From positions 124,001-188,000 of the forward strand of contig NZ_PSXX01000008.1 of assembly GCF_002931055.1 (NCBI RefSeq): 64,000 nt of DNA. Reading direction: 5' to 3'. The notes beneath the pieces were generated by a model. It made no database searches. It was not told the origin of the DNA and saw nothing but the letters and a program-made list of their open reading frames with translations. Position 1 is the stretch's first letter. Every line of letters begins with the position of its first letter. The DNA comes from Pseudoclavibacter sp. AY1H1. Lineage in GTDB: Bacteria; Actinomycetota; Actinomycetes; Actinomycetales; Microbacteriaceae. This document shows positions 1 to 64,000 of the stretch, piece by piece. The translations under genes were made by a program, and so were the position numbers.

Positions 1-113
1 CCCGCCGTGATGCCGCTCGTCGCGATCGCCTCCTTCACCTCCGCCGTGACGTCGATGTAGCTGGGCGTGCCGCCGTGTGACTGCAGCTGGAGGGTGGTCT
101 GGTAGACGGTCAT
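1..113 (-). CDS. YjbQ-family (UPF0047) protein, N-terminal part only
   Basis: The first 37 codons of a leftward gene cut by the window edge. The protein opens MTVYQTTLQLQSHGG and continues with IDVTAEVKEAI, the usual opening of YjbQ/UPF0047 proteins, a small one-domain family linked to a weak thiamine-phosphate synthase activity. An AAGGA ribosome site lies just upstream of the ATG. It follows the aldolase gene by 74 bases on the same strand, so it is probably the third gene of the sugar-phosphate operon. The catalytic region is outside the window, so activity cannot be judged. Confidence 0.75.
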   Translation of the reverse strand, partial: MTVYQTTLQLQSHGGTPSYIDVTAEVKEAIATSGITA

Positions 114-187
114 CGGTGTTCCTTCGTGGTCGTGGATGCGCGTGCTTCGGCGCGCGCGCAGATGTCGGTTGGTGTGGCTGGCTCGGC

Positions 188-1036
188 TCAGGCGCCCGGG
201 CGCAGGGCCTGAATGAAGTCGGCCACGTCGGCCTCGACCTGCGCGGAGACCGCCTTCGCGACCTTCGGGAACAGGATGGTGTTGGGCTGCTCCGCGGCCC
301 GGAGCGCCGCATCCAGTGCCGCCTTCGCCGCGTACGTGTAGTAGTTGATCTTGCGGACGCCGCGCGTGATGGAACGGTGGTACTCGTCGAGGCTGAGCCC
401 GGAGCCGCCGTGCATGACGATGGGCACGCCCGTCGCATCCCGCAGCTGCTCGATGAGCTCGTAGTTGAGCTTCGGCTCCTGGTGGTACATGCCGTGCACC
501 GTGCCGAAGGAGGCAGCGAGCGCGGTCACGCCGGTGCGCTCGACGAACTCCTTCGCCTGCGCTGGCTCCGTGTACAGGGTTTCGTCGGCGATGCCCTGGC
601 TCGGGTCGCCGTTCTCGTTGCCCGTCATGACGCCGAGCTCGCCTTCGACCCCCACGCCGCGTTCCTTCGCGAGCTTCACGACCTCGGTCGTGCGGGCGAC
701 GTTCTCCTCGTACGGCAGCGTCGAGCCGTCGATCATGACGGAGTTGAAGCCGATGTCGAGGCCGCGAGCGATGTACTCGATGTCCTCGCCGTGGTCGACG
801 TGCAGCACGAACGGCGCTTCGCTGCGCGTCGCGAGGGCGAGCATCGCCGGCCCGATGTCGTCGATCGACAGGGTGCTCTCGTGCACCTGCGCGTGCTGCA
901 GGATGACGGGAACGCCGGCCTTCTCGGCAGCGGAGATCGTGCCGAGCAGCCCCTCGAAGTAGGGGGTGTTGACCGCCGCGATGGCGATGTTGTTCTTCTG
1001 TGCGTAGCGGAGCGCTTCGTCGAGTCCGATGAGCAT
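188..1036 (-). CDS. class II fructose-bisphosphate aldolase family protein
   Basis: A 282-residue class II (zinc-dependent) ketose-bisphosphate aldolase. The metal and substrate signatures are present: HVDHGED (79-85), EGELG (131-135), GTVHG (178-182) and MHGGSG (208-213). The family cleaves ketose 1-phosphates or 1,6-bisphosphates to dihydroxyacetone phosphate plus an aldehyde. The length fits the shorter KbaY/GatY/FbaA-like group rather than the 340-residue housekeeping actinobacterial Fba, so the substrate could be tagatose bisphosphate, a deoxysugar phosphate or similar. It lies 39 bases after a triosephosphate isomerase, which would process the dihydroxyacetone phosphate. A GAGAGAAG ribosome site precedes the ATG. 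Fold is certain; substrate is not. Confidence 0.85.
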   Translation of the reverse strand: MLIGLDEALRYAQKNNIAIAAVNTPYFEGLLGTISAAEKAGVPVILQHAQVHESTLSIDDIGPAMLALATRSEAPFVLHVDHGEDIEYIARGLDIGFNSVMIDGSTLPYEENVARTTEVVKLAKERGVGVEGELGVMTGNENGDPSQGIADETLYTEPAQAKEFVERTGVTALAASFGTVHGMYHQEPKLNYELIEQLRDATGVPIVMHGGSGLSLDEYHRSITRGVRKINYYTYAAKAALDAALRAAEQPNTILFPKVAKAVSAQVEADVADFIQALRPGA

Positions 1037-1075
1037 GTGTTGGTCTTCTCTCTGGTGGCCCTGTGGGGGAGCGGG

Positions 1076-1792
1076 TCAGTTGGCGGGGGCGGCGCTCGCC
1101 TGCGCGTCGCGGTGGTCGGCGAGCGCCTGGAACATCTCGGTGAGGATCTCGCGCCAGTCGGGGTGCTTGATGATGCCGCTCGTGCCGCCTGAGCAGTCGG
1201 CGCCCTGCTGCAGGACGCGCGTGATGTCGGCGCCGCGGCTCACGCCGGCTGCCTGCACGACGAGGATCGCCGGGTCGACGTTCTTCACGATCTGGGTCGT
1301 GCGCTCGATGTAGTCGCCCGCGTCCATCTGCCCCGTGCCGATGTTGGCGGTCGGCTCGCAGATCATGCCGGAGGGGTCGAGGTCGGCAACCGCGCGGCAC
1401 TGCAGGTCCGAGTCGGCGCAGACGATGGTTGCAAGACCGACCTCTTCGCAACGGCGCATCGTCGCGTCGAGGTCGGCCAAGGTGAGGGGGTGCTCGGCGT
1501 GGTTGAGCACGACGGCCTTGACCCCGGCTTCGGCGAGGCCCTCGGCGAGGATGTGCCCCATGCCGCGGCCAGGCACGATCGGGTCGACGTGCTGGGCGGT
1601 GACGCAGAGGTTCGTCGTCTCGGCGACGACCGACCGGAGGTCGATGTGCTGCGCGGTGAACACGACGTCGATGTCGAACGCTCCAGCGAGCTCGTCGGTG
1701 AGGTGTGCCAGCTTCATGAGCTCGCTGCCCGTCAGGTACGCCTTCGGGTTGACGATCAGAAACGGGCTCCGTACAGGGATGGGGACAGCCAT
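1076..1792 (-). CDS. triosephosphate isomerase, archaeal-type
   Basis: A 238-residue TIM-barrel isomerase expected to interconvert dihydroxyacetone phosphate and glyceraldehyde 3-phosphate. Catalytic residues can be placed: Asn15 and Lys17 (VNPKAY), His98 (LNHAEH) and Glu146 (CEPTANIGTG). The short length, AQHIDLR (48-54), AQHVD (66-70) and GHILAEGLAEAG (79-90) resemble archaeal enzymes such as that of Methanocaldococcus, not the 250-residue bacterial TpiA. First gene of the leftward operon with the aldolase and YjbQ, so probably a pathway-dedicated isomerase rather than the glycolytic one. AGGAG precedes the ATG by 8-9 bases. A related activity such as erythrulose-phosphate isomerase cannot be excluded. 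Confidence 0.82.
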   Translation of the reverse strand: MAVPIPVRSPFLIVNPKAYLTGSELMKLAHLTDELAGAFDIDVVFTAQHIDLRSVVAETTNLCVTAQHVDPIVPGRGMGHILAEGLAEAGVKAVVLNHAEHPLTLADLDATMRRCEEVGLATIVCADSDLQCRAVADLDPSGMICEPTANIGTGQMDAGDYIERTTQIVKNVDPAILVVQAAGVSRGADITRVLQQGADCSGGTSGIIKHPDWREILTEMFQALADHRDAQASAAPAN

Positions 1793-1817
1793 TGTCAGTT
1801 GCTCCTAGCGGATAAAT

Positions 1818-1852
1818 GCACAAAGTTGCACTAAAGAATGTACGAACGTGCA
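1818..1852. promoter_or_regulatory. possible operator pair ahead of the isomerase-aldolase operon
   Basis: Two short palindrome-like sites lie 21 bases apart, about two helical turns: TGCACAAAGTTGCA at 1818-1831 and TGTACGAACGTGCA at 1839-1852 (TGYACG inverted with one mismatch). They sit 26-60 bases upstream of the isomerase start, where a DeoR- or LacI-type sugar regulator would bind. No regulator gene is adjacent within the window, so the assignment rests on symmetry and position only. Confidence 0.3.
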
Positions 1853-1990
1853 GTGTGGCAAGTATCGCATCTGTGGAGAGCACCTGGCAAGAGCACGGAT
1901 GCGCGTGCCCCGCCGACGTCCGCGTGCGCCCCGGAGTCGTCCCAGGTGCCCCGAATAAGGTGGCACCTCACACTTGGACCAGGGAGCCAC

Positions 1991-2767
1991 ATGACTCGCG
2001 AACCCGTCTACTCATTTGCGATCGGGGTCGGCCGCACTGTCTTCGGCGCGCTCCGCGTTCGCCAGACGGTCCGCGGCGCGCAGCACCTTCCCGACACCGG
2101 CGGCGCCGTCATCGCGATGACCCACTTCGGCTACCTCGAGTTCGCCCTCGTCGAGTGCGCGACCTGGATGCACAACCGGCGGCGCATCCGCTTCATGGCC
2201 AAGCAGAGCGTGTTCGAGAAGCCCGTCGTCGGCCGACTCATGCGCAGCATGCGGCACATCCCGGTGAACATGAAGGCCGGTGCGGACGCGTTCGCCGCCG
2301 CCGCGACCGCCCTGCGTGACGGCGAGCTCGTCGGCGTCTTCCCCGAGGCCGGCGTCAGCGCGTCGTTCACGATTCGCGACTTCAAGACCGGAGCCGCACG
2401 CCTCGCCGCGCAGGCCGGCGTGCCCATCATCCCCGTCGCCGTCTGGGGCGGGCACCGCCTCCTCACCAAGAACCGCAAGATCACGCTGCGAGAGCGCCTC
2501 AACATCCCCGTGCACTTCTCTTTCGGCGCCCCCATCCATGTCGCACCGGACGACGACCCCGCCGACACCACGGCCAAGCTCAAGACGGTCATGGAGGCGC
2601 TCCTCAGCGAGCTGCAGTCGAACTACCCGGAAGACGGCGCGGGCAAGTGGTGGCAGCCCCGCGTGCTCGGTGGCACCGCCCCCACGCCCGAGGCTGCGGC
2701 TGCGGCAGATGCCGAGCGTGACCGCAGGCGCGAGGCCGCGCGAGCGCAGCAGGCAGCCAGGAAGTAG
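1991..2767 (+). CDS. PlsC-like 1-acylglycerol-3-phosphate acyltransferase family protein
   Basis: A 258-residue protein of the lysophosphatidate acyltransferase family, which transfers acyl chains to glycerolipids at the inner membrane face. Visible blocks: THFGYLE (44-50) at the catalytic motif, FMAKQSVFEKPVVG, a block III VFPEAGVS and a block IV IIPVAVWG. Two oddities: motif I reads HX4E rather than the usual HX4D, and block III has FPEAG rather than FPEGT. The last 30 residues are an Ala/Glu/Arg-rich tail. The ATG preceded by AGGGAG was chosen over an upstream in-frame ATG at 1838, which would add 51 non-conserved residues across the divergent promoter. Acyl acceptor unknown. Confidence 0.8.
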   Translation: MTREPVYSFAIGVGRTVFGALRVRQTVRGAQHLPDTGGAVIAMTHFGYLEFALVECATWMHNRRRIRFMAKQSVFEKPVVGRLMRSMRHIPVNMKAGADAFAAAATALRDGELVGVFPEAGVSASFTIRDFKTGAARLAAQAGVPIIPVAVWGGHRLLTKNRKITLRERLNIPVHFSFGAPIHVAPDDDPADTTAKLKTVMEALLSELQSNYPEDGAGKWWQPRVLGGTAPTPEAAAAADAERDRRREAARAQQAARK

Positions 2768-2848
2768 CGGGTCGGTTGCCACTGGCGCTGCGTCTGCCGC
2801 TGGGGCCGCAGCTGCAGCTGCCGTCGCAGCTGCCGTCGCCGCGGGCCG

Positions 2849-2926
2849 TGTCCAACATCAGTGCAGAATCCCTGCATCCGGTGCCGGAAGCGGGTCGAAG
2901 GCCGGAAATCGCACTGGTGTTGGTCA
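2849..2926. repeat. 78-bp palindromic element, copy 1
   Basis: Begins TGTCCAACATCAGTGC and ends GCACTGGTGTTGGTCA, so the two ends are inverted copies of each other. Length is exactly 78 bp, as in the other copies. Read on the reverse strand it matches the 12600 copy best. It lies between the acyltransferase stop and the MerR gene. Confidence 0.75.
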
Positions 2927-2966
2927 GTGATCGCCGGCACACGCGACCCGGTGCCAGACTTGGCGC

Positions 2967-3803
2967 ATGAACGGTGAGCATCCCGGAAGCCTGATGAGCA
3001 TCGGCGAGTTCTCGCGATACTCGGGTCTGAGCGTGCGCATGCTGCGGCATTACGCCGAACGGGGCGTGCTCGCGCCCGCCGAGGTCGACGAGTTCAGCGG
3101 GTACCGACGCTACGCCGCAGCCCAGCTCCGGGATGCGGGGCGCGTGCGGATGCTGCGCGACGCCGGGTGCGGAATCCCCGCCATCGCAGAGCTCCTGCCG
3201 CTCTTCGCGGCCCCTGACGTGCTCCGACCGCGCCTGCAGCTGCACCTCGACGAGCTCAAGGCCGAGGCGCAGCGGGTCGCCGATCAGCAGGCGCTCGCCG
3301 CGACGCTCCTCGATGGGCTCGCGGCGCGCTCGACCCGTCTGGACGTCACCGAGCGCACCTTCCCGGCGCTGCGCGTGCTGTACCTGCGCCGCACGGTCGC
3401 CGACTATCCCTCAGAGGGCCCGCTCTGGGTCGACTTCCGTGGGCCGGTGGCCGAGCTGACCTCGCGAGACCCCGCTGCCTTCGGCGAGGTCGGTGGTGCC
3501 ACCTACTTCGACGACGAGTATCGAGACGCTGACGTCGAGATGGCGATCTGGCGCGAGTACCGCGGTACATCCGTGCCGGAGGGGTACGAGGTCGTGGAAC
3601 TCCCCGAGCAGCGCGTCGCGACGGTCACCCACCGCGGCGGCTTCGAGACCATCAACGAGGCCACGGCGACGGCGGGGAGCTGGGTCGCCCAGCAGGGTCG
3701 CACCCGCGTCGGCCCGATCTTCAACGTCTACGTGCACGGCCCAGGCCGCGAGCCGAACCCGGACAACTGGGTCACCGAGGTCAACGTCCCCATCGCGGCT
3801 TGA
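2967..3803 (+). CDS. MerR-family regulator with GyrI-like effector domain
   Basis: A 278-residue regulator. Residues 10-80 are a MerR winged-helix domain (MSIGEFSRYSGLSVRMLRHY, then GYRRY), followed by a dimerisation helix and, from about residue 130, a GyrI-like small-molecule-binding domain ending in TEVNVPI. This is the BmrR/TipA-type layout, usually a ligand-responsive activator of drug or lipid-stress genes. The next gene, a VOC-family protein about 100 bases downstream, is a plausible target; such pairs often give resistance to small toxic molecules. No strong ribosome site precedes the ATG, so the transcript may have a short or absent leader. Ligand unknown. Confidence 0.85.
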   Translation: MNGEHPGSLMSIGEFSRYSGLSVRMLRHYAERGVLAPAEVDEFSGYRRYAAAQLRDAGRVRMLRDAGCGIPAIAELLPLFAAPDVLRPRLQLHLDELKAEAQRVADQQALAATLLDGLAARSTRLDVTERTFPALRVLYLRRTVADYPSEGPLWVDFRGPVAELTSRDPAAFGEVGGATYFDDEYRDADVEMAIWREYRGTSVPEGYEVVELPEQRVATVTHRGGFETINEATATAGSWVAQQGRTRVGPIFNVYVHGPGREPNPDNWVTEVNVPIAA

Positions 3804-3904
3804 CTCTCACACTGTGTGAGACCTCACGATCGGATCCAACGGCTGAACAGGCCGGCGGCGCAGCCAGAATCGCTGCGGCGCATCCGAATGAGAGGACAGC
3901 GACC

Positions 3905-4258
3905 ATGTGGGACAACGTGAACTACTTCGAGATTGGCACCACCGACCCGGAGGCCGCGAAGGCCTTCTACGGGGACACCTTCGGGTGGACGTTCGGCTCG
4001 CTCGAGCCCGGCGGCTACGGGATGGTCGACGGCGCAGGCAACGGAGGCGGGCTCTGGGATTCCAACACGGTCGGCGGCGGCAGCTGGGCGGTGTTCTACG
4101 TGGAGGTCGACGACATCGAGGCGAAGCTCGAGCAGGCGGCCGCGAACGGGGCGGAGACCGTCATCCCGCTCGTCGACAACGGCAGGATCAAGTTCGCGCA
4201 TCTGCGCGACCCGCTCGGCAACCGCTTCGGTGTCTGGCAGCGCAAGCCGCAGGGCTGA
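3905..4258 (+). CDS. VOC (glyoxalase/bleomycin-resistance fold) family protein
   Basis: A 117-residue single vicinal-oxygen-chelate module pair. It opens MWDNVNYFEIGTTDPEAAKAF and ends LRDPLGNRFGVWQRK, both hallmark strands of the fold, with a glycine-rich loop in the middle. Members are metal-dependent lyases or dioxygenases, or bind drugs; this short one resembles the stand-alone family near regulators. The ATG with GAGAGGACAG upstream was chosen over an in-frame start at 3800, which would add 35 residues without fold features. It follows the MerR gene and may be its target. No substrate can be assigned. Confidence 0.75.
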   Translation: MWDNVNYFEIGTTDPEAAKAFYGDTFGWTFGSLEPGGYGMVDGAGNGGGLWDSNTVGGGSWAVFYVEVDDIEAKLEQAAANGAETVIPLVDNGRIKFAHLRDPLGNRFGVWQRKPQG

Positions 4259-4286
4259 CGCCGGCCGCTCGCCGGTGGCGCTCTCC

Positions 4287-4341
4287 TGACCAACATGAGC
4301 GTGCTGTCGGCGCTCTCGGCACTGCGGCGTCTCCCTGCCGC
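4287..4341. repeat. truncated 78-bp element remnant
   Basis: Starts TGACCAACATGAGCGTGC, the standard 5' end of the 78-bp family, but no matching 3' end is found; the next full copy begins immediately at 4342. This looks like an older copy interrupted by, or recombined with, the newer one. Confidence 0.45.
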
Positions 4342-4419
4342 TGTCCAACTTCCGTGACGGATGCCCGCATCCGCAACCTGAACGGAGCTTGCGGCCTCGT
4401 TCGTCACGGAAGCTGGTCA
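4342..4419. repeat. 78-bp palindromic element, copy 2
   Basis: Starts TGTCCAACTTCCGTGACGGA and ends TCGTCACGGAAGCTGGTCA. The arms pair over about 20 bases with few mismatches. Exactly 78 bp. Its last three bases (TCA, 4417-4419) are the complement of the zapE-like gene's TGA stop codon, so the element end forms the gene end. Confidence 0.75.
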
Positions 4420-5730
4420 GCGCTGCAGGAGGTGCAGGCGGCTGACCATGCGGAACGCGTCGGCGCGGCCGGCGGCAGCGGCGACGAACTCGTCGAACGA
4501 CGCGTCGGCGTGGAAGTGCGCCTCGATGTCGTAGTCGACGAGCACGTCGACGGCGTTCACGAAGCGCTGCTGCGGGTCGCGGCCGACGGAGGCGAGGAGG
4601 GGAACGTCGAGGATGTGCCACGTGTCGAAGTCGCGCGCCCACTGCAGGAACTCGAGCGACGAGGTCTGCACGATGAAGAGCTCCGCGAACGTCGCCCACA
4701 GCTCGCGGCCGCGCACCGCCGTCACCTCGAACGTTCGGCCGCCGAGCTCGAGGCTCGTCGCCTCGGCGGGAGCCGGGCGCGTGGCGTCGGGTGCACGGCC
4801 CGCAGCAGCACTGGACTGCTCGTCTGCGCCGTCTGCGCCGTCGACCTGCGTCGACGGGAAGCTCGGCACGTGCACCCACGAACCGGTCGCGAAGCCCCGG
4901 CGCTCGACGGCGTCTGCGCGAGAACGGCGGTAGTCGACTTCGCCGGGGAGCTCCACGACGTCGAGCTCGCGCTCGATGAGCTCGATGCCAGGCTCGAAGA
5001 TGTGGTGGTAGACGGGGCTCGGGAGGAGGCCCTGCGGCCGGTAGTTCGAGGTCGCGACGACCGTGATGCCGTGGTCGAGGGCATACCGCAGCAAGGCTGT
5101 GAGCAGCGTCGCGTGGCCCGGGTCGTGCACGTGGAACTCGTCGAAGAGCAGCAGCTTCGCGTCGCCGATGAGTTCGCGGACGGCGTTTGCGAAGACGGTC
5201 TCGGAGCCGCGGTTCGCGAAGATGCGCGAGTGCAGCTCGTTGAAGAACGAGTGGAAGTGGACGCGCAGCTTCCGGTCCACGGGAACCGCGCCGTAGAAGG
5301 CGTCGAGCAGCCAGGACTTGCCGCGGCCGGCAGGCCCCCACAGGTAGAGGCCGCGCGGGACCGTCGAATCTGCGGCGGCGGACGCGGCGGATGCGTCGGG
5401 GCGATCAGCGTCGGCGACCTCGGAGTCGCTCTCCCCGGCGATGTCGGGGGCGCGCACCTCGACGATGTCGGGGGCGGCGTCGGCGGCTGGGCTCGGAGCG
5501 GCGTTCTCAACGGCGAGAGCTTCGTGCTCGACGATCTGCGCGCCGAGCCCTGCGAGACGCCGGGCGACCATCCGCTGGCCATCATCGAGAGTGAAGCCGG
5601 CCGCGGTCGCTGACGCCGCGATCGCAGCGAAGACCTCGCCGGCGCTCGCACCAGCAGTTTCGGGATGGGTTCCCCGCTTCGAGATGGGAAGCAACCCATC
5701 CCGAAGCGTGGAACCCATCCCGAGACTCAA
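4417..5730 (-). CDS. zapE: AFG1/ZapE-family AAA ATPase
   Basis: A 437-residue P-loop ATPase of the AFG1/ZapE family, linked in other bacteria to cell division or protein quality control at the membrane. Seen: RGLYLWGPAGRGKS with Walker A (132-139), Walker B LLLFDEFH (193-200), TSNYRP (228-232) and the C-terminal RELWATFAELF and ILDVPLL blocks. A low-complexity Ala/Asp-rich insert (about 75-122) precedes the ATPase core. The start is uncertain: residues 2-25 are encoded by a 68-bp repeat, and the first recognisable conserved stretch is FTLDDGQ near residue 46. No alternative start keeps that stretch except others inside the repeat. Just downstream of purL on the same strand, 12 bases apart. 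Confidence 0.8.
   Translation of the reverse strand: MSLGMGSTLRDGLLPISKRGTHPETAGASAGEVFAAIAASATAAGFTLDDGQRMVARRLAGLGAQIVEHEALAVENAAPSPAADAAPDIVEVRAPDIAGESDSEVADADRPDASAASAAADSTVPRGLYLWGPAGRGKSWLLDAFYGAVPVDRKLRVHFHSFFNELHSRIFANRGSETVFANAVRELIGDAKLLLFDEFHVHDPGHATLLTALLRYALDHGITVVATSNYRPQGLLPSPVYHHIFEPGIELIERELDVVELPGEVDYRRSRADAVERRGFATGSWVHVPSFPSTQVDGADGADEQSSAAAGRAPDATRPAPAEATSLELGGRTFEVTAVRGRELWATFAELFIVQTSSLEFLQWARDFDTWHILDVPLLASVGRDPQQRFVNAVDVLVDYDIEAHFHADASFDEFVAAAAGRADAFRMVSRLHLLQR
5658..5725. repeat. 68-bp palindromic element, copy 1
   Basis: TTTCGGGATGGGTT at one end and AACCCATCCCGAGA at the other, with internal GAGATGGGAAGCAACCCATC. Length 68 bp, identical to the three copies at 63.2-63.5 kb. 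It lies inside the 5' end of the zapE-like reading frame on the reverse strand. Confidence 0.75.
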
Positions 5731-5742
5731 GAGGTGCGGCGC

Positions 5743-8157
5743 TTAGTTCGCCGACGAGGCTGGCGCCGACGAGACGGCCGCCGACGAGGCCGCCGCCGTG
5801 ATGGCTGCGGAGATCGGCGCGGAGTTCGGTCCGACGACGTCGCCGAAGCGCTTCGGCAGCGTCGCGCCGCGCGCCTCGGAGAGCTCGGCGAGCGTGAACT
5901 CGAAGAGGCCCTGGACTTCGAGCTTCGCGTCGGCACCCGTGCCGTCGCTCACGCCGACGCGGGTGACGGGGAAGTCACGCGCCTCGCACATGGCCTGGAA
6001 GCGCACGTCGTCGTCGTGCGGGACGGAGACGAGGATGCGCCCGGCCGACTCGCTGAAGAGCGCGGTAGCGGCATCCACGCCTTCCTTGCGCATGAGGCCG
6101 TCGAGCACGATGCGCGCGCCGACGCCGAAGCGTGTCGACGCCTCGACGATCGCTGCCGCGAGGCCACCCTCGGAGAGGTCGTGCGCCGAGGTGAGGAGGC
6201 CCTGCTGGCCCGCGCCGATGACGAGGTCGGCGAGCGCCTTCTCACGCTCGAGGTCGACCTGCGGGGGGAGGCCACCGAGGTGTCCGTGCACGACGTCGGC
6301 CCAGCTGGAGCCGGAGAGCTCCTCGAGGGTCGTGCCGAGGAGGTAGAGGTTGTCGCCCTCCTCCTGCCAGCCCGACGGAACGCGGCGTGCGACGTCATCG
6401 ATGAGGCCGAGCACTGCGACGACGGGGGTCGGGTGGATGGGCACGTCGCCCGTCTGGTTGTAGAACGACACGTTGCCGCCCGTGACCGGGATGCCGAGTT
6501 CGAGGCAGCCATCCGCGAGTCCCTCGACGGCCTGCGCGAACTGCCACATGACCTCTGGGTTCTCAGGGCTGCCGAAGTTGAGGCAGTCGGAGACGGCGGC
6601 GGGGCGTGCGCCCGTGGCGGCGACGTTGCGGTACGCCTCGGCGAGCGCCAGCTTGGCCCCGGCAGAGGGGTCGAGCTGCGCGTAGCGGCCGTTGGCGTCG
6701 AGGCTGATGGCGAAGCCGAGCCCCGACTCCTCGTCGATGCGCACCATGCCGGCGTCCTCCGGGGTGCCGAAGGCGGTGTTGCCGAGCACGTAGCTGTCGT
6801 ACTGCTGCGTGATCCACTCGGGGTTGGCGAGGTTCGCCGACGAGATGAGGGCGAGCACCTGCTCGCGGAGCTCCTCACCCGACTGGGGGCGGGGGAGCGC
6901 GGATGCGGAGTCGGCCTGGAGCGCGTCGATCCAGCTCGGGTAGGCGACGGGGCGATCGTAGACGGGGCCGTCGATCGCGACGGTGCGCGGGTCGACGTTC
7001 ACGATCTCCACGCCGCGCCAGTTGATGACGAGGCGGCCCGTGTCGGTGACCTCGCCGAGCACGCTCGTCTCGACGTCCCACTTGTCGACGATGGCCATGA
7101 ACGCGTCGAGCTTGTCGGGAGCGACGACCGCCATCATGCGCTCCTGGCTCTCCGACATGAGGATCTCCTCGGCCGTCAGGTTCGGGTCGCGCAGCAGCAC
7201 CTTGTCGAGCTCGATGTACATGCCGCCGTCGCCGGCCGCCGCGAGCTCGCTCGTCGCGCAGGAGATGCCTGCGGCTCCGAGGTCCTGGATGCCCTCGACG
7301 ACCTTCTCGCGGAACAGCTCGAGGCAGCACTCGATGAGCACCTTCTCGGCGAAGGGGTCGCCGACCTGGACGGCCGGGCGCTTCGTGGGGCCCTTCTCGT
7401 CGAACGAGTCGGACGCGAGGATGGATGCGCCGCCGATGCCGTCGCCGCCCGTGCGCGCGCCGAAGAGCACGACCTTGTTGCCGGCGCCGCGGGCGTTCGC
7501 GAGGTGGAGGTCCTCGTGGCGGAGCACTCCGACCGCGAGCGCGTTGACGAGCGGGTTCGCCTGGTACACGCTGTCGAACCAGGTCTCGCCGCCGATGTTC
7601 GGCAGGCCGAGGCAGTTGCCGTAGAAGGAGATGCCGCTCGTGACGCCGTGCACGACCCGTGCCGTGTCGGCCTCGTCGATCGCGCCGAAGCGGAGCGCAT
7701 CCATGACCGCGACGGGGCGGGCACCCATGGAGATGATGTCGCGGACGATGCCGCCGACGCCGGTCGCGGCGCCCTGGAACGGCTCGATGTAGGAGGGGTG
7801 GTTGTGCGACTCGACCTTGAAGGTCACCGCCCAGCCCTCGCCAGCGTCGATGACGCCGGCGTTCTCGCCCATGCCGACCATGAGGTTCTTCTTCATCTCG
7901 TCGGAGACCTTCTGGCCGAACTGGCGCAGGTAGTTCTTCGAGGACTTGTAGGAGCAGTGCTCCGACCACATGACCGAGTACATGGCCAGCTCGCCCGAGG
8001 TGGGGCGGCGGCCGAGGATCTCGCGGATCTTGTCGTACTCGTCCGGCTTCAGCCCGAGGGCGCCGTACGGCTGCTCCTTCTCGGGAGTCGCCTTCGCGTT
8101 GTCGACGGTGTCCGGGCCAACTGCTTCGGAAGACGGGGTTGTGGTCTGGCTGCTCAC
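5743..8157 (-). CDS. purL: phosphoribosylformylglycinamidine synthase subunit PurL
   Basis: An 804-residue small-type PurL that, with PurQ and PurS (29.5-30.6 kb), makes FGAM from FGAR, ATP and glutamine in purine synthesis. Diagnostic stretches: [18 protein letters not shown] near the N-terminus, [13 protein letters not shown], a GGDGIGGA nucleotide loop and [10 protein letters not shown]. The GTG start at 8157 has AAGGAG eight bases upstream; longer in-frame readings to 8445 have no conserved residues. The last 30 residues are an Ala/Ser-rich tail extending beyond the domain. Purine genes occur at five separate places in this window, so this is not a single pur operon. Confidence 0.95.
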
Positions 8158-8426
8158 TGGCGAGGCTCCTTCTGGCGGCGCGATGCGGAGAAGTCGGGGC
8201 GTGTCCGCACCGGACGAGTCTACGGCGTTCGCGGGCGGACGCGCGATGGGCGGCGGATGCGCGCGAATGGGCTGTTCAGATGCGCGTCCGTCGGCGTTCA
8301 TCCGGTGACCGCTGGTGTTCACGCTGGCGTGGTGGCCTGTGTCCGCCCAGCCAGTCGGCAGGGTTGCGCCGGCGGGCCTCTCGGCTTCCGGCCCCACCAG
8401 GATTCCGAGAAGGACATCGACTTCGC
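8158..8426. other. purL / ABC importer divergent intergenic region
   Basis: 269 bases between the divergent purL and the ABC importer. It holds GC-rich sequence with several GGATGCG-type words and an AGAAGGA ribosome site for the importer at 8408-8414. I see no riboswitch-like conserved structure and no clear operator. Confidence 0.4.
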
Positions 8427-9554
8427 ATGAACAAGCGACTTTCAATTGTGGCGACCCTCGCCCTCGCGGGACTTGCCCTGACCGCGTGCTCGCAGAGCCC
8501 CGCGACGGGTGAGACCGGCGACACCGCCGCTGCGGCGACCGCGACGAGCCTCGACGACTTCGGCAGCATGGATGCGCTCGTCGAAGCCGCGAAGGCCGAA
8601 GGCACCATCAACGTCATCGCGCTGCCCGACGACTGGGCGAACTACGGCGAGATCAAGGCCGGCTTCACCGAGAAGTACGGCATCACCGTCAACTCGATCC
8701 TGCCCGACGCCTCCTCGCAGGAGGAGATCGCGGCGGCCGACGCCAACAAGGGAACCGACCAGGCGCCGGACGTCTTCGACCTCGGAGCGAACGTCGCCCT
8801 CGCATCCACCGACTACTTCGCGCCGTACCAGGTCGAGAACTGGGAGCACATCCCCGACGCCAACAAGGAGGCCACCGGCCTCTGGGTGAACGACTACACG
8901 GGCATCATGTCGGTCGGCTACAACGCCACCAAGTACGGCGAGATCACCTCGATCGACCAGCTCACCGACGCGAAGTTCGCGAACTCCGTCGCCCTCAACG
9001 GCAAGCCCGCAGAGGCCGGCGCGGCGTTCAACGGCTTCCTCTCGGCGAACAACGCGGTCGGCGGAGACTTCGCCGACCTGCAGCCGGGCCTCGACTACTT
9101 CGCGAAGCTCAAGGAGGCTGGCACCCTCAACCTGAAGGACGTCACAGCCGGCACCGTCGACGCCGGCGAGCACGGTGTCGTCTTCGACTGGAGCTACAAC
9201 CAGCTCTCGACCGTCGAGCGCCTCGAGGCGAAGGGCGTCGAGTGGGCGACCTTCGTGCCGAAGGGCGGCGAGATCGCCGCGTACTACAACCAGGCCATCA
9301 ACGTCGACGCCCCGAACCCCGCCGCCGCTCGCCTCTGGATGGAGTACCTGTACTCGCCGGAGGTGCAGAACATCTGGCTCGCCGGCGGTGCCATGCCGGT
9401 CCTCTTCGACTGGATGGAAGCCGAGGGCACGGTCGACCAGACCGCGCTCGAGAGCCTCCCCGAGGTCGAGGGCACGCCCGTGACGCCCACCTCGGAAGAG
9501 GCCGAGACCGCGAACGCGTTCCTCGCCGAGAACTGGGACTCGACGATCTCCTGA
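8427..9554 (+). CDS. ABC transporter substrate-binding lipoprotein
   Basis: A 375-residue secreted binding protein. A signal peptide with lipobox LTAC puts the lipid-modified Cys at residue 21, so it is anchored outside the membrane. The body is a type-1/PotD-AfuA-like extracellular binding fold ([45 protein letters not shown]). Such proteins bind polyamines, ferric iron, thiamine or phosphonates; no residue here decides between them. It begins a four-gene operon whose later genes overlap by one or four bases. The start was set at the ATG with the signal peptide, AGAAGGA upstream; the upstream open frame overlaps the promoter. Confidence 0.85.
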
Positions 9555-10501
9555 TGACCGCAACCGCACCCCTCGCGGCGGCGACCGAGCCGTCAGGCGC
9601 TGCACTCGCAGCCACGCCTGACGCGCTCGGGCGCCGCCCGTCGGGCGCATCCAAGGCGGCGTCGCGGACGTCGCTCTTCGGTGTCGCCCCCTTCCTCCTC
9701 TACACGGGCGTCTTCCTGCTGCTGCCGACGGTGCTCGTCGCCATCGGCGCGTTCTTCACCAGACAGGGCGTCTTCACGACGAGCGGATTCGAGCGGCTCC
9801 TCTCTCCCGCCTCCATCACGATCTTCTGGACATCGACGTGGCTGTCGGTCGTCACCGCAGTGCTGGGCGCCGTCATCGGCGCCGTCGTCGCGTACGCCCT
9901 CTCCACGAGCCCGCCGAACAGCCTCGGTCGCCGCGTCTTCACGGCGTTCAACTCGGTCCTCGCGCAGTTCGGCGGCGTCATGCTCGCGTTCGCGTTCGTC
10001 GCGACGATCGGCACGAACGGGATGCTCACGCGCTTCCTGCAGGGAGCGGCCGGCTTCCAGGTCGACTCCGGCTTCCTGTCGAGCGTCCCAGGCCTCGTCG
10101 CCGTCTACCTCTACTTCCAGGTGCCGCTCATGGTCATCGTGTTCCTGCCGGCAGCGGACGGCATCCGCCGGGAATGGCGCGACGCGACCGTCATGCTCGG
10201 CGGCAGCTCGCTCGTCTACTGGTTCCGCGTCGCCGGTCCGCTGCTCGCGCCGAGCTTCCTCGGCTCCGTGCTCCTGCTGTTCGCGAACTCCTTCTCCGCC
10301 TTCGCGACGGCGGCCGCCCTCATCTCGCAGCAGACGATCATCGTGCCCATGGAGATCGAGGCGGCGCTGCGCAACGAGAACACCGCGGGGCTCGAGTCCT
10401 ACGCGCAGGCCCTCGCGCTCGGGATGATCGTGGTCGTCGCCATCGTCATGTCGCTCTACGCGCTCCTGCAGAAGCGCAGCGCAAGGTGGTTGTCCCGATG
10501 A
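9554..10501 (+). CDS. ABC transporter permease (importer subunit 1)
   Basis: A 315-residue inner-membrane permease of the binding-protein-dependent importer family, with about six hydrophobic segments after a 40-residue cytoplasmic N-terminus. The coupling-helix region that contacts the ATPase is EWRDATVMLGGSSLVYWFRV, followed by the usual final helices. This resembles PotB/ThiP-type subunits. Its ATG overlaps the binding-protein stop (TGATG), indicating translational coupling. It should pair with the next permease to form a heterodimeric channel. Substrate not known. Confidence 0.85.
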   Translation: MTATAPLAAATEPSGAALAATPDALGRRPSGASKAASRTSLFGVAPFLLYTGVFLLLPTVLVAIGAFFTRQGVFTTSGFERLLSPASITIFWTSTWLSVVTAVLGAVIGAVVAYALSTSPPNSLGRRVFTAFNSVLAQFGGVMLAFAFVATIGTNGMLTRFLQGAAGFQVDSGFLSSVPGLVAVYLYFQVPLMVIVFLPAADGIRREWRDATVMLGGSSLVYWFRVAGPLLAPSFLGSVLLLFANSFSAFATAAALISQQTIIVPMEIEAALRNENTAGLESYAQALALGMIVVVAIVMSLYALLQKRSARWLSR

Positions 10502-11370
10502 CGCAGCTCGCACCATCCGCCCCTGCGCGTCCGCGTCGCCGCGGCCTCGTCGAGCGGGCCCGCCGCCGCCAGCAGGCCTTCCGCATCGCGGTGCTCACCC
10601 TCACGACCGTCGCGCTGCTCGTGCCGCTCGTGAGCCTCTTCGAGTTCTCCATCCGCTTCCCGCTCACGGGGGAGGTCAGCTTCGACGCCTGGAAGCGCGT
10701 CTTCGCGGGCAACACGGGCGAGTACTCGACCCTCGACGTGCTCTGGTCCGGGCTCACGAACTCGCTCATCATGTGCGTCCTCACCGTCGCCATCATGCTC
10801 GTGCTGCTCGTGCCCACCATGGTGTGGGTGCGGCTCAAGGTGCCCGCCATGGACCGGGCGGTCGAGTTCATCTGCCTGCTGCCGCTCACCATCCCCGCCG
10901 TCGTGCTCGTCGTCGGACTCGCACCGATCTACCGCTTCCTCGCCTCCACGCCCCTCGGGTCGAACACCGTGTGGCTCGCGTTCGCCTACGTCGTGCTGGT
11001 GCTGCCGTTCGCCTACCGCTCGATCGACGCCGGCCTCCGGTCGATCGACCTGAAGACCCTCACCGAGGCCGCCCGCTCGTTCGGGGCGTCCTGGCCCGTC
11101 ATCATCGTGCGCGTGATCCTGCCGAACATCCGCACCGCGCTCATCTCGGCGAGCTTCGTCACCATCGCGGTCGTGCTCGGCGAGTTCACCGTCGCCCGCT
11201 TCCTCGCCCGCGACAACCTGCAGACCGCCCTCTTCCAGATCAACCTCTCCGACGGGCAGATCGCCGCCGTCATGTCGCTCCTCGCGCTCGGCGTCACCAC
11301 GATCCTGCTCATCGCCCTCGACCTGCTCGCGGGGCGCAGGGAGCGCACGACCCGAAAGGCACGCCCATGA
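10498..11370 (+). CDS. ABC transporter permease (importer subunit 2)
   Basis: A 290-residue permease with about six membrane segments and a coupling helix in the stretch LTEAARSFGASWPVIIVRVI, as in PotC-like subunits. The first 30 residues are basic and cytoplasmic. The ATG lies in an ATGA overlap with the stop of the first permease, so the two subunits are made in equal amounts. With the ATPase downstream it completes a classical ABC importer. Confidence 0.85.
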   Translation: MTQLAPSAPARPRRRGLVERARRRQQAFRIAVLTLTTVALLVPLVSLFEFSIRFPLTGEVSFDAWKRVFAGNTGEYSTLDVLWSGLTNSLIMCVLTVAIMLVLLVPTMVWVRLKVPAMDRAVEFICLLPLTIPAVVLVVGLAPIYRFLASTPLGSNTVWLAFAYVVLVLPFAYRSIDAGLRSIDLKTLTEAARSFGASWPVIIVRVILPNIRTALISASFVTIAVVLGEFTVARFLARDNLQTALFQINLSDGQIAAVMSLLALGVTTILLIALDLLAGRRERTTRKARP

Positions 11371-12593
11371 CCAGCACCCTCCCTGAAGTCGCCTCCCGTG
11401 GCGGCACCGACGCATCCACCTCCACCACGCACTCCCAGGCGGCCGTCGGCGTCGAGCTGCGCGGCGTCACGCGACGCTTCGGTCAGACCGTGGCACTGCG
11501 CGGACTCGAGCTGAGCATCAAGCCCGGCGAGATGGTCGCCCTCCTCGGGCCCAGCGGATGCGGGAAGACCACCGCTCTGCGCGCGCTCGCGGGACTCGAG
11601 GACATCGACGAGGGCGAGATCCTCGTCGGCGGCCGCGACGTCGCGAACGTGCCGGCCTCGAAGCGCGACATGGCCATGGTGTTCCAGTCGTACTCGCTGT
11701 TCCCGCACCTGACCGTGGCGCAGAACGTCGCGTTCCCCCTCAGCCTCCGCCGCGGAATCTCCGCGAAGGAGCGCAACACGCGTGTGCCCGAGTACCTCGA
11801 GCTCGTCGGGCTCGGCGGCTTCGGCGAGCGGTACCCCAACGAGCTCTCCGGGGGTCAGCAGCAGCGAGTCGCGCTCGCACGCGCGCTCGCCGTGCAGCCG
11901 AAGGTGCTGCTCCTCGACGAGCCCCTCTCCGCGCTGGATGCGAAGGTGCGCGTGCAGCTCCGCGACGAGATCCGCCGCATCCAGCTCGAGGTGGGCATCA
12001 CGACCGTCTTCGTCACGCACGACCAGGAGGAGGCGCTCGCCGTCGCCGACCGGGTCGCCGTCATGCGCGGCGGCATCATCGAGCAGCTCGGCGAGCCGGA
12101 GGCCATCTACTCGACGCCCGAGAACGCGTTCGTCGCCGACTTCATCGGCCACCACTCGCGCGTGCGGGCCAGCGCGGAGGGCGGAGTCGCGACGGTGCTC
12201 GGGCAGCGGGTGCCGCTGCTCGCGGGCAGCGCCGAGGGTGCCGTCGACGTGCTGCTCCGGCCGGAGCATGTGTCCTTCGCGGTGGCCGATTCCCGGCTCG
12301 CGGCGGACGAGTCGGGGGCCTCGGGTGCCGCGACCGCCGAGGCATCCGCGGGCGGTCCGAGCGCATCCACGAGCGTCGATGCTGACGGCGCTCTGCCAGC
12401 CGGTGAGGCGCTCGCGCGGGTCGTCTCGACCGGATTCCTCGGGGCCCACGTCGTCGTCCAGGCGCGGCTCGCGGACGGCACGCTCCTGCGGGCGCACATG
12501 CGGAGCCGCGACACGGGTGCGCTCGAGCCGGGCAGCGTCGTCGCCGTCGACGTGCATCCGGCCCCTGCGCTCGCGGTGCCCGCCGGGCAGTAG
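11367..12593 (+). CDS. ABC transporter ATP-binding protein
   Basis: A 408-residue ATPase that drives the importer. Walker A GPSGCGKT (61-68), Q-loop FQSYSLFP, signature LSGGQQQ (160-166), Walker B VLLLDEP and switch VTHDQEEA are all intact. The C-terminal 170 residues carry a TOBE-like regulatory region (VDVLLRPEHVSFAV) interrupted by a low-complexity Ala/Ser/Gly-rich insert. The N-terminus has about 28 extra residues before the conserved domain. It starts in an ATGA overlap with the second permease and ends the operon; a 78-bp repeat follows directly. Confidence 0.9.
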   Translation: MTSTLPEVASRGGTDASTSTTHSQAAVGVELRGVTRRFGQTVALRGLELSIKPGEMVALLGPSGCGKTTALRALAGLEDIDEGEILVGGRDVANVPASKRDMAMVFQSYSLFPHLTVAQNVAFPLSLRRGISAKERNTRVPEYLELVGLGGFGERYPNELSGGQQQRVALARALAVQPKVLLLDEPLSALDAKVRVQLRDEIRRIQLEVGITTVFVTHDQEEALAVADRVAVMRGGIIEQLGEPEAIYSTPENAFVADFIGHHSRVRASAEGGVATVLGQRVPLLAGSAEGAVDVLLRPEHVSFAVADSRLAADESGASGAATAEASAGGPSASTSVDADGALPAGEALARVVSTGFLGAHVVVQARLADGTLLRAHMRSRDTGALEPGSVVAVDVHPAPALAVPAGQ

Positions 12594-12599
12594 CTCTGC

Positions 12600-12677
12600 T
12601 GACCAACATGAGTGCGATTTCGCTGCGTTCTGGCGTTTGAGCGTCGGACACCGCCGAAATCGCACTGATGTTGGACA
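12600..12677. repeat. 78-bp palindromic element, copy 3
   Basis: The best-paired copy. TGACCAACATGAGTGCGATT at one end is answered by CGCACTGATGTTGGACA at the other, with 21 of 23 arm positions complementary. It starts seven bases after the ABC ATPase stop codon and lies between convergent genes, so it could also form a terminator-like RNA hairpin. Confidence 0.8.
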
Positions 12678-12721
12678 CTCGCGGAGGTGCCGAGGCGCGC
12701 CCGGCCGGCTGAGCGCGGCTG

Positions 12722-13525
12722 CTAGACCTGCTGCACGTCGCTGCCGGCCGCTCGAAGCGCCGCGACGTCGGCGGCGGCGGCCTCGGTGCCGGTGATGATG
12801 CTCGCGAACTCGGCGAGCCCGCCGATGACGCCGACGTGGGCGCGGCCGAGCTTGCTGGCGTCGGCGACGACGACCGAGCGGTCCGCGGCGTGGAGCATGG
12901 CCCGTTTGAGCTCCGACTCCGGCAGGTTCACGTTGGTGACGCCGGCCGCGACCTGCACGCCAGTGCAGCCGATGATCGCGAGGTCGGTGTGGATGCGCTC
13001 CAACATGGCGGATGCGTACGGCGCGACGAGCGAGTGCTGCAGTGGGCGGAGGGTGCCTCCGGTCACGACGACCGTGAAGCGGGGGATGGCCGACTCGAGG
13101 GCGAGCGCGATGGAGAGGCCGTTCGTGATGATGACGACGTCGTCGAGGTCTTCCCGGGCGAGGAGCGCCTCCGCCACGGCCGTCGTGGTGGTGCCGACGT
13201 CGAGGAGCACGCTCGAGCCGCTGGTCACGAGTGCGGCCGCGGCGATGCCGATGCGGCGCTTCTCGTCGGCGGCGCTCTGCTGCGCCGTCTCGAACGAGGT
13301 CTCGAGGCCGGTCGGCCCGTGCCCGTAGATCGCGCCGCCGTGCACGCGGCCCAGCACTCCGTCGCGCTCGAGAGCGGTGAGGTCCGAGCGCACGGTCACC
13401 TCGGAGACGCCGAGTTCTCGGCTCAGGTCGGCGACCCTTGCGAAGCCGGTACGCTTCACGAGTTCGACGAGGTCGGCTCTGCGCGCGTGCGCGGGGCCCT
13501 CTGGGGTCGTCTCGATGTTCACCAC
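12722..13525 (-). CDS. DeoR-family transcriptional regulator of galTK
   Basis: A 267-residue DeoR-type repressor. The N-terminal winged helix (ADLSRELGVSEVTVRSDLTAL) is followed by a sugar-phosphate-isomerase-like sensor domain with LDVGTTTTAVAE and VVVTGGTLRPLQHSLVAP, the phosphorylated-sugar pocket. It is divergent from galT-galK across a 70-base region holding two matching palindromes, so it very likely represses galactose use and itself until a phosphorylated sugar binds. Two GTG codons in tandem open the frame (13523-13525 and 13520-13522); the upstream one was chosen, without a clear ribosome site. Frame extension beyond them crosses the operators. Confidence 0.85.
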   Translation of the reverse strand: MVNIETTPEGPAHARRADLVELVKRTGFARVADLSRELGVSEVTVRSDLTALERDGVLGRVHGGAIYGHGPTGLETSFETAQQSAADEKRRIGIAAAALVTSGSSVLLDVGTTTTAVAEALLAREDLDDVVIITNGLSIALALESAIPRFTVVVTGGTLRPLQHSLVAPYASAMLERIHTDLAIIGCTGVQVAAGVTNVNLPESELKRAMLHAADRSVVVADASKLGRAHVGVIGGLAEFASIITGTEAAAADVAALRAAGSDVQQV

Positions 13526-13540
13526 GGGATCCAGCTTACG

Positions 13541-13580
13541 CCTTCGCAAGCGAAAGGCACTTGACTTTCGAAAACGAAAG
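13541..13580. promoter_or_regulatory. two DeoR-type operators between regulator and galT
   Basis: CCTTCGCAAGCGAAAG at 13541-13556 and CTTTCGAAAACGAAAG at 13565-13580 share CYTTCGNAANCGAAAG. The second, extended to ACTTTCGAAAACGAAAGT (13564-13581), is a perfect palindrome. Their centres are 24 bases apart. They fill most of the short divergent promoter region, so one dimer or tetramer could shut both directions. Confidence 0.75.
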
Positions 13581-13595
13581 TGGCGTAATCGGAGC

Positions 13596-14726
13596 GTGCA
13601 TTCCCTCACCAACAACATCGTCAAGCGTCCGACGCTGCTCTCCGACGGTCGCGAGCTCATCTACTTCGACGACGCCGACACGACGCTCGACCCCGAGCGC
13701 GCCCTCGACAGCCGGGTGCCCGCCGATCGCCCACCGGTCGCCGAGATGCGTCAGGACCCGCTCACCGGCGAGTGGATCTCGATCGCCGCGGCCAGGCAGA
13801 ACCGCGTCATGCTGCCCCCCAAGCACCTCGACCCCCTCGCGCCATCCACGCCCGCCAACCTCACCGAGGTGCCGAGCAACTACGACGTCGCCGTGTTCGA
13901 GAACAAGTCGCCCTCGTTCGGCCCCACGCTGGGCGGAGACGATACCGACGCCGACGTGCAGCTCGAGGAGCTCGCCTCCGTGGGCCTCGGCCGCACGAAG
14001 CCATCCATCGGTCGCTGCGAGGTCGTCTGCTTCAGCCCGGAGTCGGAGGGATCCTTCGCATCACTCTCCCTCTCCCGCGCCCGCACGGTCGTCGAGGCGT
14101 GGGCTGACCGCACGACGGCGCTCTCGCAGCTGCCCGGCGTGCAGCAGGTGTTCCCCTTCGAGAACCGCGGCAAGGACATCGGGGTGACGCTGCACCACCC
14201 GCACGGCCAGATCTACTCGTACCCGTACATCACGCCGCGCACGAGCGCCCTCATCCGCTCGATCGAGACGTACGGGCCGACGCTGTTCCAGGACATCCTC
14301 GACTTCGAGCAGGCCTCCGAGCGGGTCCTGCTGCGCGGTGAGCACGTCACGTTCTTCGTGCCGTTCGCGGCGCGCTGGCCGCTGGAGGTGCACATGCTTC
14401 CGCATCGTCACGTCGCCGACCTCGCCGAGACGACGGCGGAGGAGCGCGATGAGATCGCCCGCGAGTACCGCCGTGTACTCCGCGCCATCGACGCGATCTA
14501 CGACACCCCGACCCCCTACATCGCCGCCTGGCATCAGGCGCCCGTCAACTCGCACCGGGACGACATTCGGCTCATGCTGCAGATCACCTCACCGCGGCGC
14601 GCGGAGGACAAGCTCAAGTTCCTCGCCGGCTCGGAGTCGGCGATGGGCGCTTTCATCGGCGACGTCCCACCCGAAGCCACGGCAGGCCTCCTGCGCGCGG
14701 CGCTCGCGAAGGTGGACGCAGCGTGA
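13596..14726 (+). CDS. galT: galactose-1-phosphate uridylyltransferase
   Basis: A 376-residue GalT that exchanges UMP between UDP-glucose and galactose 1-phosphate in the Leloir pathway. The active-site motif HPHGQIY (201-207) supplies His203, the uridylylated nucleophile. RPTLLSDGRELIYFDD at residues 11-26 is the usual N-terminus of actinobacterial GalT. The GTG start at 13596 has GGAG only one base away, too close for a normal ribosome site, so a leaderless transcript is plausible. It overlaps galK by four bases (GTGA). Regulated by the divergent DeoR protein through the operators just upstream. Confidence 0.95.
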   Translation: MHSLTNNIVKRPTLLSDGRELIYFDDADTTLDPERALDSRVPADRPPVAEMRQDPLTGEWISIAAARQNRVMLPPKHLDPLAPSTPANLTEVPSNYDVAVFENKSPSFGPTLGGDDTDADVQLEELASVGLGRTKPSIGRCEVVCFSPESEGSFASLSLSRARTVVEAWADRTTALSQLPGVQQVFPFENRGKDIGVTLHHPHGQIYSYPYITPRTSALIRSIETYGPTLFQDILDFEQASERVLLRGEHVTFFVPFAARWPLEVHMLPHRHVADLAETTAEERDEIAREYRRVLRAIDAIYDTPTPYIAAWHQAPVNSHRDDIRLMLQITSPRRAEDKLKFLAGSESAMGAFIGDVPPEATAGLLRAALAKVDAA

Positions 14727-15886
14727 CCCGGCCGGAGCTCGCGACGACAGCCGCCGAGGCGTTCGCGCGCATCCACGGTGGGGCGCCCGACGGCCTCTGG
14801 TCGTCACCCGGTCGCGTTAACCTCATCGGGGAGCACACCGACTACAACGAGGGTTTCGTCTTCCCGTTCGCGATCGACCGGCACACGGTGGTCGCAGCGA
14901 GGCTGCGCGACGACCGACTCGTCCGCGTCTCGAGCGGCCTGCGCGAGGGCGTCGAGGAGATCGGCATCGACGAGCTGGCACCGGATGCGCTCGGCGGCTG
15001 GTCCGCGTACGCGCTCGGGGTCATCTGGGCTGCTGGCGAGCTGGGCGCCGACCTCAGCGAGGTGCGCGGCCTCGACCTGCACATCGAGTCGGATGTGCCC
15101 CTTGGGGCTGGCCTGTCCTCATCCGCTGCCCTCGAGGGGGCTGTGGCGGTCGCGATCGATGAGCTGTGGGGCCTCGGGCTCGACCGGCGGACGCTCGCTC
15201 GAGTGGGACGCCTCGCGGAGAACGAGGCCGTCGGTGCGCCGACGGGCATCATGGACCAGTCGGCGGTGCTCCTCGGCCAGCGCGACTCCGGCGTGCTGCT
15301 CGACTGCCGTTCGCTCGAGTCGAGGATCGTGCCGCTGGCGTTCGAGGCGCAGGGCCTCGCGCTGCTGGTCATCGACACCCGTGTCGAGCACTCCCACGCG
15401 AGCGGCGGCTACACGGAGCGGCGCGCGTCGTGCGAGAAGGGTGCGGCGGGGCTCGGCGTCGCCTCGCTGCGCGACGTGACGGTCGGCGACCTCGAGCGCG
15501 CAGAGCGGGTGCTGGACGACGAGACCTTCCGTCGGGTGCGGCACATCGTCACCGAGAACGCGAGGGTGCTCGCTGTCGTCGCTGCGCTCGGCGACAGCGG
15601 CCCGCGCAGCCTCGGCCCGCTGCTCGCCGAGTCGCACGCATCGATGCGCGACGATTTCGAGATCTCCGTGCCCGAGCTCGACCTCGCTGTATCGACGGCC
15701 GTCGCTGCGGGAGCCATCGGCTCGCGCATGACGGGCGGCGGCTTCGGGGGAGCGGCGATCGCGCTTGTGGAACGCGGCGATCTCGCCGAGGTCTCGCGCA
15801 GCATCCACGAGGCCTTCGCCGCGGCCGGGTTCGCGGAGCCCGCGACCTTCGAGGTGCTCCCGTCGCAGGGCGCAGGTCGCGTCTAA
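14723..15886 (+). CDS. galK: galactokinase
   Basis: A 387-residue GHMP-family kinase phosphorylating galactose at C1. The galactokinase signature GRVNLIGEHTDYNEG (30-44), the ATP loop PLGAGLSSSAAL (about 116-127) and the C-terminal MTGGGFGGAAI motif are intact. It starts at a GTG in a four-base overlap with galT, so the two are translationally coupled. No galE or transporter gene is adjacent. Its TAA stop is two bases before the first unit of the 62-bp repeat array. Confidence 0.95.
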   Translation: MTRPELATTAAEAFARIHGGAPDGLWSSPGRVNLIGEHTDYNEGFVFPFAIDRHTVVAARLRDDRLVRVSSGLREGVEEIGIDELAPDALGGWSAYALGVIWAAGELGADLSEVRGLDLHIESDVPLGAGLSSSAALEGAVAVAIDELWGLGLDRRTLARVGRLAENEAVGAPTGIMDQSAVLLGQRDSGVLLDCRSLESRIVPLAFEAQGLALLVIDTRVEHSHASGGYTERRASCEKGAAGLGVASLRDVTVGDLERAERVLDDETFRRVRHIVTENARVLAVVAALGDSGPRSLGPLLAESHASMRDDFEISVPELDLAVSTAVAAGAIGSRMTGGGFGGAAIALVERGDLAEVSRSIHEAFAAAGFAEPATFEVLPSQGAGRV

Positions 15887-15888
15887 GG

Positions 15889-17015
15889 CGCAGACATCGG
15901 GCTTGCGCATCCGCTTGCCGTCGGGCGGGTGCGCGGGTCCCAGGTCTGTGAGGTCTATGGGCGTGCTTTGCCCTGTCGGCGTGCTTCGTCTTCTCAGCGC
16001 AGACGTTGGGGTTGCGCACCTGCTTGCCGCCGGGTGGGTGCGGGAGGCTCAGGTCTGTGGGATCTGCGGGCGGGCCTCGCCCTTGTCGGCGCAGACGTCG
16101 GGGTTGCGCACCTGCTTACCGCCGGGTGGATGCGGGAGGCCCAGGTCTGTGGGTGTGCTTCGTCTTGTTGGCGCAGATGTTGGGGTTGCGCATCTGCTTG
16201 ACGCGGGGTGGGTGCGGGAGGCGCAGGTCTGGGCGCGTGCTTCGGCTTCTCGGCGCAGATGTTGGGGTTACGCACCTAGTTGCAGTCGGATGGGTGCGGG
16301 AGGCCCAGGTCTGTGAGGTCTGTGGGATCTGCGGGCGGGCTTCGCCTTGTCGGCGCAGATGTTGGGGTTGCGCACCTGCTTACCGCCGGGTGGGTGCGGG
16401 AGGCCTAGGTCTGTGGGGTTTGTGGGCGTGCTTCGTCTTGTTGGCGCAGATGTTGGGGTTGCGCATCCGCTTGCCGCGGGGTGGGTGCGGGAGGCCCAGG
16501 TCTGTGGGATCTGCGGGCGGGCCTCGCCCTTGTCGGCGCAGATGTTGGGGTTGCGCACCTGCTTACCGCCGGGCGGGTGCGGGAGGCTCAGGTCTGGGCG
16601 CGTGCTTCGTCTTGTTGGCGCAGACATTGGGGTTGCGCATCTGCTTGCGGCCGGGTGGATGCGGGAGGCTCAGGTCTGGGCGCGTGCTTCGGCTTCTCGG
16701 CGCAGACGTTGGGCTTGCGCACCTGCTAACCGCCGGGTGGGTGCACGGGGCACAGGTCTGTGGGCGTGCTTCGTCGTCTCGGCGCAGAGGTTGGGGTTGC
16801 GCATCTGCTTACCGCCGAGTGGGTGCGGGAGGCCCAGGTGTGGGGGTCTGTGGTGTGCTTCGTCTTGCTGGCGCAGACATTGGGCTTGCGCACCTGCTTG
16901 CCGCCGGGTGGGTGCGGGAGGCCCAGGTGTGTGGGCGTGCTTTGCCCTGTCGGCGCAGACGTTGGGGTTGCGCACCTGCTTGCCGCCGGGTGGGTGCGGG
17001 AGGCCCAGGTCTGTG
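15889..17015. repeat. tandem array of thirteen 62-bp palindromic units with mosaic linkers
   Basis: Thirteen units each begin CGCAGA, run through TTGGGGTTGCGCACCTGCTT-like and GGTGGGTGCGGGAGG-like sequence, and end GGTCTGTG or a close variant. Units whose ends I checked (first, second, thirteenth) are 62 bp. Starts are near 15889, 15998, 16087, 16170, 16252, 16351, 16443, 16535, 16617, 16699, 16781, 16870 and 16954. Linkers of roughly 20-47 bp are built from a few recurring pieces, one with GATCTGCGGGCGGGCC and others with GTGCTTCGTCTTGTTGG or GTGCTTCGGCTTCTCGG. Ends of each unit are imperfect inverted repeats. Long reading frames across it are repeat artefacts. Confidence 0.85.
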
Positions 17016-17055
17016 GGTTCTGTGGGGTCTGTGCGCGCGCGGCCCGGCCGCGTGC

Positions 17056-17571
17056 CTACCCGCGCGGGGCGAGCGACACGATGAGGTCGGTGCGCAGGTC
17101 GTCCGGGTTCATGTCGGGGCTCGGCTCGGTGACGTAGATCTCCACCATGGAGCCGGGCTCATCGCCAGAGTCGCGGAGGTCCTGGATGAGTCGACCCCAC
17201 GATTCGCCGAGGCCGTCGAATGATCCGAGGTGCGACGCACCGGCCGCGGCTCCCGCCGGGAGGGTGGAGTTCTGGATCGTCACGTCGCCGACGAGCGTCT
17301 TCTCGCGGATCGGCTCGACGACCGGGAAGCCGATCTCGACGTCGAACGTCTGCGATGGGTCGCCGTGGTAGACCGCGAGGGCGGGTCCGGAGGGATGCAC
17401 CTTGTCGGCGCCGATCGCTGCAGCCATCGCCTGGAAGGTCGTGTCGAAGAGCGTCCGTAGCTCGCGCATGCTGACGTTGTCGTAGCGCGCGACGGCAAGT
17501 GGAACGGCGCTCAGCTCGAAGCGCTCCACGCCCTGGCGGGGCGAATCGGGCAGCGGAAGTGTCTCTGGCAT
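17056..17571 (-). CDS. GyrI-like / AraC-effector-binding domain protein
   Basis: A 171-residue stand-alone GyrI-like (SOUL/BmrR effector-binding) domain: VERFELSAVPLAVARYDNVSMREL, then FDVEIGFPV, the paired strands of the fold, and a final MVEIYV. No DNA-binding domain is attached. Such proteins bind small hydrophobic ligands or act as gyrase inhibitors or hydrolases; function here is unknown. The ATG at 17571 with GAGGAGG eight bases upstream was chosen over a longer frame. Its stop is about 40 bases from the end of the repeat array, and the next gene is divergent. Confidence 0.75.
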   Translation of the reverse strand: MPETLPLPDSPRQGVERFELSAVPLAVARYDNVSMRELRTLFDTTFQAMAAAIGADKVHPSGPALAVYHGDPSQTFDVEIGFPVVEPIREKTLVGDVTIQNSTLPAGAAAGASHLGSFDGLGESWGRLIQDLRDSGDEPGSMVEIYVTEPSPDMNPDDLRTDLIVSLAPRG

Positions 17572-17817
17572 GGTGTCCTCCTCGACGCCCCACTCGAGCG
17601 GGGCAGATGCTTGACGCCAACCTAGGGCAACGGGCCGTGCGCAGGACGTCATTCACGGGTGACCTCCCCGGATTCTCGGCGGGTTCCTGGCATCGCTCCA
17701 GCGTGGGTCCAGCGCGGACGACGGCGCGCCGAAGGGCTACTATTCCGCAGGTGGCGCGCCGGCGCAGAAGACGGTCGGGTGGATGCGCCACCGAGCGACG
17801 AGAGACACGAGCTGCGC

Positions 17818-19308
17818 ATGAACACGGTCGAGAACGACGGCATCGACTCAGGGGCGACCCCGAAGCGGCCGCTCGCGCGGGCGCTCACGGCGCGGCACAT
17901 CCGCTTCATGGCGCTCGGCTCGGCCATCGGAACCGGCCTCTTCTACGGGTCCTCCGCCGCGATCCAGGCCGCGGGTCCGGCGGTCCTGCTCGCCTACATG
18001 ATCGCGGGCGCCGCCGTCTTCATGGTGATGCGCGCGCTCGGCGAGATGACGGTGCGCCACCCCGTGACGGGCTCGTTCGGGCAGTTCGCGAACCGCTACC
18101 TCGGCGCACGCTGGGGGTTCATCACGGGCTGGACGTATGCGTTCGAGATGATCGTCGTCGCGATCGCCGACGTCACCGCGTTCGGCGTGTACATGGGTTT
18201 CTGGTACCCGGACGTCGCCCGCTGGGTGTGGATCGTCGCCGTCATCCTCTTCATCGCCGCCATCAACCTGCTCGGGGTGCGCGCGTTCGGCGAGCTCGAG
18301 TTCTGGCTCGCGCTCGTGAAGGTCACGGCCATCATCGCCATGATCGCCGGCGGCATCGCGATCATCATCTTCGGCTTCGGCAACCAGTCACCGGATGCGT
18401 CTGGCATCGGGGCGCTCTTCAACCCGGCGACGGGCGGTTTCTTCCCCATGGGCATCGAGGGCGTCATCGCGTCGTTCGCGATCGTGGTCTTCGCGTTCGG
18501 CGGCATCGAGATCATCGGCATCACGGCCGGCGAGGCGCAGGACCCGAAGCGCGTCATCCCGAAGGCCATCAACAGCGTGCCGCTGCGCATCCTCCTCTTC
18601 TACGTGGGCGCGCTCGCCGTCATCATGATGCTCGCGCCGTGGAACACGATCACGGGTGACGCGAGCCCGTTCGTGTCGATCTTCGATGGCCTCGGGATCC
18701 CCGCGGCCCCGCACATCCTGAACTTCGTCGTCATCACGGCGGCCCTCTCGGCCATCAACTCGGACGTGTTCGGCGCTGGCCGCATGATCTTCGGTCTCGC
18801 CGAGCAGGGCCAGGCGCCGCGCGTGTTCCTCCGCGTCTCCGGGAACGGCGTGCCATGGGCGACGGTGGCGCTCATGGTCGCGGCGCTCGCGGTCGGCGCG
18901 TGGATGAACGCCATCATCCCCGAGGACGTCTTCCTCGTGATCGCCTCCATCGCGACCTTCGCGACGGTGTGGGTGTGGATCATGATCGTCTGCTCGCACA
19001 TCGCCATGAAGCGCGACATCGCGCGCGGCGGACGCAGCGCATCCGAGTTCCCTGTGCCGCTGTGGCCGTTCGCGTCGTGGGCGACCCTCGGCTTCCTCGT
19101 GTTCGTGCTCGGCGTGCTCGGCTGGTTCGAGAGCACCCGCGTCGCGCTCATCGTCGGCGCGGTGTGGCTGGCCCTGCTGCTGCTCGCGTACCGGTTCGCG
19201 GTGGGCTCCGCCGGCAAGCGCCGCGCTGAGCTGGTCGACGAGACCACGGCGCTCGAGGTTCAGGCTGGTCGGCAGACGCCGGAAGTCAAGGGCACCTCCC
19301 GCGACTGA
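17818..19308 (+). CDS. amino acid permease (APC superfamily, AAT type)
   Basis: A 496-residue transporter with about 12 membrane segments. It opens [21 protein letters not shown], the conserved first segment of the AAT family (AroP/GabP/ProY group), and carries [15 protein letters not shown] and the GEAQDPKR loop. The family imports amino acids with protons. The sequence does not define which amino acid; aromatic amino acids, proline or GABA are all possible. It stands alone between a divergent GyrI-like gene and thrC. The ATG was chosen because the conserved cytoplasmic N-terminus follows within 20 residues; ribosome site is weak. Confidence 0.9.
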
Positions 19309-19364
19309 GCCGCCCCGATACGATGGGGGCGCACATTCCCGGTGAAACACGACGACTGAGGCGA

Positions 19365-20795
19365 GTGAACTTGCAATACATCTCTACCCGTGGCGGCACG
19401 CTCGGTTCCTACTCCGACGTTCTTCTCGAGGGCCTCGCCCCGAACGGCGGACTCGCCGTGCCGGAGCTGCTGCCGCACTTCACGAACGAGGACCTCGAGG
19501 GCTGGCGCTCGCTCGACTACGCCGGGCTGGCGACGGCGGTGCTCGGCCTCTTCGCGACCGACATCCCGCGCGAGGACCTCGAGCAGCTCACCGCGCACGC
19601 CTACGGGGAGGGCCGCTTCGCGTCAGAGGACGTCGTTCCGCTGCAGAAGCTGGATGCGCAGCTCACGCTCGTCGGCCTGTCCGAGGGGCCGACCCTCGCG
19701 TTCAAGGACATGGCGATGCAGTACCTCGGGCAGACGCTCGACTACGTGCTCGGCAAGCGCGACCGGGTGCTCAACGTGCTCGGTGCCACCTCGGGTGACA
19801 CCGGGTCCGCCGCGGAGCACGCGCTGCGCGGCCGCGAGCGCGTCTCGGTCTTCATGCTCTCGCCGCAGGGCCGCATGAGCGCGTTCCAGCGCGCGCAGAT
19901 GTACTCGCTGCAGGACGAGAACGTGCACAACATCGCCGTGAAGGGCGTCTTCGACGACTGCCAGAACCTGGTGAAGCGCCTCGCCGAGGACATCGACTTC
20001 AAGCGCGGCAACAACATCGGCGCCGTCAACTCCATCAACTTCGGCCGCATCTCCGCCCAGATCGCGTACTACGTGTGGGCGTGGCTGCGTGCAACCGACG
20101 AGCTGTCGGCGGATGAGCGCGACGGCTTCGAGGTCTCGTTCGCGGTGCCGTCCGGCAACTTCGGCAACATCCTCTCGGGTCTGTACGCGAAGCTCATGGG
20201 CCTGCCGGTCCGCAAGCTCGTGCTCGCCGTCAACGAGAACAACGTGCTCGACGAGTTCTTCCGCACGGGCTTCTACCGCCCGCGCAACGCCGAGAACACC
20301 CTCGCCACGTCGAGCCCGTCGATGGATGTGTCGCGCGCGTCGAACCTCGAGCGGTTCGTGTTCGAGCTGCTCGGTCGCGACGGCGGCCGCACGGCTGCCG
20401 CCTGGAGCGAGCTCGCTGAGACCGGCGAGATCGACCTCTCGGTCGCGCAGCACACGTTCGAGCCGCTCTTCGGCATCGTCAGCGGAACGAGCACGCATGC
20501 CGACCGTCTCGCGACGATCCGCAGCGTGCACGACGCATCCGGTGTCACCATCGACCCGCACACGGCCGATGGCGTGAAGGTCGCGCGCGAGCACCTCGAG
20601 GACGGCGTCCCCATGTTGGTGCTCGAGACCGCGAAGCCGCAGAAGTTCGCCGACACCATCTCGGAGGCCCTCGGCTCGGCCGTCGACGTGGATGCGGAGA
20701 CGCAGGCCCTCCTCGACGCCCCGCAGCGGGTCGTCGAGCTCGACGACGACGAGCAGGCGCTGCGCGCGTTCATCTCGGAGCGCGTGCTCCGCTAG
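19365..20795 (+). CDS. thrC: threonine synthase
   Basis: A 476-residue PLP enzyme that makes threonine from O-phosphohomoserine. It is the longer actinobacterial/yeast-type form with an N-terminal YISTRGG segment. The PLP lysine is Lys114 in LAFKDMAMQYL; GATSGDTGSAAEHAL binds phosphate, and a NFGRISAQIAYY block follows. The GTG start at 19365, with GAGG close upstream, was preferred because the conserved N-terminus begins within five residues. It is monocistronic here: no hom or thrB is adjacent. A long hairpin follows 67 bases after the stop. Confidence 0.93.
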   Translation: MNLQYISTRGGTLGSYSDVLLEGLAPNGGLAVPELLPHFTNEDLEGWRSLDYAGLATAVLGLFATDIPREDLEQLTAHAYGEGRFASEDVVPLQKLDAQLTLVGLSEGPTLAFKDMAMQYLGQTLDYVLGKRDRVLNVLGATSGDTGSAAEHALRGRERVSVFMLSPQGRMSAFQRAQMYSLQDENVHNIAVKGVFDDCQNLVKRLAEDIDFKRGNNIGAVNSINFGRISAQIAYYVWAWLRATDELSADERDGFEVSFAVPSGNFGNILSGLYAKLMGLPVRKLVLAVNENNVLDEFFRTGFYRPRNAENTLATSSPSMDVSRASNLERFVFELLGRDGGRTAAAWSELAETGEIDLSVAQHTFEPLFGIVSGTSTHADRLATIRSVHDASGVTIDPHTADGVKVAREHLEDGVPMLVLETAKPQKFADTISEALGSAVDVDAETQALLDAPQRVVELDDDEQALRAFISERVLR

Positions 20796-20862
20796 GCCAA
20801 GTGGATGCGCTCGCTCGCCGGGCGCATCCACCCGCCTCTTGCCTGCCCTGTGCGCGCGGCAA

Positions 20863-20914
20863 ACATGTGAAAAATGCATGCTCTCGACGTCGGGAGCATG
20901 CATTTATTGCATGT
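20863..20914. terminator. long hairpin between convergent thrC and YdeI genes
   Basis: AAATGCATGCTC (20872-20883) pairs perfectly with GAGCATGCATTT (20894-20905) around a 10-base loop, and outer ACATG/CATGT extends the arms. Position between convergent stops fits a bidirectional terminator, with A and T runs on either side. A related hairpin follows purF at 44562-44600. Confidence 0.6.
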
Positions 20915-20963
20915 CTGCGTCGGGGAGACGGACATGCAGGCGGGAGACGCGCCGGCGGGGCGC

Positions 20964-21536
20964 CTACTTGTAGTGGTGCTCGCCGCGCGCCGCCTTCTCG
21001 ACGACATCCTGGATGCGTGCGGCGCGGATCGCGGGTGTCTTGATGCCCGTGATGCGGAAGATCACCTGGAAGCGGGCCTGCTTCTTCATCGCTTCGAAGA
21101 AGGCCAGTGCCTCTGGGTTCGCGTCGAGCGCCGCCTGCAGGTCGGCGGGAACAACCGCGTCCTTGACCCGGTAGGCGGCGTCCCAGCGGCCGTCGGCCTT
21201 CGCGCGCTCGACCTCCGCGTGGCCGGCAGGCTGCATCCGCCCCTCGTCGATGAGGCGGGCCACGTGCCCGACGTTGATCTGCGACCACGGGCTGTTCTTC
21301 CGCCGCGGCGTGAACGCCTGCAGCATGTAGTCGTCGTCGAATCGCGCCGACTGGCCGTCGATCCACCCGTAGCAGAGGGCCACGTCGAGGGCTTCCTGCC
21401 AGGTGATGCCCGGCGCATTCGAGAGCTTCTTGCGCAGCTTCAATCGGACGCCGCCGTCGTCGGGGCCGGCCGCGAGGAACGCCTCCCACTGCTCGATCGT
21501 GAAGTCGTGGATGGGTTTGTCGGCGAAGCTCACCAT
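20964..21536 (-). CDS. YdeI/OmpD-associated-family protein
   Basis: A 190-residue cytoplasmic protein of the YdeI family: LRKKLSNAPGITWQEALDVALCYGWIDGQ, then FTPRRKNSPWSQINV and ARRIQDVV-like C-terminus are its hallmarks. The family is linked by genetics to cationic peptide tolerance in Salmonella, but no biochemical function is established. It is often fused to or found near DUF1905 domains; a separate DUF1905 gene occurs at 37.1 kb. Single gene, convergent with thrC. Confidence 0.85.
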   Translation of the reverse strand: MVSFADKPIHDFTIEQWEAFLAAGPDDGGVRLKLRKKLSNAPGITWQEALDVALCYGWIDGQSARFDDDYMLQAFTPRRKNSPWSQINVGHVARLIDEGRMQPAGHAEVERAKADGRWDAAYRVKDAVVPADLQAALDANPEALAFFEAMKKQARFQVIFRITGIKTPAIRAARIQDVVEKAARGEHHYK

Positions 21537-21564
21537 GCCGTCATCCTAGGAGGGCACGGGAGCG

Positions 21565-21609
21565 GGCCAGGGTCCTCGCGCAGCATGCTGCATCGCGAGG
21601 ACCCTGGCC
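21565..21609 (-). terminator. strong stem-loop after the Nramp-like gene
   Basis: GGCCAGGGTCCTCGCG (21565-21580) and CGCGAGGACCCTGGCC (21594-21609) form a perfect 16-bp stem around a 13-base loop that itself contains CAGCATGCTG. It lies just after the stop of the leftward transporter gene. Confidence 0.75.
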
Positions 21610-21626
21610 AACGGCCACCGGAAGAG

Positions 21627-22928
21627 CTACCCGGCGAGGAAGCTCAGGAGGAGCCGAACGGAGAGGGCGAGCACGGCGGCGAGGCCGATGATGCCGAACG
21701 CGTTCTGCCACCACCTGTTGCGCATCTCGCCCATGAGCGAGCGGCGGTTCGCCATGATGATGATGAGCGCGGCCAGGATGGGAGCGACCAGGATCGTGAG
21801 GGCCTGGGCGAGCACGATGAGCTCGACCGGCGAGGTCTGGAAGATGAGCGTGACGCCGAGCCCGAAGGCGAGGATGAAGCCGCTCGTGAGTCGTGCCGTG
21901 AGGGTGTTGGCGGATGCGCCGCGGCCGAACGCGTCGGAGAGCATCGTGCCGCCGGCGATCGCGTTCGGGATCATGGAGGAGAACGCCGCCCCCGCGAATC
22001 CGAGCGCGAAGATGAAGCCGCCGATGGGGCCGGCAAGCGGTTCGAAGATGGCGGCAAGGCTCGTGATGGAGGTCGCCGTCTCGGACGTCTTCCCCAGGGC
22101 GCCGGCCGCGACGATGATGACGAGCCCCGTCATGATGCCAGGGGCGATGATGCCCGGAATGGTGTCGACGATCGTCACGTCGCGGTAGTCCTCTTCCTTC
22201 CGGCCGCGTTCCTTCGTGCCGTAGGAGGTGTAGAAGGCGGCGTTGATGGAGAAGTTCGTGCCGACGAGCGCCACGATGAGCAGCCATGAGCCTTCTGGCG
22301 CCGTGGGGATGAGCCCGCGGCCAGCCGCCGACCAGTCGGGGTTCACGACGAACGCGCTCACGACGAAGCAGATCGCCATGAGCGCGACGATGGCGATGAG
22401 CACCTTCTCGATGACGTTGTAGATGCTGCGGATGAACAGCACCGCCGCGACGCCGAGGGTGCAGATGAGGGTCCACATGACGGGCGACGAGCCGTCGACG
22501 AGCATGGAGAGGCCGAGCCCGGAGCCGACGGCGTTGCCGACCGAGAAGCACAGCGTGATGAGGAACACACCGACGCCCGCGACGACGCCCAGGGGCTTCC
22601 CGAGGTGGTCCTTGATGGAGGCGATGAGGGAGACCGGCGACTTGATGCCGAGTCGCACGCTCATGTCGGTGAGGAAGATCATGAGCACCGTCGAGACGGC
22701 GATGACCCAGATGAGCGTGTACTGGTAGGAGCTTCCGGCCTGCACTGCCGTGGTGAGGTTGCCTGGGCCGAACTGCCAGGCGCCCGCGACGAAGGCGGGG
22801 CCGATGAGGGCCAGCTGCTGCCAGAAGCGGCGCCGAGTTCGGCGGGATTCGACGATGGTGCGGACTGCTTCGGTCGAGACTCGCGCGTGGCCGGTGCCCG
22901 GCGTCGAGTGGAGGCGGGTGTCGCCCAT
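21627..22928 (-). CDS. Nramp-family transporter lacking the metal-binding residues
   Basis: A 433-residue membrane protein with about 11 segments, recognisable as Nramp/MntH-like by overall pattern and PAFVAGAWQFGPGNLTTAVQAG in segment 1. The canonical DPGN metal site reads GPGN (54-57), losing the aspartate ligand. Segment 6, normally MPHN, reads VGTNF (222-226), losing the methionine ligand. It therefore probably does not move Mn or Fe. The ATG at 22928 has AAGGAG six bases upstream. It lies just downstream of a DHDPS-family gene on the same strand, both divergent from a LacI-type regulator, suggesting import of an organic acid or sugar acid. Confidence 0.82.
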   Translation of the reverse strand: MGDTRLHSTPGTGHARVSTEAVRTIVESRRTRRRFWQQLALIGPAFVAGAWQFGPGNLTTAVQAGSSYQYTLIWVIAVSTVLMIFLTDMSVRLGIKSPVSLIASIKDHLGKPLGVVAGVGVFLITLCFSVGNAVGSGLGLSMLVDGSSPVMWTLICTLGVAAVLFIRSIYNVIEKVLIAIVALMAICFVVSAFVVNPDWSAAGRGLIPTAPEGSWLLIVALVGTNFSINAAFYTSYGTKERGRKEEDYRDVTIVDTIPGIIAPGIMTGLVIIVAAGALGKTSETATSITSLAAIFEPLAGPIGGFIFALGFAGAAFSSMIPNAIAGGTMLSDAFGRGASANTLTARLTSGFILAFGLGVTLIFQTSPVELIVLAQALTILVAPILAALIIIMANRRSLMGEMRNRWWQNAFGIIGLAAVLALSVRLLLSFLAG

Positions 22929-23002
22929 GGGGGTCTCCTTCGTGGAGTGCGGCCGATGGATGGGGTGCATCCGGCCGCGAAGTCGTCATTGACTTGGGGG
23001 TC

Positions 23003-23024
23003 GCACGGGTTCGCGAACCCGTGC
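23003..23024. terminator. perfect 22-bp palindrome upstream of the Nramp-like gene
   Basis: GCACGGGTTC and GAACCCGTGC flank a GC centre. It lies between the lyase terminator and the transporter start, so it could be part of a terminator pair or an operator for the transporter. Confidence 0.4.
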
Positions 23025-23084
23025 TTCCGGTGCCGCGTCTGGGCGGCGTGTGTCGTCGAGCTTGCAGCAGTCGACGCCAAGCGT

Positions 23085-23114
23085 AGGGGCAGCGACCCTG
23101 TTGTCGCTGCCCCT
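23085..23114 (-). terminator. stem-loop after the DHDPS-family gene
   Basis: AGGGGCAGCGAC (23085-23096) and GTCGCTGCCCCT (23103-23114) form a perfect 12-bp stem with a six-base loop, directly after the lyase stop codon. It may reduce read-through into the transporter gene. Confidence 0.7.
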
Positions 23115-23119
23115 CCCTG

Positions 23120-24055
23120 CTAGGAGGCGACCGTCACGCGGTCGAGTCCGGCGATGGCGAATGCCTCGGCGATCTCGCGGTCCGCGCCGTCGGCGAGGGG
23201 CAGCAGCGGGGTGCGGACCGTGGCGTGGTCGAGGATGCCGCGGTGCACGAGGCCCCACTTCAGCGCGACGGTTCCCTCCATGTGGGAGCCGCGGTGGTAG
23301 ACGTTCTTCGTGACGGGCAGGAGGCGCTCGTGGATCTCGTGCGCCCGGTCGTAGTCGTGCGCCTTGCCTGCCTCGATGAGCTCGACGAGCGCCTCAGGGG
23401 CGATGTTGCCGTAGCCGACGAGCAGGCCGTCGACGTCGAACATGGTCGGGAGCAGGTACTCGTCGTGGCAGGAGAGGATCTGCAGCTCCGGGTATGCGGC
23501 GCGCAGCGCGGGGATCTCCGTGTACCACCGGCGCATGTTGCGCACGCCGTTCTTCGTCGCGAACACGCCCTCCTGGCCGGCGATCTCGAGCTGGGTGTCG
23601 AGGTTGTAGCTGGCCTTGGTGTTGTCGGGGTACTGGAAGAGGATCAGCGGCAGTCCGCTCTCCTCGTAGATGTCGCGGTAGCGCGTCTGCGGTGCGCCGT
23701 CCTGGTAGCCGAAGCGCAGCCACCCGTGGGAGGGGTAGACGAGGCCGGCGGATGCACCCGCATCCACGGCGCGCTTCGCTTCCTCGGCGGCGACGGCGTT
23801 GCCCTCCTGGGTGATGCCGGCGACGATCGGGATGCGCGAGTCGACCGATTCGCGGAAGGCGGTGATGACCTTCGCCTGCTCGGTCTGGGTGAGGAAGGTG
23901 CCTTCGCCGGCGTGGCCGAGGACGACGAGGCTCTTGACGCCGTCGACGGAGCCGAGCCAGGAGCCGAGGCGCTGGATGGCGTCGTAGTCGACGGCTCCGT
24001 CCTCGGTGAAGGGGGTGACGGGGGCGGGGGAGAGGCCGCGGAGGTCGATCGACAT
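23120..24055 (-). CDS. dihydrodipicolinate synthase-family lyase
   Basis: A 311-residue class I aldolase of the DapA/NanA superfamily. The Schiff-base lysine is Lys168 in VFATKNG and the proton-relay tyrosine is Tyr142 in LFQYPDN. The carboxylate-binding loop reads GHAGEGTFL where DapA has GTTGEG, so true DHDPS activity is unlikely. Members cleave or make 2-keto-3-deoxy acids or related compounds. It has AAAGGAAG before the ATG. Divergent from a LacI-type regulator across a region with three operator-like sites, so probably an inducible catabolic gene with the downstream transporter. Confidence 0.85.
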   Translation of the reverse strand: MSIDLRGLSPAPVTPFTEDGAVDYDAIQRLGSWLGSVDGVKSLVVLGHAGEGTFLTQTEQAKVITAFRESVDSRIPIVAGITQEGNAVAAEEAKRAVDAGASAGLVYPSHGWLRFGYQDGAPQTRYRDIYEESGLPLILFQYPDNTKASYNLDTQLEIAGQEGVFATKNGVRNMRRWYTEIPALRAAYPELQILSCHDEYLLPTMFDVDGLLVGYGNIAPEALVELIEAGKAHDYDRAHEIHERLLPVTKNVYHRGSHMEGTVALKWGLVHRGILDHATVRTPLLPLADGADREIAEAFAIAGLDRVTVAS

Positions 24056-24118
24056 CTTGTCTTCCTTTGCTCATCGTTGAGGTGGTGGGTCCTGCTCGTC
24101 GCTGCTCTTTCGAGCTGA

Positions 24119-24166
24119 TGCAAACGTTTGCAGGAACGATTGCAAGTCTTCATGCAAACGTTCCCG
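24119..24166. promoter_or_regulatory. LacI-type operator cluster
   Basis: TGCAAACGTTTGCA at 24119-24132 is a perfect palindrome of the LacI/GalR class. A partial site GAACGATTGCA follows at 24134-24144 and TGCAAACGTTCCCG at 24153-24166. All lie between the divergent lyase and LacI-type regulator genes and would allow repression of both. Confidence 0.8.
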
Positions 24167-24232
24167 ATGTCAAGGGTCGAGTCTGGAGATTCCTGCCGGG
24201 CAGGCGTCGAGGGCCGGGATACACTCCTCCGC

Positions 24233-25273
24233 ATGAGGCGAAACGACAGTGCCGTTGCCCCCGGAGCGGGTGAGCGACGAGTCGTGACCCTCAGGGAAGT
24301 CGCGGCCGAGGCCGGCGTCAGCATCTCCACCGTGAGCCGCATCCTGGACGAGCGCACCGCGCAGTCGCAGTCGGCGACCGCCGTGCGGGTCCGCGAGATC
24401 GCGAACGAGCTCGGCTACCGGCGCAACGTCTTCGCATCCCAGCTCCGCCGCGGCTCGACGAGCACGATCGGCGTGCTCGTGCCGCGCCTCAGCGACACCG
24501 TCATGGCGCTCATGTACGAGGCCATCGAGCGTGCCGCTGCCGCGAGGGGCTACGTCGCCGTCGTGGCCACCACGGGGGACGACGCCGAGGGTGAGCAGCG
24601 CGCGGCCCAGGTGCTGCTCGACCGCAACGTGGACGCGCTCATCATCGCCTCGTCTCGCCGCGTCGACAGCTTTCCCCAGTCTTTGCAGGAGTCCGGCATC
24701 CCGCTCGCCCTCGTGCTGCGCACCGACGGCGTCAGCCCCTCGTCGCTGGGGGACGACGAGGTCGGCGGGTATCTCGCCGTGCGCCACCTCGTCGACCTCG
24801 GCCACCGCGACATCGCGCTCGTGACGGGTCCCGACTTCACCTCGAGTGCGCGTGACCGCCTGGCCGGCGCCCTGCGTGCGGCGCGCGAGGCCGGCATCGA
24901 GATCCCGCCGCATCGCATCGCGGGCGACGGGTTCCGCATCGAGCACGGCGCGGCCGCGGCCGAGCGCATCCTCGCCGCGACCGAGACGCCCCCGACCGCG
25001 ATCTTCGCCGCCAACGACAACCTCGCGCTCGGGGTCATGGCGGCCTCGCACCGACACGGTCTGCAGATCGGCACCGACCTCGCGCTCGTCGGCTACAACG
25101 ACGTCCCCCTCGCCGAGGCCCTGCCCGTGCCGCTGACCTCCGTGCGCACATCGTTCGACCAGATCGCCACGACGGCGCTCGAGCTGCTGTTGACGCCCGG
25201 AGTCGGGTCGGTCATCCGGCGCGCGATGCCGACGCTCATCCCACGCGCCTCCAGTTGCCCGCCCCCGCGCTGA
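24233..25273 (+). CDS. LacI-family transcriptional regulator
   Basis: A 346-residue repressor: helix-turn-helix TLREVAAEAGVSISTVSRIL (19-38), hinge-side ELGYRRNVFASQLR, and a periplasmic-binding-protein-like sensor (TIGVLVPRLSDTVM, IFAANDNLALGVM, LVGYNDVPLAE). The effector is unknown. It probably controls the divergent lyase-transporter operon through the TGCAAACGTTTGCA sites. No ribosome site precedes the ATG, which was chosen because the helix-turn-helix begins shortly after; upstream codons overlap the operators. Confidence 0.87.
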   Translation: MRRNDSAVAPGAGERRVVTLREVAAEAGVSISTVSRILDERTAQSQSATAVRVREIANELGYRRNVFASQLRRGSTSTIGVLVPRLSDTVMALMYEAIERAAAARGYVAVVATTGDDAEGEQRAAQVLLDRNVDALIIASSRRVDSFPQSLQESGIPLALVLRTDGVSPSSLGDDEVGGYLAVRHLVDLGHRDIALVTGPDFTSSARDRLAGALRAAREAGIEIPPHRIAGDGFRIEHGAAAAERILAATETPPTAIFAANDNLALGVMAASHRHGLQIGTDLALVGYNDVPLAEALPVPLTSVRTSFDQIATTALELLLTPGVGSVIRRAMPTLIPRASSCPPPR

Positions 25274-25314
25274 GCCGCGGCGGCTGGCAGGACGCCGGGC
25301 GCTCGCGGCAGCCC

Positions 25315-25392
25315 TGACCAACATGAGTGCGATATGCGGCAGATCTGAGGCGTGATGCCCGCGTCGGCCCGATAGTGCACGGATGCTGGTCA
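25315..25392. repeat. 78-bp palindromic element, copy 4
   Basis: Begins TGACCAACATGAGTGCGATA and ends AGTGCACGGATGCTGGTCA, exactly 78 bp. It lies in the convergent gap between the LacI-type and TetR-type regulator genes. The centre differs from other copies. Confidence 0.75.
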
Positions 25393-25531
25393 CGTCTTGC
25401 GCTCAGGGCGCCCGCTGCCCGCTCGTGACCTGCGTGACCGGTGACCAGCTCCCGTGATGGATGCGGGTGCGCGGCGCTGGCCGTGCCGTGTTGGCGGGCG
25501 TGATCCCGCAAGTTGGCTAGTCGGATGGCGG

Positions 25532-26086
25532 CTAGTCGTCGAGCAGGTCGAGGAGGGTGCGGATGATCTCCTCGCGTTCCTCGTCGCTCGGCAGGAGCTT
25601 CGCGGCCTCCGGCAGGCTCTCGCGCGACTCGGTGACGAACGAGCTCGAGTGGTAGAGGCCGTCGCCGAGGAGCTTGGTCATGTGGGCGACGAGGGGGCTG
25701 CCGGTCGACTCGAGGATCGCGTCGTGCCAGGAACGCTCGAGTTCGAGGATGGCGCGCGTCGCGCTCTGGTTGCCGTTGCGGGAGAGGTTCATCGCGGCGA
25801 GCCAGGCCGTGTCGAGCTCGTCGCCGACGGAGCTGCTCATCTCGATGAAGTGCCGGACGGTCGACGCCGCGTCGCCCTGGAGCTGTTCTGCGCTGGCGCG
25901 CGCCATGCCCGTGAAGCGCTCGATGAGGGCGTCCGCCAGTGCCTCCTTGGAGGGGAAGTGGTAGATGAGTCCGCCCTTGGAGACTCCAGCGATGCGGGCG
26001 ACCACGTCGAGGGTGGTCGCGGCGACACCCACGGTGGTCAGCGACTCCTCGTAGGCGTCCAGGATCCGGTCTCTAGCTGAACTCAT
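25532..26086 (-). CDS. TetR-family repressor of the adjacent MFS exporter
   Basis: A 184-residue regulator with an N-terminal helix-turn-helix (TTLDVVARIAGVSKGGLIYHFPSKEAL) typical of TetR/AcrR proteins and an all-helical ligand domain. It is divergent from a 14-TM exporter with two palindromes between them, so it most likely represses both genes until a drug-like ligand binds. The ATG at 26086 has AGGA eight bases upstream; an ATG nine bases earlier has no room for a ribosome site. Confidence 0.87.
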   Translation of the reverse strand: MSSARDRILDAYEESLTTVGVAATTLDVVARIAGVSKGGLIYHFPSKEALADALIERFTGMARASAEQLQGDAASTVRHFIEMSSSVGDELDTAWLAAMNLSRNGNQSATRAILELERSWHDAILESTGSPLVAHMTKLLGDGLYHSSSFVTESRESLPEAAKLLPSDEEREEIIRTLLDLLDD

Positions 26087-26098
26087 GGCCGCCATCCT

Positions 26099-26128
26099 AC
26101 AGTTGCCAACTGTACCGTCTGGTCGGTA
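26099..26128. promoter_or_regulatory. two adjoining TetR-type operators
   Basis: ACAGTTGCCAACTGT (26099-26113) is a perfect 7+1+7 palindrome, and TACCGTCTGGTCGGTA (26113-26128) has TACCG/CGGTA arms. They share one base and span the divergent promoter ahead of the MFS gene. Confidence 0.7.
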
Positions 26129-26140
26129 TAGTCCTCTTTC

Positions 26141-27661
26141 ATGACCACAATGATCGAACAGCGCGCGGGCCGGAAGGAATGGCTCGGCCTCGCGGTGCTG
26201 ATGCTCCCCGTCCTCCTCGTGTCGATCGACAACACGGTCCTGAGCTTCGCCCTCCCGTACATCGCCCTCGACCTCCAGCCGAGCGCCGCGATGCAGCTCT
26301 GGATCATCGACATCTACCCGCTTGTCCTCGCGGGTCTGCTCGTCACGATGGGCTCCTTCGGCGACCGCATCGGACGCCGGAAGCTGCTCCTCATCGGCTC
26401 GACGGGCTTCGCGCTCGTCTCCGTGTTCGCAGCCTTCTCCGTCTCCGCCGAGATGCTGCTCATCTCGCGGCTCCTCCTCGGCTTCTTCGGCGCGATGATC
26501 ATGCCCTGCACGCTCTCGCTGCTGCGCGGCATGTTCCACGACCGCGCCCAGCGCCGCCTCGCCATCGCCGTCTGGGCGACCGGCTTCTCGGCGGGCACGG
26601 CCATCGGCCCGATCGTCGGCGGCGTGCTCCTCGAGCACTTCCACTGGGGCTCCGTCTTCCTCATCGCCGTCCCGTTCCTCCTGCCGCTCCTGATCTTCGC
26701 GCCGCTGCTCGTCACCGAGTCGCGCGACCCGAACCCGGGCCCCATCGACGTTCCCGCGATCCTCCTCTCCATGGCGGCCCTCGCGCCCATCGTCTTCGCG
26801 ATCAAGCACACGGCGACCGACGGCATCGACCTCATCTCGGTCGGCGCGCTCCTCATCGGCGTCCTCTCCGGCTGGCTGTTCGTGCGTCGCCTGCTGAAGC
26901 AGGAGAACCCGATCCTCGACATGCGCCTCTTCGCGGTGCCCGCCTTCACGGGCTCCGTGCTCGTGAACCTCGTGAGTGTCGTCGCGCTGGTCGGGCTTCT
27001 CTTCTTCCTGTCGCAGCACCTGCAGCTCATCCTCGGCCTCACGCCCCTGCAGGCTGGCCTCATGCTGCTCCCCGGAACCGTCACGATGATCGTCGCCGGG
27101 CTCCTCATCGTGCGTGTCGTGCGCCGCGTGAAGGTGCACATCGCCATGGCGTTCGGCCTGGGGCTCGCGTTCCTCGCCTACCTCTCGCTGGCGATCACGG
27201 GCGGCTCCGCCCCGCTGTGGATGCTCGTCGCAGCATTCACGCTCCTCGCGGCCGGCATCGCGATCGCCGAGACCCTCTCCAACGACGTCATCATCGCGAG
27301 TGTCCCGCCCGCCAAGGCCGGGGCGGCATCCGCCGTCTCCGAGACGGCCTACGAGGTGGGCGCGGTGCTCGGCACGAGCGTCCTCGGCGGCGTGCTCACT
27401 GCGAGCTACCGCTCCGGGATGGTCGTCCCGGAGGGGGCGACGGCCGAGCAGGCGCATGCCGCTCGCGAGACGCTCGCCGGTGCCGTGAACGTCTCGAACG
27501 AGCTCGAGGCCGGCGGCATGACCGCTCAGGCGCAGACGCTCCTCGACTCGGCGTTCCACGCGTTCGACGCCGGCAGCACCGTCACGTCGGCCGTCGGAGC
27601 CGTGCTCATGGTGGGCGCGATCATCCTCGCGCTGCGCATGGTCGGCAAGGCCACGGCCTAG
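26141..27661 (+). CDS. MFS multidrug exporter (DHA2 family)
   Basis: A 506-residue transporter with about 14 membrane segments, the DHA2 layout of QacA/SmvA-type drug-proton antiporters. Seen: LLVSIDNTVLSFALPYIALD in segment 1 with the Asp, the loop GSFGDRIGRRKLLL (motif A), and motif C-like GFSAGTAIGPIVGG in segment 5. Such proteins export cationic biocides and dyes. The divergent TetR gene and operators imply inducible expression. The ATG was chosen because the hydrophobic first segment begins about 15 residues later. Confidence 0.88.
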   Translation: MTTMIEQRAGRKEWLGLAVLMLPVLLVSIDNTVLSFALPYIALDLQPSAAMQLWIIDIYPLVLAGLLVTMGSFGDRIGRRKLLLIGSTGFALVSVFAAFSVSAEMLLISRLLLGFFGAMIMPCTLSLLRGMFHDRAQRRLAIAVWATGFSAGTAIGPIVGGVLLEHFHWGSVFLIAVPFLLPLLIFAPLLVTESRDPNPGPIDVPAILLSMAALAPIVFAIKHTATDGIDLISVGALLIGVLSGWLFVRRLLKQENPILDMRLFAVPAFTGSVLVNLVSVVALVGLLFFLSQHLQLILGLTPLQAGLMLLPGTVTMIVAGLLIVRVVRRVKVHIAMAFGLGLAFLAYLSLAITGGSAPLWMLVAAFTLLAAGIAIAETLSNDVIIASVPPAKAGAASAVSETAYEVGAVLGTSVLGGVLTASYRSGMVVPEGATAEQAHAARETLAGAVNVSNELEAGGMTAQAQTLLDSAFHAFDAGSTVTSAVGAVLMVGAIILALRMVGKATA

Positions 27662-27853
27662 CCGACGGCGCGCGCTGCGCCGCCTTCAACCGGTCTCCGA
27701 AATCGCGCAAGCCACCCGGACCCGGTACTGTCGCTGTCGAGCCGTCTTCCAACGCAGGAATCCGCTTCTGCACTGAACTCGTTTCCGTGGGGTGGGCTAC
27801 TCGACCGTGATGGCTGTTTGCGAGATTTGCCACACCCAGAGGAGAGCGAACGC

Positions 27854-28882
27854 ATGAAGATCGGACTGCTGACCAGCGGCGGCGACTGCCCCGGACTCAA
27901 CGCTGTCATTCGCGGCAGCGTGCTCCACGGCATCAAGACCTACGACAACGAGTTCGTGGGCTTCCGCGACGGCTGGCGCGGTGTCACCGAGGGCGACATC
28001 ATGGACCTCCCTCGCACCAAGGTCCGCGGCCTCGCGAAGCAGGGTGGCACGATCCTCGGCACGTCCCGCACCAACCCCTTCGACGGGCCGAACGGCGGCC
28101 CCGAGAACATCGCCGTGATGCTCGAGCGCCACTCGGTGGATGCGCTCATCGCGATCGGCGGAGAGGGCACCCTCGCGGGAGCCAAGCGCCTCGCTGACGC
28201 CGGCATCCCCGTCGTCGGCGTGCCGAAGACGATCGACAACGACCTCCAGGCCACCGACTACACGTTCGGCTTCGACACGGCCGTGCAGATCGCAACCGAC
28301 GCCATGGACCGCCTCCGCACGACCGGCGAGTCGCACCACCGCGTCATGGTCGCCGAGGTCATGGGTCGCAACGTCGGGTGGATCGCCCTGCACTCGGGTA
28401 TGGCCGCTGGCGCTCACGCCGTGCTCATCCCGGAGCAGAAGGTGCCCATGACGCAGGTCGCCGAGTGGGTCTCCGAGGTCCACCAGCGTGGGCGTTCGCC
28501 GCTGGTCGTCGTCGCCGAGGGCTTCATTCCCGAGGGTATGGACGAGGTGCTGTCGCAGGGCACCGAGGTCTCCGGGCGTCCGCTGCTCGGCGGCGTCGGC
28601 GACTACGTGACCGCTGAGCTCGAGAAGCTCACGGGCATCGAGACCCGCAACACGACGCTCGGCCACATCCAGCGCGGCGGCGCCCCGACCGGGTTCGACC
28701 GCGTGCTCGCGACCCGCTTCGGCCAGTACGCCGTCGATATGGTCAACGAGAAGCAGTGGGGCAACATGGTCGCCCTCCGCGGTACCGAGATGCAGACGGT
28801 CGCCTTCGAGGAGGCGCTCGACGGCCTCAAGACCGTTCCGCAGGACCGCTGGGACCAGGCGAAGATCTTCTTCGGACGCTAG
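27854..28882 (+). CDS. pfkA: 6-phosphofructokinase, actinobacterial type
   Basis: A 342-residue PfkA-superfamily kinase making fructose 1,6-bisphosphate. Seen: LLTSGGDCPGLNAVIRG (5-21), GGEGT (102-106), PKTIDND (124-130) and the substrate-binding MGRNVGWIAL. Gly105 in GGEGT fits ATP as donor, since PPi-dependent enzymes have Asp there. Lys125 in PKTIDND is shared with the PPi and mixed-substrate group. This combination is common in actinobacteria and most likely means ATP use. GAGGAG lies nine bases before the ATG. Monocistronic, with a strong hairpin after it. Confidence 0.92.
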   Translation: MKIGLLTSGGDCPGLNAVIRGSVLHGIKTYDNEFVGFRDGWRGVTEGDIMDLPRTKVRGLAKQGGTILGTSRTNPFDGPNGGPENIAVMLERHSVDALIAIGGEGTLAGAKRLADAGIPVVGVPKTIDNDLQATDYTFGFDTAVQIATDAMDRLRTTGESHHRVMVAEVMGRNVGWIALHSGMAAGAHAVLIPEQKVPMTQVAEWVSEVHQRGRSPLVVVAEGFIPEGMDEVLSQGTEVSGRPLLGGVGDYVTAELEKLTGIETRNTTLGHIQRGGAPTGFDRVLATRFGQYAVDMVNEKQWGNMVALRGTEMQTVAFEEALDGLKTVPQDRWDQAKIFFGR

Positions 28883-28909
28883 GCCAGAGGCCCCCGGGCC
28901 GAGACGAGC

Positions 28910-28943
28910 GAAGAGGGCGGATGCGCGTCCATCCGCCCTCTTC
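28910..28943. terminator. bidirectional terminator between pfkA and the DUF3817 gene
   Basis: GAAGAGGGCGGATG (28910-28923) and CATCCGCCCTCTTC (28930-28943) make a perfect 14-bp stem with a six-base loop between convergent genes. Confidence 0.8.
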
Positions 28944-28990
28944 GTGTCGCTTGGCGTTGACGGTCGGCTGCTCCCGACGGGCGAGTGGTC

Positions 28991-29497
28991 CTAGTGGGCG
29001 CCGGTGGGGCCGACGAGGGCACCGCTGAGGGAGCCCGTGAGGATGACCACGGCCAGGACGATGACGGCCGCGCTCATGGTGATGGGGCGGTCGACGAACC
29101 AGCGCACGATGCGCTGCAGCGAGAAGCCCTTCGACGGGGCCTCGCGCCAGCCGCCCTCGAGCGCACCGCGACGTTCTGCCCACCAGTCGTAGACGAGCGT
29201 CGCGAACGGCGGGATGGCGGCGAACCAGCCGAGCCCGAACATCCACCACGGCCAGCGCTGGTTGACACCGACGAACGCCGTGACGACGAGGTAGACCATG
29301 AACATGGCGCCGTGCAGCGAGCCGCCGACCGACACGAGGACGTCGGTGGTCTGCGTCACGTACTTCAGGAACATGCCCGTGAGCAGCAGGGCCCACGTGA
29401 TGGCCTCGCCGATCGACACGGCGCGCAGGAGGACCCGCGGGGTGAGGCGCCGGCCGTCGGCCGTGGCCTCGGGCGAGGTCGCCTGGGTCTGCGTCAT
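28991..29497 (-). CDS. DUF3817 family membrane protein
   Basis: A 168-residue integral membrane protein with a DUF3817 domain: RAVSIGEAITWALLLTGMFLKY, then GSLHGAMFMVYLVV, and PWWMFGLGWFAAIPPF are its hallmarks, with a final extra hydrophobic segment. The family is widespread in actinobacteria and has no known function; it resembles the YdzA/integral membrane proteins next to transport or guanine metabolism genes. The ATG at 29497 has GGAGAG upstream; a TTG nine codons earlier has none. It follows purQ by 33 bases on the same strand and may be co-transcribed with it. Confidence 0.8.
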   Translation of the reverse strand: MTQTQATSPEATADGRRLTPRVLLRAVSIGEAITWALLLTGMFLKYVTQTTDVLVSVGGSLHGAMFMVYLVVTAFVGVNQRWPWWMFGLGWFAAIPPFATLVYDWWAERRGALEGGWREAPSKGFSLQRIVRWFVDRPITMSAAVIVLAVVILTGSLSGALVGPTGAH

Positions 29498-29530
29498 TGG
29501 CTGCGCTGCGCTCTCCGTCTGCGACAAGGT

Positions 29531-30235
29531 CTAGACGCGCGCGAGCAGCGCCTCGACGGCGCTGCGGAAGATCGGGAGCCCATCGAGGCCCGAGGCCATG
29601 TGGGTTGCCGTGTCCGGACCGAAGCCGAGCTCGACCGCGTGCTCGGGGTGCGGCATGAGGCCGACCACGTTTCCGCGCTCGTTCGTGAGACCTGCGATGT
29701 CGTTGCGGGAGCCGTTCGGGTTGACGTCGACGTAGCGGAACGCGACCTGGCCCTCGCCCTCGATGCGCGCGAGGGTCTCGTCGTCGGCGATGAAGCCGCC
29801 CTCGCCGTTCTTCAGCGGGATCGTGATCTCCGCGCTCTTCTCGTAGGCGTTGGTCCAGACGGTGTCGTTGTTCTCGACGCGCAGCACCTGGTCACGGCAG
29901 ACGAACTTGCCGTGGTCGTTGCGGATGAGCCCGCCGGGCAGGAGATGCGCCTCGGTGAGCATCTGGAAGCCGTTGCAGATGCCGAGCACGGGCAGGCCCG
30001 CGTTGGCGGCCGTGATGACCTCGGCCATGATCGGCGAGTGGCTCGCGATCGCGCCGGCGCGGAGGTAGTCGCCGTAGCTGAACCCGCCGGGGAGGATGAT
30101 GGCGTCGACGCCGTGCAGGTCGTGCTCGCCGTGCCAGAGCGCGACGGCCTCGCCGCCCGCAAGGCGAACGGCGCGCTGGGCGTCCCGGTCGTCGAGCGAG
30201 CCGGGGAAGGTGATGACGCCGATGCGGGGGCTCAT
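29531..30235 (-). CDS. purQ: phosphoribosylformylglycinamidine synthase subunit PurQ
   Basis: A 234-residue class I glutamine amidotransferase supplying ammonia to PurL. Catalytic Cys lies in [11 protein letters not shown], the His-Glu pair in [11 protein letters not shown], and [15 protein letters not shown] forms the oxyanion side. Its ATG overlaps the purS stop by four bases (ATGA), so PurS and PurQ are made together. The PurL subunit gene lies 21 kb away at 5.7-8.2 kb. Confidence 0.95.
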
Positions 30236-30594
30236 GAAGCGGAGCCCTTCGACTGCACCTCGGCGGCGATGACCGACGCGAGGGAGTCCTCGGTCTCGAC
30301 CGCGGCGTCGTCGAGCTCGTCGGCGTCGTCCGGGGTCTCGGTGCCGTCGGGCAGCACGTCGATGGAGATGACGTCCTCGATGACCCCGTTGGCGAGGAGC
30401 TCATCGGCGACCTGCGAGATCTCCTCCATGAGCTCGGCCGTGACCTCGCGGTCGGTGGTGATCTCGAAGCGCTTGCCGACGCGCACGTCGTGCAGGTGGT
30501 CTTTGCCGAGGCGCGAGAGTGCGCCCGCGACGGCCTTGCCCTGCGGGTCGAGAAGTTCCTGCTTCGGCATGACGATGACGACGATCTTGGGCAT
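30232..30594 (-). CDS. purS: phosphoribosylformylglycinamidine synthase subunit PurS
   Basis: A 120-residue protein; the first 80 residues are PurS ([28 protein letters not shown]), the small dimeric subunit that joins PurL to PurQ. The last 35 residues are an acidic extension ([10 protein letters not shown]) beyond the usual 80-residue length. GGAG lies nine bases before the ATG. It is first in a purS-purQ unit and divergent from the AI-2E-family gene. Confidence 0.93.
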
Positions 30595-30759
30595 CGGGAG
30601 CGGCTCCGATTCGATGGAGGAAAGAGACGCCCCCAGCTTACCGTCAGGCGCGGATGCGCGAGGCTCGTCCACAATGTCGGTGCACACGCATAGCCTTGTC
30701 ACATCTTCGCGCCGGCGGGCACCTCCGCCGGCCGCCTCACCGACCTTCTGGGAGCATCC

Positions 30760-32163
30760 ATGAGCGACAAGCTCAAGCGCCTCTTCGGCCGCGACAAGCC
30801 AGCGGCTCGCCCTGCGCTGCCGGCCCCCTCCGCATCTTCCGTGGCCGCCCAGCTGGCGGCGCAGTCCGCAGGGCCGGTGGAGCACCTCGAGGCCCCGGCC
30901 CGAGACGAGGTCATGGTCGGCGGCAGCGCCGTGCAGGCGTACGCGCCCGACGACGGCGAGGGCCGCGGGCGTCGCCCGACGAGCGTCGGCGTCATGTGGA
31001 CCGACCAGCTCGGACGAGTCGCCACCCGCGCGCTGCAGGGGCTGGTCATCGTCGCGGCCGCGACACTGCTCATCTTCGCGGGGCTGCAGGTCACGATCGT
31101 CGTCATCCCGGTGCTCCTCGCGCTCATCGTGTCTGCCGCCGCGTGGCCCATCATCAAGTTCCTCACGTCCAAGAAGTGGCCGCCGGCCCTGGCGACCGTC
31201 ACGGTGCTGCTCGCGATCATCGTCTTCCTCGGCGGCGCGCTCACGATGGTCGTCCTCCTTGTGCGGAACCAGTGGTCCGACCTCTCCGAGCAGGCCGTCC
31301 AGGGGTTCAACCAGGCCATCGAGTGGGTGAACGCGACCTTCCCCATCACGATCAATCAGGACCAGATCAACGAGTGGCTCGGGCAGGCTCAAGACTTCAT
31401 CTTCACGAGCCAGTTCGGCAACGCCGCCGCGAGCGGCCTCACCGCCGGCATCTCCGGCGTGACCACGTTCATCACGAGCGGCGTGCTCTTCGTCGTCATC
31501 CTCTTCTTCTTCATGAAAGATGGCCCGCTCATCTGGGGCTTCCTCACGAAGCCACTCAAGGGCGCCAACCAGCGCCGCGCGCGCCTCATGGGGTCCCGTG
31601 CGGTTGAGGTCATGGGCGGGTACGTGCGCGGCACGGTCATCGTCGCGCTCGTGGATGCGGTGTTCATCGGCATCGGGCTCGCCATCGTCGGGGTGCCCCT
31701 GGCCTTCCCGCTCGCGGTCCTCGTGTTCATCCTCGCGTTCATCCCGATCGTGGGAGCGACACTCGCGGGTGTCCTGGCCGCGCTGGTGGCGCTCGTCACG
31801 AACGGGCTCGTCCCGGCCGTCGTCGTCGTCGGAATCGTCGTGCTCGTCAACCAGCTCGAGGGCAACTTCCTGCAGCCGGTCGTGCTCGGCAAGTCGCTCA
31901 AGCTGCACGAGCTCGTCGTCCTCATCGCGCTGACCGTCGGCACGATCCTCGGTGGCATCGTCGGCACGCTGCTCGCGGTGCCCGTTGCGGCAGTCAGCTG
32001 GGCGCTCATCCGCGCCTGGTACGAGCCGCTCGAGAAGCTGCAGGAAGACGAGGCGGTTCCCGACGACATGCGCACGCGGCTGCCCTGGCGCAAGGACCTC
32101 GGCGAGGAAGATGCCGCTGTCGGCGCTGCCTCCGACGCCAAGGGCTCGAACACCGACGCCTGA
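30760..32163 (+). CDS. AI-2E family transporter
   Basis: A 467-residue membrane protein of the AI-2E exporter (UPF0118/TqsA/YdiK) family. About 80 hydrophilic N-terminal residues precede eight membrane segments; the conserved C-terminal block reads LAFIPIVGATLAGVLAAL, NQLEGNFLQPVVLGKSLKLH and GGIVGTLLAVPVAAV. Members export signals or act as sodium-proton antiporters; the specific substrate here is unknown. It ends in a one-base overlap (TGATG) with the next gene. Confidence 0.9.
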   Translation: MSDKLKRLFGRDKPAARPALPAPSASSVAAQLAAQSAGPVEHLEAPARDEVMVGGSAVQAYAPDDGEGRGRRPTSVGVMWTDQLGRVATRALQGLVIVAAATLLIFAGLQVTIVVIPVLLALIVSAAAWPIIKFLTSKKWPPALATVTVLLAIIVFLGGALTMVVLLVRNQWSDLSEQAVQGFNQAIEWVNATFPITINQDQINEWLGQAQDFIFTSQFGNAAASGLTAGISGVTTFITSGVLFVVILFFFMKDGPLIWGFLTKPLKGANQRRARLMGSRAVEVMGGYVRGTVIVALVDAVFIGIGLAIVGVPLAFPLAVLVFILAFIPIVGATLAGVLAALVALVTNGLVPAVVVVGIVVLVNQLEGNFLQPVVLGKSLKLHELVVLIALTVGTILGGIVGTLLAVPVAAVSWALIRAWYEPLEKLQEDEAVPDDMRTRLPWRKDLGEEDAAVGAASDAKGSNTDA

Positions 32164-33020
32164 TGTGGAGCCAGCTCACCCGGGGGATCCGGAGCAAGGG
32201 GATGCTCGCCGAGCTCAGCTCGGCAGGCATCGCGGTGGCGGTTCTCGTCGGCGTCTGGACGCTGTACACGATCGCCGACGTCACGCAGTTCCCCTACGAC
32301 GCCTCCACATGGTCCTACGCGGGCATGGGCGCTCCCGCGCTCCTCGGCATCTGGCTGATCGTTGAGCTCCTCAGTCTTCCTGACACCCCGGATCGCCCGC
32401 TGCTCGGGCGCTTCATGGTTCGCACGATGGTGGTCGGGCCGGTGCTGTTCACGGCCGCCTGGCTGATCGGTTCGCTGCTCCTGCTCGTGCTGACGCTGAC
32501 TGGCGGCATCGTGCCGGAGCTCAACGAGACGGAATCGCCGGTCGCCGAGCTCCTGCTCAACGCCTTCCTCACCTGGCTGGTTGGGTTCGCCGCCGTGCTC
32601 TGCGGGGCGCTTGTCGGCCTCGTCTTCGTGGTACTTCCGGTCCTGTCCTGGCGTGATCCCGCGCGGGCGGCGTCGATCAACGCCGAGCCAGCGCCGAAGG
32701 GGAGCCTCGCCAGGGCCCGGCTCGAGCGGATGACCTTCGCGGGCATGCTTATGCTCATCTTCCTCGCCCCGTCGCTGTGGGTATCCGGCGAGAGCAACGC
32801 TCGCGGGCGGAACGCCGTCGAGGCGTTCCAGAACACCTGGCTCGCGATCGTCGACTTCGAACCGTCCTGGTGGGACCGCTACCTGTGGGACGTGCTCTGG
32901 GTGCTCGGGATGCTCAGCGCCCTCCTGCTCGTTGCGTCCGTCGTCGCGGTCGTGGTCATGCGGAAGCCGCAGAAGGGCGAGTCGCCGAGGGGGCGCGCCG
33001 CCGACCGCGGTGGCGAGTAG
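32163..33020 (+). CDS. hypothetical membrane protein
   Basis: A 285-residue protein I do not recognise. It has about six hydrophobic segments: residues 20-40, 52-70, 88-114, 130-160, 190-208 and 228-250, with a short basic, charged C-terminal tail. No enzymatic motif is evident. Translational coupling to the AI-2E-family gene (TGATG) suggests a partner or regulator of that transporter. Codon use matches its neighbours. Confidence 0.75.
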   Translation: MWSQLTRGIRSKGMLAELSSAGIAVAVLVGVWTLYTIADVTQFPYDASTWSYAGMGAPALLGIWLIVELLSLPDTPDRPLLGRFMVRTMVVGPVLFTAAWLIGSLLLLVLTLTGGIVPELNETESPVAELLLNAFLTWLVGFAAVLCGALVGLVFVVLPVLSWRDPARAASINAEPAPKGSLARARLERMTFAGMLMLIFLAPSLWVSGESNARGRNAVEAFQNTWLAIVDFEPSWWDRYLWDVLWVLGMLSALLLVASVVAVVVMRKPQKGESPRGRAADRGGE

Positions 33021-33052
33021 CGGTCCCCGGACGCCTGTACATAGGCGGACTC

Positions 33053-33079
33053 GCAGCACGCAGCACGCAGCACGCAGCT
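33053..33079. repeat. short GCAGCAC tandem repeat
   Basis: Three perfect GCAGCAC heptamers (33053-33073) and a partial fourth follow the hypothetical membrane gene. Too short to suggest more than replication slippage. Confidence 0.6.
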
Positions 33080-33147
33080 CGCTCGCCCCTCACCCCTTAC
33101 CGGTCGTGACGCGCGCACTTCTGGCGCATCCAAAACCTGTTGTGATA

Positions 33148-33159
33148 ATGTCAGGACAT
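33148..33159. promoter_or_regulatory. palindrome upstream of the transaldolase-family gene
   Basis: ATGTCAGGACAT is a perfect 5+2+5 palindrome, 150 bases before the start codon and next to AT-rich TGTGATAATG. Shape resembles GntR-type operators for sugar acid genes. No regulator gene is adjacent. Confidence 0.35.
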
Positions 33160-33308
33160 ATGCGGCAGGCGGGTATCGGCCGACACGGACTCGAAGGCGA
33201 GCATCCACGTCGGTGATGGCCCGCGAGGCCTGACGCCTCGGACCTCGGGGTGTGTGGCCGCCGCGGCACCGGCGACCCCGGGCATCCGCCACCGATGAGG
33301 AGAACAGC

Positions 33309-34421
33309 ATGACCCTGCTCGACACAGCGCCGTCCAGTGACAACGGCACTTCAGCCACGAAGCTCGCACCCCTCGCCTGGGCGGCGCAGAACACGAAGAC
33401 CGCCCTCTGGAACGACTCCGCAGACCCCGAGGAGCTCACGAGGTCCATCGAGTTCGGCGCGGTCGGCGCCACCTGCAACCCCGTCATCGCCTTCGCCGCC
33501 ATCAAGAAGCGCCCTGACGTCTGGGGCCCGCGCATCAAGGAGATCGCGGCGCAGAACCCCACGTGGGGCGAGTCGGAGATCGGCTGGCAGGCCGTGCGCG
33601 ACCTCTCGATCAACGCGGCCCTCCTCCTGGAACCGGAGTTCGAGCGCAGCGGAGGCCGCAACGGCCGCCTCTCCATCCAGACCGACCCGCGCCTGCACCG
33701 CGACGCAGCTGCCCTCGCCGACCAGGCCGAGGAGTTCTCGAAGCTGGCGAAGAACATCATCGTGAAGATCCCCGCCACGAAGACGGGTATCGAGGCCATG
33801 GAGGAAGCCGCCTACCGCGGCGTCAGCATCAACGCGACCCTCAGCTTCACCGTGCCGCAGGCTGTCGCGGTCGGTGCAGCCCTCGAGCGCGCCCTCGAGC
33901 GCCGAGCCGCCGACGGTCTCCCCGAGCAGGAGTTCGGGCATGTCGTCACCATCATGGGTGGGCGCCTCGACGACTGGCTCAAGAAGTGGACGACCGCCAA
34001 CCGCATCCTCGTCACTCCCGGCATCCTCGAGTGGGCAGGTGTCGCGGCGCTCAAGCGCGCGCACGCCGTGTTCCAGGAGCGTCGCTACCGCAGCCGCGTG
34101 CTCTCGGCGGCATTCCGCAACCAGCTCCAGTGGTCGGAGCTCGTGGGCGGAGACCTCGTCGTCTCGCCGCCGTTCGACTGGCAGGCGCGCATCAATGAGA
34201 ACGACATCCCTGTCGCGGATCGCATCGGCGTTCCCGTGGAGGCCGGGATCCTCGAGGAGCTGAACACCCTCAGCGAGTTCCGCCGGGCCTACGAGGTCGA
34301 TGGCATGACCGCTGAGGAGTTCCAGGACTTCGGCGCGGCACGCAACACGCTCCGCCAGTTCCTCGACGCGGATGCGCAGCTCGACGCGCTCGTGCGCGAC
34401 ATCCTGGTGCCCGCCGCGTAG
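33309..34421 (+). CDS. transaldolase-family enzyme
   Basis: A 370-residue TIM-barrel protein of the transaldolase family. The Schiff-base lysine is in NIIVKIPATKTG (about residue 155), and GATCNPVIAF and GVSINATLSFTVPQ match the family's conserved segments. It differs from housekeeping Tal: it has an N-terminal AWAAQNTKTALWNDSADPEE segment and a longer C-terminus, and no tkt or zwf is nearby. A specialised sugar or sulfosugar transaldolase is possible but unproven. GGAG precedes the ATG. The 150-base leader with the ATGTCAGGACAT palindrome suggests substrate regulation. Confidence 0.8.
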   Translation: MTLLDTAPSSDNGTSATKLAPLAWAAQNTKTALWNDSADPEELTRSIEFGAVGATCNPVIAFAAIKKRPDVWGPRIKEIAAQNPTWGESEIGWQAVRDLSINAALLLEPEFERSGGRNGRLSIQTDPRLHRDAAALADQAEEFSKLAKNIIVKIPATKTGIEAMEEAAYRGVSINATLSFTVPQAVAVGAALERALERRAADGLPEQEFGHVVTIMGGRLDDWLKKWTTANRILVTPGILEWAGVAALKRAHAVFQERRYRSRVLSAAFRNQLQWSELVGGDLVVSPPFDWQARINENDIPVADRIGVPVEAGILEELNTLSEFRRAYEVDGMTAEEFQDFGAARNTLRQFLDADAQLDALVRDILVPAA

Positions 34422-34754
34422 CGTGCGCAGGCCTGCCGTATCCGCTTCCTGAACTGAGTTCGGCCGCGCCGCGTCGCGACACCCGGAGCGTGCCGAGCTC
34501 ATCCCGCCTGCTGCTCAATCAGTGGGGCGGCGCAGGGGAGGGGCCGTCGTTTTCTCGCGAGGAAAGCCCAGGCGCCTCCCCTTCTGCGCGCCTCGCGCAT
34601 GAGGGCCACTGCTTTTGGAGTGCCCCGGCCCCGTCCGCCCTCTCGGGCCCTCTCCCGCCCCTTCTCCTCCCCAGAACCGCCACAAGAGTGAGGGAGGTGC
34701 AGGCTTCTCGCCTCGGGCGGGTGCTTCTGCCTGACGCTTGCTTCTGGCGGATGC
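34422..34754. other. 333-base intergenic region between convergent genes
   Basis: GC- and C-rich sequence with no reading frame of codon-like composition and no member of the three repeat families. The only structure I see is a near-palindrome TTTTCTCGCGAGGAAA at 34550-34565, which may be a terminator stem for either convergent gene. Confidence 0.4.
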
Positions 34755-35468
34755 TCAGCTCGTGGGCGCGCCGCGCTTGGCTGCAGGCAGCACGACGTTG
34801 TCGATGATGCCGATCAGGAAGTCGCGGTCGGGGGAGCGGCGCAGGATGAGTGTGCGAAAGGCGGCCATGGCCGGTGCGATCGTGCTCAGGGTGTCGAGGT
34901 CGACGTCGGCGGAGATCTCCCCGCGCTCGATCGCCCGCTCGAAGATGGCGCGGTTGGCGGCTGCCCTCGGTGCGACGATCGCCTCCTGGGCCGCCGCGGC
35001 CATCTCGGGGTCGCGGGCGATCATCGAGACGACCCCCGTCATGACGTTGAGCTTGCGCTCGGCGTCGCGGATGCTCGGCGGGCGCACCAGCGCGACCAGG
35101 TCGCCCCGCAGGGAGCCCGTGTCCGGGAGGGCGGCGAGGTCCAGGTCCTTCGACTTCATGCAGGCGACGGCGTCGAGTACGAGGTCCGACTTCGAGGCCC
35201 AGCGTCGGTAGAGCGTGGCCTTGCCGGCCTTCGCGCGGGTCGCGACCATGTCGATCGTCATGCCGTCGTAGCCCGTCTCGGCGAGCACATCCAGTGCCGC
35301 TTCGAGGATGTCGGTGTCTCGCGTGTGGTCGCGCTTGCGGCCGAGCCTTGGCTTCTTCTCGGCGCCTGCCGGGGACTGCGAGGTCGGTGCCGCGGGTGCG
35401 CTCGCCGCTCCAGTCGCCTCGGTCGCCGGTGCTGCGGGGGAGCTGTCGGCGAGGTCAGTCTGCGTCAT
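34755..35468 (-). CDS. TetR-family repressor
   Basis: A 237-residue regulator with a 45-residue Ala/Pro/Ser-rich N-terminal extension and then the TetR helix-turn-helix (ILEAALDVLAETGYDGMTIDMV, KATLYRRWASKSDLV). The C-terminal half resembles the TetR_C_16 type. Divergent from a second DHA2-type exporter, so a likely repressor of it. The ATG at 35468 has AGAGG eight bases upstream. A GTG three codons earlier is possible but has no ribosome site. Confidence 0.85.
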   Translation of the reverse strand: MTQTDLADSSPAAPATEATGAASAPAAPTSQSPAGAEKKPRLGRKRDHTRDTDILEAALDVLAETGYDGMTIDMVATRAKAGKATLYRRWASKSDLVLDAVACMKSKDLDLAALPDTGSLRGDLVALVRPPSIRDAERKLNVMTGVVSMIARDPEMAAAAQEAIVAPRAAANRAIFERAIERGEISADVDLDTLSTIAPAMAAFRTLILRRSPDRDFLIGIIDNVVLPAAKRGAPTS

Positions 35469-35509
35469 CGAAACCACCTCTCGTTGTGGTCACAGCCTAG
35501 CTCGCGACA

Positions 35510-35549
35510 TTACGAAACTCAAGGTATCCGAAACGACTCAGTCTCGTAT
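35510..35549. promoter_or_regulatory. possible operator between the second TetR/MFS pair
   Basis: ACGAAACT near 35513 is answered by AGTCTCGT near 35540 (one mismatch), and GACTCAGTC lies between. These fall in the divergent promoter. Low certainty because arms are widely spaced. Confidence 0.35.
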
Positions 35550-35561
35550 ATGGTGAGCCGC

Positions 35562-37043
35562 ATGTCCGAAACCTCAACCCCTGCGACCGACGGTCGCCGC
35601 TGGCTCACGCTGATCGTCGTCGGCCTCGCCCAGCTGATGGTGGTCCTCGACGCGACGGTCGTCAACATCGCCCTGCCGTCTGCGCAGGCCGACCTCGACT
35701 TCTCCGACGGCCAGCGCCAGTGGATCGTCACCGCGTACTCGCTCGCCTTCGGAAGCCTGCTGCTGCTCGGAGGTCGCCTCTCCGACCTCATGGGCCGCAA
35801 GCGCACGTTTGTCATCGGCCTCATCGGCTTCGCGATCGCCTCAGCACTGGGCGGTGCCGCGCCCTCGTTCGAGCTGCTCGTCGCTGCACGAGCACTGCAG
35901 GGAGTCTTCGGCGCGCTGCTCGCCCCCACCGCCCTCGCTGTGCTCACCACGACCTTCACGATCCCGAAGGAACGCGCCCGCGCCTTCGGTGTGTTCGGCG
36001 CAATCGCCGGCGCAGGCGGAGCTGTCGGCCTGCTCCTCGGCGGCGTGCTCACCGAGGCGTTCGACTGGCGCTGGAATCTCTATATCAACGTCGCCATCGC
36101 GGCCGTCGCCCTGGTCGGCGCCGTCATCTACGTTCCCTCCATCTCGCGCTCCGGCCCGCGCCCGAAGCTCGACATCCCGGGCACCCTCCTCGTCTCCGGC
36201 GGCCTCTTCGGCCTCGTGTACGGCTTCTCGAACGCGGAGACCGACGGCTGGGACTCCCCGCTCACGTGGGGCATGCTCGCGGGTGCCGCGGTGCTCCTCG
36301 TGGCGTTCGTGCTCTGGCAGACGCGTGCCGGGCATCCGCTGCTGCCGCTCTTCATCGTCCGCGACCGCAACCGCGGTGCCGCCTACCTGTCGGTCATGAT
36401 CGCCGGTGCCGGCATGTTCGGGATCTTCCTCTTCGTCACGTACTACCTGCAGCTCACGCTCGGGTACTCGCCGATCCAGACCGGTCTCGCGTTCCTGCCC
36501 ATGATCGGGATGCTCGTGCTCGCGGCTCAGCTCGGCACGAACCTGCTGGTGCCGCGCTTCGGTCCGAAGGTGCTCGTCCCGATCGGCATGACGCTCGGCG
36601 CGAGCGGCATGGTGTGGCTCACGTTCCTGGATGCGTCGAGCACGTACGCGGGGCACGTCATGCCGCCGCTCATGCTCATCGGGTTCGCGATGGGCACGAT
36701 CATGCCGGCGTCGATGCAGACGGCGACGCTCGGTGTCGACCGCCAGTTCGCAGGCGTCGCGTCGGCCATGGTCAACACGAGCCAGCAGGTGGGCGGGTCG
36801 ATCGGCACGGCCCTGCTGAACACGCTCGCCGCGACCGCCGCCGCCGACTACCTCGTCGAGCACGGGCCCGCAGCGGTCGGCGACTCGATGATCGCCAGCT
36901 ACGCGGCCGCCTACTGGTGGGGTGCAGGCTTCTTCGCGGTCGGGGCAGTGGTCTCCGCGCTGCTGTTCCGCCGCCGCGGTCACGGCGCATCCCTCAGCCA
37001 GGAACCGGCGGAGGCAGCGGCGGCTCCCGTACTCGCGCACTGA
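35562..37043 (+). CDS. MFS multidrug exporter (DHA2 family)
   Basis: A 493-residue, 14-segment transporter. LAQLMVVLDATVVNIALPSA in segment 1, GGRLSDLMGRKRTF in the first cytoplasmic loop and AGAGGAVGLLLGGVLTE in segment 5 are standard DHA2 motifs; sequence is closer to the EmrB/QacA drug and antibiotic exporters. The divergent TetR gene implies induction by its substrate. Two other in-frame starts (35550, 35553) are possible; 35562 was chosen because a GGTGAG precedes it. The final 25 residues are Ala/Glu-rich. Confidence 0.88.
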   Translation: MSETSTPATDGRRWLTLIVVGLAQLMVVLDATVVNIALPSAQADLDFSDGQRQWIVTAYSLAFGSLLLLGGRLSDLMGRKRTFVIGLIGFAIASALGGAAPSFELLVAARALQGVFGALLAPTALAVLTTTFTIPKERARAFGVFGAIAGAGGAVGLLLGGVLTEAFDWRWNLYINVAIAAVALVGAVIYVPSISRSGPRPKLDIPGTLLVSGGLFGLVYGFSNAETDGWDSPLTWGMLAGAAVLLVAFVLWQTRAGHPLLPLFIVRDRNRGAAYLSVMIAGAGMFGIFLFVTYYLQLTLGYSPIQTGLAFLPMIGMLVLAAQLGTNLLVPRFGPKVLVPIGMTLGASGMVWLTFLDASSTYAGHVMPPLMLIGFAMGTIMPASMQTATLGVDRQFAGVASAMVNTSQQVGGSIGTALLNTLAATAAADYLVEHGPAAVGDSMIASYAAAYWWGAGFFAVGAVVSALLFRRRGHGASLSQEPAEAAAAPVLAH

Positions 37044-37064
37044 GAGTGTGGCTGGATGCGCCCC

Positions 37065-37373
37065 CTACCGCTGCGGGTCCTCCACGTCGACGAGCCGCAC
37101 CTTGCCGACGACGGGCGCATCCAGTTCGAGTCCCTCGGCCTCCCGCACGGCCTTCTTGATGGGCAGGATGTAGGTGGCGTCGCTCGGGAAGATCGAGGTG
37201 CGCCACGTCGATCCGCCGACGGTCGCCTCGACCCGCACCGAGCCGAAGCCGTGCGTGAAGCGCTCCGTGGCCGCGGCGATCCTGTCGGAGGCGTCCTCGC
37301 TGAGGCTCACGAACGTCCACAGCTCGCGCCGCTTCTCCCAGCGCCACAGCGGATTCGAGAACGAGAACTCCAT
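37065..37373 (-). CDS. DUF1905 domain protein
   Basis: A 102-residue protein with a single DUF1905 beta-barrel domain: MEFSFSNPLWRWEKRRELWTF, VRVEATVGGSTWRTSIFPS and LPIKKAVREAEGL. The domain often occurs fused to YdeI-like segments, but here stands alone; a YdeI-family gene is 16 kb away. Function unknown. The ATG at 37373 was preferred over a GTG six codons earlier because the domain begins exactly there. Confidence 0.8.
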   Translation of the reverse strand: MEFSFSNPLWRWEKRRELWTFVSLSEDASDRIAAATERFTHGFGSVRVEATVGGSTWRTSIFPSDATYILPIKKAVREAEGLELDAPVVGKVRLVDVEDPQR

Positions 37374-37422
37374 GCGTCCATGATCGCGCACGGGGGCGGC
37401 GCGCGGCGAGCCCTGAGCGGCT

Positions 37423-38964
37423 CTAGTGTCCGCCGCCCGGCAGCACGTCGCGCATCCGCTGCAGGCGGGTCTCGCTCTCGTCGTTGAGGCCGACGACCTC
37501 CACGGAGGCGCCGTGCTTCTTGTACTTCTCGATCACCGCGTCGAGGGCGGCGACCGTCGACGCGTCCCAGACGTGCGCCGCGCTCAGGTCGATGACCACG
37601 CGTGCCGGGTCGGCGGCGTAGTCGAACTGCGCGTAGAGGTCGTTCGAGGAGGCGAAGAACAGCTGCCCCGTCACCGCGTACGAAGCCACGGCGCCGTCTT
37701 CCGAGAGCGTGCGGCGCACCTGCACGACGTGCGCGACGCGGCGCGCGAAGAGCAGCACCGCGCACAGCACGCCGGCGCCGACGCCGATCGCGAGGTTGTG
37801 GGTCGTGACGGTCGCGACGACCGTCACGAGCATGACGGCGGTCTCGCTCAGGGGCATGCCGCGCAGCGTCGACGGGCGGATCGAGTGCCAGTCGAACGTC
37901 GCCCAGCAGACGAAGATCATCACGGCGACGAGCGCGGCCATCGGGATGAGCGCCACCAGGTCGCCGAGCAGCACGACCAGCAGGAGGAGGAAGACGCCGG
38001 CGAGGAACGTCGAGATGCGCGTGCGAGCGCCGGACGCCTTCACGTTGATCATCGTCTGCCCGATCATCGCGCAGCCGCCCATCCCGCCGAAGAAGGCGGT
38101 GATGATGTTCGCGGCGCCCTGCCCCCACGCCTCCCGCGTCTTGCTGGAGCGGGTGTCGGTGATGTCGTCGACGAGCTTCGCCGTCATGAGCGACTCGAGA
38201 AGCCCGACGAACGCCATCGCGAGCGCGAAGGGGAACAGCAGCTGGAGCGTCTCGAAGGTGAGGGGCACATCCGGGATGAAGAACCCGGGCAGCGTGCTCG
38301 GCAGCTCGCCCTTATCGCCAACGGTCGGCACGGCGACCGACGCGAGCACCGTGATGAGCGTGAGCACGACGATCGCGACAAGCGGGGCCGGTACGGCGGT
38401 CGTCAGCCGCGGCAGACCGAACACGATGACGAGCGCGAGCGCGGTGAGCGGATACACGAGCCACGGCACCCCGAGCAGCTCCGGCACCTGCGCAAGGAAC
38501 ACGAGGATCGCGAGCGCGTTGACGAAGCCGACCATCACCTGGCGCGGGATGTAGCGCATGAGCTTCGCCACACCGAGCACTGCGAGGAGCACCTGCAGGA
38601 CCCCCGCGAGGAGGACGGCGGCGATGAGGTAGTCGAGGCCGTGCGAGGCCATGAGGGGCGCGATCACGAGGGCGACGGCGCCCGTCGCCGCGGAGATCAT
38701 GGCGGGCCTGCCGCCGAGGATCGCGATGGAGACCGCCATCGTGAAGGAGGCGAAGAGGCCGACCCGAGGGTCGACCCCCGCGATGACCGAGAAGGCGATC
38801 GCCTCGGGGATGAGCGCGAGCGCCACGACCAGTCCACCGAGCACCTCGACCTTGAGGAGGCGCGGCGACCGCAGGGTGCGGAGCACCGACTGGCGCTGCT
38901 CGGGGGAGAGCGCGGCTGGGGCCGCCGAAGCTGCAGCGGGCGCGGAGGCGTGGGAGGAGGTCAC
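37423..38964 (-). CDS. SulP-family anion transporter with STAS domain
   Basis: A 513-residue SLC26/SulP transporter. Residues 35-430 hold about 12-14 membrane segments with the family's VVALALIPEAIAFSVIAGVDP and FFGGMGGCAMIGQTMINVKASGARTR signatures. From about 435 a STAS domain follows (RVVIDLSAAHVWDASTVAALD). Bacterial members carry bicarbonate, sulfate or dicarboxylates. This one lacks a fused carbonic anhydrase and no sulfur genes are next to it, so substrate is open. The GTG start at 38964 has a weak GGA site; the longer frame upstream has no conserved sequence. Confidence 0.88.
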   Translation of the reverse strand: MTSSHASAPAAASAAPAALSPEQRQSVLRTLRSPRLLKVEVLGGLVVALALIPEAIAFSVIAGVDPRVGLFASFTMAVSIAILGGRPAMISAATGAVALVIAPLMASHGLDYLIAAVLLAGVLQVLLAVLGVAKLMRYIPRQVMVGFVNALAILVFLAQVPELLGVPWLVYPLTALALVIVFGLPRLTTAVPAPLVAIVVLTLITVLASVAVPTVGDKGELPSTLPGFFIPDVPLTFETLQLLFPFALAMAFVGLLESLMTAKLVDDITDTRSSKTREAWGQGAANIITAFFGGMGGCAMIGQTMINVKASGARTRISTFLAGVFLLLLVVLLGDLVALIPMAALVAVMIFVCWATFDWHSIRPSTLRGMPLSETAVMLVTVVATVTTHNLAIGVGAGVLCAVLLFARRVAHVVQVRRTLSEDGAVASYAVTGQLFFASSNDLYAQFDYAADPARVVIDLSAAHVWDASTVAALDAVIEKYKKHGASVEVVGLNDESETRLQRMRDVLPGGGH

Positions 38965-39176
38965 GGCGAAGTTCCAGTCTCGAAGGGAGGAGCGCGAAGG
39001 GAACGGCCGGTGAGGGCACACGCGGATGCGCGTGCGGGATTCCAGGAGGGAGTCCGGGTCGTCAAGCCCAGCGGAGGGCGACAGTGTGTGCGCCGCCGAC
39101 GGCGATTCTACGACGAGATGAGCAGGCACCCAAGGCGGAGCTGCGCTCCAGGGGCGTCGGACGGACCTAGGCGGAC

Positions 39177-40070
39177 CTAGGCGCGGACGCCCAGACGGTC
39201 GAAGAGCTCCGCGTAGCGGGCCTGCGTGCGCTCGATGACCTCGGCGGGAAGCTCGGGCGGCTGGCCTTGCTTGTCCCAATTCGCGGAGAGCCAGTCGCGA
39301 ACGATCTGCTTGTCGAACGACGACAGGCGCTGCTTCAGCGGCAGGCTCTCGTCGGCGTAGAGCGTCGCATCCCAATACCGGGACGAGTCGCTTGTGAGCA
39401 CCTCATCGCCGATCGTGATCTCGCCGTTGGCTGGGTTGCGCCCGAACTCGAACTTCGTGTCGGCCAGAATCACTCCGCGCTCCTCGGCGATGGCCGATGC
39501 CTCGCGGAAGATGCGCAGCGAGAGGTCGCGCAGCGCGACGGCGTCGTCGAGGCCGACGAGCTCGATCATCTTCTCGAAGCTGATGTTCTCGTCGTGCTCG
39601 CCCTGGGGCGCCTTGTACGCGGGAGTGAAGATCGGCGTCGGCAGCCGGTCGCCGTCCTCGAGGCCAAGCGGCAGCTGGATGCCGCACACGGTGCCGTGCT
39701 CGCGATACTCGAGGAGCCCGGAGCCGGTCAGGTAGCCGCGCACGACGCACTCGACGGGGAACATCTCGAGGCGAACGACACGCATGGAGCGTGCCGCGGT
39801 GTCGGCCGGCAACGCGGCGCCCCACCCGGACGGCTCGCGGAGGTGGTTCGGCACGTCGATGCGATCGAACCACCAGCGGCTCAGCGCCGTCAGGCGTGCG
39901 CCCTTGCCGGGGATGCCGGGGGAGAGGATGTGGTCGAACGCGCTCACGCGGTCGCTCGCGACGACCAGCAGCACGCGGTTGTCGTCGGCGGTCTCGTACA
40001 CCTCACGGACCTTGCCGGAGGACACATGCGACCAGCCCTCGAGGGCCGGAGCGCTGGCGGCGTCGGTCAC
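39177..40070 (-). CDS. purC: phosphoribosylaminoimidazole-succinocarboxamide synthase
   Basis: A 297-residue SAICAR synthetase joining aspartate to CAIR in purine synthesis. Seen: SSGKVREVYE (17-26) in the ATP grasp, SDRVSAFDHIL, VECVVRGYLTGSG and LADTKFEFG. This is the longer type found in actinobacteria and yeast. The GTG start overlaps the purD stop by four bases (GTGA), so translation is coupled. Confidence 0.95.
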   Translation of the reverse strand: MTDAASAPALEGWSHVSSGKVREVYETADDNRVLLVVASDRVSAFDHILSPGIPGKGARLTALSRWWFDRIDVPNHLREPSGWGAALPADTAARSMRVVRLEMFPVECVVRGYLTGSGLLEYREHGTVCGIQLPLGLEDGDRLPTPIFTPAYKAPQGEHDENISFEKMIELVGLDDAVALRDLSLRIFREASAIAEERGVILADTKFEFGRNPANGEITIGDEVLTSDSSRYWDATLYADESLPLKQRLSSFDKQIVRDWLSANWDKQGQPPELPAEVIERTQARYAELFDRLGVRA

Positions 40071-41350
40071 GACTGCTGCTCGCGGGCGGCGAGCTCCGCG
40101 ATATCCGCGCGGTACTGGGCGCCGTCGATGTGGATGCGAGACAGGCCCTGGTAGGCGAACGCGCGAGCCTCGGCGATCGTCGCTCCGGTTCCGACGACGT
40201 TGAGGATGCGGCCACCGCTCGTCACGAGGGTGTCGTCGTCGCGCTGCGTGGTCGCGGCCTGCAGCACCTTCACGTTCGGCTCGGACAGCGCATCCGGAAC
40301 CCCGGCGATGGTGCGGCCCGACTGCACGTCCTCCGGGTAGCCCTCGCTCGCGAGCACGATCGTGACCGCCGCGTTGTCGGCGATCGCGAGCTCCTCGGGC
40401 AGGTGCCCGAGGGTGCCGGTCGCGGAGGCGTAGAGGAGCTCGGAGAGCGGCTGGTCGAGACGCTCGAGCACGGCCTGCGTCTCGGGGTCGCCGAAGCGGG
40501 CGTTGAACTCGATGACGCGGATGCCCGCGCTCGTGACGATGAGCCCGCAGTAGAGGAGCCCGGCGAAGGGGGTGCCGGCGGCACGCATCTCGTCGACGAC
40601 CGGCTTCGCGACCTGATCGACGACGAGCTTCGAGAAGGCGCGCTCCCCGCCGAAGCGCTCGTTGAGGAAGGGGACGGGCGTGTACGCGCCCATGCCGCCC
40701 GTGTTCGGCCCCGCGTCACCGGCGAGGAGACGCTTGAAGTCCTGGGCGGGCGGGAGCGCCCGCACGTTGACGCCGTCGGAGAAGACGAACTGCGAGACCT
40801 CCTGGCCGTCGAGGAACTCCTCGACCAGCACGGGCCCGGCAGCGAGCCAGTGCTCGGCGTGGACAAGCGCGTCCTCGCGGCTCTCGGTCACCATGACGCC
40901 CTTGCCCGAGGCGAGGCCGTCGGCCTTCACGACGTACGGTGCACCGAACTCATCGATGGCGGCGGCGACCTCGTCGAGCGTCTCCGCGAGGCGCGCGCCA
41001 CCGGTGGGGACACCGGCGCGGGACATGACGTCCTTCGCGAACGTCTTCGACCCCTCGATCGTGGCCGCGGCCTTCGATGGGCCGAAGACGGGGATGCCGG
41101 CCTCGCGCAGCGCGTCGGCGACACCCGCGACGAGCGGGGCCTCAGGGCCGATGACGACGAGGTCGAAGCTCTCGTCCTTGGCGAAGTCGGTGACAAGCGA
41201 CGGGTTGTTCACGTCGAGCCGGATCACCTCAGACTCAGCGGCGATGCCGGGGTTGCCCGGGGCCGTGACGATCGAGTGTGCGCGCTCGCTGTGGAGGGCG
41301 GCAACAATTGCGTGCTCGCGGGCACCGGATCCGAGGACGAGAATTCTCAC
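40067..41350 (-). CDS. purD: phosphoribosylamine-glycine ligase
   Basis: A 427-residue GAR synthetase of the ATP-grasp family: MRILVLGSGAREHAI at the start, VVIGPEAPLVAG, YVVKADGLASGKGV and IEFNARFGDPETQ are diagnostic. GTG start with no strong ribosome site, so perhaps leaderless. First gene of a purD-purC unit. Confidence 0.95.
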   Translation of the reverse strand: MRILVLGSGAREHAIVAALHSERAHSIVTAPGNPGIAAESEVIRLDVNNPSLVTDFAKDESFDLVVIGPEAPLVAGVADALREAGIPVFGPSKAAATIEGSKTFAKDVMSRAGVPTGGARLAETLDEVAAAIDEFGAPYVVKADGLASGKGVMVTESREDALVHAEHWLAAGPVLVEEFLDGQEVSQFVFSDGVNVRALPPAQDFKRLLAGDAGPNTGGMGAYTPVPFLNERFGGERAFSKLVVDQVAKPVVDEMRAAGTPFAGLLYCGLIVTSAGIRVIEFNARFGDPETQAVLERLDQPLSELLYASATGTLGHLPEELAIADNAAVTIVLASEGYPEDVQSGRTIAGVPDALSEPNVKVLQAATTQRDDDTLVTSGGRILNVVGTGATIAEARAFAYQGLSRIHIDGAQYRADIAELAAREQQS

Positions 41351-41480
41351 CGCACCAGCCTAACCGGGGACGACGGCTCGTGCCGCCGCGTGAACGCAGA
41401 TGACCGCACGGCGACACCCGGCCGCCACACACGGCTCCACGTTCGCACCGCGCCCGCCGGGCCTGTCGCACAATGGGGGC

Positions 41481-41855
41481 GTGCCGAAACCCCGAATCGC
41501 CGACGCCGCAGGGCTCGGAGCCATCACCGCCTGGAGCGAAGCCCGCGCCGCGGGCCGCCCGACGCCCCGCGCCGACGCCGCGACGGCCGTCCGCTACACC
41601 CTGCAGGCTCTCGAAGACCGCGCCCCGGGCGCGAGCGTCGAGGTGCGGGTACCGCCGTTCGGTGCCGTGCAGTGCGTGGAGGGCCCAGGCCACACCCGCG
41701 GCACGCCGCCGAACGTCATCGAGCTCGACGTCGACACCTGGCTCGAGCTCGCCACTGGCCGCGTGACCTGGCAGGAGGCGTTCGAGGCGAACCGGGTGCG
41801 CGCATCCGGAACCCGCGCCGACGTCTCGCCCTGGCTGCCGCTCGTGCGCCGCTGA
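41481..41855 (+). CDS. sterol carrier family protein (SCP2-like)
   Basis: A 124-residue protein with the bacterial SCP-orthologue domain: ATAVRYTLQALEDRAPGASVEVRVPPFGAVQC and ELDVDTWLELATGRVTWQEAF. Such domains bind hydrophobic ligands and are often linked to mycothiol-dependent or MDMPI-type proteins; this gene is conserved near purD/purF in actinobacteria. No enzymatic residue is apparent. The GTG start has GGGGG upstream. Function unknown. Confidence 0.75.
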   Translation: MPKPRIADAAGLGAITAWSEARAAGRPTPRADAATAVRYTLQALEDRAPGASVEVRVPPFGAVQCVEGPGHTRGTPPNVIELDVDTWLELATGRVTWQEAFEANRVRASGTRADVSPWLPLVRR

Positions 41856-41962
41856 GGGGCGCGCCACGCCCTGCACGGTCTGCTCGCCCTGCTCGTTGAA
41901 GCGCCGCGGCGCTCCCCGCGGAGTCTGCGAACGCTCCCCGCGAACTGCGCGACAATGGATGC

Positions 41963-42394
41963 ATGCTCCGCGAGAACGAACCCACTCAGTCGCGCCCCGA
42001 AGACGGCGGCGACACCATGGCAGGCCGCGAGGTCGACGCCGGACGCGAGTTCGAGGGCTACGACGCTGAACTCGCCGAGTTCGAGGAGCAGGACGAAGAC
42101 GAGGACGACGGCGTTCGGGAGATGGCGGCGAGGGTCCACCACGTCCCTCGCATGAGCAGCTTCCTCGTGCTCGGTGCGATCGTCGGCGTCGTCCTCGTGA
42201 CGATCCTCACGTTCGCGTTCCCGCCCAACGAGGTGTTCTCCCGCATCCAGGTGTTCGCGTTCCTCCTCGCGTTCACGGTGCCCGTCACGCTCGCGCTCGG
42301 CGGCATTGCCGGGTACATCGCGGGTCGCGTATCGGCGAAGCGCTCGGTCGACGCGCGCTTGATCCGCGCAGACGAGCTCGAAAACCGCTCCTAG
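41963..42394 (+). CDS. hypothetical membrane protein, acidic N-terminus
   Basis: A 143-residue protein I do not recognise. Residues 30-55 are strongly acidic (AELAEFEEQDEDEDDG); two membrane segments follow (about 66-87 and 96-119) and the C-terminus is basic. A two-segment, acidic-tailed layout is common among small actinobacterial membrane proteins. Convergent with bioN, 25 bases away. Confidence 0.7.
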   Translation: MLRENEPTQSRPEDGGDTMAGREVDAGREFEGYDAELAEFEEQDEDEDDGVREMAARVHHVPRMSSFLVLGAIVGVVLVTILTFAFPPNEVFSRIQVFAFLLAFTVPVTLALGGIAGYIAGRVSAKRSVDARLIRADELENRS

Positions 42395-42419
42395 CGCACC
42401 GGCAGCAGGCGGGCCATCG

Positions 42420-43034
42420 TCAGTCGTCGAGGCCCCGCGCGTGCAAGGCGTCGGACATGGCGTCGGCGCGGCGCAGCGCACGAACGACGAGCGGCACGGC
42501 GAATGCCCGCGGGCTGCCGCGACGGCCCCGAGCGTACTGTGCCTGCCTCGCGGTCTCGGCGAGCTCGGCGACGAGCGGCACCGCGCGCACGCCGAGGGCG
42601 AGCTGCAGGGCGACGCGGTCGGGGTTCACGCCCACTCGACGCAGCGGCCCCAGCAGCCAGACGATGGCGTCGATCATGTCCGTGGTGCGGGTCGTGAGGC
42701 TCACGAGCGTCGCCGCGAGTACGAGAGCGACGATCGAGCCGACGACGCCGACGGCCCGAGACAGGTCGGCGGACCACCACTGGAAGGCGAAGATGCCGAG
42801 CAGGAAGATCCAGGTCGGGCGCACGCCGCGCCACGCGTATCGAGCGCCAAGGCGCGCCGCAGCGAAGCCGAGCGCCGCGACCGCGACGGCGATGCCGGCG
42901 GAGAGCGGTGAGCCGAGCGCGAGCACGGCCGCCCCTGCAGCCACGAGCGCGAGCAGCTTCAGCCCGGCAGGCAGGCGATGGATGATGGAGCTGCCAGGCA
43001 CGTAGACGGCAAGTGCCGTTCCGCGGTCAGCCAC
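42420..43034 (-). CDS. bioN: energy-coupling factor transmembrane subunit (EcfT/BioN)
   Basis: A 204-residue ECF transmembrane coupling protein with about five membrane segments. Both Ala-Arg-Gly signatures (YARGRRG near residue 168 and LHARGLDD at the end) are present; they dock onto the ATPase. With BioM and BioY it forms the BioMNY biotin importer. The GTG start lies 57 bases after the ATPase gene's stop. Last gene of the operon. Confidence 0.88.
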   Translation of the reverse strand: MADRGTALAVYVPGSSIIHRLPAGLKLLALVAAGAAVLALGSPLSAGIAVAVAALGFAAARLGARYAWRGVRPTWIFLLGIFAFQWWSADLSRAVGVVGSIVALVLAATLVSLTTRTTDMIDAIVWLLGPLRRVGVNPDRVALQLALGVRAVPLVAELAETARQAQYARGRRGSPRAFAVPLVVRALRRADAMSDALHARGLDD

Positions 43035-43091
43035 GAGCCCCCGCCGAAGCCCACGCCTCCGCCTCCACCCTCGCGGTCACGGGAAGGGGAG

Positions 43092-43793
43092 TCACAGCCC
43101 GCCCTCGAGTGAGACAGCAGCGCGATAGGCGGCGACCGCATCCCGCGGGGGCCCGTCGAAGTGGAGGCGCCCCTCGTGCACCACGAGCACGCGGTCGAAG
43201 CCCGCCAGGATCTCGAGGTCGTGCGTTACGAGGACCACCTGCTGGGGGAGCGTGGCGATACGCGCCGCGATCGCGCGCGAGTTGCGCAGATCGAGGAGCG
43301 TCGTCGGCTCGTCGAGCACGAGGATGCTCGGCTCGGTGACGAGCACGGCCGCGAGGGCGAGCAGCTGCTTCTGCCCTCCGGAGAGCAGGTGCGCTGGATG
43401 GTCGGCGCGGTCGGCGAGGCCGACCTGCTCGAGCGCCGCAGCCGTGCGTGCGGAGATCTCCGCCCTGCTCAGGCCGCGCCGACCGAGCCCGAAGGCGACA
43501 TCCTCGCCCACGGTCGGCATGATGATCTGCGAGTCGGGGTCGGTGAAGCAGAACCCCACCCGACGTCGCACCTCCCTGCCGGCGCGCCTCGTGTCGAAGC
43601 CCTCGACCGAGACGGTCCCGCCCGAGGGCAGCAGCAGCCCGTTGAGGAGTCTCGCGAGGCTCGACTTCCCGGAGCCGTTCGCGCCGATGACGCCGATCCG
43701 CTGCTCGCCGAGCGTCACCGAGATGCCGTCGAGCACGGAGCGACGCTGCGCGCCATCGCCGAAGCTCACGCTCACGTCGCGCAGCTCGATCAT
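43092..43793 (-). CDS. bioM: energy-coupling factor ATPase (EcfA/BioM)
   Basis: A 233-residue ATPase of the CbiO/EcfA group. Walker A GANGSGKSS (38-46), signature LSGGQKQLLALAAVL, Walker B ILVLDEPT and VTHDLE are intact. FCFTDPDSQIIMPTVGEDVAFG is the ECF-type Q-loop region. Powers biotin uptake with BioY and BioN, whose genes flank it. Confidence 0.9.
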   Translation of the reverse strand: MIELRDVSVSFGDGAQRRSVLDGISVTLGEQRIGVIGANGSGKSSLARLLNGLLLPSGGTVSVEGFDTRRAGREVRRRVGFCFTDPDSQIIMPTVGEDVAFGLGRRGLSRAEISARTAAALEQVGLADRADHPAHLLSGGQKQLLALAAVLVTEPSILVLDEPTTLLDLRNSRAIAARIATLPQQVVLVTHDLEILAGFDRVLVVHEGRLHFDGPPRDAVAAYRAAVSLEGGL

Positions 43794-43844
43794 GCGCGGC
43801 CCCGGCTCAGGAGGCGCCCGCGAGGTGCGACGGCGGCCCCGGCC

Positions 43845-44477
43845 TCACGCATCCACTGCCGGTGCCGTTGCCTGGTCTGGCGAGGTCGGCCGGTCGCGCC
43901 GCCGCCGATCGGGGAGGAGCCCCGGGTAGGCCTTGTGCACACCTCGCGCGATGAGCGCCGCGACGACGGCCTTCGCGAGGTCGCCCGGCAGGAAGGCAAG
44001 CGCCGACAGGGCGGCGGCCCCGAAGCCGATCTTCGCCACGAGTGCGACGCCGATGATCCCGGGCAGGTAGAGCACGAACACGCCCCCGACGGCCGTCGAG
44101 ACGATGCCGGGGAGAATGCGGAACGGGTTGCCGAAGCGCTCGACGAGCCAGCCGACCGCGAACGCCGCGATGGGGAAGCCGATGAAGTAGCCGACCGTGG
44201 GGCTCGCGAGCACCGCGAGCCCGCCGCGGCCGCCCGCGAGAAGCGGGAGCCCGGCGAGCACCAGGACGTCGAAGAGCAGCAGCGCCGAGAAGCCGCGCTT
44301 CGAGCCGAGCACGGCGCCCGCGAGCATGACGCCGAGCGTCTGCAGGGTGATCGGCACTCCGGGGCCGGGGATCGTGATGGCCGGCACCACTCCGAGCGCG
44401 GCCACGATGCCGGCGAACACGGCGACCTGCGTGAGGTCGCGCGTGCGATTGCGGGGTGCGGGGTGCGCGTCGGTCAT
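43845..44477 (-). CDS. bioY: biotin transporter S-component BioY
   Basis: A 210-residue membrane protein with six segments that binds biotin. VPITLQTLGVMLAGAVLGSKRGFSALLLF and GLPLLAGGRGGLAVLASPTVGYFIGFP are its signature. The ATG with the family's start was chosen over a long upstream frame that runs into purF. First gene of bioY-bioM-bioN; no biotin synthesis genes are nearby, so the strain may rely on uptake or carry them elsewhere. Confidence 0.93.
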   Translation of the reverse strand: MTDAHPAPRNRTRDLTQVAVFAGIVAALGVVPAITIPGPGVPITLQTLGVMLAGAVLGSKRGFSALLLFDVLVLAGLPLLAGGRGGLAVLASPTVGYFIGFPIAAFAVGWLVERFGNPFRILPGIVSTAVGGVFVLYLPGIIGVALVAKIGFGAAALSALAFLPGDLAKAVVAALIARGVHKAYPGLLPDRRRRDRPTSPDQATAPAVDA

Positions 44478-44561
44478 GCACGGGACTCTACCGGCGCGCA
44501 GAGCTGCGCACCGACCCCGCTCGGCGGCCGAAACGCACCGAGCGTCCCCGCGGGAACCTAT

Positions 44562-44600
44562 GGAAAACGCATGCTCGTCGTGTGACGAACATGCGTTTCC
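44562..44600. terminator. hairpin after purF
   Basis: GGAAAACGCATG (44562-44573) pairs with CATGCGTTTCC (44590-44600) with one bulged base, and an inner TCGTC/GACGA stem closes the loop. It follows the purF stop by about 20 bases and resembles the 20863 hairpin (both carry ATGC arms next to A runs). Confidence 0.6.
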
Positions 44601-44620
44601 CGGAGGTCTGTCCCGCTCGG

Positions 44621-46078
44621 CTAGCTCTTCGTGTTGAGCTCGAGCCAGGCCAAGTACTCGGGAGTCACGGTGCCCGTCACGTACTTGCCGTCGAAGCAGC
44701 TCATGTCGAGCTCCTTCACGTCGGAGCCCTCGGTGATGGCCGTGAACAGGTCCCCGACCTCCTGGTACACGAGGCGGTCGGCGCTGATGACCGACGCGAT
44801 CTCCTCGATCGACCTGCCTGAGGCCACGAGCTCGCCGCGCGACGGCATGTTGATGCCATAGACGTGCGGGTAGCGGACCGGCGGTGCAGCGGACGCGAAC
44901 GTCACCGAGTTCGCGCCAGCCTGACGCGCCATCTCGACGATCTCCTTCGACGTCGTGCCGCGCACGATCGAATCGTCGACGAGCAGCACGTTCTTGCCGC
45001 GGAACTCCGTCGGGAGCGCGTTGAGCTTCTGGCGCACCGACTTCTTGCGCACCTTTTGCCCCGGCATGATGAATGTCCGGCCCACGTAGCGGTTCTTGTA
45101 GAAGCCCTCGCGGTAGTCGATGCCGAGGGTCTTCGCCATCTCCATCGCGGTCGGCCTGCCCGAGTCGGGGATGGGCATGACCACGTCGATGTCGCCGGCG
45201 GTGATGCTGCGCTCCACCTTCGAGGCGAGGGTCTTCCCCATGCGCAGGCGCGACTCGTAGATGGAGATGCCGTTCATGACGGAGTCGGGGCGGGCCAGGT
45301 ACACGTACTCGAACGAGCACGGCACGAGGCGCGGGTTCACGGCGCACTGGCGCGAGTACAGCTCGCCGCCCATCGTGATGAAGATGGCCTCGCCCGGCTC
45401 CACGTCGCGGACCAGGTCGTAGCCGCCGGACTCCAGCACCAGCGACTCGGACGCCACGACCCACTCGTCGCGGCCGTGCTCGTCGTCGCGTCGACCGAGC
45501 ACGAGGGGGCGGATGCCGAACGGGTCGCGGAACGCGAGCAGCCCGTGTCCGGAGAGCAGGGCCACGGATGCGTAGGAGCCCTCGACGCGGTCGTGCAGGC
45601 GGGAGATCGCATCGAACAGGTCATCCGGCGTGAGCTCGTCCCCGTTGATGCCGTGCTGCAGCTCGTTCGCGAGGACGTTGAGCAGCAGCTCCGTGTCGCT
45701 CGACGAGTTCAGGTGCCTGCGGTCGACGTTGAAGAGCTCCTTGCGCAGCTCTCGCGTGTTCGTCAGGTTGCCGTTGTGCACGAGGACGATGCCGTAGGGC
45801 GCGTTCACGTAGAACGGCTGCACCTCGTCGTCGCTCTTCGCGCTGCCGGCCGTCGCGTAGCGGACGTGGCCGAGGCCGACGTTGCCGAGCAGGTTCCGCA
45901 TGTCGCGGGTGCGGTAGCCCTCGCGCACCTGGCCCTTGACCTTCGCGATGTGGAAGGTGTCACCGTCCGCCGTCGCGATGCCGGACGAGTCCTGACCGCG
46001 ATGCTGCAGGAGCAGGAGGGAATCGTAGATCTGTTGGTTGACGGGACTGGTCGAGACGTGACCAACAATGCCGCACAC
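44621..46078 (-). CDS. purF: amidophosphoribosyltransferase
   Basis: A 485-residue enzyme making phosphoribosylamine from PRPP and glutamine, the first purine step. The GTG start at 46078 places Cys2 (VCGIVGHV) as the N-terminal nucleophile after removal of residue 1. GGAG lies about 10 bases upstream. LLQHRGQDSSGIA, VMPIPDSGRPTAMEMA and the PRPP loop VLLVDDSIVRGTTS follow. Reading could extend to 46306, but any longer form would bury the catalytic cysteine; that stretch holds the 27-bp repeats. Divergent from purM. Confidence 0.95.
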   Translation of the reverse strand: MCGIVGHVSTSPVNQQIYDSLLLLQHRGQDSSGIATADGDTFHIAKVKGQVREGYRTRDMRNLLGNVGLGHVRYATAGSAKSDDEVQPFYVNAPYGIVLVHNGNLTNTRELRKELFNVDRRHLNSSSDTELLLNVLANELQHGINGDELTPDDLFDAISRLHDRVEGSYASVALLSGHGLLAFRDPFGIRPLVLGRRDDEHGRDEWVVASESLVLESGGYDLVRDVEPGEAIFITMGGELYSRQCAVNPRLVPCSFEYVYLARPDSVMNGISIYESRLRMGKTLASKVERSITAGDIDVVMPIPDSGRPTAMEMAKTLGIDYREGFYKNRYVGRTFIMPGQKVRKKSVRQKLNALPTEFRGKNVLLVDDSIVRGTTSKEIVEMARQAGANSVTFASAAPPVRYPHVYGINMPSRGELVASGRSIEEIASVISADRLVYQEVGDLFTAITEGSDVKELDMSCFDGKYVTGTVTPEYLAWLELNTKS

Positions 46079-46109
46079 GCTGGGGGAGCTCCAAGCACAG
46101 GTAAGCGGG

Positions 46110-46204
46110 CCCGCGAGGGCCACTGATTTGACCGGACCCGCGAGGGCCACTGATGTGATGAGGCCCGCGAGGGCCACAGTTTTGACGAGGCCCGCGAGGG
46201 CCAC
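46110..46204. repeat. four 27-bp direct repeats in the purF-purM divergent region
   Basis: The core CCCGCGAGGGCCAC occurs at 46110, 46137, 46164 and 46191, an exact 27-base period, with variable filler TGATTTGAC or similar between. It lies 32-126 bases upstream of purF. The period is nine codons, so the purF frame reads through it as VALAG repeats. Confidence 0.85.
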
Positions 46205-46358
46205 GAGTGTGATGAGGCACCGAGGCGCCCTGAACGATTTTCCGATTTTGTCACAGCTCGCGGATCCGCGCGCACCCGCGTGGAGAGGGTTCGCTTCCGG
46301 CGTCACGTTCGCGGCGCACTAGGCTGTTGGGCGCATCCCCCCGAGGAAAGGGCATTCT

Positions 46359-47465
46359 GTGTCAGGCAACGACCTCTACGCCGCCGCTGGCGTCGACACC
46401 CGTGCGGGTGACACCGCCGTCGAGCTCATGAAGCGCGCCGTCCAGGCGACCCACGGACCGGAAGTGCTCGGGGGCGTCGGCGGTTTCGCCGGGCTCTTCG
46501 ACGCCTCGCGTCTGACCTCGTTCACGAAGCCGATCCTCGCCACGTCGACCGACGGCGTCGGCACGAAGGTCGCGATCGCGCAGGCGATCGACAAGCACGA
46601 CACGATCGGCCAGGACCTCGTGGCCATGGTCGTCGACGACATCGTCGTCGTGGGCGCCGAGCCCCTCTTCATGACCGACTACATCGCCTGCGGCCGGGTC
46701 GTGCCGGAGCGCATCGCCTCGATCGTCGAGGGCATCGCGAAGGCGTGCGCCGAGACCGGCACCGCGCTCACGGGCGGCGAGACCGCAGAGCACCCTGGCC
46801 TCCTCGGGCCCGACGACTACGACGTGGCGGGCGCCGCGGTCGGCGTCGTCGAGGCTGACCGGATGCTCGGACCGGAGCGCGTGCAGCACGGCGACGTCGT
46901 CATCTCGATCGCCTCGAGCGGCCTCCACTCGAACGGCTACTCGCTCGTGCGCCGCATCGTCGCCGACCAGGGCCTCGCTTTCACCGACACCTCCGCGGAG
47001 CTCGGCGGCGTCGTCGGCGAAGTGCTCCTCGAGCCGACCCGCCTCTACACCGGCCCCCTCGTCAAGCTCCTCGCCGAGCCTGCCCTCGATGGCGCCGTGC
47101 ACGCCTTCAGCCACGTCACCGGCGGCGGCATCGCCGCCAACCTCGCGCGAGTCCTTCCGCAGGGCGCCTGGATCGAGCTCGACCGCGGCGCGTGGTCGCC
47201 GAACGACATCTTCCGCGTCCTCGCGGGCTTCGCGGGCACCGACCTCGAGTCGACGGAAGGCACCTGGAACCTCGGGATCGGGATGTTCGCGGTCGTCGAC
47301 GCCCAGCGTGCATCCGCGGTCGTCGAGTGGCTCGAAGCCGCTGGCCTGCCGTCGTGGGTTGCCGGCACGATCTCGACCGAGTCGCGCGACTTCGACGGCT
47401 TCGAGCAGGGCGCCAAGGGCGTCGATGGCGGCGCGGTGCGCCTCGTCGGCAGCTACGCCAGCTAG
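46359..47465 (+). CDS. purM: phosphoribosylformylglycinamidine cyclo-ligase
   Basis: A 368-residue AIR synthetase closing the imidazole ring from FGAM. YAAAGVDTRAGD at the start, ATSTDGVGTKVAIA, GGETAEHPG and FSHVTGGGIAANLAR are diagnostic. GTG start with GAGGAAAGG upstream. The last 15 residues diverge. Divergent from purF, so purine steps one and five share a control region. Confidence 0.95.
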   Translation: MSGNDLYAAAGVDTRAGDTAVELMKRAVQATHGPEVLGGVGGFAGLFDASRLTSFTKPILATSTDGVGTKVAIAQAIDKHDTIGQDLVAMVVDDIVVVGAEPLFMTDYIACGRVVPERIASIVEGIAKACAETGTALTGGETAEHPGLLGPDDYDVAGAAVGVVEADRMLGPERVQHGDVVISIASSGLHSNGYSLVRRIVADQGLAFTDTSAELGGVVGEVLLEPTRLYTGPLVKLLAEPALDGAVHAFSHVTGGGIAANLARVLPQGAWIELDRGAWSPNDIFRVLAGFAGTDLESTEGTWNLGIGMFAVVDAQRASAVVEWLEAAGLPSWVAGTISTESRDFDGFEQGAKGVDGGAVRLVGSYAS

Positions 47466-47539
47466 GGCAGAACACGAGCCGTCGCGTCTCGCCGAGAGGC
47501 GAGGGCGCGGCGGACACGCGGTGCCGTTCGCCCGCGACG

Positions 47540-47617
47540 TGACCAACTTGCGTGAGCTACGCGTGCGTTGAGGCGGTTTCGGGGCTGCGGGCGTCGATAT
47601 TGCACTGATGTTGGCCA
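47540..47617. repeat. 78-bp palindromic element, copy 5
   Basis: TGACCAACTTGCGTGAGC at one end and GCACTGATGTTGGCCA at the other; exactly 78 bp. First of three copies in 400 bases after purM. Confidence 0.75.
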
Positions 47618-47722
47618 CGCGCCGGCGGGACTTGGGCGTCACGCGCGGGCGGCGGAACGGCGGCTGGGGCGGCTGGGGCGAGTCTCGGCGCAGCGCCTGC
47701 GTGGGGCGGCGCCGCGGGGCCG

Positions 47723-47800
47723 TGACCAACTTGCGTGAGCTACGCGTGAGTTGAGCCGGTTTCGGGGCTGCGGGTGTCTGCATCTCACGGATGTTGGTCG
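47723..47800. repeat. 78-bp palindromic element, copy 6
   Basis: TGACCAACTTGCGTGAGCTA to CTCACGGATGTTGGTCG, 78 bp. Identical to copy 7 including flanking GCGCCGCGGGGCCG, so the two arose by recent duplication of a 140-base segment. Confidence 0.78.
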
Positions 47801-47862
47801 CGCGGCCGCGGGGCGAGCCTCAGCTCGGCGGCCGAACAGGGCAGGGCGGCGCCGCGGGGCCG

Positions 47863-47940
47863 TGACCAACTTGCGTGAGCTACGCGTGAGTTGAGCCGGT
47901 TTCGGGGCTGCGGGTGTCTGCATCTCACGGATGTTGGTCG
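47863..47940. repeat. 78-bp palindromic element, copy 7
   Basis: Same sequence as copy 6, 140 bases further on. It ends 40 bases before the asparaginase stop codon. Confidence 0.78.
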
Positions 47941-47979
47941 CGCCGGTGGTGCCTCGGCGGGCGCAGCGGCGCCGCGGCG

Positions 47980-48921
47980 CTACTCGGCGGCGAAGGCCGC
48001 CGCGATCTCCTCGGGCGTCGCCTCGTTGGCGATGAGGGCGGCGAGCAGGATGCGCGCCTGGCCGGCCCGCAGGACGGCCGCGTGGATGGCGCCGACAACC
48101 GCGAGGTCGTGTCCGCCTCCGCCTCCGCCGTAGCTGGCCTTGAGCACGCCGAACGGCACGCGGCTCGACACGACGAGCGGGATGTCCGATGCTTGGCATT
48201 CCCAGGCCGCGGAGACGACGCTCTGGCTCGCGTTGCCCGAGCCGAGGCCGACGAGGACGATGCCCTGCACGCCGGCCTCGAGGCTCGCATGCAGGTGGGT
48301 CGCGTCAGCGCCGGGGCTGACCGCGACGGTGTCGACGCGCATGCCGGCGACGGGCGCGGGAAGGTGCAGGCGGCGGGCGGGCTTGTCGGTGACGCTGCGG
48401 AACGCGTCCGCGCGGTCTGCTGAGGCCTTCGTCAGCCCCCACGCCTTGAGGAGCCTGCCGCCGAACGCGACGAGCACGCCTCGGCCGCGGTTCTCCGGGT
48501 CGAGCGCGGCGGCGAGGGCTGCCGCGACGTTCGCAGGCCCGTCCGGCGACTCCGACTCGGCCGTGAACTGCGAGCCGGTGAAGACGACGGTCTTGTCGCT
48601 CTCGAGCTGCAGGTCCGTGAGCAGCGAGGTCTCCTCCATCGAGTCGGTGCCGTGCAGCACGATGACGGCGCTGACCTCGTCGTCTTCGACCTGGCGTCGC
48701 ACCTCGTCGCTGATCGACTGCATGTCGGCGAGCGTGAGGCTCGACGAGTCGACGGCCATGAGGTTCACGGCGCGCAGCTGGGCGCCGTGCGCTGCGGTTC
48801 CCTCGAGCAGGGCATCCGCCCCGAGGCTCGGCGTCGTCGCGCCCGATGCCGTCGTCGTGCTGGCGATGGTGCCGCCCGTCGCGATGACGGCGATGAGCGG
48901 GATCGAGGATGAGGTCGTCAC
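47980..48921 (-). CDS. type I/II L-asparaginase
   Basis: A 313-residue asparaginase. The two catalytic threonine motifs are ATGGTIAST (near residue 15) and LHGTDSMEETS (near 94), both intact, with TGSQ following. No signal peptide is visible, so it is probably cytoplasmic. GTG start without a clear ribosome site. Divergent from the ergothioneine-type operon, but nothing links it to that pathway; asparagine or a related amide is the expected substrate. Confidence 0.85.
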   Translation of the reverse strand: MTTSSSIPLIAVIATGGTIASTTTASGATTPSLGADALLEGTAAHGAQLRAVNLMAVDSSSLTLADMQSISDEVRRQVEDDEVSAVIVLHGTDSMEETSLLTDLQLESDKTVVFTGSQFTAESESPDGPANVAAALAAALDPENRGRGVLVAFGGRLLKAWGLTKASADRADAFRSVTDKPARRLHLPAPVAGMRVDTVAVSPGADATHLHASLEAGVQGIVLVGLGSGNASQSVVSAAWECQASDIPLVVSSRVPFGVLKASYGGGGGGHDLAVVGAIHAAVLRAGQARILLAALIANEATPEEIAAAFAAE

Positions 48922-48963
48922 GTGGTCATTTCTACCCGGTTTGGCTTCCGCGCGCGCTGAGGG

Positions 48964-48993
48964 TTGACTTCGCCCAATTCGTGCGAATGTACT
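48964..48993 (+). promoter_or_regulatory. promoter with embedded palindrome for the importer/lyase operon
   Basis: TTGACT (48964-48969) and TGTACT (48988-48993) fit -35 and -10 boxes 18 bases apart. ATTCGTGCGAAT at 48977-48988 is a perfect 5+2+5 palindrome lying between them, where a bound repressor would block polymerase. The first start codon is about 170 bases downstream. A second imperfect stem, CGCGCT/AGCGCG near 49068-49087, lies in the leader. Confidence 0.5.
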
Positions 48994-49164
48994 GAGGATG
49001 CGCCGCATCTGGTTCGGGAACACCGGGCCGGTCCGCGACGTTGCGCACGTAACACAGAGTTAATTCGCGCTATCCGGGAAGCGCGCTCCGAATTCATGGG
49101 GCACATTCCTAAGATGGCCGAACTCACTGATGTTCTGGCTACCGCCGAAGATAGGGGACCCCCA

Positions 49165-50103
49165 ATGCAGAAGAAGCGTCTGATTACCGGAGGCATCGCT
49201 GCACTCGCAGCGATCGGCCTCCTCTCGGCCTGCTCCAACCCGACCGCTCCCGATGCTGGCGGCACCGACGGTGGTGCCGCATCCGGCGACACGATCGTCG
49301 TCTCCTCGGCGAACTTCCCAGAGTCCGAGATCATCGGAAACCTCTACGCGGAAGCGCTGAAGGACGCCGGCTTCACCGTCGAGACGCAGTTCAACATCGG
49401 CTCGCGCGAGGCCTACATCCCCGCGCTGTCGGACGGATCGATCGACCTCATCCCCGACTACACGGGCAACCTCCTCATCTTCCTCGACCCCGAGGCAGAG
49501 ACGACGGACGCGGAGACCATCAACACGAACCTCACCGCAGCGCTCGAGACGGAGGGGCTCACGGGCCTCACCCCGGCCGACGCCGAGGACAAGGACGCGG
49601 TTGTCGTCACGAAGGAGACCGCTGAGAAGTGGAACCTGACGACCATCGCCGACCTCGCCGCCCATAACGCCGAGATCACCTACGGTGCCCCGGCCGAGTT
49701 CCAGGAGCGCCCGCAGGGTCTGCCTGGCCTGAAGGCGAACTACGGCGTCGAGCCCGCAGCGTTCACCCCCATCGCCGATGGTGGCGGACCGGCAACGGTC
49801 GACGCGCTGGTCAGCGGACAGGTGCAGGTCGCGAACATCTTCACGACGTCGCCCGCGATCGTCGAGAACGACCTGGTCGTGCTCGAGGACCCGAAGAACA
49901 ACTTCCCGGCCCAGCAGGTCATCCCTGTCGGCAACACCGAGAAGCTCACCCCCGAGGTCGCTGAGGTCATCGACGCCATCTCGGCGCAGCTGACGACCGA
50001 CGAGCTCATCGCCCTCAACACGCGTGTCTCCGGTGACGAGAAGGTCGAGCCCACCAAGGCCGCGACCGACTGGCTCACCGAGAAGGGCCTGCTCGGCGCC
50101 TAG
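49165..50103 (+). CDS. OpuC/ProX-type substrate-binding lipoprotein, probable ergothioneine binder
   Basis: A 312-residue binding protein with a lipobox LLSAC (Cys23), so membrane-anchored outside the cell. The body is the glycine-betaine/choline type (IVVSSANFPESEIIGNLYAEAL, LIPDYTGNLLIFL, VSGQVQVANIFTTSPAI). Relatives bind quaternary ammonium compounds in an aromatic cage. The gene precedes a MIO-less ammonia-lyase-fold protein, and ergothioneine is itself a trimethylammonium betaine; streptococcal EgtU shares this fold. AGGGGA lies before the ATG. A strong hairpin follows the gene, which would keep this subunit in excess. Osmoprotectant import is the alternative. Confidence 0.8.
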   Translation: MQKKRLITGGIAALAAIGLLSACSNPTAPDAGGTDGGAASGDTIVVSSANFPESEIIGNLYAEALKDAGFTVETQFNIGSREAYIPALSDGSIDLIPDYTGNLLIFLDPEAETTDAETINTNLTAALETEGLTGLTPADAEDKDAVVVTKETAEKWNLTTIADLAAHNAEITYGAPAEFQERPQGLPGLKANYGVEPAAFTPIADGGGPATVDALVSGQVQVANIFTTSPAIVENDLVVLEDPKNNFPAQQVIPVGNTEKLTPEVAEVIDAISAQLTTDELIALNTRVSGDEKVEPTKAATDWLTEKGLLGA

Positions 50104-50134
50104 GCTCCGCTTCCCCATCATGCGGTGACGCTGC

Positions 50135-50172
50135 GAGGGTGGATGCGGGCGAGTCCGGCCGCATCCACCCTC
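50135..50172 (+). terminator. hairpin between binding protein and lyase genes
   Basis: GAGGGTGGATGCGG (50135-50148) and CCGCATCCACCCTC (50159-50172) form a perfect 14-bp stem with a 10-base loop. No long T run follows, so partial read-through to the downstream genes is likely, as in other importers where the binding protein is made in excess. Confidence 0.75.
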
Positions 50173-50264
50173 TCAGCAGCAACACCCTGAACCACCGACT
50201 TCCCGACCGACTCTCCCCGCTTTCCTCACCTCCAGCTCCAAGATCTACGAGAAGCGAGTTCCGG

Positions 50265-51944
50265 ATGCAGCAGCACGCAGACGCCGAACGGCCGCACGTG
50301 CGACCCACGATGCGCCCCAGCAAGCGGGCAGCGCAGGGCAAGCGGTCGGTCACGGACGCCTCCTCGGCCGGAGTCAACGCGCTCGCTGGCACCAGCGCAG
50401 AGGGGGCGTTGCCGCTGACGAGCTTCGTCATCGGCCGCGACCGGATGACGCCGCGGATCCTGGAGCGGCTCGCCGTCACGGTCGGCCACCTCGACATCGA
50501 CCCGCACGTCAGAGTCCGGCTCGCGGAGGCGCGGGGCGTCATCGAGAGCGTCATGGCCCGCGGGGAGCCCGCGTACGGCGTCAACCGCGGCCTCGGGCCG
50601 CTGCGCGACCAGGAGATCCCGGAGGAGCTGCAGCACGCGTTCCAGCTGTTCGTGCTCGCCTCCCACGACGCGGCGGTCGGCAAGAACCTCACCCCCATCG
50701 AAGCGCGAGCCGTGATGCTCGCGCGCCTCGCCGTCATGGCGCAGGGCAACTCCGGCGCCACGACGGCGCTGTTCGAGGGCCTGCGCTGCCTGCTCGAATG
50801 CGGCGTCACCCCGGCCATCCCCTCCGAGGGGTCCGTCGGCGCCGCCGACCTGTCGATGCTCGCCGCCGTCGGCAACGTGCTCGTCGGCCGCGGGCGCGTG
50901 CTCGACGAGACCGGCACGCAGACCGTCCCCGCCCGCGAGGCGCTGGCGACGGCCGGCCTCGTGCCGCTCGAGCTCGCCGCGAAGGACGGGCTCGCGCTCG
51001 TCGGGGCGAACGCCGCCTCCGTCGGCATCGCGGCCCTCACCTCCGTGCGGCTCGACCGGTTCACCGCATCCGCTGACCTCGTCGTCGCCCACACCTTCGA
51101 CGCCCTGAACGGCAGCGTCAAGGGCTTCCAGGAGAAGGTCGTCGCGGCCAGGCCCCACCCCGGCCAGATCAGGGCGGCCGCGCGCTTCCGCTCCCTGCTC
51201 GGCTCGAGCCGCGCCTACGGGCCGGCCACGGCGGGCTCCCTGCAGGACCCGCTCTCCATGCGCACCGTGCCGCAGGTGCACGGCACCCTCATCGAGCAGG
51301 CGGATGTGCTGCGCGAGTCGGTCACGGTCGAGCTGAACGCGCGCAGCGAGAACCCGTACATCGACATCGACAACGACGTCATCATCTCGAACGGCAACTT
51401 CTCGACCATCCAGATGGCCATCACGGCCGACTCCGTGCGCCTGCTGCTCGCGCACTTCGGCATCATGAGCGAGCGGCGCTGCTCGCTCATGATCAGGCGC
51501 CTCCGGTCCGAGCGGTCGCTCGTCGAGCAGGTGCTGTCGATCGACGACGCCGACCATCCGTTCGTGCCCGTCATCCTCGCCAACACGGCGTCGTCGCTCA
51601 TGGCGCGCCTGCAGCAGCTCGCGGCGCCGGTTTCGCACCTCGGCGGGGTCGTCGGCGACGGCGTGGAAGACCACAACGCGCAGGGCTACCTGGCCGTGCG
51701 GCTCCTCGAGGACAGCCTCGAGGCGGCCGAGCGGCTCCTCGCCATCGAGGGGCTCCTCGCCGTCGGCGTGGGCGTCGCCGCGCCAGCCCCGAGCATGAAG
51801 GACCGCGCTCCGCTTGTGGTGCAGCTCTCGAAGCGCATCCGCGAGACCCTCGCCCTCAACGACCCGGCGATCATGACCTCTCAGCGAATCGACCGCGTGC
51901 GCGCCGACATCGCCGAGCTGAGCGAGCACGTGCAGGACGCGTGA
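50265..51944 (+). CDS. ammonia-lyase-fold protein without MIO motif, probable ergothionase
   Basis: A 559-residue protein of the HAL/PAL (aromatic ammonia-lyase) fold. YGVNRGLG (104-111) aligns with the YGVNTGFG catalytic-Tyr segment. The MIO segment, normally GSVGASGDLAPLA, reads GSVGAADLSMLA (189-200): one residue is missing and the Ala-Ser-Gly triad is gone. KDGLALVGAN (240-249) replaces KEGLALLNGT. It cannot form the MIO cofactor. Ergothionase, which removes trimethylamine from ergothioneine to give thiourocanate, is known to be such a cofactor-free relative. About 50 residues at the N-terminus are unconserved. It sits inside an OpuC-type importer operon. S-methylergothioneine or hercynine are alternative substrates. 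Confidence 0.78.
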   Translation: MQQHADAERPHVRPTMRPSKRAAQGKRSVTDASSAGVNALAGTSAEGALPLTSFVIGRDRMTPRILERLAVTVGHLDIDPHVRVRLAEARGVIESVMARGEPAYGVNRGLGPLRDQEIPEELQHAFQLFVLASHDAAVGKNLTPIEARAVMLARLAVMAQGNSGATTALFEGLRCLLECGVTPAIPSEGSVGAADLSMLAAVGNVLVGRGRVLDETGTQTVPAREALATAGLVPLELAAKDGLALVGANAASVGIAALTSVRLDRFTASADLVVAHTFDALNGSVKGFQEKVVAARPHPGQIRAAARFRSLLGSSRAYGPATAGSLQDPLSMRTVPQVHGTLIEQADVLRESVTVELNARSENPYIDIDNDVIISNGNFSTIQMAITADSVRLLLAHFGIMSERRCSLMIRRLRSERSLVEQVLSIDDADHPFVPVILANTASSLMARLQQLAAPVSHLGGVVGDGVEDHNAQGYLAVRLLEDSLEAAERLLAIEGLLAVGVGVAAPAPSMKDRAPLVVQLSKRIRETLALNDPAIMTSQRIDRVRADIAELSEHVQDA

Positions 51945-51990
51945 GCTCCACGCTCGCCCAACGACCACCCGTCACCAGCCAAGGAGCAGC

Positions 51991-53055
51991 ATGATCACCT
52001 TCGAGAACGTCACCAAGACGTATCCGGATGGCACCACGGCGGTGAACGACCTCAGCCTCAACATCGAGGAGGGCTCGTTCACGGCCTTCGTCGGTCCGAG
52101 CGGATGCGGCAAGACCACGTCGATGCGCATGATCAACAAGATGATCGACGCGTCCAGCGGCCGCATCACGGTCGCGGGCAAGGACGTCGCGGACGTCCCC
52201 TCCACCCAACTGCGCCTCGGCATCGGGTACGTGATCCAGAACGCCGGCCTCTTCCCGCACCGCACCGTGCTCGACAACGTCGCGACGGTGCTGCGCCTGA
52301 AGGGGGTCCCCGCGAAGGAGGCCAGAGCGAAGGCCATGGATGCCATCGAGCGCGTCCGCCTCCGCCCCGAGCTGGTCCACCGCTACCCGGCCGACCTCTC
52401 CGGCGGCCAGCAGCAGCGCGTCGGCGTGGCCCGTGCCCTCGCGGCGGATCCGCCCATCCTGCTCATGGACGAGCCGTTCAGCGCCGTCGACCCGGTCGTG
52501 CGCGACGAGCTGCAGCAGGAGATGATCCGGCTGCAGCGCGAGCTGAAGAAGACGATCGTGTTCGTCACGCACGACATCGACGAGGCCCTCATCCTCGGCG
52601 ACAAGATCGCCGTCTTCGGGCCGGGTGGCGTGCTCCACCAGTACGCGGCAGCCGAGGAGGTCATGACGAGGCCCGCCAACACGTTCGTGTCGAGCATGAT
52701 CTCGAAGGACCGCGGCTACCGCGCCCTCACTTTCCGGGACGCCTCGCTCACCGCGGAGCCCCTCGCCGACGCCGTGGCCGGCATCATCGGCCTCGATGGG
52801 CACACGGCCGAGTGGTCGCTCGCGGTCGACGAGGACGGCCGCCCAGACGCGTGGCTGCACCGTGCGAGCTCGCTGCGCGTCCCGGTCGGCGCGGTCGTGA
52901 CGCTCGACGACAACCTGCGGCGCTCCCTGGATGCGGTGCTCGCCTCCCCGGCCGGCCTCGCGATCGTCGTCGACCAGGCCGGCGTGGCCACCGGAGTGGT
53001 GCGCGGCGAGGCCGTCTTCGCCCGCGTCGCGGACGCGAGCGGCGAGCGATCATGA
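51991..53055 (+). CDS. OpuCA-type ABC ATPase
   Basis: A 354-residue ATPase. Walker A GPSGCGKT (35-42), DLSGGQQQRVGVARAL signature, Walker B ILLMDEPF and VTHDIDEA are intact, as in betaine/choline importers. The C-terminal 100 residues resemble a single degenerate CBS-pair region; the ionic-strength sensor of true OpuA is not recognisable. It begins 46 bases after the lyase gene and overlaps the next gene by four bases. Confidence 0.87.
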   Translation: MITFENVTKTYPDGTTAVNDLSLNIEEGSFTAFVGPSGCGKTTSMRMINKMIDASSGRITVAGKDVADVPSTQLRLGIGYVIQNAGLFPHRTVLDNVATVLRLKGVPAKEARAKAMDAIERVRLRPELVHRYPADLSGGQQQRVGVARALAADPPILLMDEPFSAVDPVVRDELQQEMIRLQRELKKTIVFVTHDIDEALILGDKIAVFGPGGVLHQYAAAEEVMTRPANTFVSSMISKDRGYRALTFRDASLTAEPLADAVAGIIGLDGHTAEWSLAVDEDGRPDAWLHRASSLRVPVGAVVTLDDNLRRSLDAVLASPAGLAIVVDQAGVATGVVRGEAVFARVADASGERS

Positions 53056-53777
53056 ACTGGCTCATCGCGAACTGGGAGACGGTCTGGCCGATCATCATCC
53101 AGCACACCGTGCTGTCGGTGGTGCCGACGGTGCTCGGCCTCGTCATCGCCCTCCCGCTCGGGATGCTCCTCGTCGGGCGACCGCGCGGACGAGGCGTCGC
53201 GATCATCGTCGCGAGCATCGTCTTCACGATCCCCTCGCTCGCGCTCTTCGTCGTGATCCCGTCGATCGTGGGCACGCCCATCATCAGCCCGCTCAACGTG
53301 ATCATCGCGCTGACGCTCTACTCGACGGCGCTGCTCATCCGCACCGTGCTGGAGTCGCTCGACGCGGTTCCGGACGATGTGAAGGACGCGTCGAGCGCCA
53401 TCGGCTACTCGCCCATCAAGCGCGTCATCGCAGTCGAGCTGCCCCTCGCCATCCCCGTGCTCGTCGCCGGGCTCAGGGTCGTCGCGGTCACCAACGTCTC
53501 GCTGGTCTCCGTGGGCGCCGTCATCGGCGTCGGCGGCCTCGGCCAGCTCTTCACCGCCGGGTTCCAACGCGACTACCCTGACCAGATCTTCGCCGGCATC
53601 ATCACGATCCTCGTGCTCGCGTTCATCTTCGACCGCGTCATCGCGATCATCGGCGTCGCGACCACCCCGTGGCTGCGCAGCGACCGCGTGAAGGCGAAGC
53701 GGGCGTCGAGGCGCACACCGAACGAGCGCACCGAGACCGCCATGCTCGACACCGTCATCGCGAAGGGGGACATCTGA
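53052..53777 (+). CDS. OpuCB-type ABC permease
   Basis: A 241-residue permease with five or six membrane segments; IGYSPIKRVIAVELPLAIPVLVAGLR holds the coupling helix and VGAVIGVGGLGQLFTAGFQRD is the family C-terminal block. A basic 35-residue tail follows. ATGA overlap with the ATPase. It should pair with the next permease. Confidence 0.87.
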   Translation: MNWLIANWETVWPIIIQHTVLSVVPTVLGLVIALPLGMLLVGRPRGRGVAIIVASIVFTIPSLALFVVIPSIVGTPIISPLNVIIALTLYSTALLIRTVLESLDAVPDDVKDASSAIGYSPIKRVIAVELPLAIPVLVAGLRVVAVTNVSLVSVGAVIGVGGLGQLFTAGFQRDYPDQIFAGIITILVLAFIFDRVIAIIGVATTPWLRSDRVKAKRASRRTPNERTETAMLDTVIAKGDI

Positions 53778-54532
53778 TGTTCAACGAGATGCTGTCCTAC
53801 TTCCTCGACCCGGCCAACTGGGCGGGCTCCGCGAGCATCCCAGCCAGGGTCGGCGAGCACCTCTGGTACTCGCTGCTGGCGGTCGCGCTGGCCGCCGTCA
53901 TCGCGTTCCCGCTCGGTCTCGTCATCGGCCACACGGGCAAGGGCACGACGTTCATCGTCGCCACCGCCAACGTGCTGCGAGCGCTCCCCAGTCTCGGTCT
54001 CATGACGCTGCTCGTGCTGCTCATGGGCCTCGGACTGTTCCCGCCGGTGATCGCGCTGGTCGTGCTCGCCGTGCCCCCGCTCCTCGCCGGCGTCTACTCG
54101 GGTGTCGCGAACGTGAGCCGCGCGACGGTGGATGCGGCGCGCGCCATGGGCATGACCGAGTGGCAGATCGTGTGGCAGGTCGAGCTGCCGAACGCGATGC
54201 CGCTCATCGTCGCGGGGCTCCGCAGCGCGGTGCTGCAGGTCATCGCCACGGCGACCATCGCCGCCTACGTGAACCTCGGCGGCCTCGGACGCTACATCTT
54301 CGACGGCCTCGCCGTCACCGACTACGGGCGCGTGCTGGTCGGCGCTGTCCTCGTCACGGGGCTCGCGCTGGTCGTCGACGGCCTGCTCGCGCTGCTCGGG
54401 CGACTCGTCGTCCCTGGCCGCACCAAGCGTGGGTCGAAGGGTGCCGGGGCTGAGGCCGGTGCCGGTTCTCGTGCCGGCGCCTCCTCGGGCGCGACCGCCG
54501 CATCCACGAGCGCGGCCACGGCGAGCGCGTAG
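53777..54532 (+). CDS. OpuCD-type ABC permease
   Basis: A 251-residue second permease: AMGMTEWQIVWQVELPNAMPLIVAGLR coupling region and AYVNLGGLGRYIFDGLAVTDY end block. The last 45 residues are an Ala/Gly/Ser-rich low-complexity tail. Its ATG overlaps the previous stop (TGATG). Completes the importer; the operon then meets ald on the other strand. Confidence 0.87.
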   Translation: MFNEMLSYFLDPANWAGSASIPARVGEHLWYSLLAVALAAVIAFPLGLVIGHTGKGTTFIVATANVLRALPSLGLMTLLVLLMGLGLFPPVIALVVLAVPPLLAGVYSGVANVSRATVDAARAMGMTEWQIVWQVELPNAMPLIVAGLRSAVLQVIATATIAAYVNLGGLGRYIFDGLAVTDYGRVLVGAVLVTGLALVVDGLLALLGRLVVPGRTKRGSKGAGAEAGAGSRAGASSGATAASTSAATASA

Positions 54533-54567
54533 CCCCCGGGCGGGCGGGCGCGGCGCCAGGGACCGAG

Positions 54568-55689
54568 CTACTCGGCGGCGAGGACCTCGTCGACCGGGCG
54601 GTAGGCGAGGCCGAGCGCCGTGGCGACACCTCGGTTGGTGACGTGCCCGCCGTGCACGTTGAGGCCGAGCGCGAGGGCATGGTCCTCCTGCATGGCCCGC
54701 TTCCAGCCCTTGTCGGCGATGGCGGTCACGTACGGGAGCGTCGCGTTCGTGAGGGCGCGCGTCGAGGTCTCCGGCACGGCACCCGGCATGTTGGCGACGC
54801 AGTAGTAGATCGAGTTGTGCACGGCGAACGTCGGGTCGTCATGCGTCGTGGGGTGGGAGCCCTCGAAGCATCCGCCCTGGTCGATCGCGATGTCGACGAG
54901 CACGGAGCCCTTCTTCATGCCCGCCACCATCTCGTCGGTGACGAGCTTCGGGGCAGCGGCGCCCGGGATGAGGACGGAGCCGACGACCAGGTCGGCCTCG
55001 GCGAGCTGCGCCGCGATCTCGTACGCCGACGATGCCCGCGTCTGGATCTTGCCCTGGAACTGCACCTCGAGCTCACGGAGGCGCGGGATGTTCAGGTCGA
55101 TGATGGTGACGTCCGCGCCCATGCCGACGGCGTTCGCGGCGGCGTGCTCCCCGGCGACACCGCCGCCGATGACGACGACCTTCGCCTTCGGGGTGCCGGG
55201 CACGCCGCCGAGCAGCAGGCCGCGTCCGCCAGCGGCCTTCATGAGGTGGTAGGCGCCGACCTGGGTGGCGAGGCGGCCGGCGACTTCGCTCATGGGCGTG
55301 AGCAGCGGCAGGGAGCGGTTCGGGAGCTGCACCGTCTCGTACGCGATGGCGGTCGTGCCGGCGTTCGCGAGCGCCTCCGCCTGCGCGCGGTCGGCGGCGA
55401 GGTGCAGGTAGGTGAAGAGCACCAGCTCGGGGCGCATGTGGCGGTATTCGGCGGCGATGGGCTCCTTCACCTTGAGCAGCAGCTCGGCCGTCGACCAGAC
55501 CTCGTCTGCGGTCGCGAGGATGCGCGCACCCGCCGCCTCGTAGGCGGTGTCGGCGATTGCCGAGCCGAGGCCGGCCCCTGCCTCGATGAAGACCTGGTGG
55601 CCGTGGCGCTCCAGCTCGTGGACCCCGGCGGGCGTGATGGCCACGCGGTTCTCGTTGTTCTTAATCTCCGTCGGGACCCCGATGCGCAT
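54568..55689 (-). CDS. ald: alanine dehydrogenase
   Basis: A 373-residue NAD-dependent dehydrogenase converting alanine to pyruvate and ammonia. MRIGVPTEIKNNENRVAITP, LLKVKEP with the substrate lysine, the catalytic His in FTYLHLA, and VIGGGVAGEHAA for NAD are all present. It is divergent from an Lrp-type regulator (AldR-like). It stands between the two halves of the probable ergothioneine cluster and has no obvious step in that pathway. Confidence 0.95.
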   Translation of the reverse strand: MRIGVPTEIKNNENRVAITPAGVHELERHGHQVFIEAGAGLGSAIADTAYEAAGARILATADEVWSTAELLLKVKEPIAAEYRHMRPELVLFTYLHLAADRAQAEALANAGTTAIAYETVQLPNRSLPLLTPMSEVAGRLATQVGAYHLMKAAGGRGLLLGGVPGTPKAKVVVIGGGVAGEHAAANAVGMGADVTIIDLNIPRLRELEVQFQGKIQTRASSAYEIAAQLAEADLVVGSVLIPGAAAPKLVTDEMVAGMKKGSVLVDIAIDQGGCFEGSHPTTHDDPTFAVHNSIYYCVANMPGAVPETSTRALTNATLPYVTAIADKGWKRAMQEDHALALGLNVHGGHVTNRGVATALGLAYRPVDEVLAAE

Positions 55690-55766
55690 GATTACCCCTT
55701 CGTGTTCGTGCTCGTTCGGTGCTTCTCTCCGGCAATCATGCGCAGAACGTGGTTCGAATACGATGA

Positions 55767-55787
55767 ATGCCGAAGAAACATCGGCAT
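55767..55787. promoter_or_regulatory. palindrome between ald and the Lrp-type regulator
   Basis: ATGCCGA (55767-55773) and TCGGCAT (55781-55787) form a perfect 7+7+7 inverted repeat about 80 bases upstream of ald and 43 before the regulator start. Position suits an AldR-type activator site. Confidence 0.55.
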
Positions 55788-55830
55788 GTGCGGGAGAATC
55801 GGGGCAGAACTTCGCTGAGGAGGCACGCGC

Positions 55831-56313
55831 GTGGGTGAAATGCCGAAGGAACTACGGGCCGTCGACGCCGGAGTGCTCGACGATGTCGACCGCCGTCTCG
55901 TCGAGCTGCTGCAGGCCAACTCGCGGCAGTCGAACACGCAGCTCGCGGCCGCGGTCGGTATCGCCCAGTCGACGTGCATCGCGCGCGTGCGCTCGCTCGT
56001 CGATCGCGGCATCATCACGAGGTTCACGGCGGATGTGGGCCTGCCGCAGCTGGGCCTCGCGCTGCAGGCCCTCATCAGCGTCAACATCCGCTCGGGGCAG
56101 CGCCAGGAGCTCGCGCACTTCGCGGAGGAGATGCGTGCGCTGCCCGAGGTCGTGCAGATCTTCTTCCTCGGCGGCTCGGAGGACTTCATCGTGCACGTCG
56201 CCGTCCGCGATTCGAACGACGCGCGGGAGTTCGTGGTGGCGAACCTGTCGACGCACCCTGCCGTCGCCTCCACTCGAACGAGCATCGTCTTCGACCACCA
56301 CCGCATCCGCTGA
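55831..56313 (+). CDS. Lrp/AsnC-family regulator, AldR-like
   Basis: A 160-residue regulator with helix-turn-helix (NTQLAAAVGIAQSTCIARVRSLVDRGIITRF) and a RAM ligand domain (ALISVNIRSGQRQELAHFAEE, GGSEDFIVHVAVRD). Divergent from ald, as in mycobacterial AldR/ald pairs, so it likely activates alanine use on binding an amino acid. GTG start with GAGGAGG eight bases upstream. Confidence 0.87.
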   Translation: MGEMPKELRAVDAGVLDDVDRRLVELLQANSRQSNTQLAAAVGIAQSTCIARVRSLVDRGIITRFTADVGLPQLGLALQALISVNIRSGQRQELAHFAEEMRALPEVVQIFFLGGSEDFIVHVAVRDSNDAREFVVANLSTHPAVASTRTSIVFDHHRIR

Positions 56314-56665
56314 GCTGCCGCGTCGTGCGTGCCGCGTCCTGCGCGCCACACGGCAAGACGTCGGTCCTTGGCGGATTCACGGAGGTGGCGACCTGCAGAT
56401 ACCCCAGGTCTGCGAGCGTCGGGGCCGTATCCCGCGCAGACTTCGGGCATGTGCAGGCGCGGCGGTGCGCACGCCTGCGCAAGGCCGAGGTCTGCGTAGC
56501 TGGAGTGCGCCCGACCCGCAGGTCACCTTCGTCTCAACGCCGGCCCAACGCCGACCCTGACCAGCGCTGAGCAGCCCGCTCCGAACCGGCTCCGGCACCC
56601 GCAACTCATCCCGTGATCTGAGAACGCAGTAGCCGGAACCGCCGTGACGTTCTTATTCTGTGTGC
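56314..56665. other. 352-base intergenic region before the second ergothioneine-type block
   Basis: No gene. It holds a solo 62-bp palindromic element (56435-56496) and, just before the amidohydrolase, TATTCT near 56653, which could be a -10 box placed only a few bases before the GTG/ATG. That would mean a nearly leaderless message. Confidence 0.45.
56435..56496. repeat. solo 62-bp palindromic element
   Basis: CGCAGACTTCGGGCATGTGC at the start and GCGCAAGGCCGAGGTCTGCG at the end; the arms pair at 21 of 25 positions. Same length and same CGCAGAC/GTCTG ends as the array units at 15889-17015. Confidence 0.7.
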
Positions 56666-58054
56666 ATGGATCCAGTAGCGCAGGCGCAGGACGACCTCGT
56701 CGCGACCCTCATCGTGCGTGGGAAGATCCGAGACCCGCGCGGCGTCTGGGGGCCAGGCGAGGTGTGGGCGGCGGGGCCGCGCATCGTCGCGGTGCACACG
56801 GGCCGCTCCCGCACCCCGGCACCCGCTGGCGCCCGCATCGTCGACGTCGGCGACGCCTACGTGCTGCCCGGGGTGGTGGATGCGCACGTGCATTCCCTCT
56901 CGCACGGCGGCGAGGGCATCGCGGCCGCGACGAGGGCCGCCACGGCCGGCGGCGTGACGACGATCGTCGAGATGCCCTATGACGGCACCGGCCCCATCAA
57001 CAGTCTCGACAGGCTCCGGGCGAAGCAGGACCTCGCGAACGATGAGGCGCACATCGACGTGGCGCTGCTCGGCACGCTCGCGCCCGGTGGCGGCTGGCGC
57101 GCGGCCGGCGAACTCGCCGACGCTGGGGCTGCCGGCTTCAAGGTGTCGCTGTTCCACACGCACGAGACGCGCTTTCCTCGCATCGACGACCGGGAGCTGC
57201 TGAGCGTGATGGCCGCGGTTCGGGACGCGGGACGCACGCTGTGCACGCACGCCGAGAACAACGAGATCATCCAGGCGCTCCTCGGCGAGGAGCGAGCGGC
57301 GGGTAGCACCGACCCGCAGTCGCACTCACGCTCTCGCCCGCCCGTCTCGGAGACGCTGGGTGTGCTGACGGCACTCGAGGTCGCCGCCGACACTGGGGCC
57401 AGGCTGCACGTCTGCCACCTGTCGCTTCCCCGCAGCGTCGACCTGGTCGACTGGTACCGGACGCAGGGCGCCGACGTCACGCTCGAGACCTGCCCGCACT
57501 ACCTGACCTTCACCCAGGACGACCTCGAGACGCAGCGGGGACGCCTGAAGATCAACCCGCCGTTGCGGGACGCGGAGGCGCGCGACGGGCTGTGGGATCG
57601 CCTCGGCAAGGGGCTGGTGAGCGTGGTCAGCTCGGACCACGCCCCGTGGTCGAGGGAGCTGAAGGACCACGACGTCATGCTCGACAACAGCTCGGGCGCG
57701 CCGGGCGTGCAGACGCTCGTCGCCGCGACGCTGGGCGGCGCGCTGCGTCGTGATCCGTCCGGCACGCTGCTGGCGCAGGCGGTGGATGCGCTCACGATCA
57801 GCCCAGCGCGCCGCTACGGTCTCGACGCTCGCAAGGGGTCGCTCGAGGTCGGCAAGGACGCCGACATCGTCGTATTCACGCCGGGGGACGCATCCATCGA
57901 ACTCGACCGGATGCTCTCGAACGCGGGCTGGACGCCATACGAGGGCATGTCGCCCGGCGGCAGCGTGACGCACACCTTCTCCCGCGGCGAGCTCGTCTAC
58001 TCCGACACCGCTGGGCTCCTGGCGCGTGCGGGCCGGGGAGAGGTGCTGGTCTGA
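56666..58054 (+). CDS. cyclic amidohydrolase, probable hydantoin-5-propionate hydrolase
   Basis: A 462-residue dihydroorotase/allantoinase/hydantoinase-type enzyme with a binuclear metal site: HVH (74-76), carboxylated Lys159 in GFKVSLFH, His195 in CTHAEN, His251 in HVCHLS and Asp324 in VSSDHAPW. Such enzymes open cyclic ureides to N-carbamoyl acids. Followed by urocanase-like, DUF917 and N-carbamoyl-hydrolase genes, the fitting substrate is hydantoin-5-propionate, giving N-carbamoyl-glutamate. Allantoinase is the alternative, but no allantoin genes are nearby. The ATG at 56666 was chosen; a GTG two codons earlier is equal. No ribosome site is visible. Confidence 0.82.
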   Translation: MDPVAQAQDDLVATLIVRGKIRDPRGVWGPGEVWAAGPRIVAVHTGRSRTPAPAGARIVDVGDAYVLPGVVDAHVHSLSHGGEGIAAATRAATAGGVTTIVEMPYDGTGPINSLDRLRAKQDLANDEAHIDVALLGTLAPGGGWRAAGELADAGAAGFKVSLFHTHETRFPRIDDRELLSVMAAVRDAGRTLCTHAENNEIIQALLGEERAAGSTDPQSHSRSRPPVSETLGVLTALEVAADTGARLHVCHLSLPRSVDLVDWYRTQGADVTLETCPHYLTFTQDDLETQRGRLKINPPLRDAEARDGLWDRLGKGLVSVVSSDHAPWSRELKDHDVMLDNSSGAPGVQTLVAATLGGALRRDPSGTLLAQAVDALTISPARRYGLDARKGSLEVGKDADIVVFTPGDASIELDRMLSNAGWTPYEGMSPGGSVTHTFSRGELVYSDTAGLLARAGRGEVLV

Positions 58055-58056
58055 CC

Positions 58057-58899
58057 ATGAGCGATCTGCGACCGAAGGCGGACCCGAACGGACGGCCCAT
58101 ATCCGGGGGAGCGGCTGCCTCCGGTGGGGCTGGGGGGACCGGGGGAGCCGCGTACAAGTCGCTGCACCGTGGCCTCGAGATCCTGCAGCTCATCCAGGGC
58201 CGAGGGCGGCTCAAGATCTCGGAGATCAGCAGCGAACTCGGGATGCCGCTGTCGACCGTGTACCGCTACGTGACCGTGCTTCGAGACGCGGGCTTCGCGA
58301 TCGAGATCGACGGCTACCTCATGCCGTCGAGCCGCCTCGCGGAGAACGACGACGCCTCCCCGCACCTCGTGCGCTACGCGGCACCCGTGCTGCGTCGCCT
58401 CAGGGAGCTCACCGGCATGACGGCGATCCTCGCCGTGCGCGTGCACATCACGGCCGTGTGCCTGGAGGTGTCGTACGCGCATCCGCAGCACCGCATCCCC
58501 TTCGGCCGCGGGAAGGTGCGCAGCCTCTACGCGGGGGCGACGGCCCTGCCCCTGCTCGCGTACGCACCGAAGAAGGTCGTGCGCGAGCTGCTCTCCGGCG
58601 GCCTCCGCGCGTACACGACCGCGACGATGAGCCCGGAGATGATCGAGCCGTACCTGCGGCAGGTGCGCGCCGAGGGGCACGCCGTCTCCTACGGGCAGAT
58701 CACCCCTGGCATGGTCGGCATCGGGGTGCCCGTCTTCGCGGGCGGCCGAGTGCTGTGCTCCCTGTCTCTTGTCGGTGACGAGCGGCAGACTGGTGTACTG
58801 GACGAGCGCGTCGCGCTCCTCAAGCAGGGAGCTGCAGAGCTCGCCGCGAAACTGCCGTCGAACGTCGACCTCGAAGTCTGGAGCGACCAGAGTGCCTGA
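58057..58899 (+). CDS. IclR-family regulator
   Basis: A 280-residue regulator with a glycine-rich 35-residue start, winged helix (LKISEISSELGMPLSTVYRYVTVL) and a ligand domain (AILAVRVHITAVCLEVSYAH, GMVGIGVPVF). It begins two bases after the amidohydrolase stop and overlaps the next gene, so it is co-transcribed with the enzymes it probably controls. IclR proteins often sense aromatic or imidazole-like acids. It may also act at the 48977 palindrome (inference). Confidence 0.87.
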   Translation: MSDLRPKADPNGRPISGGAAASGGAGGTGGAAYKSLHRGLEILQLIQGRGRLKISEISSELGMPLSTVYRYVTVLRDAGFAIEIDGYLMPSSRLAENDDASPHLVRYAAPVLRRLRELTGMTAILAVRVHITAVCLEVSYAHPQHRIPFGRGKVRSLYAGATALPLLAYAPKKVVRELLSGGLRAYTTATMSPEMIEPYLRQVRAEGHAVSYGQITPGMVGIGVPVFAGGRVLCSLSLVGDERQTGVLDERVALLKQGAAELAAKLPSNVDLEVWSDQSA

Positions 58900-60760
58900 A
58901 ATCGCCGCGAACCCCGCAGCCCCGTCCCCCGCCTTCGAGGAGTCCGCGCCGCCCGTGTCCGGGCCGCTCGCGAGCCCCATCCTCGCGCGTGGAACGCAGC
59001 CGATCACCGCGCAGCGCGGCACGAAGCTGCGCGCGAGGAACTGGCGGGCCGAGGGCCTGCTTCGCATGTTCGAGAACGTGCTCGAGGTTGGAGAGAACGC
59101 GGCGGAGCTCATCGTCTACGCGTCGCTCGGCAAGGCCGCCCGCAACTGGGACGAGGCCTGCCGCATCGTGAACTCGCTGCTCGAGGTCGACGAGGCCGAG
59201 ACGCTGATCCTGCAGACGGGCGCCGCGGTCGGCATCATGTCGACGAAGCGCGACTCGCCCATGGTGCTCTCCGCCGTCAACAACACCGTCGGCAACTGGG
59301 CGACCAGCGACCGCTTCTACGAGCGGTATCGGGCCGGGCAGACCATCTGGGGCGGGCTGACGGCAGCCGCCTGGCAGTACATCGGCAGGCAGGGCGTGCT
59401 GCAGGGCACGTACGAGCTCCTCCGCGAGGTGCTGGTCCAGCACTACGACGCGCGGGCGGAGGGCCGGTGGATGCTCACGGCCGGGCTCGGCGGCATGGGC
59501 TCAGCCCAGCCCATCTCGGCGCGCATCCTCGGCCTGTCGTCCCTGACCGTGGAGATCGACCAGGTGAAGATCGACCGGGCGCTCGCGGTGGGCGGCGTCG
59601 ACGTCCTCGCACCCTCGCTCGACGACGCGCTGGCGCTGCTCGAGGCGGCACGCGCCGAGGGCATCCCCGCCGCCGTCGCGCTCCGCGCCAACGCGGCGGC
59701 CGTCTTCGCGGAGCTCGCCGCGCGCGGCGTCGTCCCGGACATCGTCACCGACCAGACCGCCGCGCACGACGCGCGCTACGGCTACGTGCCCCTCGAGTAC
59801 ACGCTCGACGAGTGGATCGCCGCCCGTGAGTCCGAGCCGGAACGCGTCGAGGCCCTCGCACGCGCCTCCATGGCCAAGCAGGTCAAGGCCATGCTCACGC
59901 TGCAGGAACGCGGATCCATCGCCTTCGAGAACGGCAACAACCTGCGCGTGAAGGCGTTGGAGCACCTCGGCGAGAGCGAGACCGAGCGGGTCAACCGCAT
60001 CCCCGGCTTCATGGAGGCCTACCTCCGGCCGCTCTTCGCGCGCGGCATCGGTCCCTTCCGCTGGGTGTGCCTGTCCGGCGACGTCGAAGACCAGCTGACG
60101 ATGGACGCGCTCGCTTCCTCGCTCTTCCCGGACCGGCCCGAGGTCGCCGAGTGGCTCGCGCTCGCGGGCGTCCACGTGCCGCAGCAGGGCCTCCCCGCGC
60201 GGTCCTGCTGGCTCGGGCACGGCGAACGCTCGCGCCTCGCACAGGCCGCGAACGAGCTCGTCGCCGACGGCCGGCTCACGGCTCCCGTGCTCTTCAGCCG
60301 CGACCACCTCGACTCCGCCGGCATGACCCATCCGCGCATCGGCACCGAGGGCATGCGAGACGGCTCCGACGGCGTCACCGACTGGCCGCTCCTCGACGCC
60401 ATGCTGCTCTCCACGGCCGGGGCCGACCTCGTCGCGATCCACTCGGGTGGCGGCGGCTACACCGGGTGGATGCAGTCCGCCGGCGTCTCCATCGTCGCCG
60501 ACGGCAAGCCGGAGACCCTCGAACGACTCCGCCTGGCTCTCGACCTCGACACGGGGCTCGGCGTCATCCGCCACGCCGCCGCCGGCTACGAGGAGGCCGC
60601 GTCCGCCATCGAGCGGAACGGCGAGACGGGCGACGCCCCCATCGCCGCCCTCGGGCTCGCCGCGCGCGGTGCCCCCGCGTCCGCCGTGCCGGCCGCAGAA
60701 GAGGCCGCAGCGCCGGCGGCATCCACCCCCACCGACCCCGAAGGGAACGCCCGTGCGTGA
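58892..60760 (+). CDS. urocanase-family hydratase, probable thiourocanate hydratase
   Basis: A 622-residue protein clearly related to urocanase (HutU): YIGRQGVLQGTYELL (163-177), LTAGLGGMGSAQP (195-207, NAD loop), VTDQTAAHD (285-293), RGIGPFRWVCLSGD (384-397), LPARSCWLG (434-442) keeping the active-site Cys439, and DGSDGVTDWPLLDAML. It diverges at usually invariant sites: WGGLTAAAW for YGQMTAGSW, and the C-terminal HHGGG reads HSGGG. No true hutH, hutI or hutG is nearby. This fits hydration of thiourocanate, or its S-methyl form, to a thiohydantoin propionate. GTG start overlapping the IclR stop, GGAG upstream. About 65 residues longer than HutU, mostly at the ends. Confidence 0.82.
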   Translation: MPEIAANPAAPSPAFEESAPPVSGPLASPILARGTQPITAQRGTKLRARNWRAEGLLRMFENVLEVGENAAELIVYASLGKAARNWDEACRIVNSLLEVDEAETLILQTGAAVGIMSTKRDSPMVLSAVNNTVGNWATSDRFYERYRAGQTIWGGLTAAAWQYIGRQGVLQGTYELLREVLVQHYDARAEGRWMLTAGLGGMGSAQPISARILGLSSLTVEIDQVKIDRALAVGGVDVLAPSLDDALALLEAARAEGIPAAVALRANAAAVFAELAARGVVPDIVTDQTAAHDARYGYVPLEYTLDEWIAARESEPERVEALARASMAKQVKAMLTLQERGSIAFENGNNLRVKALEHLGESETERVNRIPGFMEAYLRPLFARGIGPFRWVCLSGDVEDQLTMDALASSLFPDRPEVAEWLALAGVHVPQQGLPARSCWLGHGERSRLAQAANELVADGRLTAPVLFSRDHLDSAGMTHPRIGTEGMRDGSDGVTDWPLLDAMLLSTAGADLVAIHSGGGGYTGWMQSAGVSIVADGKPETLERLRLALDLDTGLGVIRHAAAGYEEAASAIERNGETGDAPIAALGLAARGAPASAVPAAEEAAAPAASTPTDPEGNARA

Positions 60761-61871
60761 ACTGACCCAGGAAGACGCCGTCCACGGAGTGCTCGGAGGC
60801 GGTGTGCTCGCGTGCGGCGGCGGCGGGTGGAAGCACCACGGCGAGCTCATGGGCCGCATGGCGACCGAGCTCAACAGGCCGGTGCTCGCGGGCATCGACG
60901 AGCTCCCGGAGGACAGCTGGGTGGCGACGGTCACCGCGATCGGCGCGCCAGCCGCGAAGAACTGGGAGATCCGCCCCGTCGACTACGTGCACGCCCTGCA
61001 GGAGCTCATCAGGGCGACTGAGGTGCCCATCTCGGCCGTCATGACCGCGCAGAACGGCTACTCGACGACCCTGAACGGCTGGATCCAGTCGTCCGTGCTC
61101 GGCGTCAAGGTGCTGGACGCGGCCGGAGACGTGCGCGCGCACCCGACGGGCAAGCTCGGCTCGCTCGGCCTCGCCGAGCGAGAAGGCTACGTGGCGACGC
61201 AGGTCGTGTCGGGCGGCAACCGCGCCCTCCACGGCCACTTCCTCTCCGTGAACCGGGGCACGATCAACACATGCGACGACGTGCTGCGCGACATCTCGGT
61301 GCGCACGGGCGGCTTCATCGCCGCCGCCCGCAACCCGGTCGAGCTGAGCTACGTGCGCGAGCACGCCGCGCACGGGTCGATCTCGCTCGCCCTCGACCTC
61401 GGCAGGGACATGGCGGCGGCGCTCCGGAAGCGCGGCGCCGGCAAGCAGGAGGCGTTCGTGCAGGCAGTCGTCGAACGCCTCGGCGGCACGGTCGTCTCGC
61501 GCGGGCCGCTCGGCCTCGAGGTGCCGACCGACACGCACGGAGGCTGGGACCACGGCACCTTCCGCATCGGCGACTTCACGGTGCCGTACCTCAACGAGTA
61601 CATGGCCATCGAGTCGGGCGGGGAGCGCATCGCAACCTACCCGGACACGATCATCCTCCTCGACCCGAAGCTCGGAGAGGCGGTCGCGGTGAAGGATGCC
61701 GCCGAGGGGCAGGAGGTTGTGCTCGTGTCAGTGCCGGCCTCCGGGCTGCCGGTGTCGTCGTCGGCGATCGACGAGTCCGGGCTCGCCGAGATCGAGCAGA
61801 TCATGGGCATCGACTTCCTGAAGTACCGCGACTCCGGCCTCGTCGGCGGAACGGCCGGCTATGCCGGCTGA
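60753..61871 (+). CDS. DUF917 family protein, probable thiohydantoin desulfurase
   Basis: A 372-residue DUF917 protein: GVLGGGVLACGGGGWKHHGELM at the start, then GGFIAAARNPVELSYVREHAAHG and FTVPYLNEYMAIE. The family was long unassigned; Pfam now describes it as S-methyl thiohydantoin desulfurase (from memory). Here it would remove sulfur from the thiohydantoin propionate to give hydantoin-5-propionate. GTG start in an eight-base overlap with the urocanase-like gene, AAGGGA upstream; its end overlaps the next gene by 11 bases. Confidence 0.82.
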   Translation: MRELTQEDAVHGVLGGGVLACGGGGWKHHGELMGRMATELNRPVLAGIDELPEDSWVATVTAIGAPAAKNWEIRPVDYVHALQELIRATEVPISAVMTAQNGYSTTLNGWIQSSVLGVKVLDAAGDVRAHPTGKLGSLGLAEREGYVATQVVSGGNRALHGHFLSVNRGTINTCDDVLRDISVRTGGFIAAARNPVELSYVREHAAHGSISLALDLGRDMAAALRKRGAGKQEAFVQAVVERLGGTVVSRGPLGLEVPTDTHGGWDHGTFRIGDFTVPYLNEYMAIESGGERIATYPDTIILLDPKLGEAVAVKDAAEGQEVVLVSVPASGLPVSSSAIDESGLAEIEQIMGIDFLKYRDSGLVGGTAGYAG

Positions 61872-63168
61872 CACCGCGGATGCGCTGCTCGGCGCCGTCG
61901 ACCCGTCGCGTCTGCGTCCAGACCAGCAGCGGGTGCTCGCCGACCTGACCGACCTCGCCGGCCTCATCGAGAGCGCAGAGCCAGGGTTCTCCCGTCGAGT
62001 GTTCTCCGACGCGTACCGTGCGGGGCGCGAATGGGTGCGAGACCGGATGCGCGCATCCGGTCTCGACGCGCACATCGACCCGGCGGGCAACGTCGTAGGG
62101 GTGCTGCGCGGCGCGAACTCGTCGCTGAAGCCCCTCATGACCGGTTCGCACACCGACACCGTGCACGCGGGCGGACGCTACGACGGCATCGTGGGCGTGC
62201 TCGGCGGCATCGAGGTCGCGCGGCGCCTGCGCGAGGAGGGCATCACGCTCGCACGTGACCTGTACGTCGTCGACTTCCTCGGCGAGGAGGCGAACTCGTT
62301 CGGCGTCTCCTGCATCGGCTCGCGCTCCATCGCGGGGCTGCTCCTCCCCGAGCACCTCGAGCGCACGAACGGCGACACGGCGCTTCGGCTCGGCGACGCC
62401 ATGACGGGGTTCGGCCTCGACACGAGCGGCGCCCTCGGCCAGGCCTGGGCGCCCGGGTCCCTGCACGCCTACCTCGAGCTGCACATCGAGCAGGGGCCGC
62501 AGCTCGAACGCAGCGGCAAGCAGATCGGCGTCGTGACGGCGATCGCGGGCATCGAACGCCTCATGGCCGCGTTCTCGGGCCGAGCAGACCACGCGGGCAC
62601 CATGCCCATGCAGGGCAGGCACGACGCGCTCATCGCGGCCGCCGAGGCGATCCTCACGATCGAGCGAGAAGCGTGCGGGGCCCCCATCCACGGCGTGTCG
62701 ACGACGGGCCGTATCGAGTCGTCGCCTGGCTCCTTCAACATCGTTCCAGACGAGGCGCGCATCTGGGCCGAGATGCGCAGCGTGGATGCGTCGTGGCTGC
62801 ACGGCGCGAAGCGTCGCGTCGCCGAGGATATCGCTGCGGCTGCCGCGCTCCGCGGTGTCGAGACCGCCATCGAGTGGCTCAACGACCAGGACCCGGTCGC
62901 GGCCGACCCCGACGTGCAGCGCCTCCTCGGCGACGCCGCGGACGCGCTCGGCTACACGTGGGAGGCCGTGCCGTCCGGCGCGGGCCACGACGCGGCGCAC
63001 CTCGCGCACCTCGGACCTATGGGCATGATCTTCGTGCCGTCGGTCGGCGGGCGCAGCCACGTGCCCGAGGAGTTCACCGAGGCCGACGACATCGCGGTCG
63101 GCATCCACGTGCTCGCGACGGCGCTCGTCGCCGCCGACCGCAGCGAGCGCCCCCTCGCCGTGAGCTGA
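61861..63168 (+). CDS. M20-family N-carbamoyl-L-amino-acid hydrolase
   Basis: A 435-residue zinc peptidase-family amidase of the HyuC/AllC group. Metal ligands and catalytic residues: TGSHTDTV (94-101), GGRYDG (104-109), FLGEEAN (near 140), and ELHIEQGP (near 207), with the lid-dimerisation domain in between. It removes the carbamoyl group from N-carbamoyl amino acids; in this setting N-carbamoyl-L-glutamate would yield glutamate, CO2 and ammonia. Allantoate amidohydrolase is the nearest alternative. Last gene of the operon. Confidence 0.87.
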   Translation: MPADTADALLGAVDPSRLRPDQQRVLADLTDLAGLIESAEPGFSRRVFSDAYRAGREWVRDRMRASGLDAHIDPAGNVVGVLRGANSSLKPLMTGSHTDTVHAGGRYDGIVGVLGGIEVARRLREEGITLARDLYVVDFLGEEANSFGVSCIGSRSIAGLLLPEHLERTNGDTALRLGDAMTGFGLDTSGALGQAWAPGSLHAYLELHIEQGPQLERSGKQIGVVTAIAGIERLMAAFSGRADHAGTMPMQGRHDALIAAAEAILTIEREACGAPIHGVSTTGRIESSPGSFNIVPDEARIWAEMRSVDASWLHGAKRRVAEDIAAAAALRGVETAIEWLNDQDPVAADPDVQRLLGDAADALGYTWEAVPSGAGHDAAHLAHLGPMGMIFVPSVGGRSHVPEEFTEADDIAVGIHVLATALVAADRSERPLAVS

Positions 63169-63227
63169 CCGCGCCGGCCCGCCCTCGCGCCCTCGAGCCC
63201 TCGCGCCCTCGAGCCCGCCCTCGCCGC

Positions 63228-63295
63228 TTTCGGGATGGCTTTCGCGCTTCGGGATGACTTGCAACCCATCCGCGTGCGTGTATGCCATCCCGAAA
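63228..63295. repeat. 68-bp palindromic element, copy 2
   Basis: TTTCGGGATGGCTTTCGCGC to ATGCCATCCCGAAA, 68 bp. A CTTCACTGGCCGCTTCGTG segment follows it and also copy 3. Confidence 0.8.
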
Positions 63296-63364
63296 CTTCA
63301 CTGGCCGCTTCGTGACGTCGCCCGCCCGCCCGCGCGCCGCGCCCGCCGCCCCCGCGCCGTCCGG

Positions 63365-63432
63365 TTTCGGGATGGGTTTCACGCTTCGGGATGACTTGCA
63401 ACCCATCCGCGTGCGTGTATCCCATCCCGAAA
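63365..63432. repeat. 68-bp palindromic element, copy 3
   Basis: TTTCGGGATGGGTTTCACGC to ATCCCATCCCGAAA, 68 bp, 137 bases after copy 2 and sharing its flank. Confidence 0.8.
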
Positions 63433-63477
63433 CTTCACTGGCCGCTTCGTGACGCCGCCCGCGCCCGCGCCGCACGG

Positions 63478-63545
63478 TTTCGGGATGGGTTTCGCGCTTC
63501 GGGATGAGTTGCAACCCATCTGCGTGCGTGTATGCCATCCCGAAA
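63478..63545. repeat. 68-bp palindromic element, copy 4
   Basis: TTTCGGGATGGGTTTCGCGC to ATGCCATCCCGAAA, 68 bp. Together with copies 2 and 3 it fills most of the 516-base gap between the M20 gene and the hydrolase; no gene is seen in the gap. Confidence 0.8.
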
Positions 63546-63684
63546 CTCGCGCCGGTCGCGCCGGGCCTGCGCTGGGCGCTTCGCGCCGGCGCAGGCCCGA
63601 GTAGAGCGAAAGCCCAGGCACGGCCCCCAAGGTGGGAGGGTGTGTCGGTCAGGTGGCCGGCGGTCGGGAACGAGGGGAACGCCC

Positions 63685-64000
63685 ATGGCTACGTTTGTGC
63701 TCATCCACGGTGGAGGATCGTCGAGCTGGGACTGGCACCTTGTGGCCCCGAAGCTGGAGGAGGCGGGCCATCGCGCGGTCGCCGTCGACCTGCCGATCGA
63801 GGAGCCGGGTCTGTCGCTCGTCGACTACGCGGACTCGGTCTCGGCGCAGCTCGACGAGGCGAGGGGCGACAGCTCCGACGGAGACGGGCAGGGGGAGCAG
63901 CTGGTGATCGTCGGCCACTCGCTCGGCGGCTTCTCCGCCGCTCTCGTGGCTGAGCGTCTCGACGCCGACGGGCTCGTCTACGTCGCGGGCATGATCCCCA
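63685..64000 (+). CDS. alpha/beta hydrolase, N-terminal part only
   Basis: The first 105 residues of an alpha/beta-fold hydrolase cut by the window end. FVLIHGGGSSSWDW carries the oxyanion-hole strand, and VIVGHSLGGFSAAL (near residue 75) the nucleophile elbow with the catalytic Ser. A GGGGA ribosome site precedes the ATG. This is the esterase/chloroperoxidase-like group; substrate unknown. Separated from the ergothioneine-type block by the 68-bp repeats. Confidence 0.82.
   Translation, partial: MATFVLIHGGGSSSWDWHLVAPKLEEAGHRAVAVDLPIEEPGLSLVDYADSVSAQLDEARGDSSDGDGQGEQLVIVGHSLGGFSAALVAERLDADGLVYVAGMIP

Follow-up and report, generated by a model that had tools for sequence, protein, structure and literature searches.

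The thirteen palindromic units found behind galK in this soil actinobacterium represent a single locus, expanded in this lineage, of a REP-like family of 60-bp palindromes that is dispersed over the genome; relatives carry the 60-base palindrome two or three times in the same place. These palindromes constitute a new sequence family of REP-like repeats, with unusually strict length and a location mainly at convergent gene ends. Our main reading, to which we give a probability of about 0.5, is that of an expanded locus of a vertically inherited family, with a boundary role suggested by its position at convergent 3' ends and with arrays tolerated after the loss of SbcCD. The window below is the whole 64-kb stretch of DNA that was analysed.

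Architecture of the array behind galK

Thirteen direct copies of one unit lie at positions 15890-17014 of the window, between galK and a convergent GyrI-like gene (Table 1). The preliminary description had reported a thirteen-unit array directly after galK and between convergent genes, and this was found, with galK on the left and the GyrI-like gene on the opposite strand on the right. It had also given a fixed unit of 62 bp. The length is indeed constant, but 62 bp is slightly too long: the ungapped alignment A1 (62 units from five genomes) has 60 columns. Start-to-start distances in the array are 109, 92, 82, 82, 100, 91, 92, 82, 82, 82, 89 and 82 bp, which leaves linkers of 49, 32, 22, 22, 40, 31, 32, 22, 22, 22, 29 and 22 bp (exactly 22 bp in 6/12). 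The linkers thus vary in length as described, over 22-49 bp and not about 20-47 bp. They consist of a 22-bp module plus 0-27 extra bases, apparently (by eye) copied from the 3' end of the unit itself (GTCTGTGGG), and "shuffled from a few modules" was a fair account of them. All 13 units scored 49-63 bits with a position weight matrix, compared with a best score of -3.4 in one base-shuffled copy of the window. The palindromes are imperfect, with Watson-Crick (WC) bases at 13-18 of 26 pairs.

The three-unit block of units 2-4 recurs as units 7-9, and two linkers are identical between the blocks. Block duplication by recombination or slippage is therefore needed, and the earlier view that the array is something other than a simple tandem duplication holds, given this block and the non-uniform spacing. 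Recombination or repeated insertion had been put forward as the cause; the former, or slippage, is required for the block duplication, whereas repeated insertion is unnecessary because four relatives have 2-3 units in the same gap. A uniform repeat period in a corrected assembly had been named as the observation that would speak against the array. The sister array on contig C19 is itself uniform, all nine spacings being 72 bp, so uniformity would not refute the array finding.

A known RNA family was ruled out by the Rfam search, which gave no match at the gathering score in window positions 15000-18000 and 10 loci. Plasmid or phage origin of the array was also rejected, with no blastn match in either collection.

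Table 1. Positions of the array, its neighbours and other same-family elements in the window
Feature	Position	Strand	Remarks
galK	14723-15886	+	Left neighbour; Pfam galactokinase and GHMP domains
Unit 1	15890-15949	+	Most palindromic copy (18/26 WC pairs); first base is base 4 after galK end; nearest to units of relatives
Linker, 49 bp	15950-15998	+	
Duplicated block (units 2-4)	15974-16273	+	Second copy (units 7-9) at 16421-16720, 91% identity
Units 2-5	15999-16314	+	Starts 15999, 16091, 16173, 16255; linkers 32, 22, 22 bp
Linker, 40 bp	16315-16354	+	
Units 6-13	16355-17014	+	Starts 16355, 16446, 16538, 16620, 16702, 16784, 16873, 16955
GyrI-like domain gene	17056-17652	-	Convergent right neighbour
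Weak single 60-bp element	44552-44611	.	23 bits; strand not assigned
Single same-family 60-bp element	56436-56495	+	48 bits; locus common to L064/L074

A dispersed family of strict length

The preliminary description had suggested searching the genome for the unit and comparing unit number between strains. The search found more arrays and solitary copies, so the unit is not private to the galK locus. The galK-GyrI gap holds 2 units in G005, 2 in G001, 3 in G007 and 3 in G002, compared with 13 in the window's genome (one degenerate 59-bp unit of G007 at galK was missed by the position weight matrix). In the window's genome (G000; 4.2 Mb, 25 contigs), further arrays are located on contigs C25, C20, C19, C21 and C2, with solitary copies elsewhere. 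A covariance model made from 62 units matched six of 10 genomes of the genus and none of the other four; the sixth, G009, has one marginal match (E 0.005), which leaves five genomes in practice. Strand-matches in these five numbered 97, 59, 54, 35 and 28 (150 candidates scored per genome). With stricter filters, two of 150 sampled genomes of the family matched, both of them Pseudoclavibacter (1/85 genera), and no match was obtained in the 84 other genera sampled. The exact arm pattern occurs in 22 stretches of a named genome collection, six from Pseudoclavibacter, including the record of P. helvolus DSM 20419, and 16 single matches in unrelated organisms; the opposed arm was absent in all four examined of these 16. 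The stretches examined contain 58, 29 and 22 units per genome in the G000/G001/G005 group vs. 18 and 14 in G002/G007, in 8-14 clusters per genome, G000 being covered more fully than the others in both counts.

Elements occur singly, paired or in arrays. Each is composed of two opposed 20-bp half-sites flanking a variable 20-bp centre, with the arm pattern CAGACnTnGG....GnGCA. Among 134 opposed half-site pairs (search range 40-100 bp, tandem copies counted), 130 measured 60 bp, one 59, two 62 and one 75 bp; outside arrays of at least five units the proportion was 76/77 (the half-site matrix came from the 60-bp units of A1, with units of 59, 61, 62 and 75 bp left out). The starts of close neighbours are 69-74, 80-84 or 88-92 bp apart, with clustering at 72-74 and 80-84 bp, and spacings of 75-79 and 85-87 bp were never seen. 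We make no claim of helical phasing, since the best of 14 periods for 29 independent spacings was 8.5 (p 4e-5; for 9.75-10, p 0.001-0.002; uncorrected). A DNA uptake sequence was rejected as well: 47/49 arm matches with at most two mismatches fall inside elements, so the arm is not a scattered word. Integron attC, CRISPR and protelomerase sites were considered by eye.

Several contigs end less than 200 bp from an element (the end of G000 C21, the end of G005 C7, and the starts of G005 C2, G005 C17 and G001 C5), and draft assemblies may therefore undercount arrays. A second palindrome family of ∼60-72 bp, unrelated in sequence (GGGATGGGTT...AACCCATCCC) and mostly intergenic, was observed at window positions 5662-5721 and 63364-63433, and at L017:12670-12733, L091:47-116 and L102:208-271; the copy at 5662 sits inside a called gene. 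Other ∼60-bp palindromes (e.g., GCAAACATG...CATGTCTGC) are found at window positions 20859-20918, L063:9143-9208 and L073:8944-9001. Their ends resemble those of the 60-bp family, of which they are perhaps distant members.

Both neighbouring genes were called for 50 clusters, 38 of which are convergent, 9 co-directional and 3 divergent, with 5 more clusters at contig edges (three shared loci received different orientation classes in different genomes). When orthologous clusters were collapsed, 24 distinct loci were obtained (14 convergent, 5 co-directional, 2 divergent and 3 edge only); placement is non-convergent at a third of distinct loci. The gene calls came from a simple caller and gaps of 1-3 kb are probably missed genes; with both genes within 450 bp, the counts were 25 convergent, 8 co-directional and 3 divergent (n = 36). 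Element-free gaps in the same regions comprised 28 convergent, 157 co-directional and 53 divergent ones (n = 238; 12% convergent). No cluster extends more than 20 bp into a called gene, and the nearest stop codons are 12-17 bp from the elements, as for the GyrI-like gene in four relatives. With so few clusters found per genome, the elements cannot be a general way to end convergent genes.

Descent, array growth and loss of sbcDC

Inheritance of the elements is vertical: at most shared loci the two flanks correspond between species, and up to five species share a locus. In an unrooted tree of units, based on short sequences and with two 59-bp units padded, not aligned, unit 1 of the window groups with units of relatives and the other 12 are placed apart (support 0.92). 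By eye, unit 1 of G007 has the same left arm as the copied units of the window, so that their founder may be older than the expansion. Three arrays have a near-perfect member (window, 18; C19, 20; C20, 24 of 26 WC pairs); it remained single in each, and units with 13-17 pairs were copied. None of the other arrays has such a member. Arrays expand locally, through tandem and block duplication. At L092:4569-14767 of G007, ∼10 kb lies between two copies of an element pair where relatives have one pair; the genes of this segment were named by eye as ABC sugar transporter, LacI-like regulator and glycosidase-like.

SbcCD is reported to remove the hairpins that inverted repeats form, with possible protection of REP heterodimers (PMC3733652). 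The sbcDC genes were lost in the window's genome and in two of the four relatives. SbcD was not found in G000, G001 and G005 by a family model or by a search with the G007 protein, which gave in G000 only a 15.5-bit match containing stops; SbcD is present in G002 and G007. The genes sbcD and sbcC of G007 lie at L113:8689-13043, and in G000, G005 and G001 (L123, L124 and L125) both flanks are intact and both genes gone, a clean loss. Clusters of at least five units account for 7/39 clusters in the three genomes without SbcD vs. 0/16 in the two with it (Fisher p 0.09 before correction for relatedness), six of the seven being in G000 and one in G001. The three genomes without SbcD also have the most units, and the strand-matches rank in the same way. 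G005 has no SbcD, yet no cluster above three units. Elsewhere in the genus, G008 has neither SbcD nor elements; in G004, G006 and G009 SbcD is present and elements are practically absent; G003 gave a weak partial match only. In a tree rooted on the distant G003, G000 is basal, so the loss of sbcDC happened once or twice. Drawn from five genomes and one or two loss events, the link between SbcCD loss and large arrays is a lead, not a demonstration. As the shared loci occur in species with and without sbcDC, they make it possible to test directly whether palindrome arrays are limited by SbcCD in non-model organisms.

Constraint, possible role and related repeats

In 41 orthologue comparisons (gaps not counted), elements differ at 0.178 of positions and the nearest flanks and linkers at 0.363. 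Symmetrised positions 3, 5, 6, 8, 10, 11, 16, 18, 19 and 20 differ by 0.01-0.08. Relative to the flanks, some arm bases change 4-36 times less, and adjoining arm positions are free; this conservation is partly ascertainment, as the family model used to find elements prefers those same bases and diverged orthologues can therefore be missed. WC pairing across loci was 0.689 vs. 0.651 when shuffled, with 0/2000 shuffles reaching the observed value (39/85 units: clusters of at least five units left out, one genome per locus); on A1, pairing does not exceed shuffles. Strong stem covariation was accordingly rejected, being absent on A1 and weak on representatives. Of the 275 pairs that changed between near relatives (matching by best identity, within locus groups), 87 had switched on one side between WC and G.T/A.C and 84 on one side between WC and mismatch; 3 were WC-to-WC double changes and 101 others. 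The results favour base recognition over a mere hairpin, with pairing kept weakly, and a bound DNA site is therefore preferred.

RNA folding of unit 13 gave -39.3 kcal/mol (z -3.4) for the + strand vs. -20.9 (z -0.1) for the other; the strong fold on the + strand alone is due to G.U pairs. The window array has 70 G.T vs. 2 A.C. The sum of (GT-AC)^2/(GT+AC) was 172.7 for 56 array units vs. 34.0 for 27 units occurring alone or in pairs: in large arrays one strand retains most of the pairing, an asymmetry not seen in solitary or paired units. In most arrays the linkers, too, are rich in G+T on that strand (0.54-0.74). Within the window array, 14 C>T and 14 G>A changes were counted in a unit with 16 C and 27 G, which makes C>T ∼1.7 times as frequent per available base. 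The equal counts indicate that the asymmetry was for the most part already present in the founder unit; they do not support continuing strand-biased mutation as the only cause of this G.U asymmetry, and a mild per-base bias is possible. Our guess is that a degenerate palindrome is easier to tolerate in tandem, hence such founders. The asymmetry of the arrays, and the folding of unit 13 in galK sense only, would also suit transcribed one-strand RNA hairpins (3' UTR stabilisers or processing sites) kept by sense-strand G.U pairs. However, the linkers have no need to pair and are G+T-rich on that strand too, tandem copies are not independent and seem to take their asymmetry from the founder, and by eye the stronger strand is inconsistent with gene direction in co-directional clusters. 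We consider such hairpins quite improbable.

We read the elements as bipartite sites of REP type, marking convergent 3' ends and probably bound by a protein. The 60-bp element would serve as a boundary there. The effector could be a dyad-binding protein attached to the duplex site and/or a hairpin in the transcript, and it may halt, insulate or topologically relieve converging transcription. Large arrays would have been tolerated because the lineage lost the hairpin nuclease SbcCD. The unusually strict length and the base pattern point to a protein worth finding. It is doubtful that the whole chain applies, in which the bipartite palindrome and a putative dyad-binding protein fence convergent genes and SbcCD loss leads to expanding arrays of degenerate palindromes; if true, this would be a natural experiment in which a hairpin nuclease shapes the repeat landscape of a bacterial genome.

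Convergent placement could also reflect bidirectional transcription terminators, an RNA hairpin on both strands ending both convergent transcripts. Stop codons are as near as 12-17 bp, some solitary units form strong hairpins on both strands (e.g., -56.0/-55.4), and convergent bidirectional terminators are known (PMC5381666). No T-tract follows the stem, however (T amounts to 10% over 110 cluster ends, 101 of which have no T run longer than 1), which makes a canonical intrinsic terminator unlikely. Scanning of two regions revealed no terminator-like site, near relatives preserve the pairing poorly, and an RNA loop would not need a fixed length of 60 bp. We regard terminators in general as unlikely. 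Functionless selfish or relic repeats (MITE/REP-like) might survive where they are least harmful, and convergent gaps are a harmless place; REPs of other phyla are located mostly between unidirectional and convergent genes (PMC3733652). Against this, the Y1 (RAYT/IS200-type) transposase (PF01797) was found in 0/7 genus genomes, with 5/14 control genomes positive, and at shared loci certain arm bases show higher conservation than the flanks, in part by ascertainment; this explanation, too, is unlikely. The missing Y1 transposase also rules out RAYT/REP mobilisation, and the elements are thus not RAYT-type REPs.

No description of such repeats in Pseudoclavibacter was found in the titles and abstracts of open-licence literature. 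Mycobacterial MIRU-VNTRs are intergenic tandem repeats whose copy number differs between related genomes. The galK locus is similar in that copy number at one intergenic site varies between related genomes, and the differences could serve strain typing; unlike a MIRU-VNTR, the unit here is palindromic and is found as a single copy at many loci, too. The M1/M2 repeats of Pithovirus are likewise palindromes in intergenic clusters, for which growth by recombination has been proposed and an SbcD-like nuclease discussed; they belong to a giant virus, are longer and have putative target-site duplications (PMC10664404). Bidirectional intrinsic terminators also place a hairpin in the gap of two converging genes (PMC5381666), whereas the 60-bp elements have no T-tract, are longer and show fixed length and conserved base identity.

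The closest likeness is to REP/BIME/REPIN sequences (GTAG and CGTC super-families), which are dispersed extragenic palindromes, often paired and at times clustered, near 3' ends and between convergent genes (PMC3733652, PMC2817692), as are the 60-bp elements. The main text of PMC3733652 does not contain the word Actinobacteria. The elements differ from REP/REPIN in length (60 vs. 20-40 bp), in copy number (14-58 units per genome in the stretches examined vs. >100 copies), in the missing GTAG/CGTC tag (the A1 consensus, read from the alignment, ends GCAG... and ...TCTG) and in the missing Y1 transposase in the Pseudoclavibacter genomes searched. They are an actinobacterial, transposase-free counterpart to REP elements.
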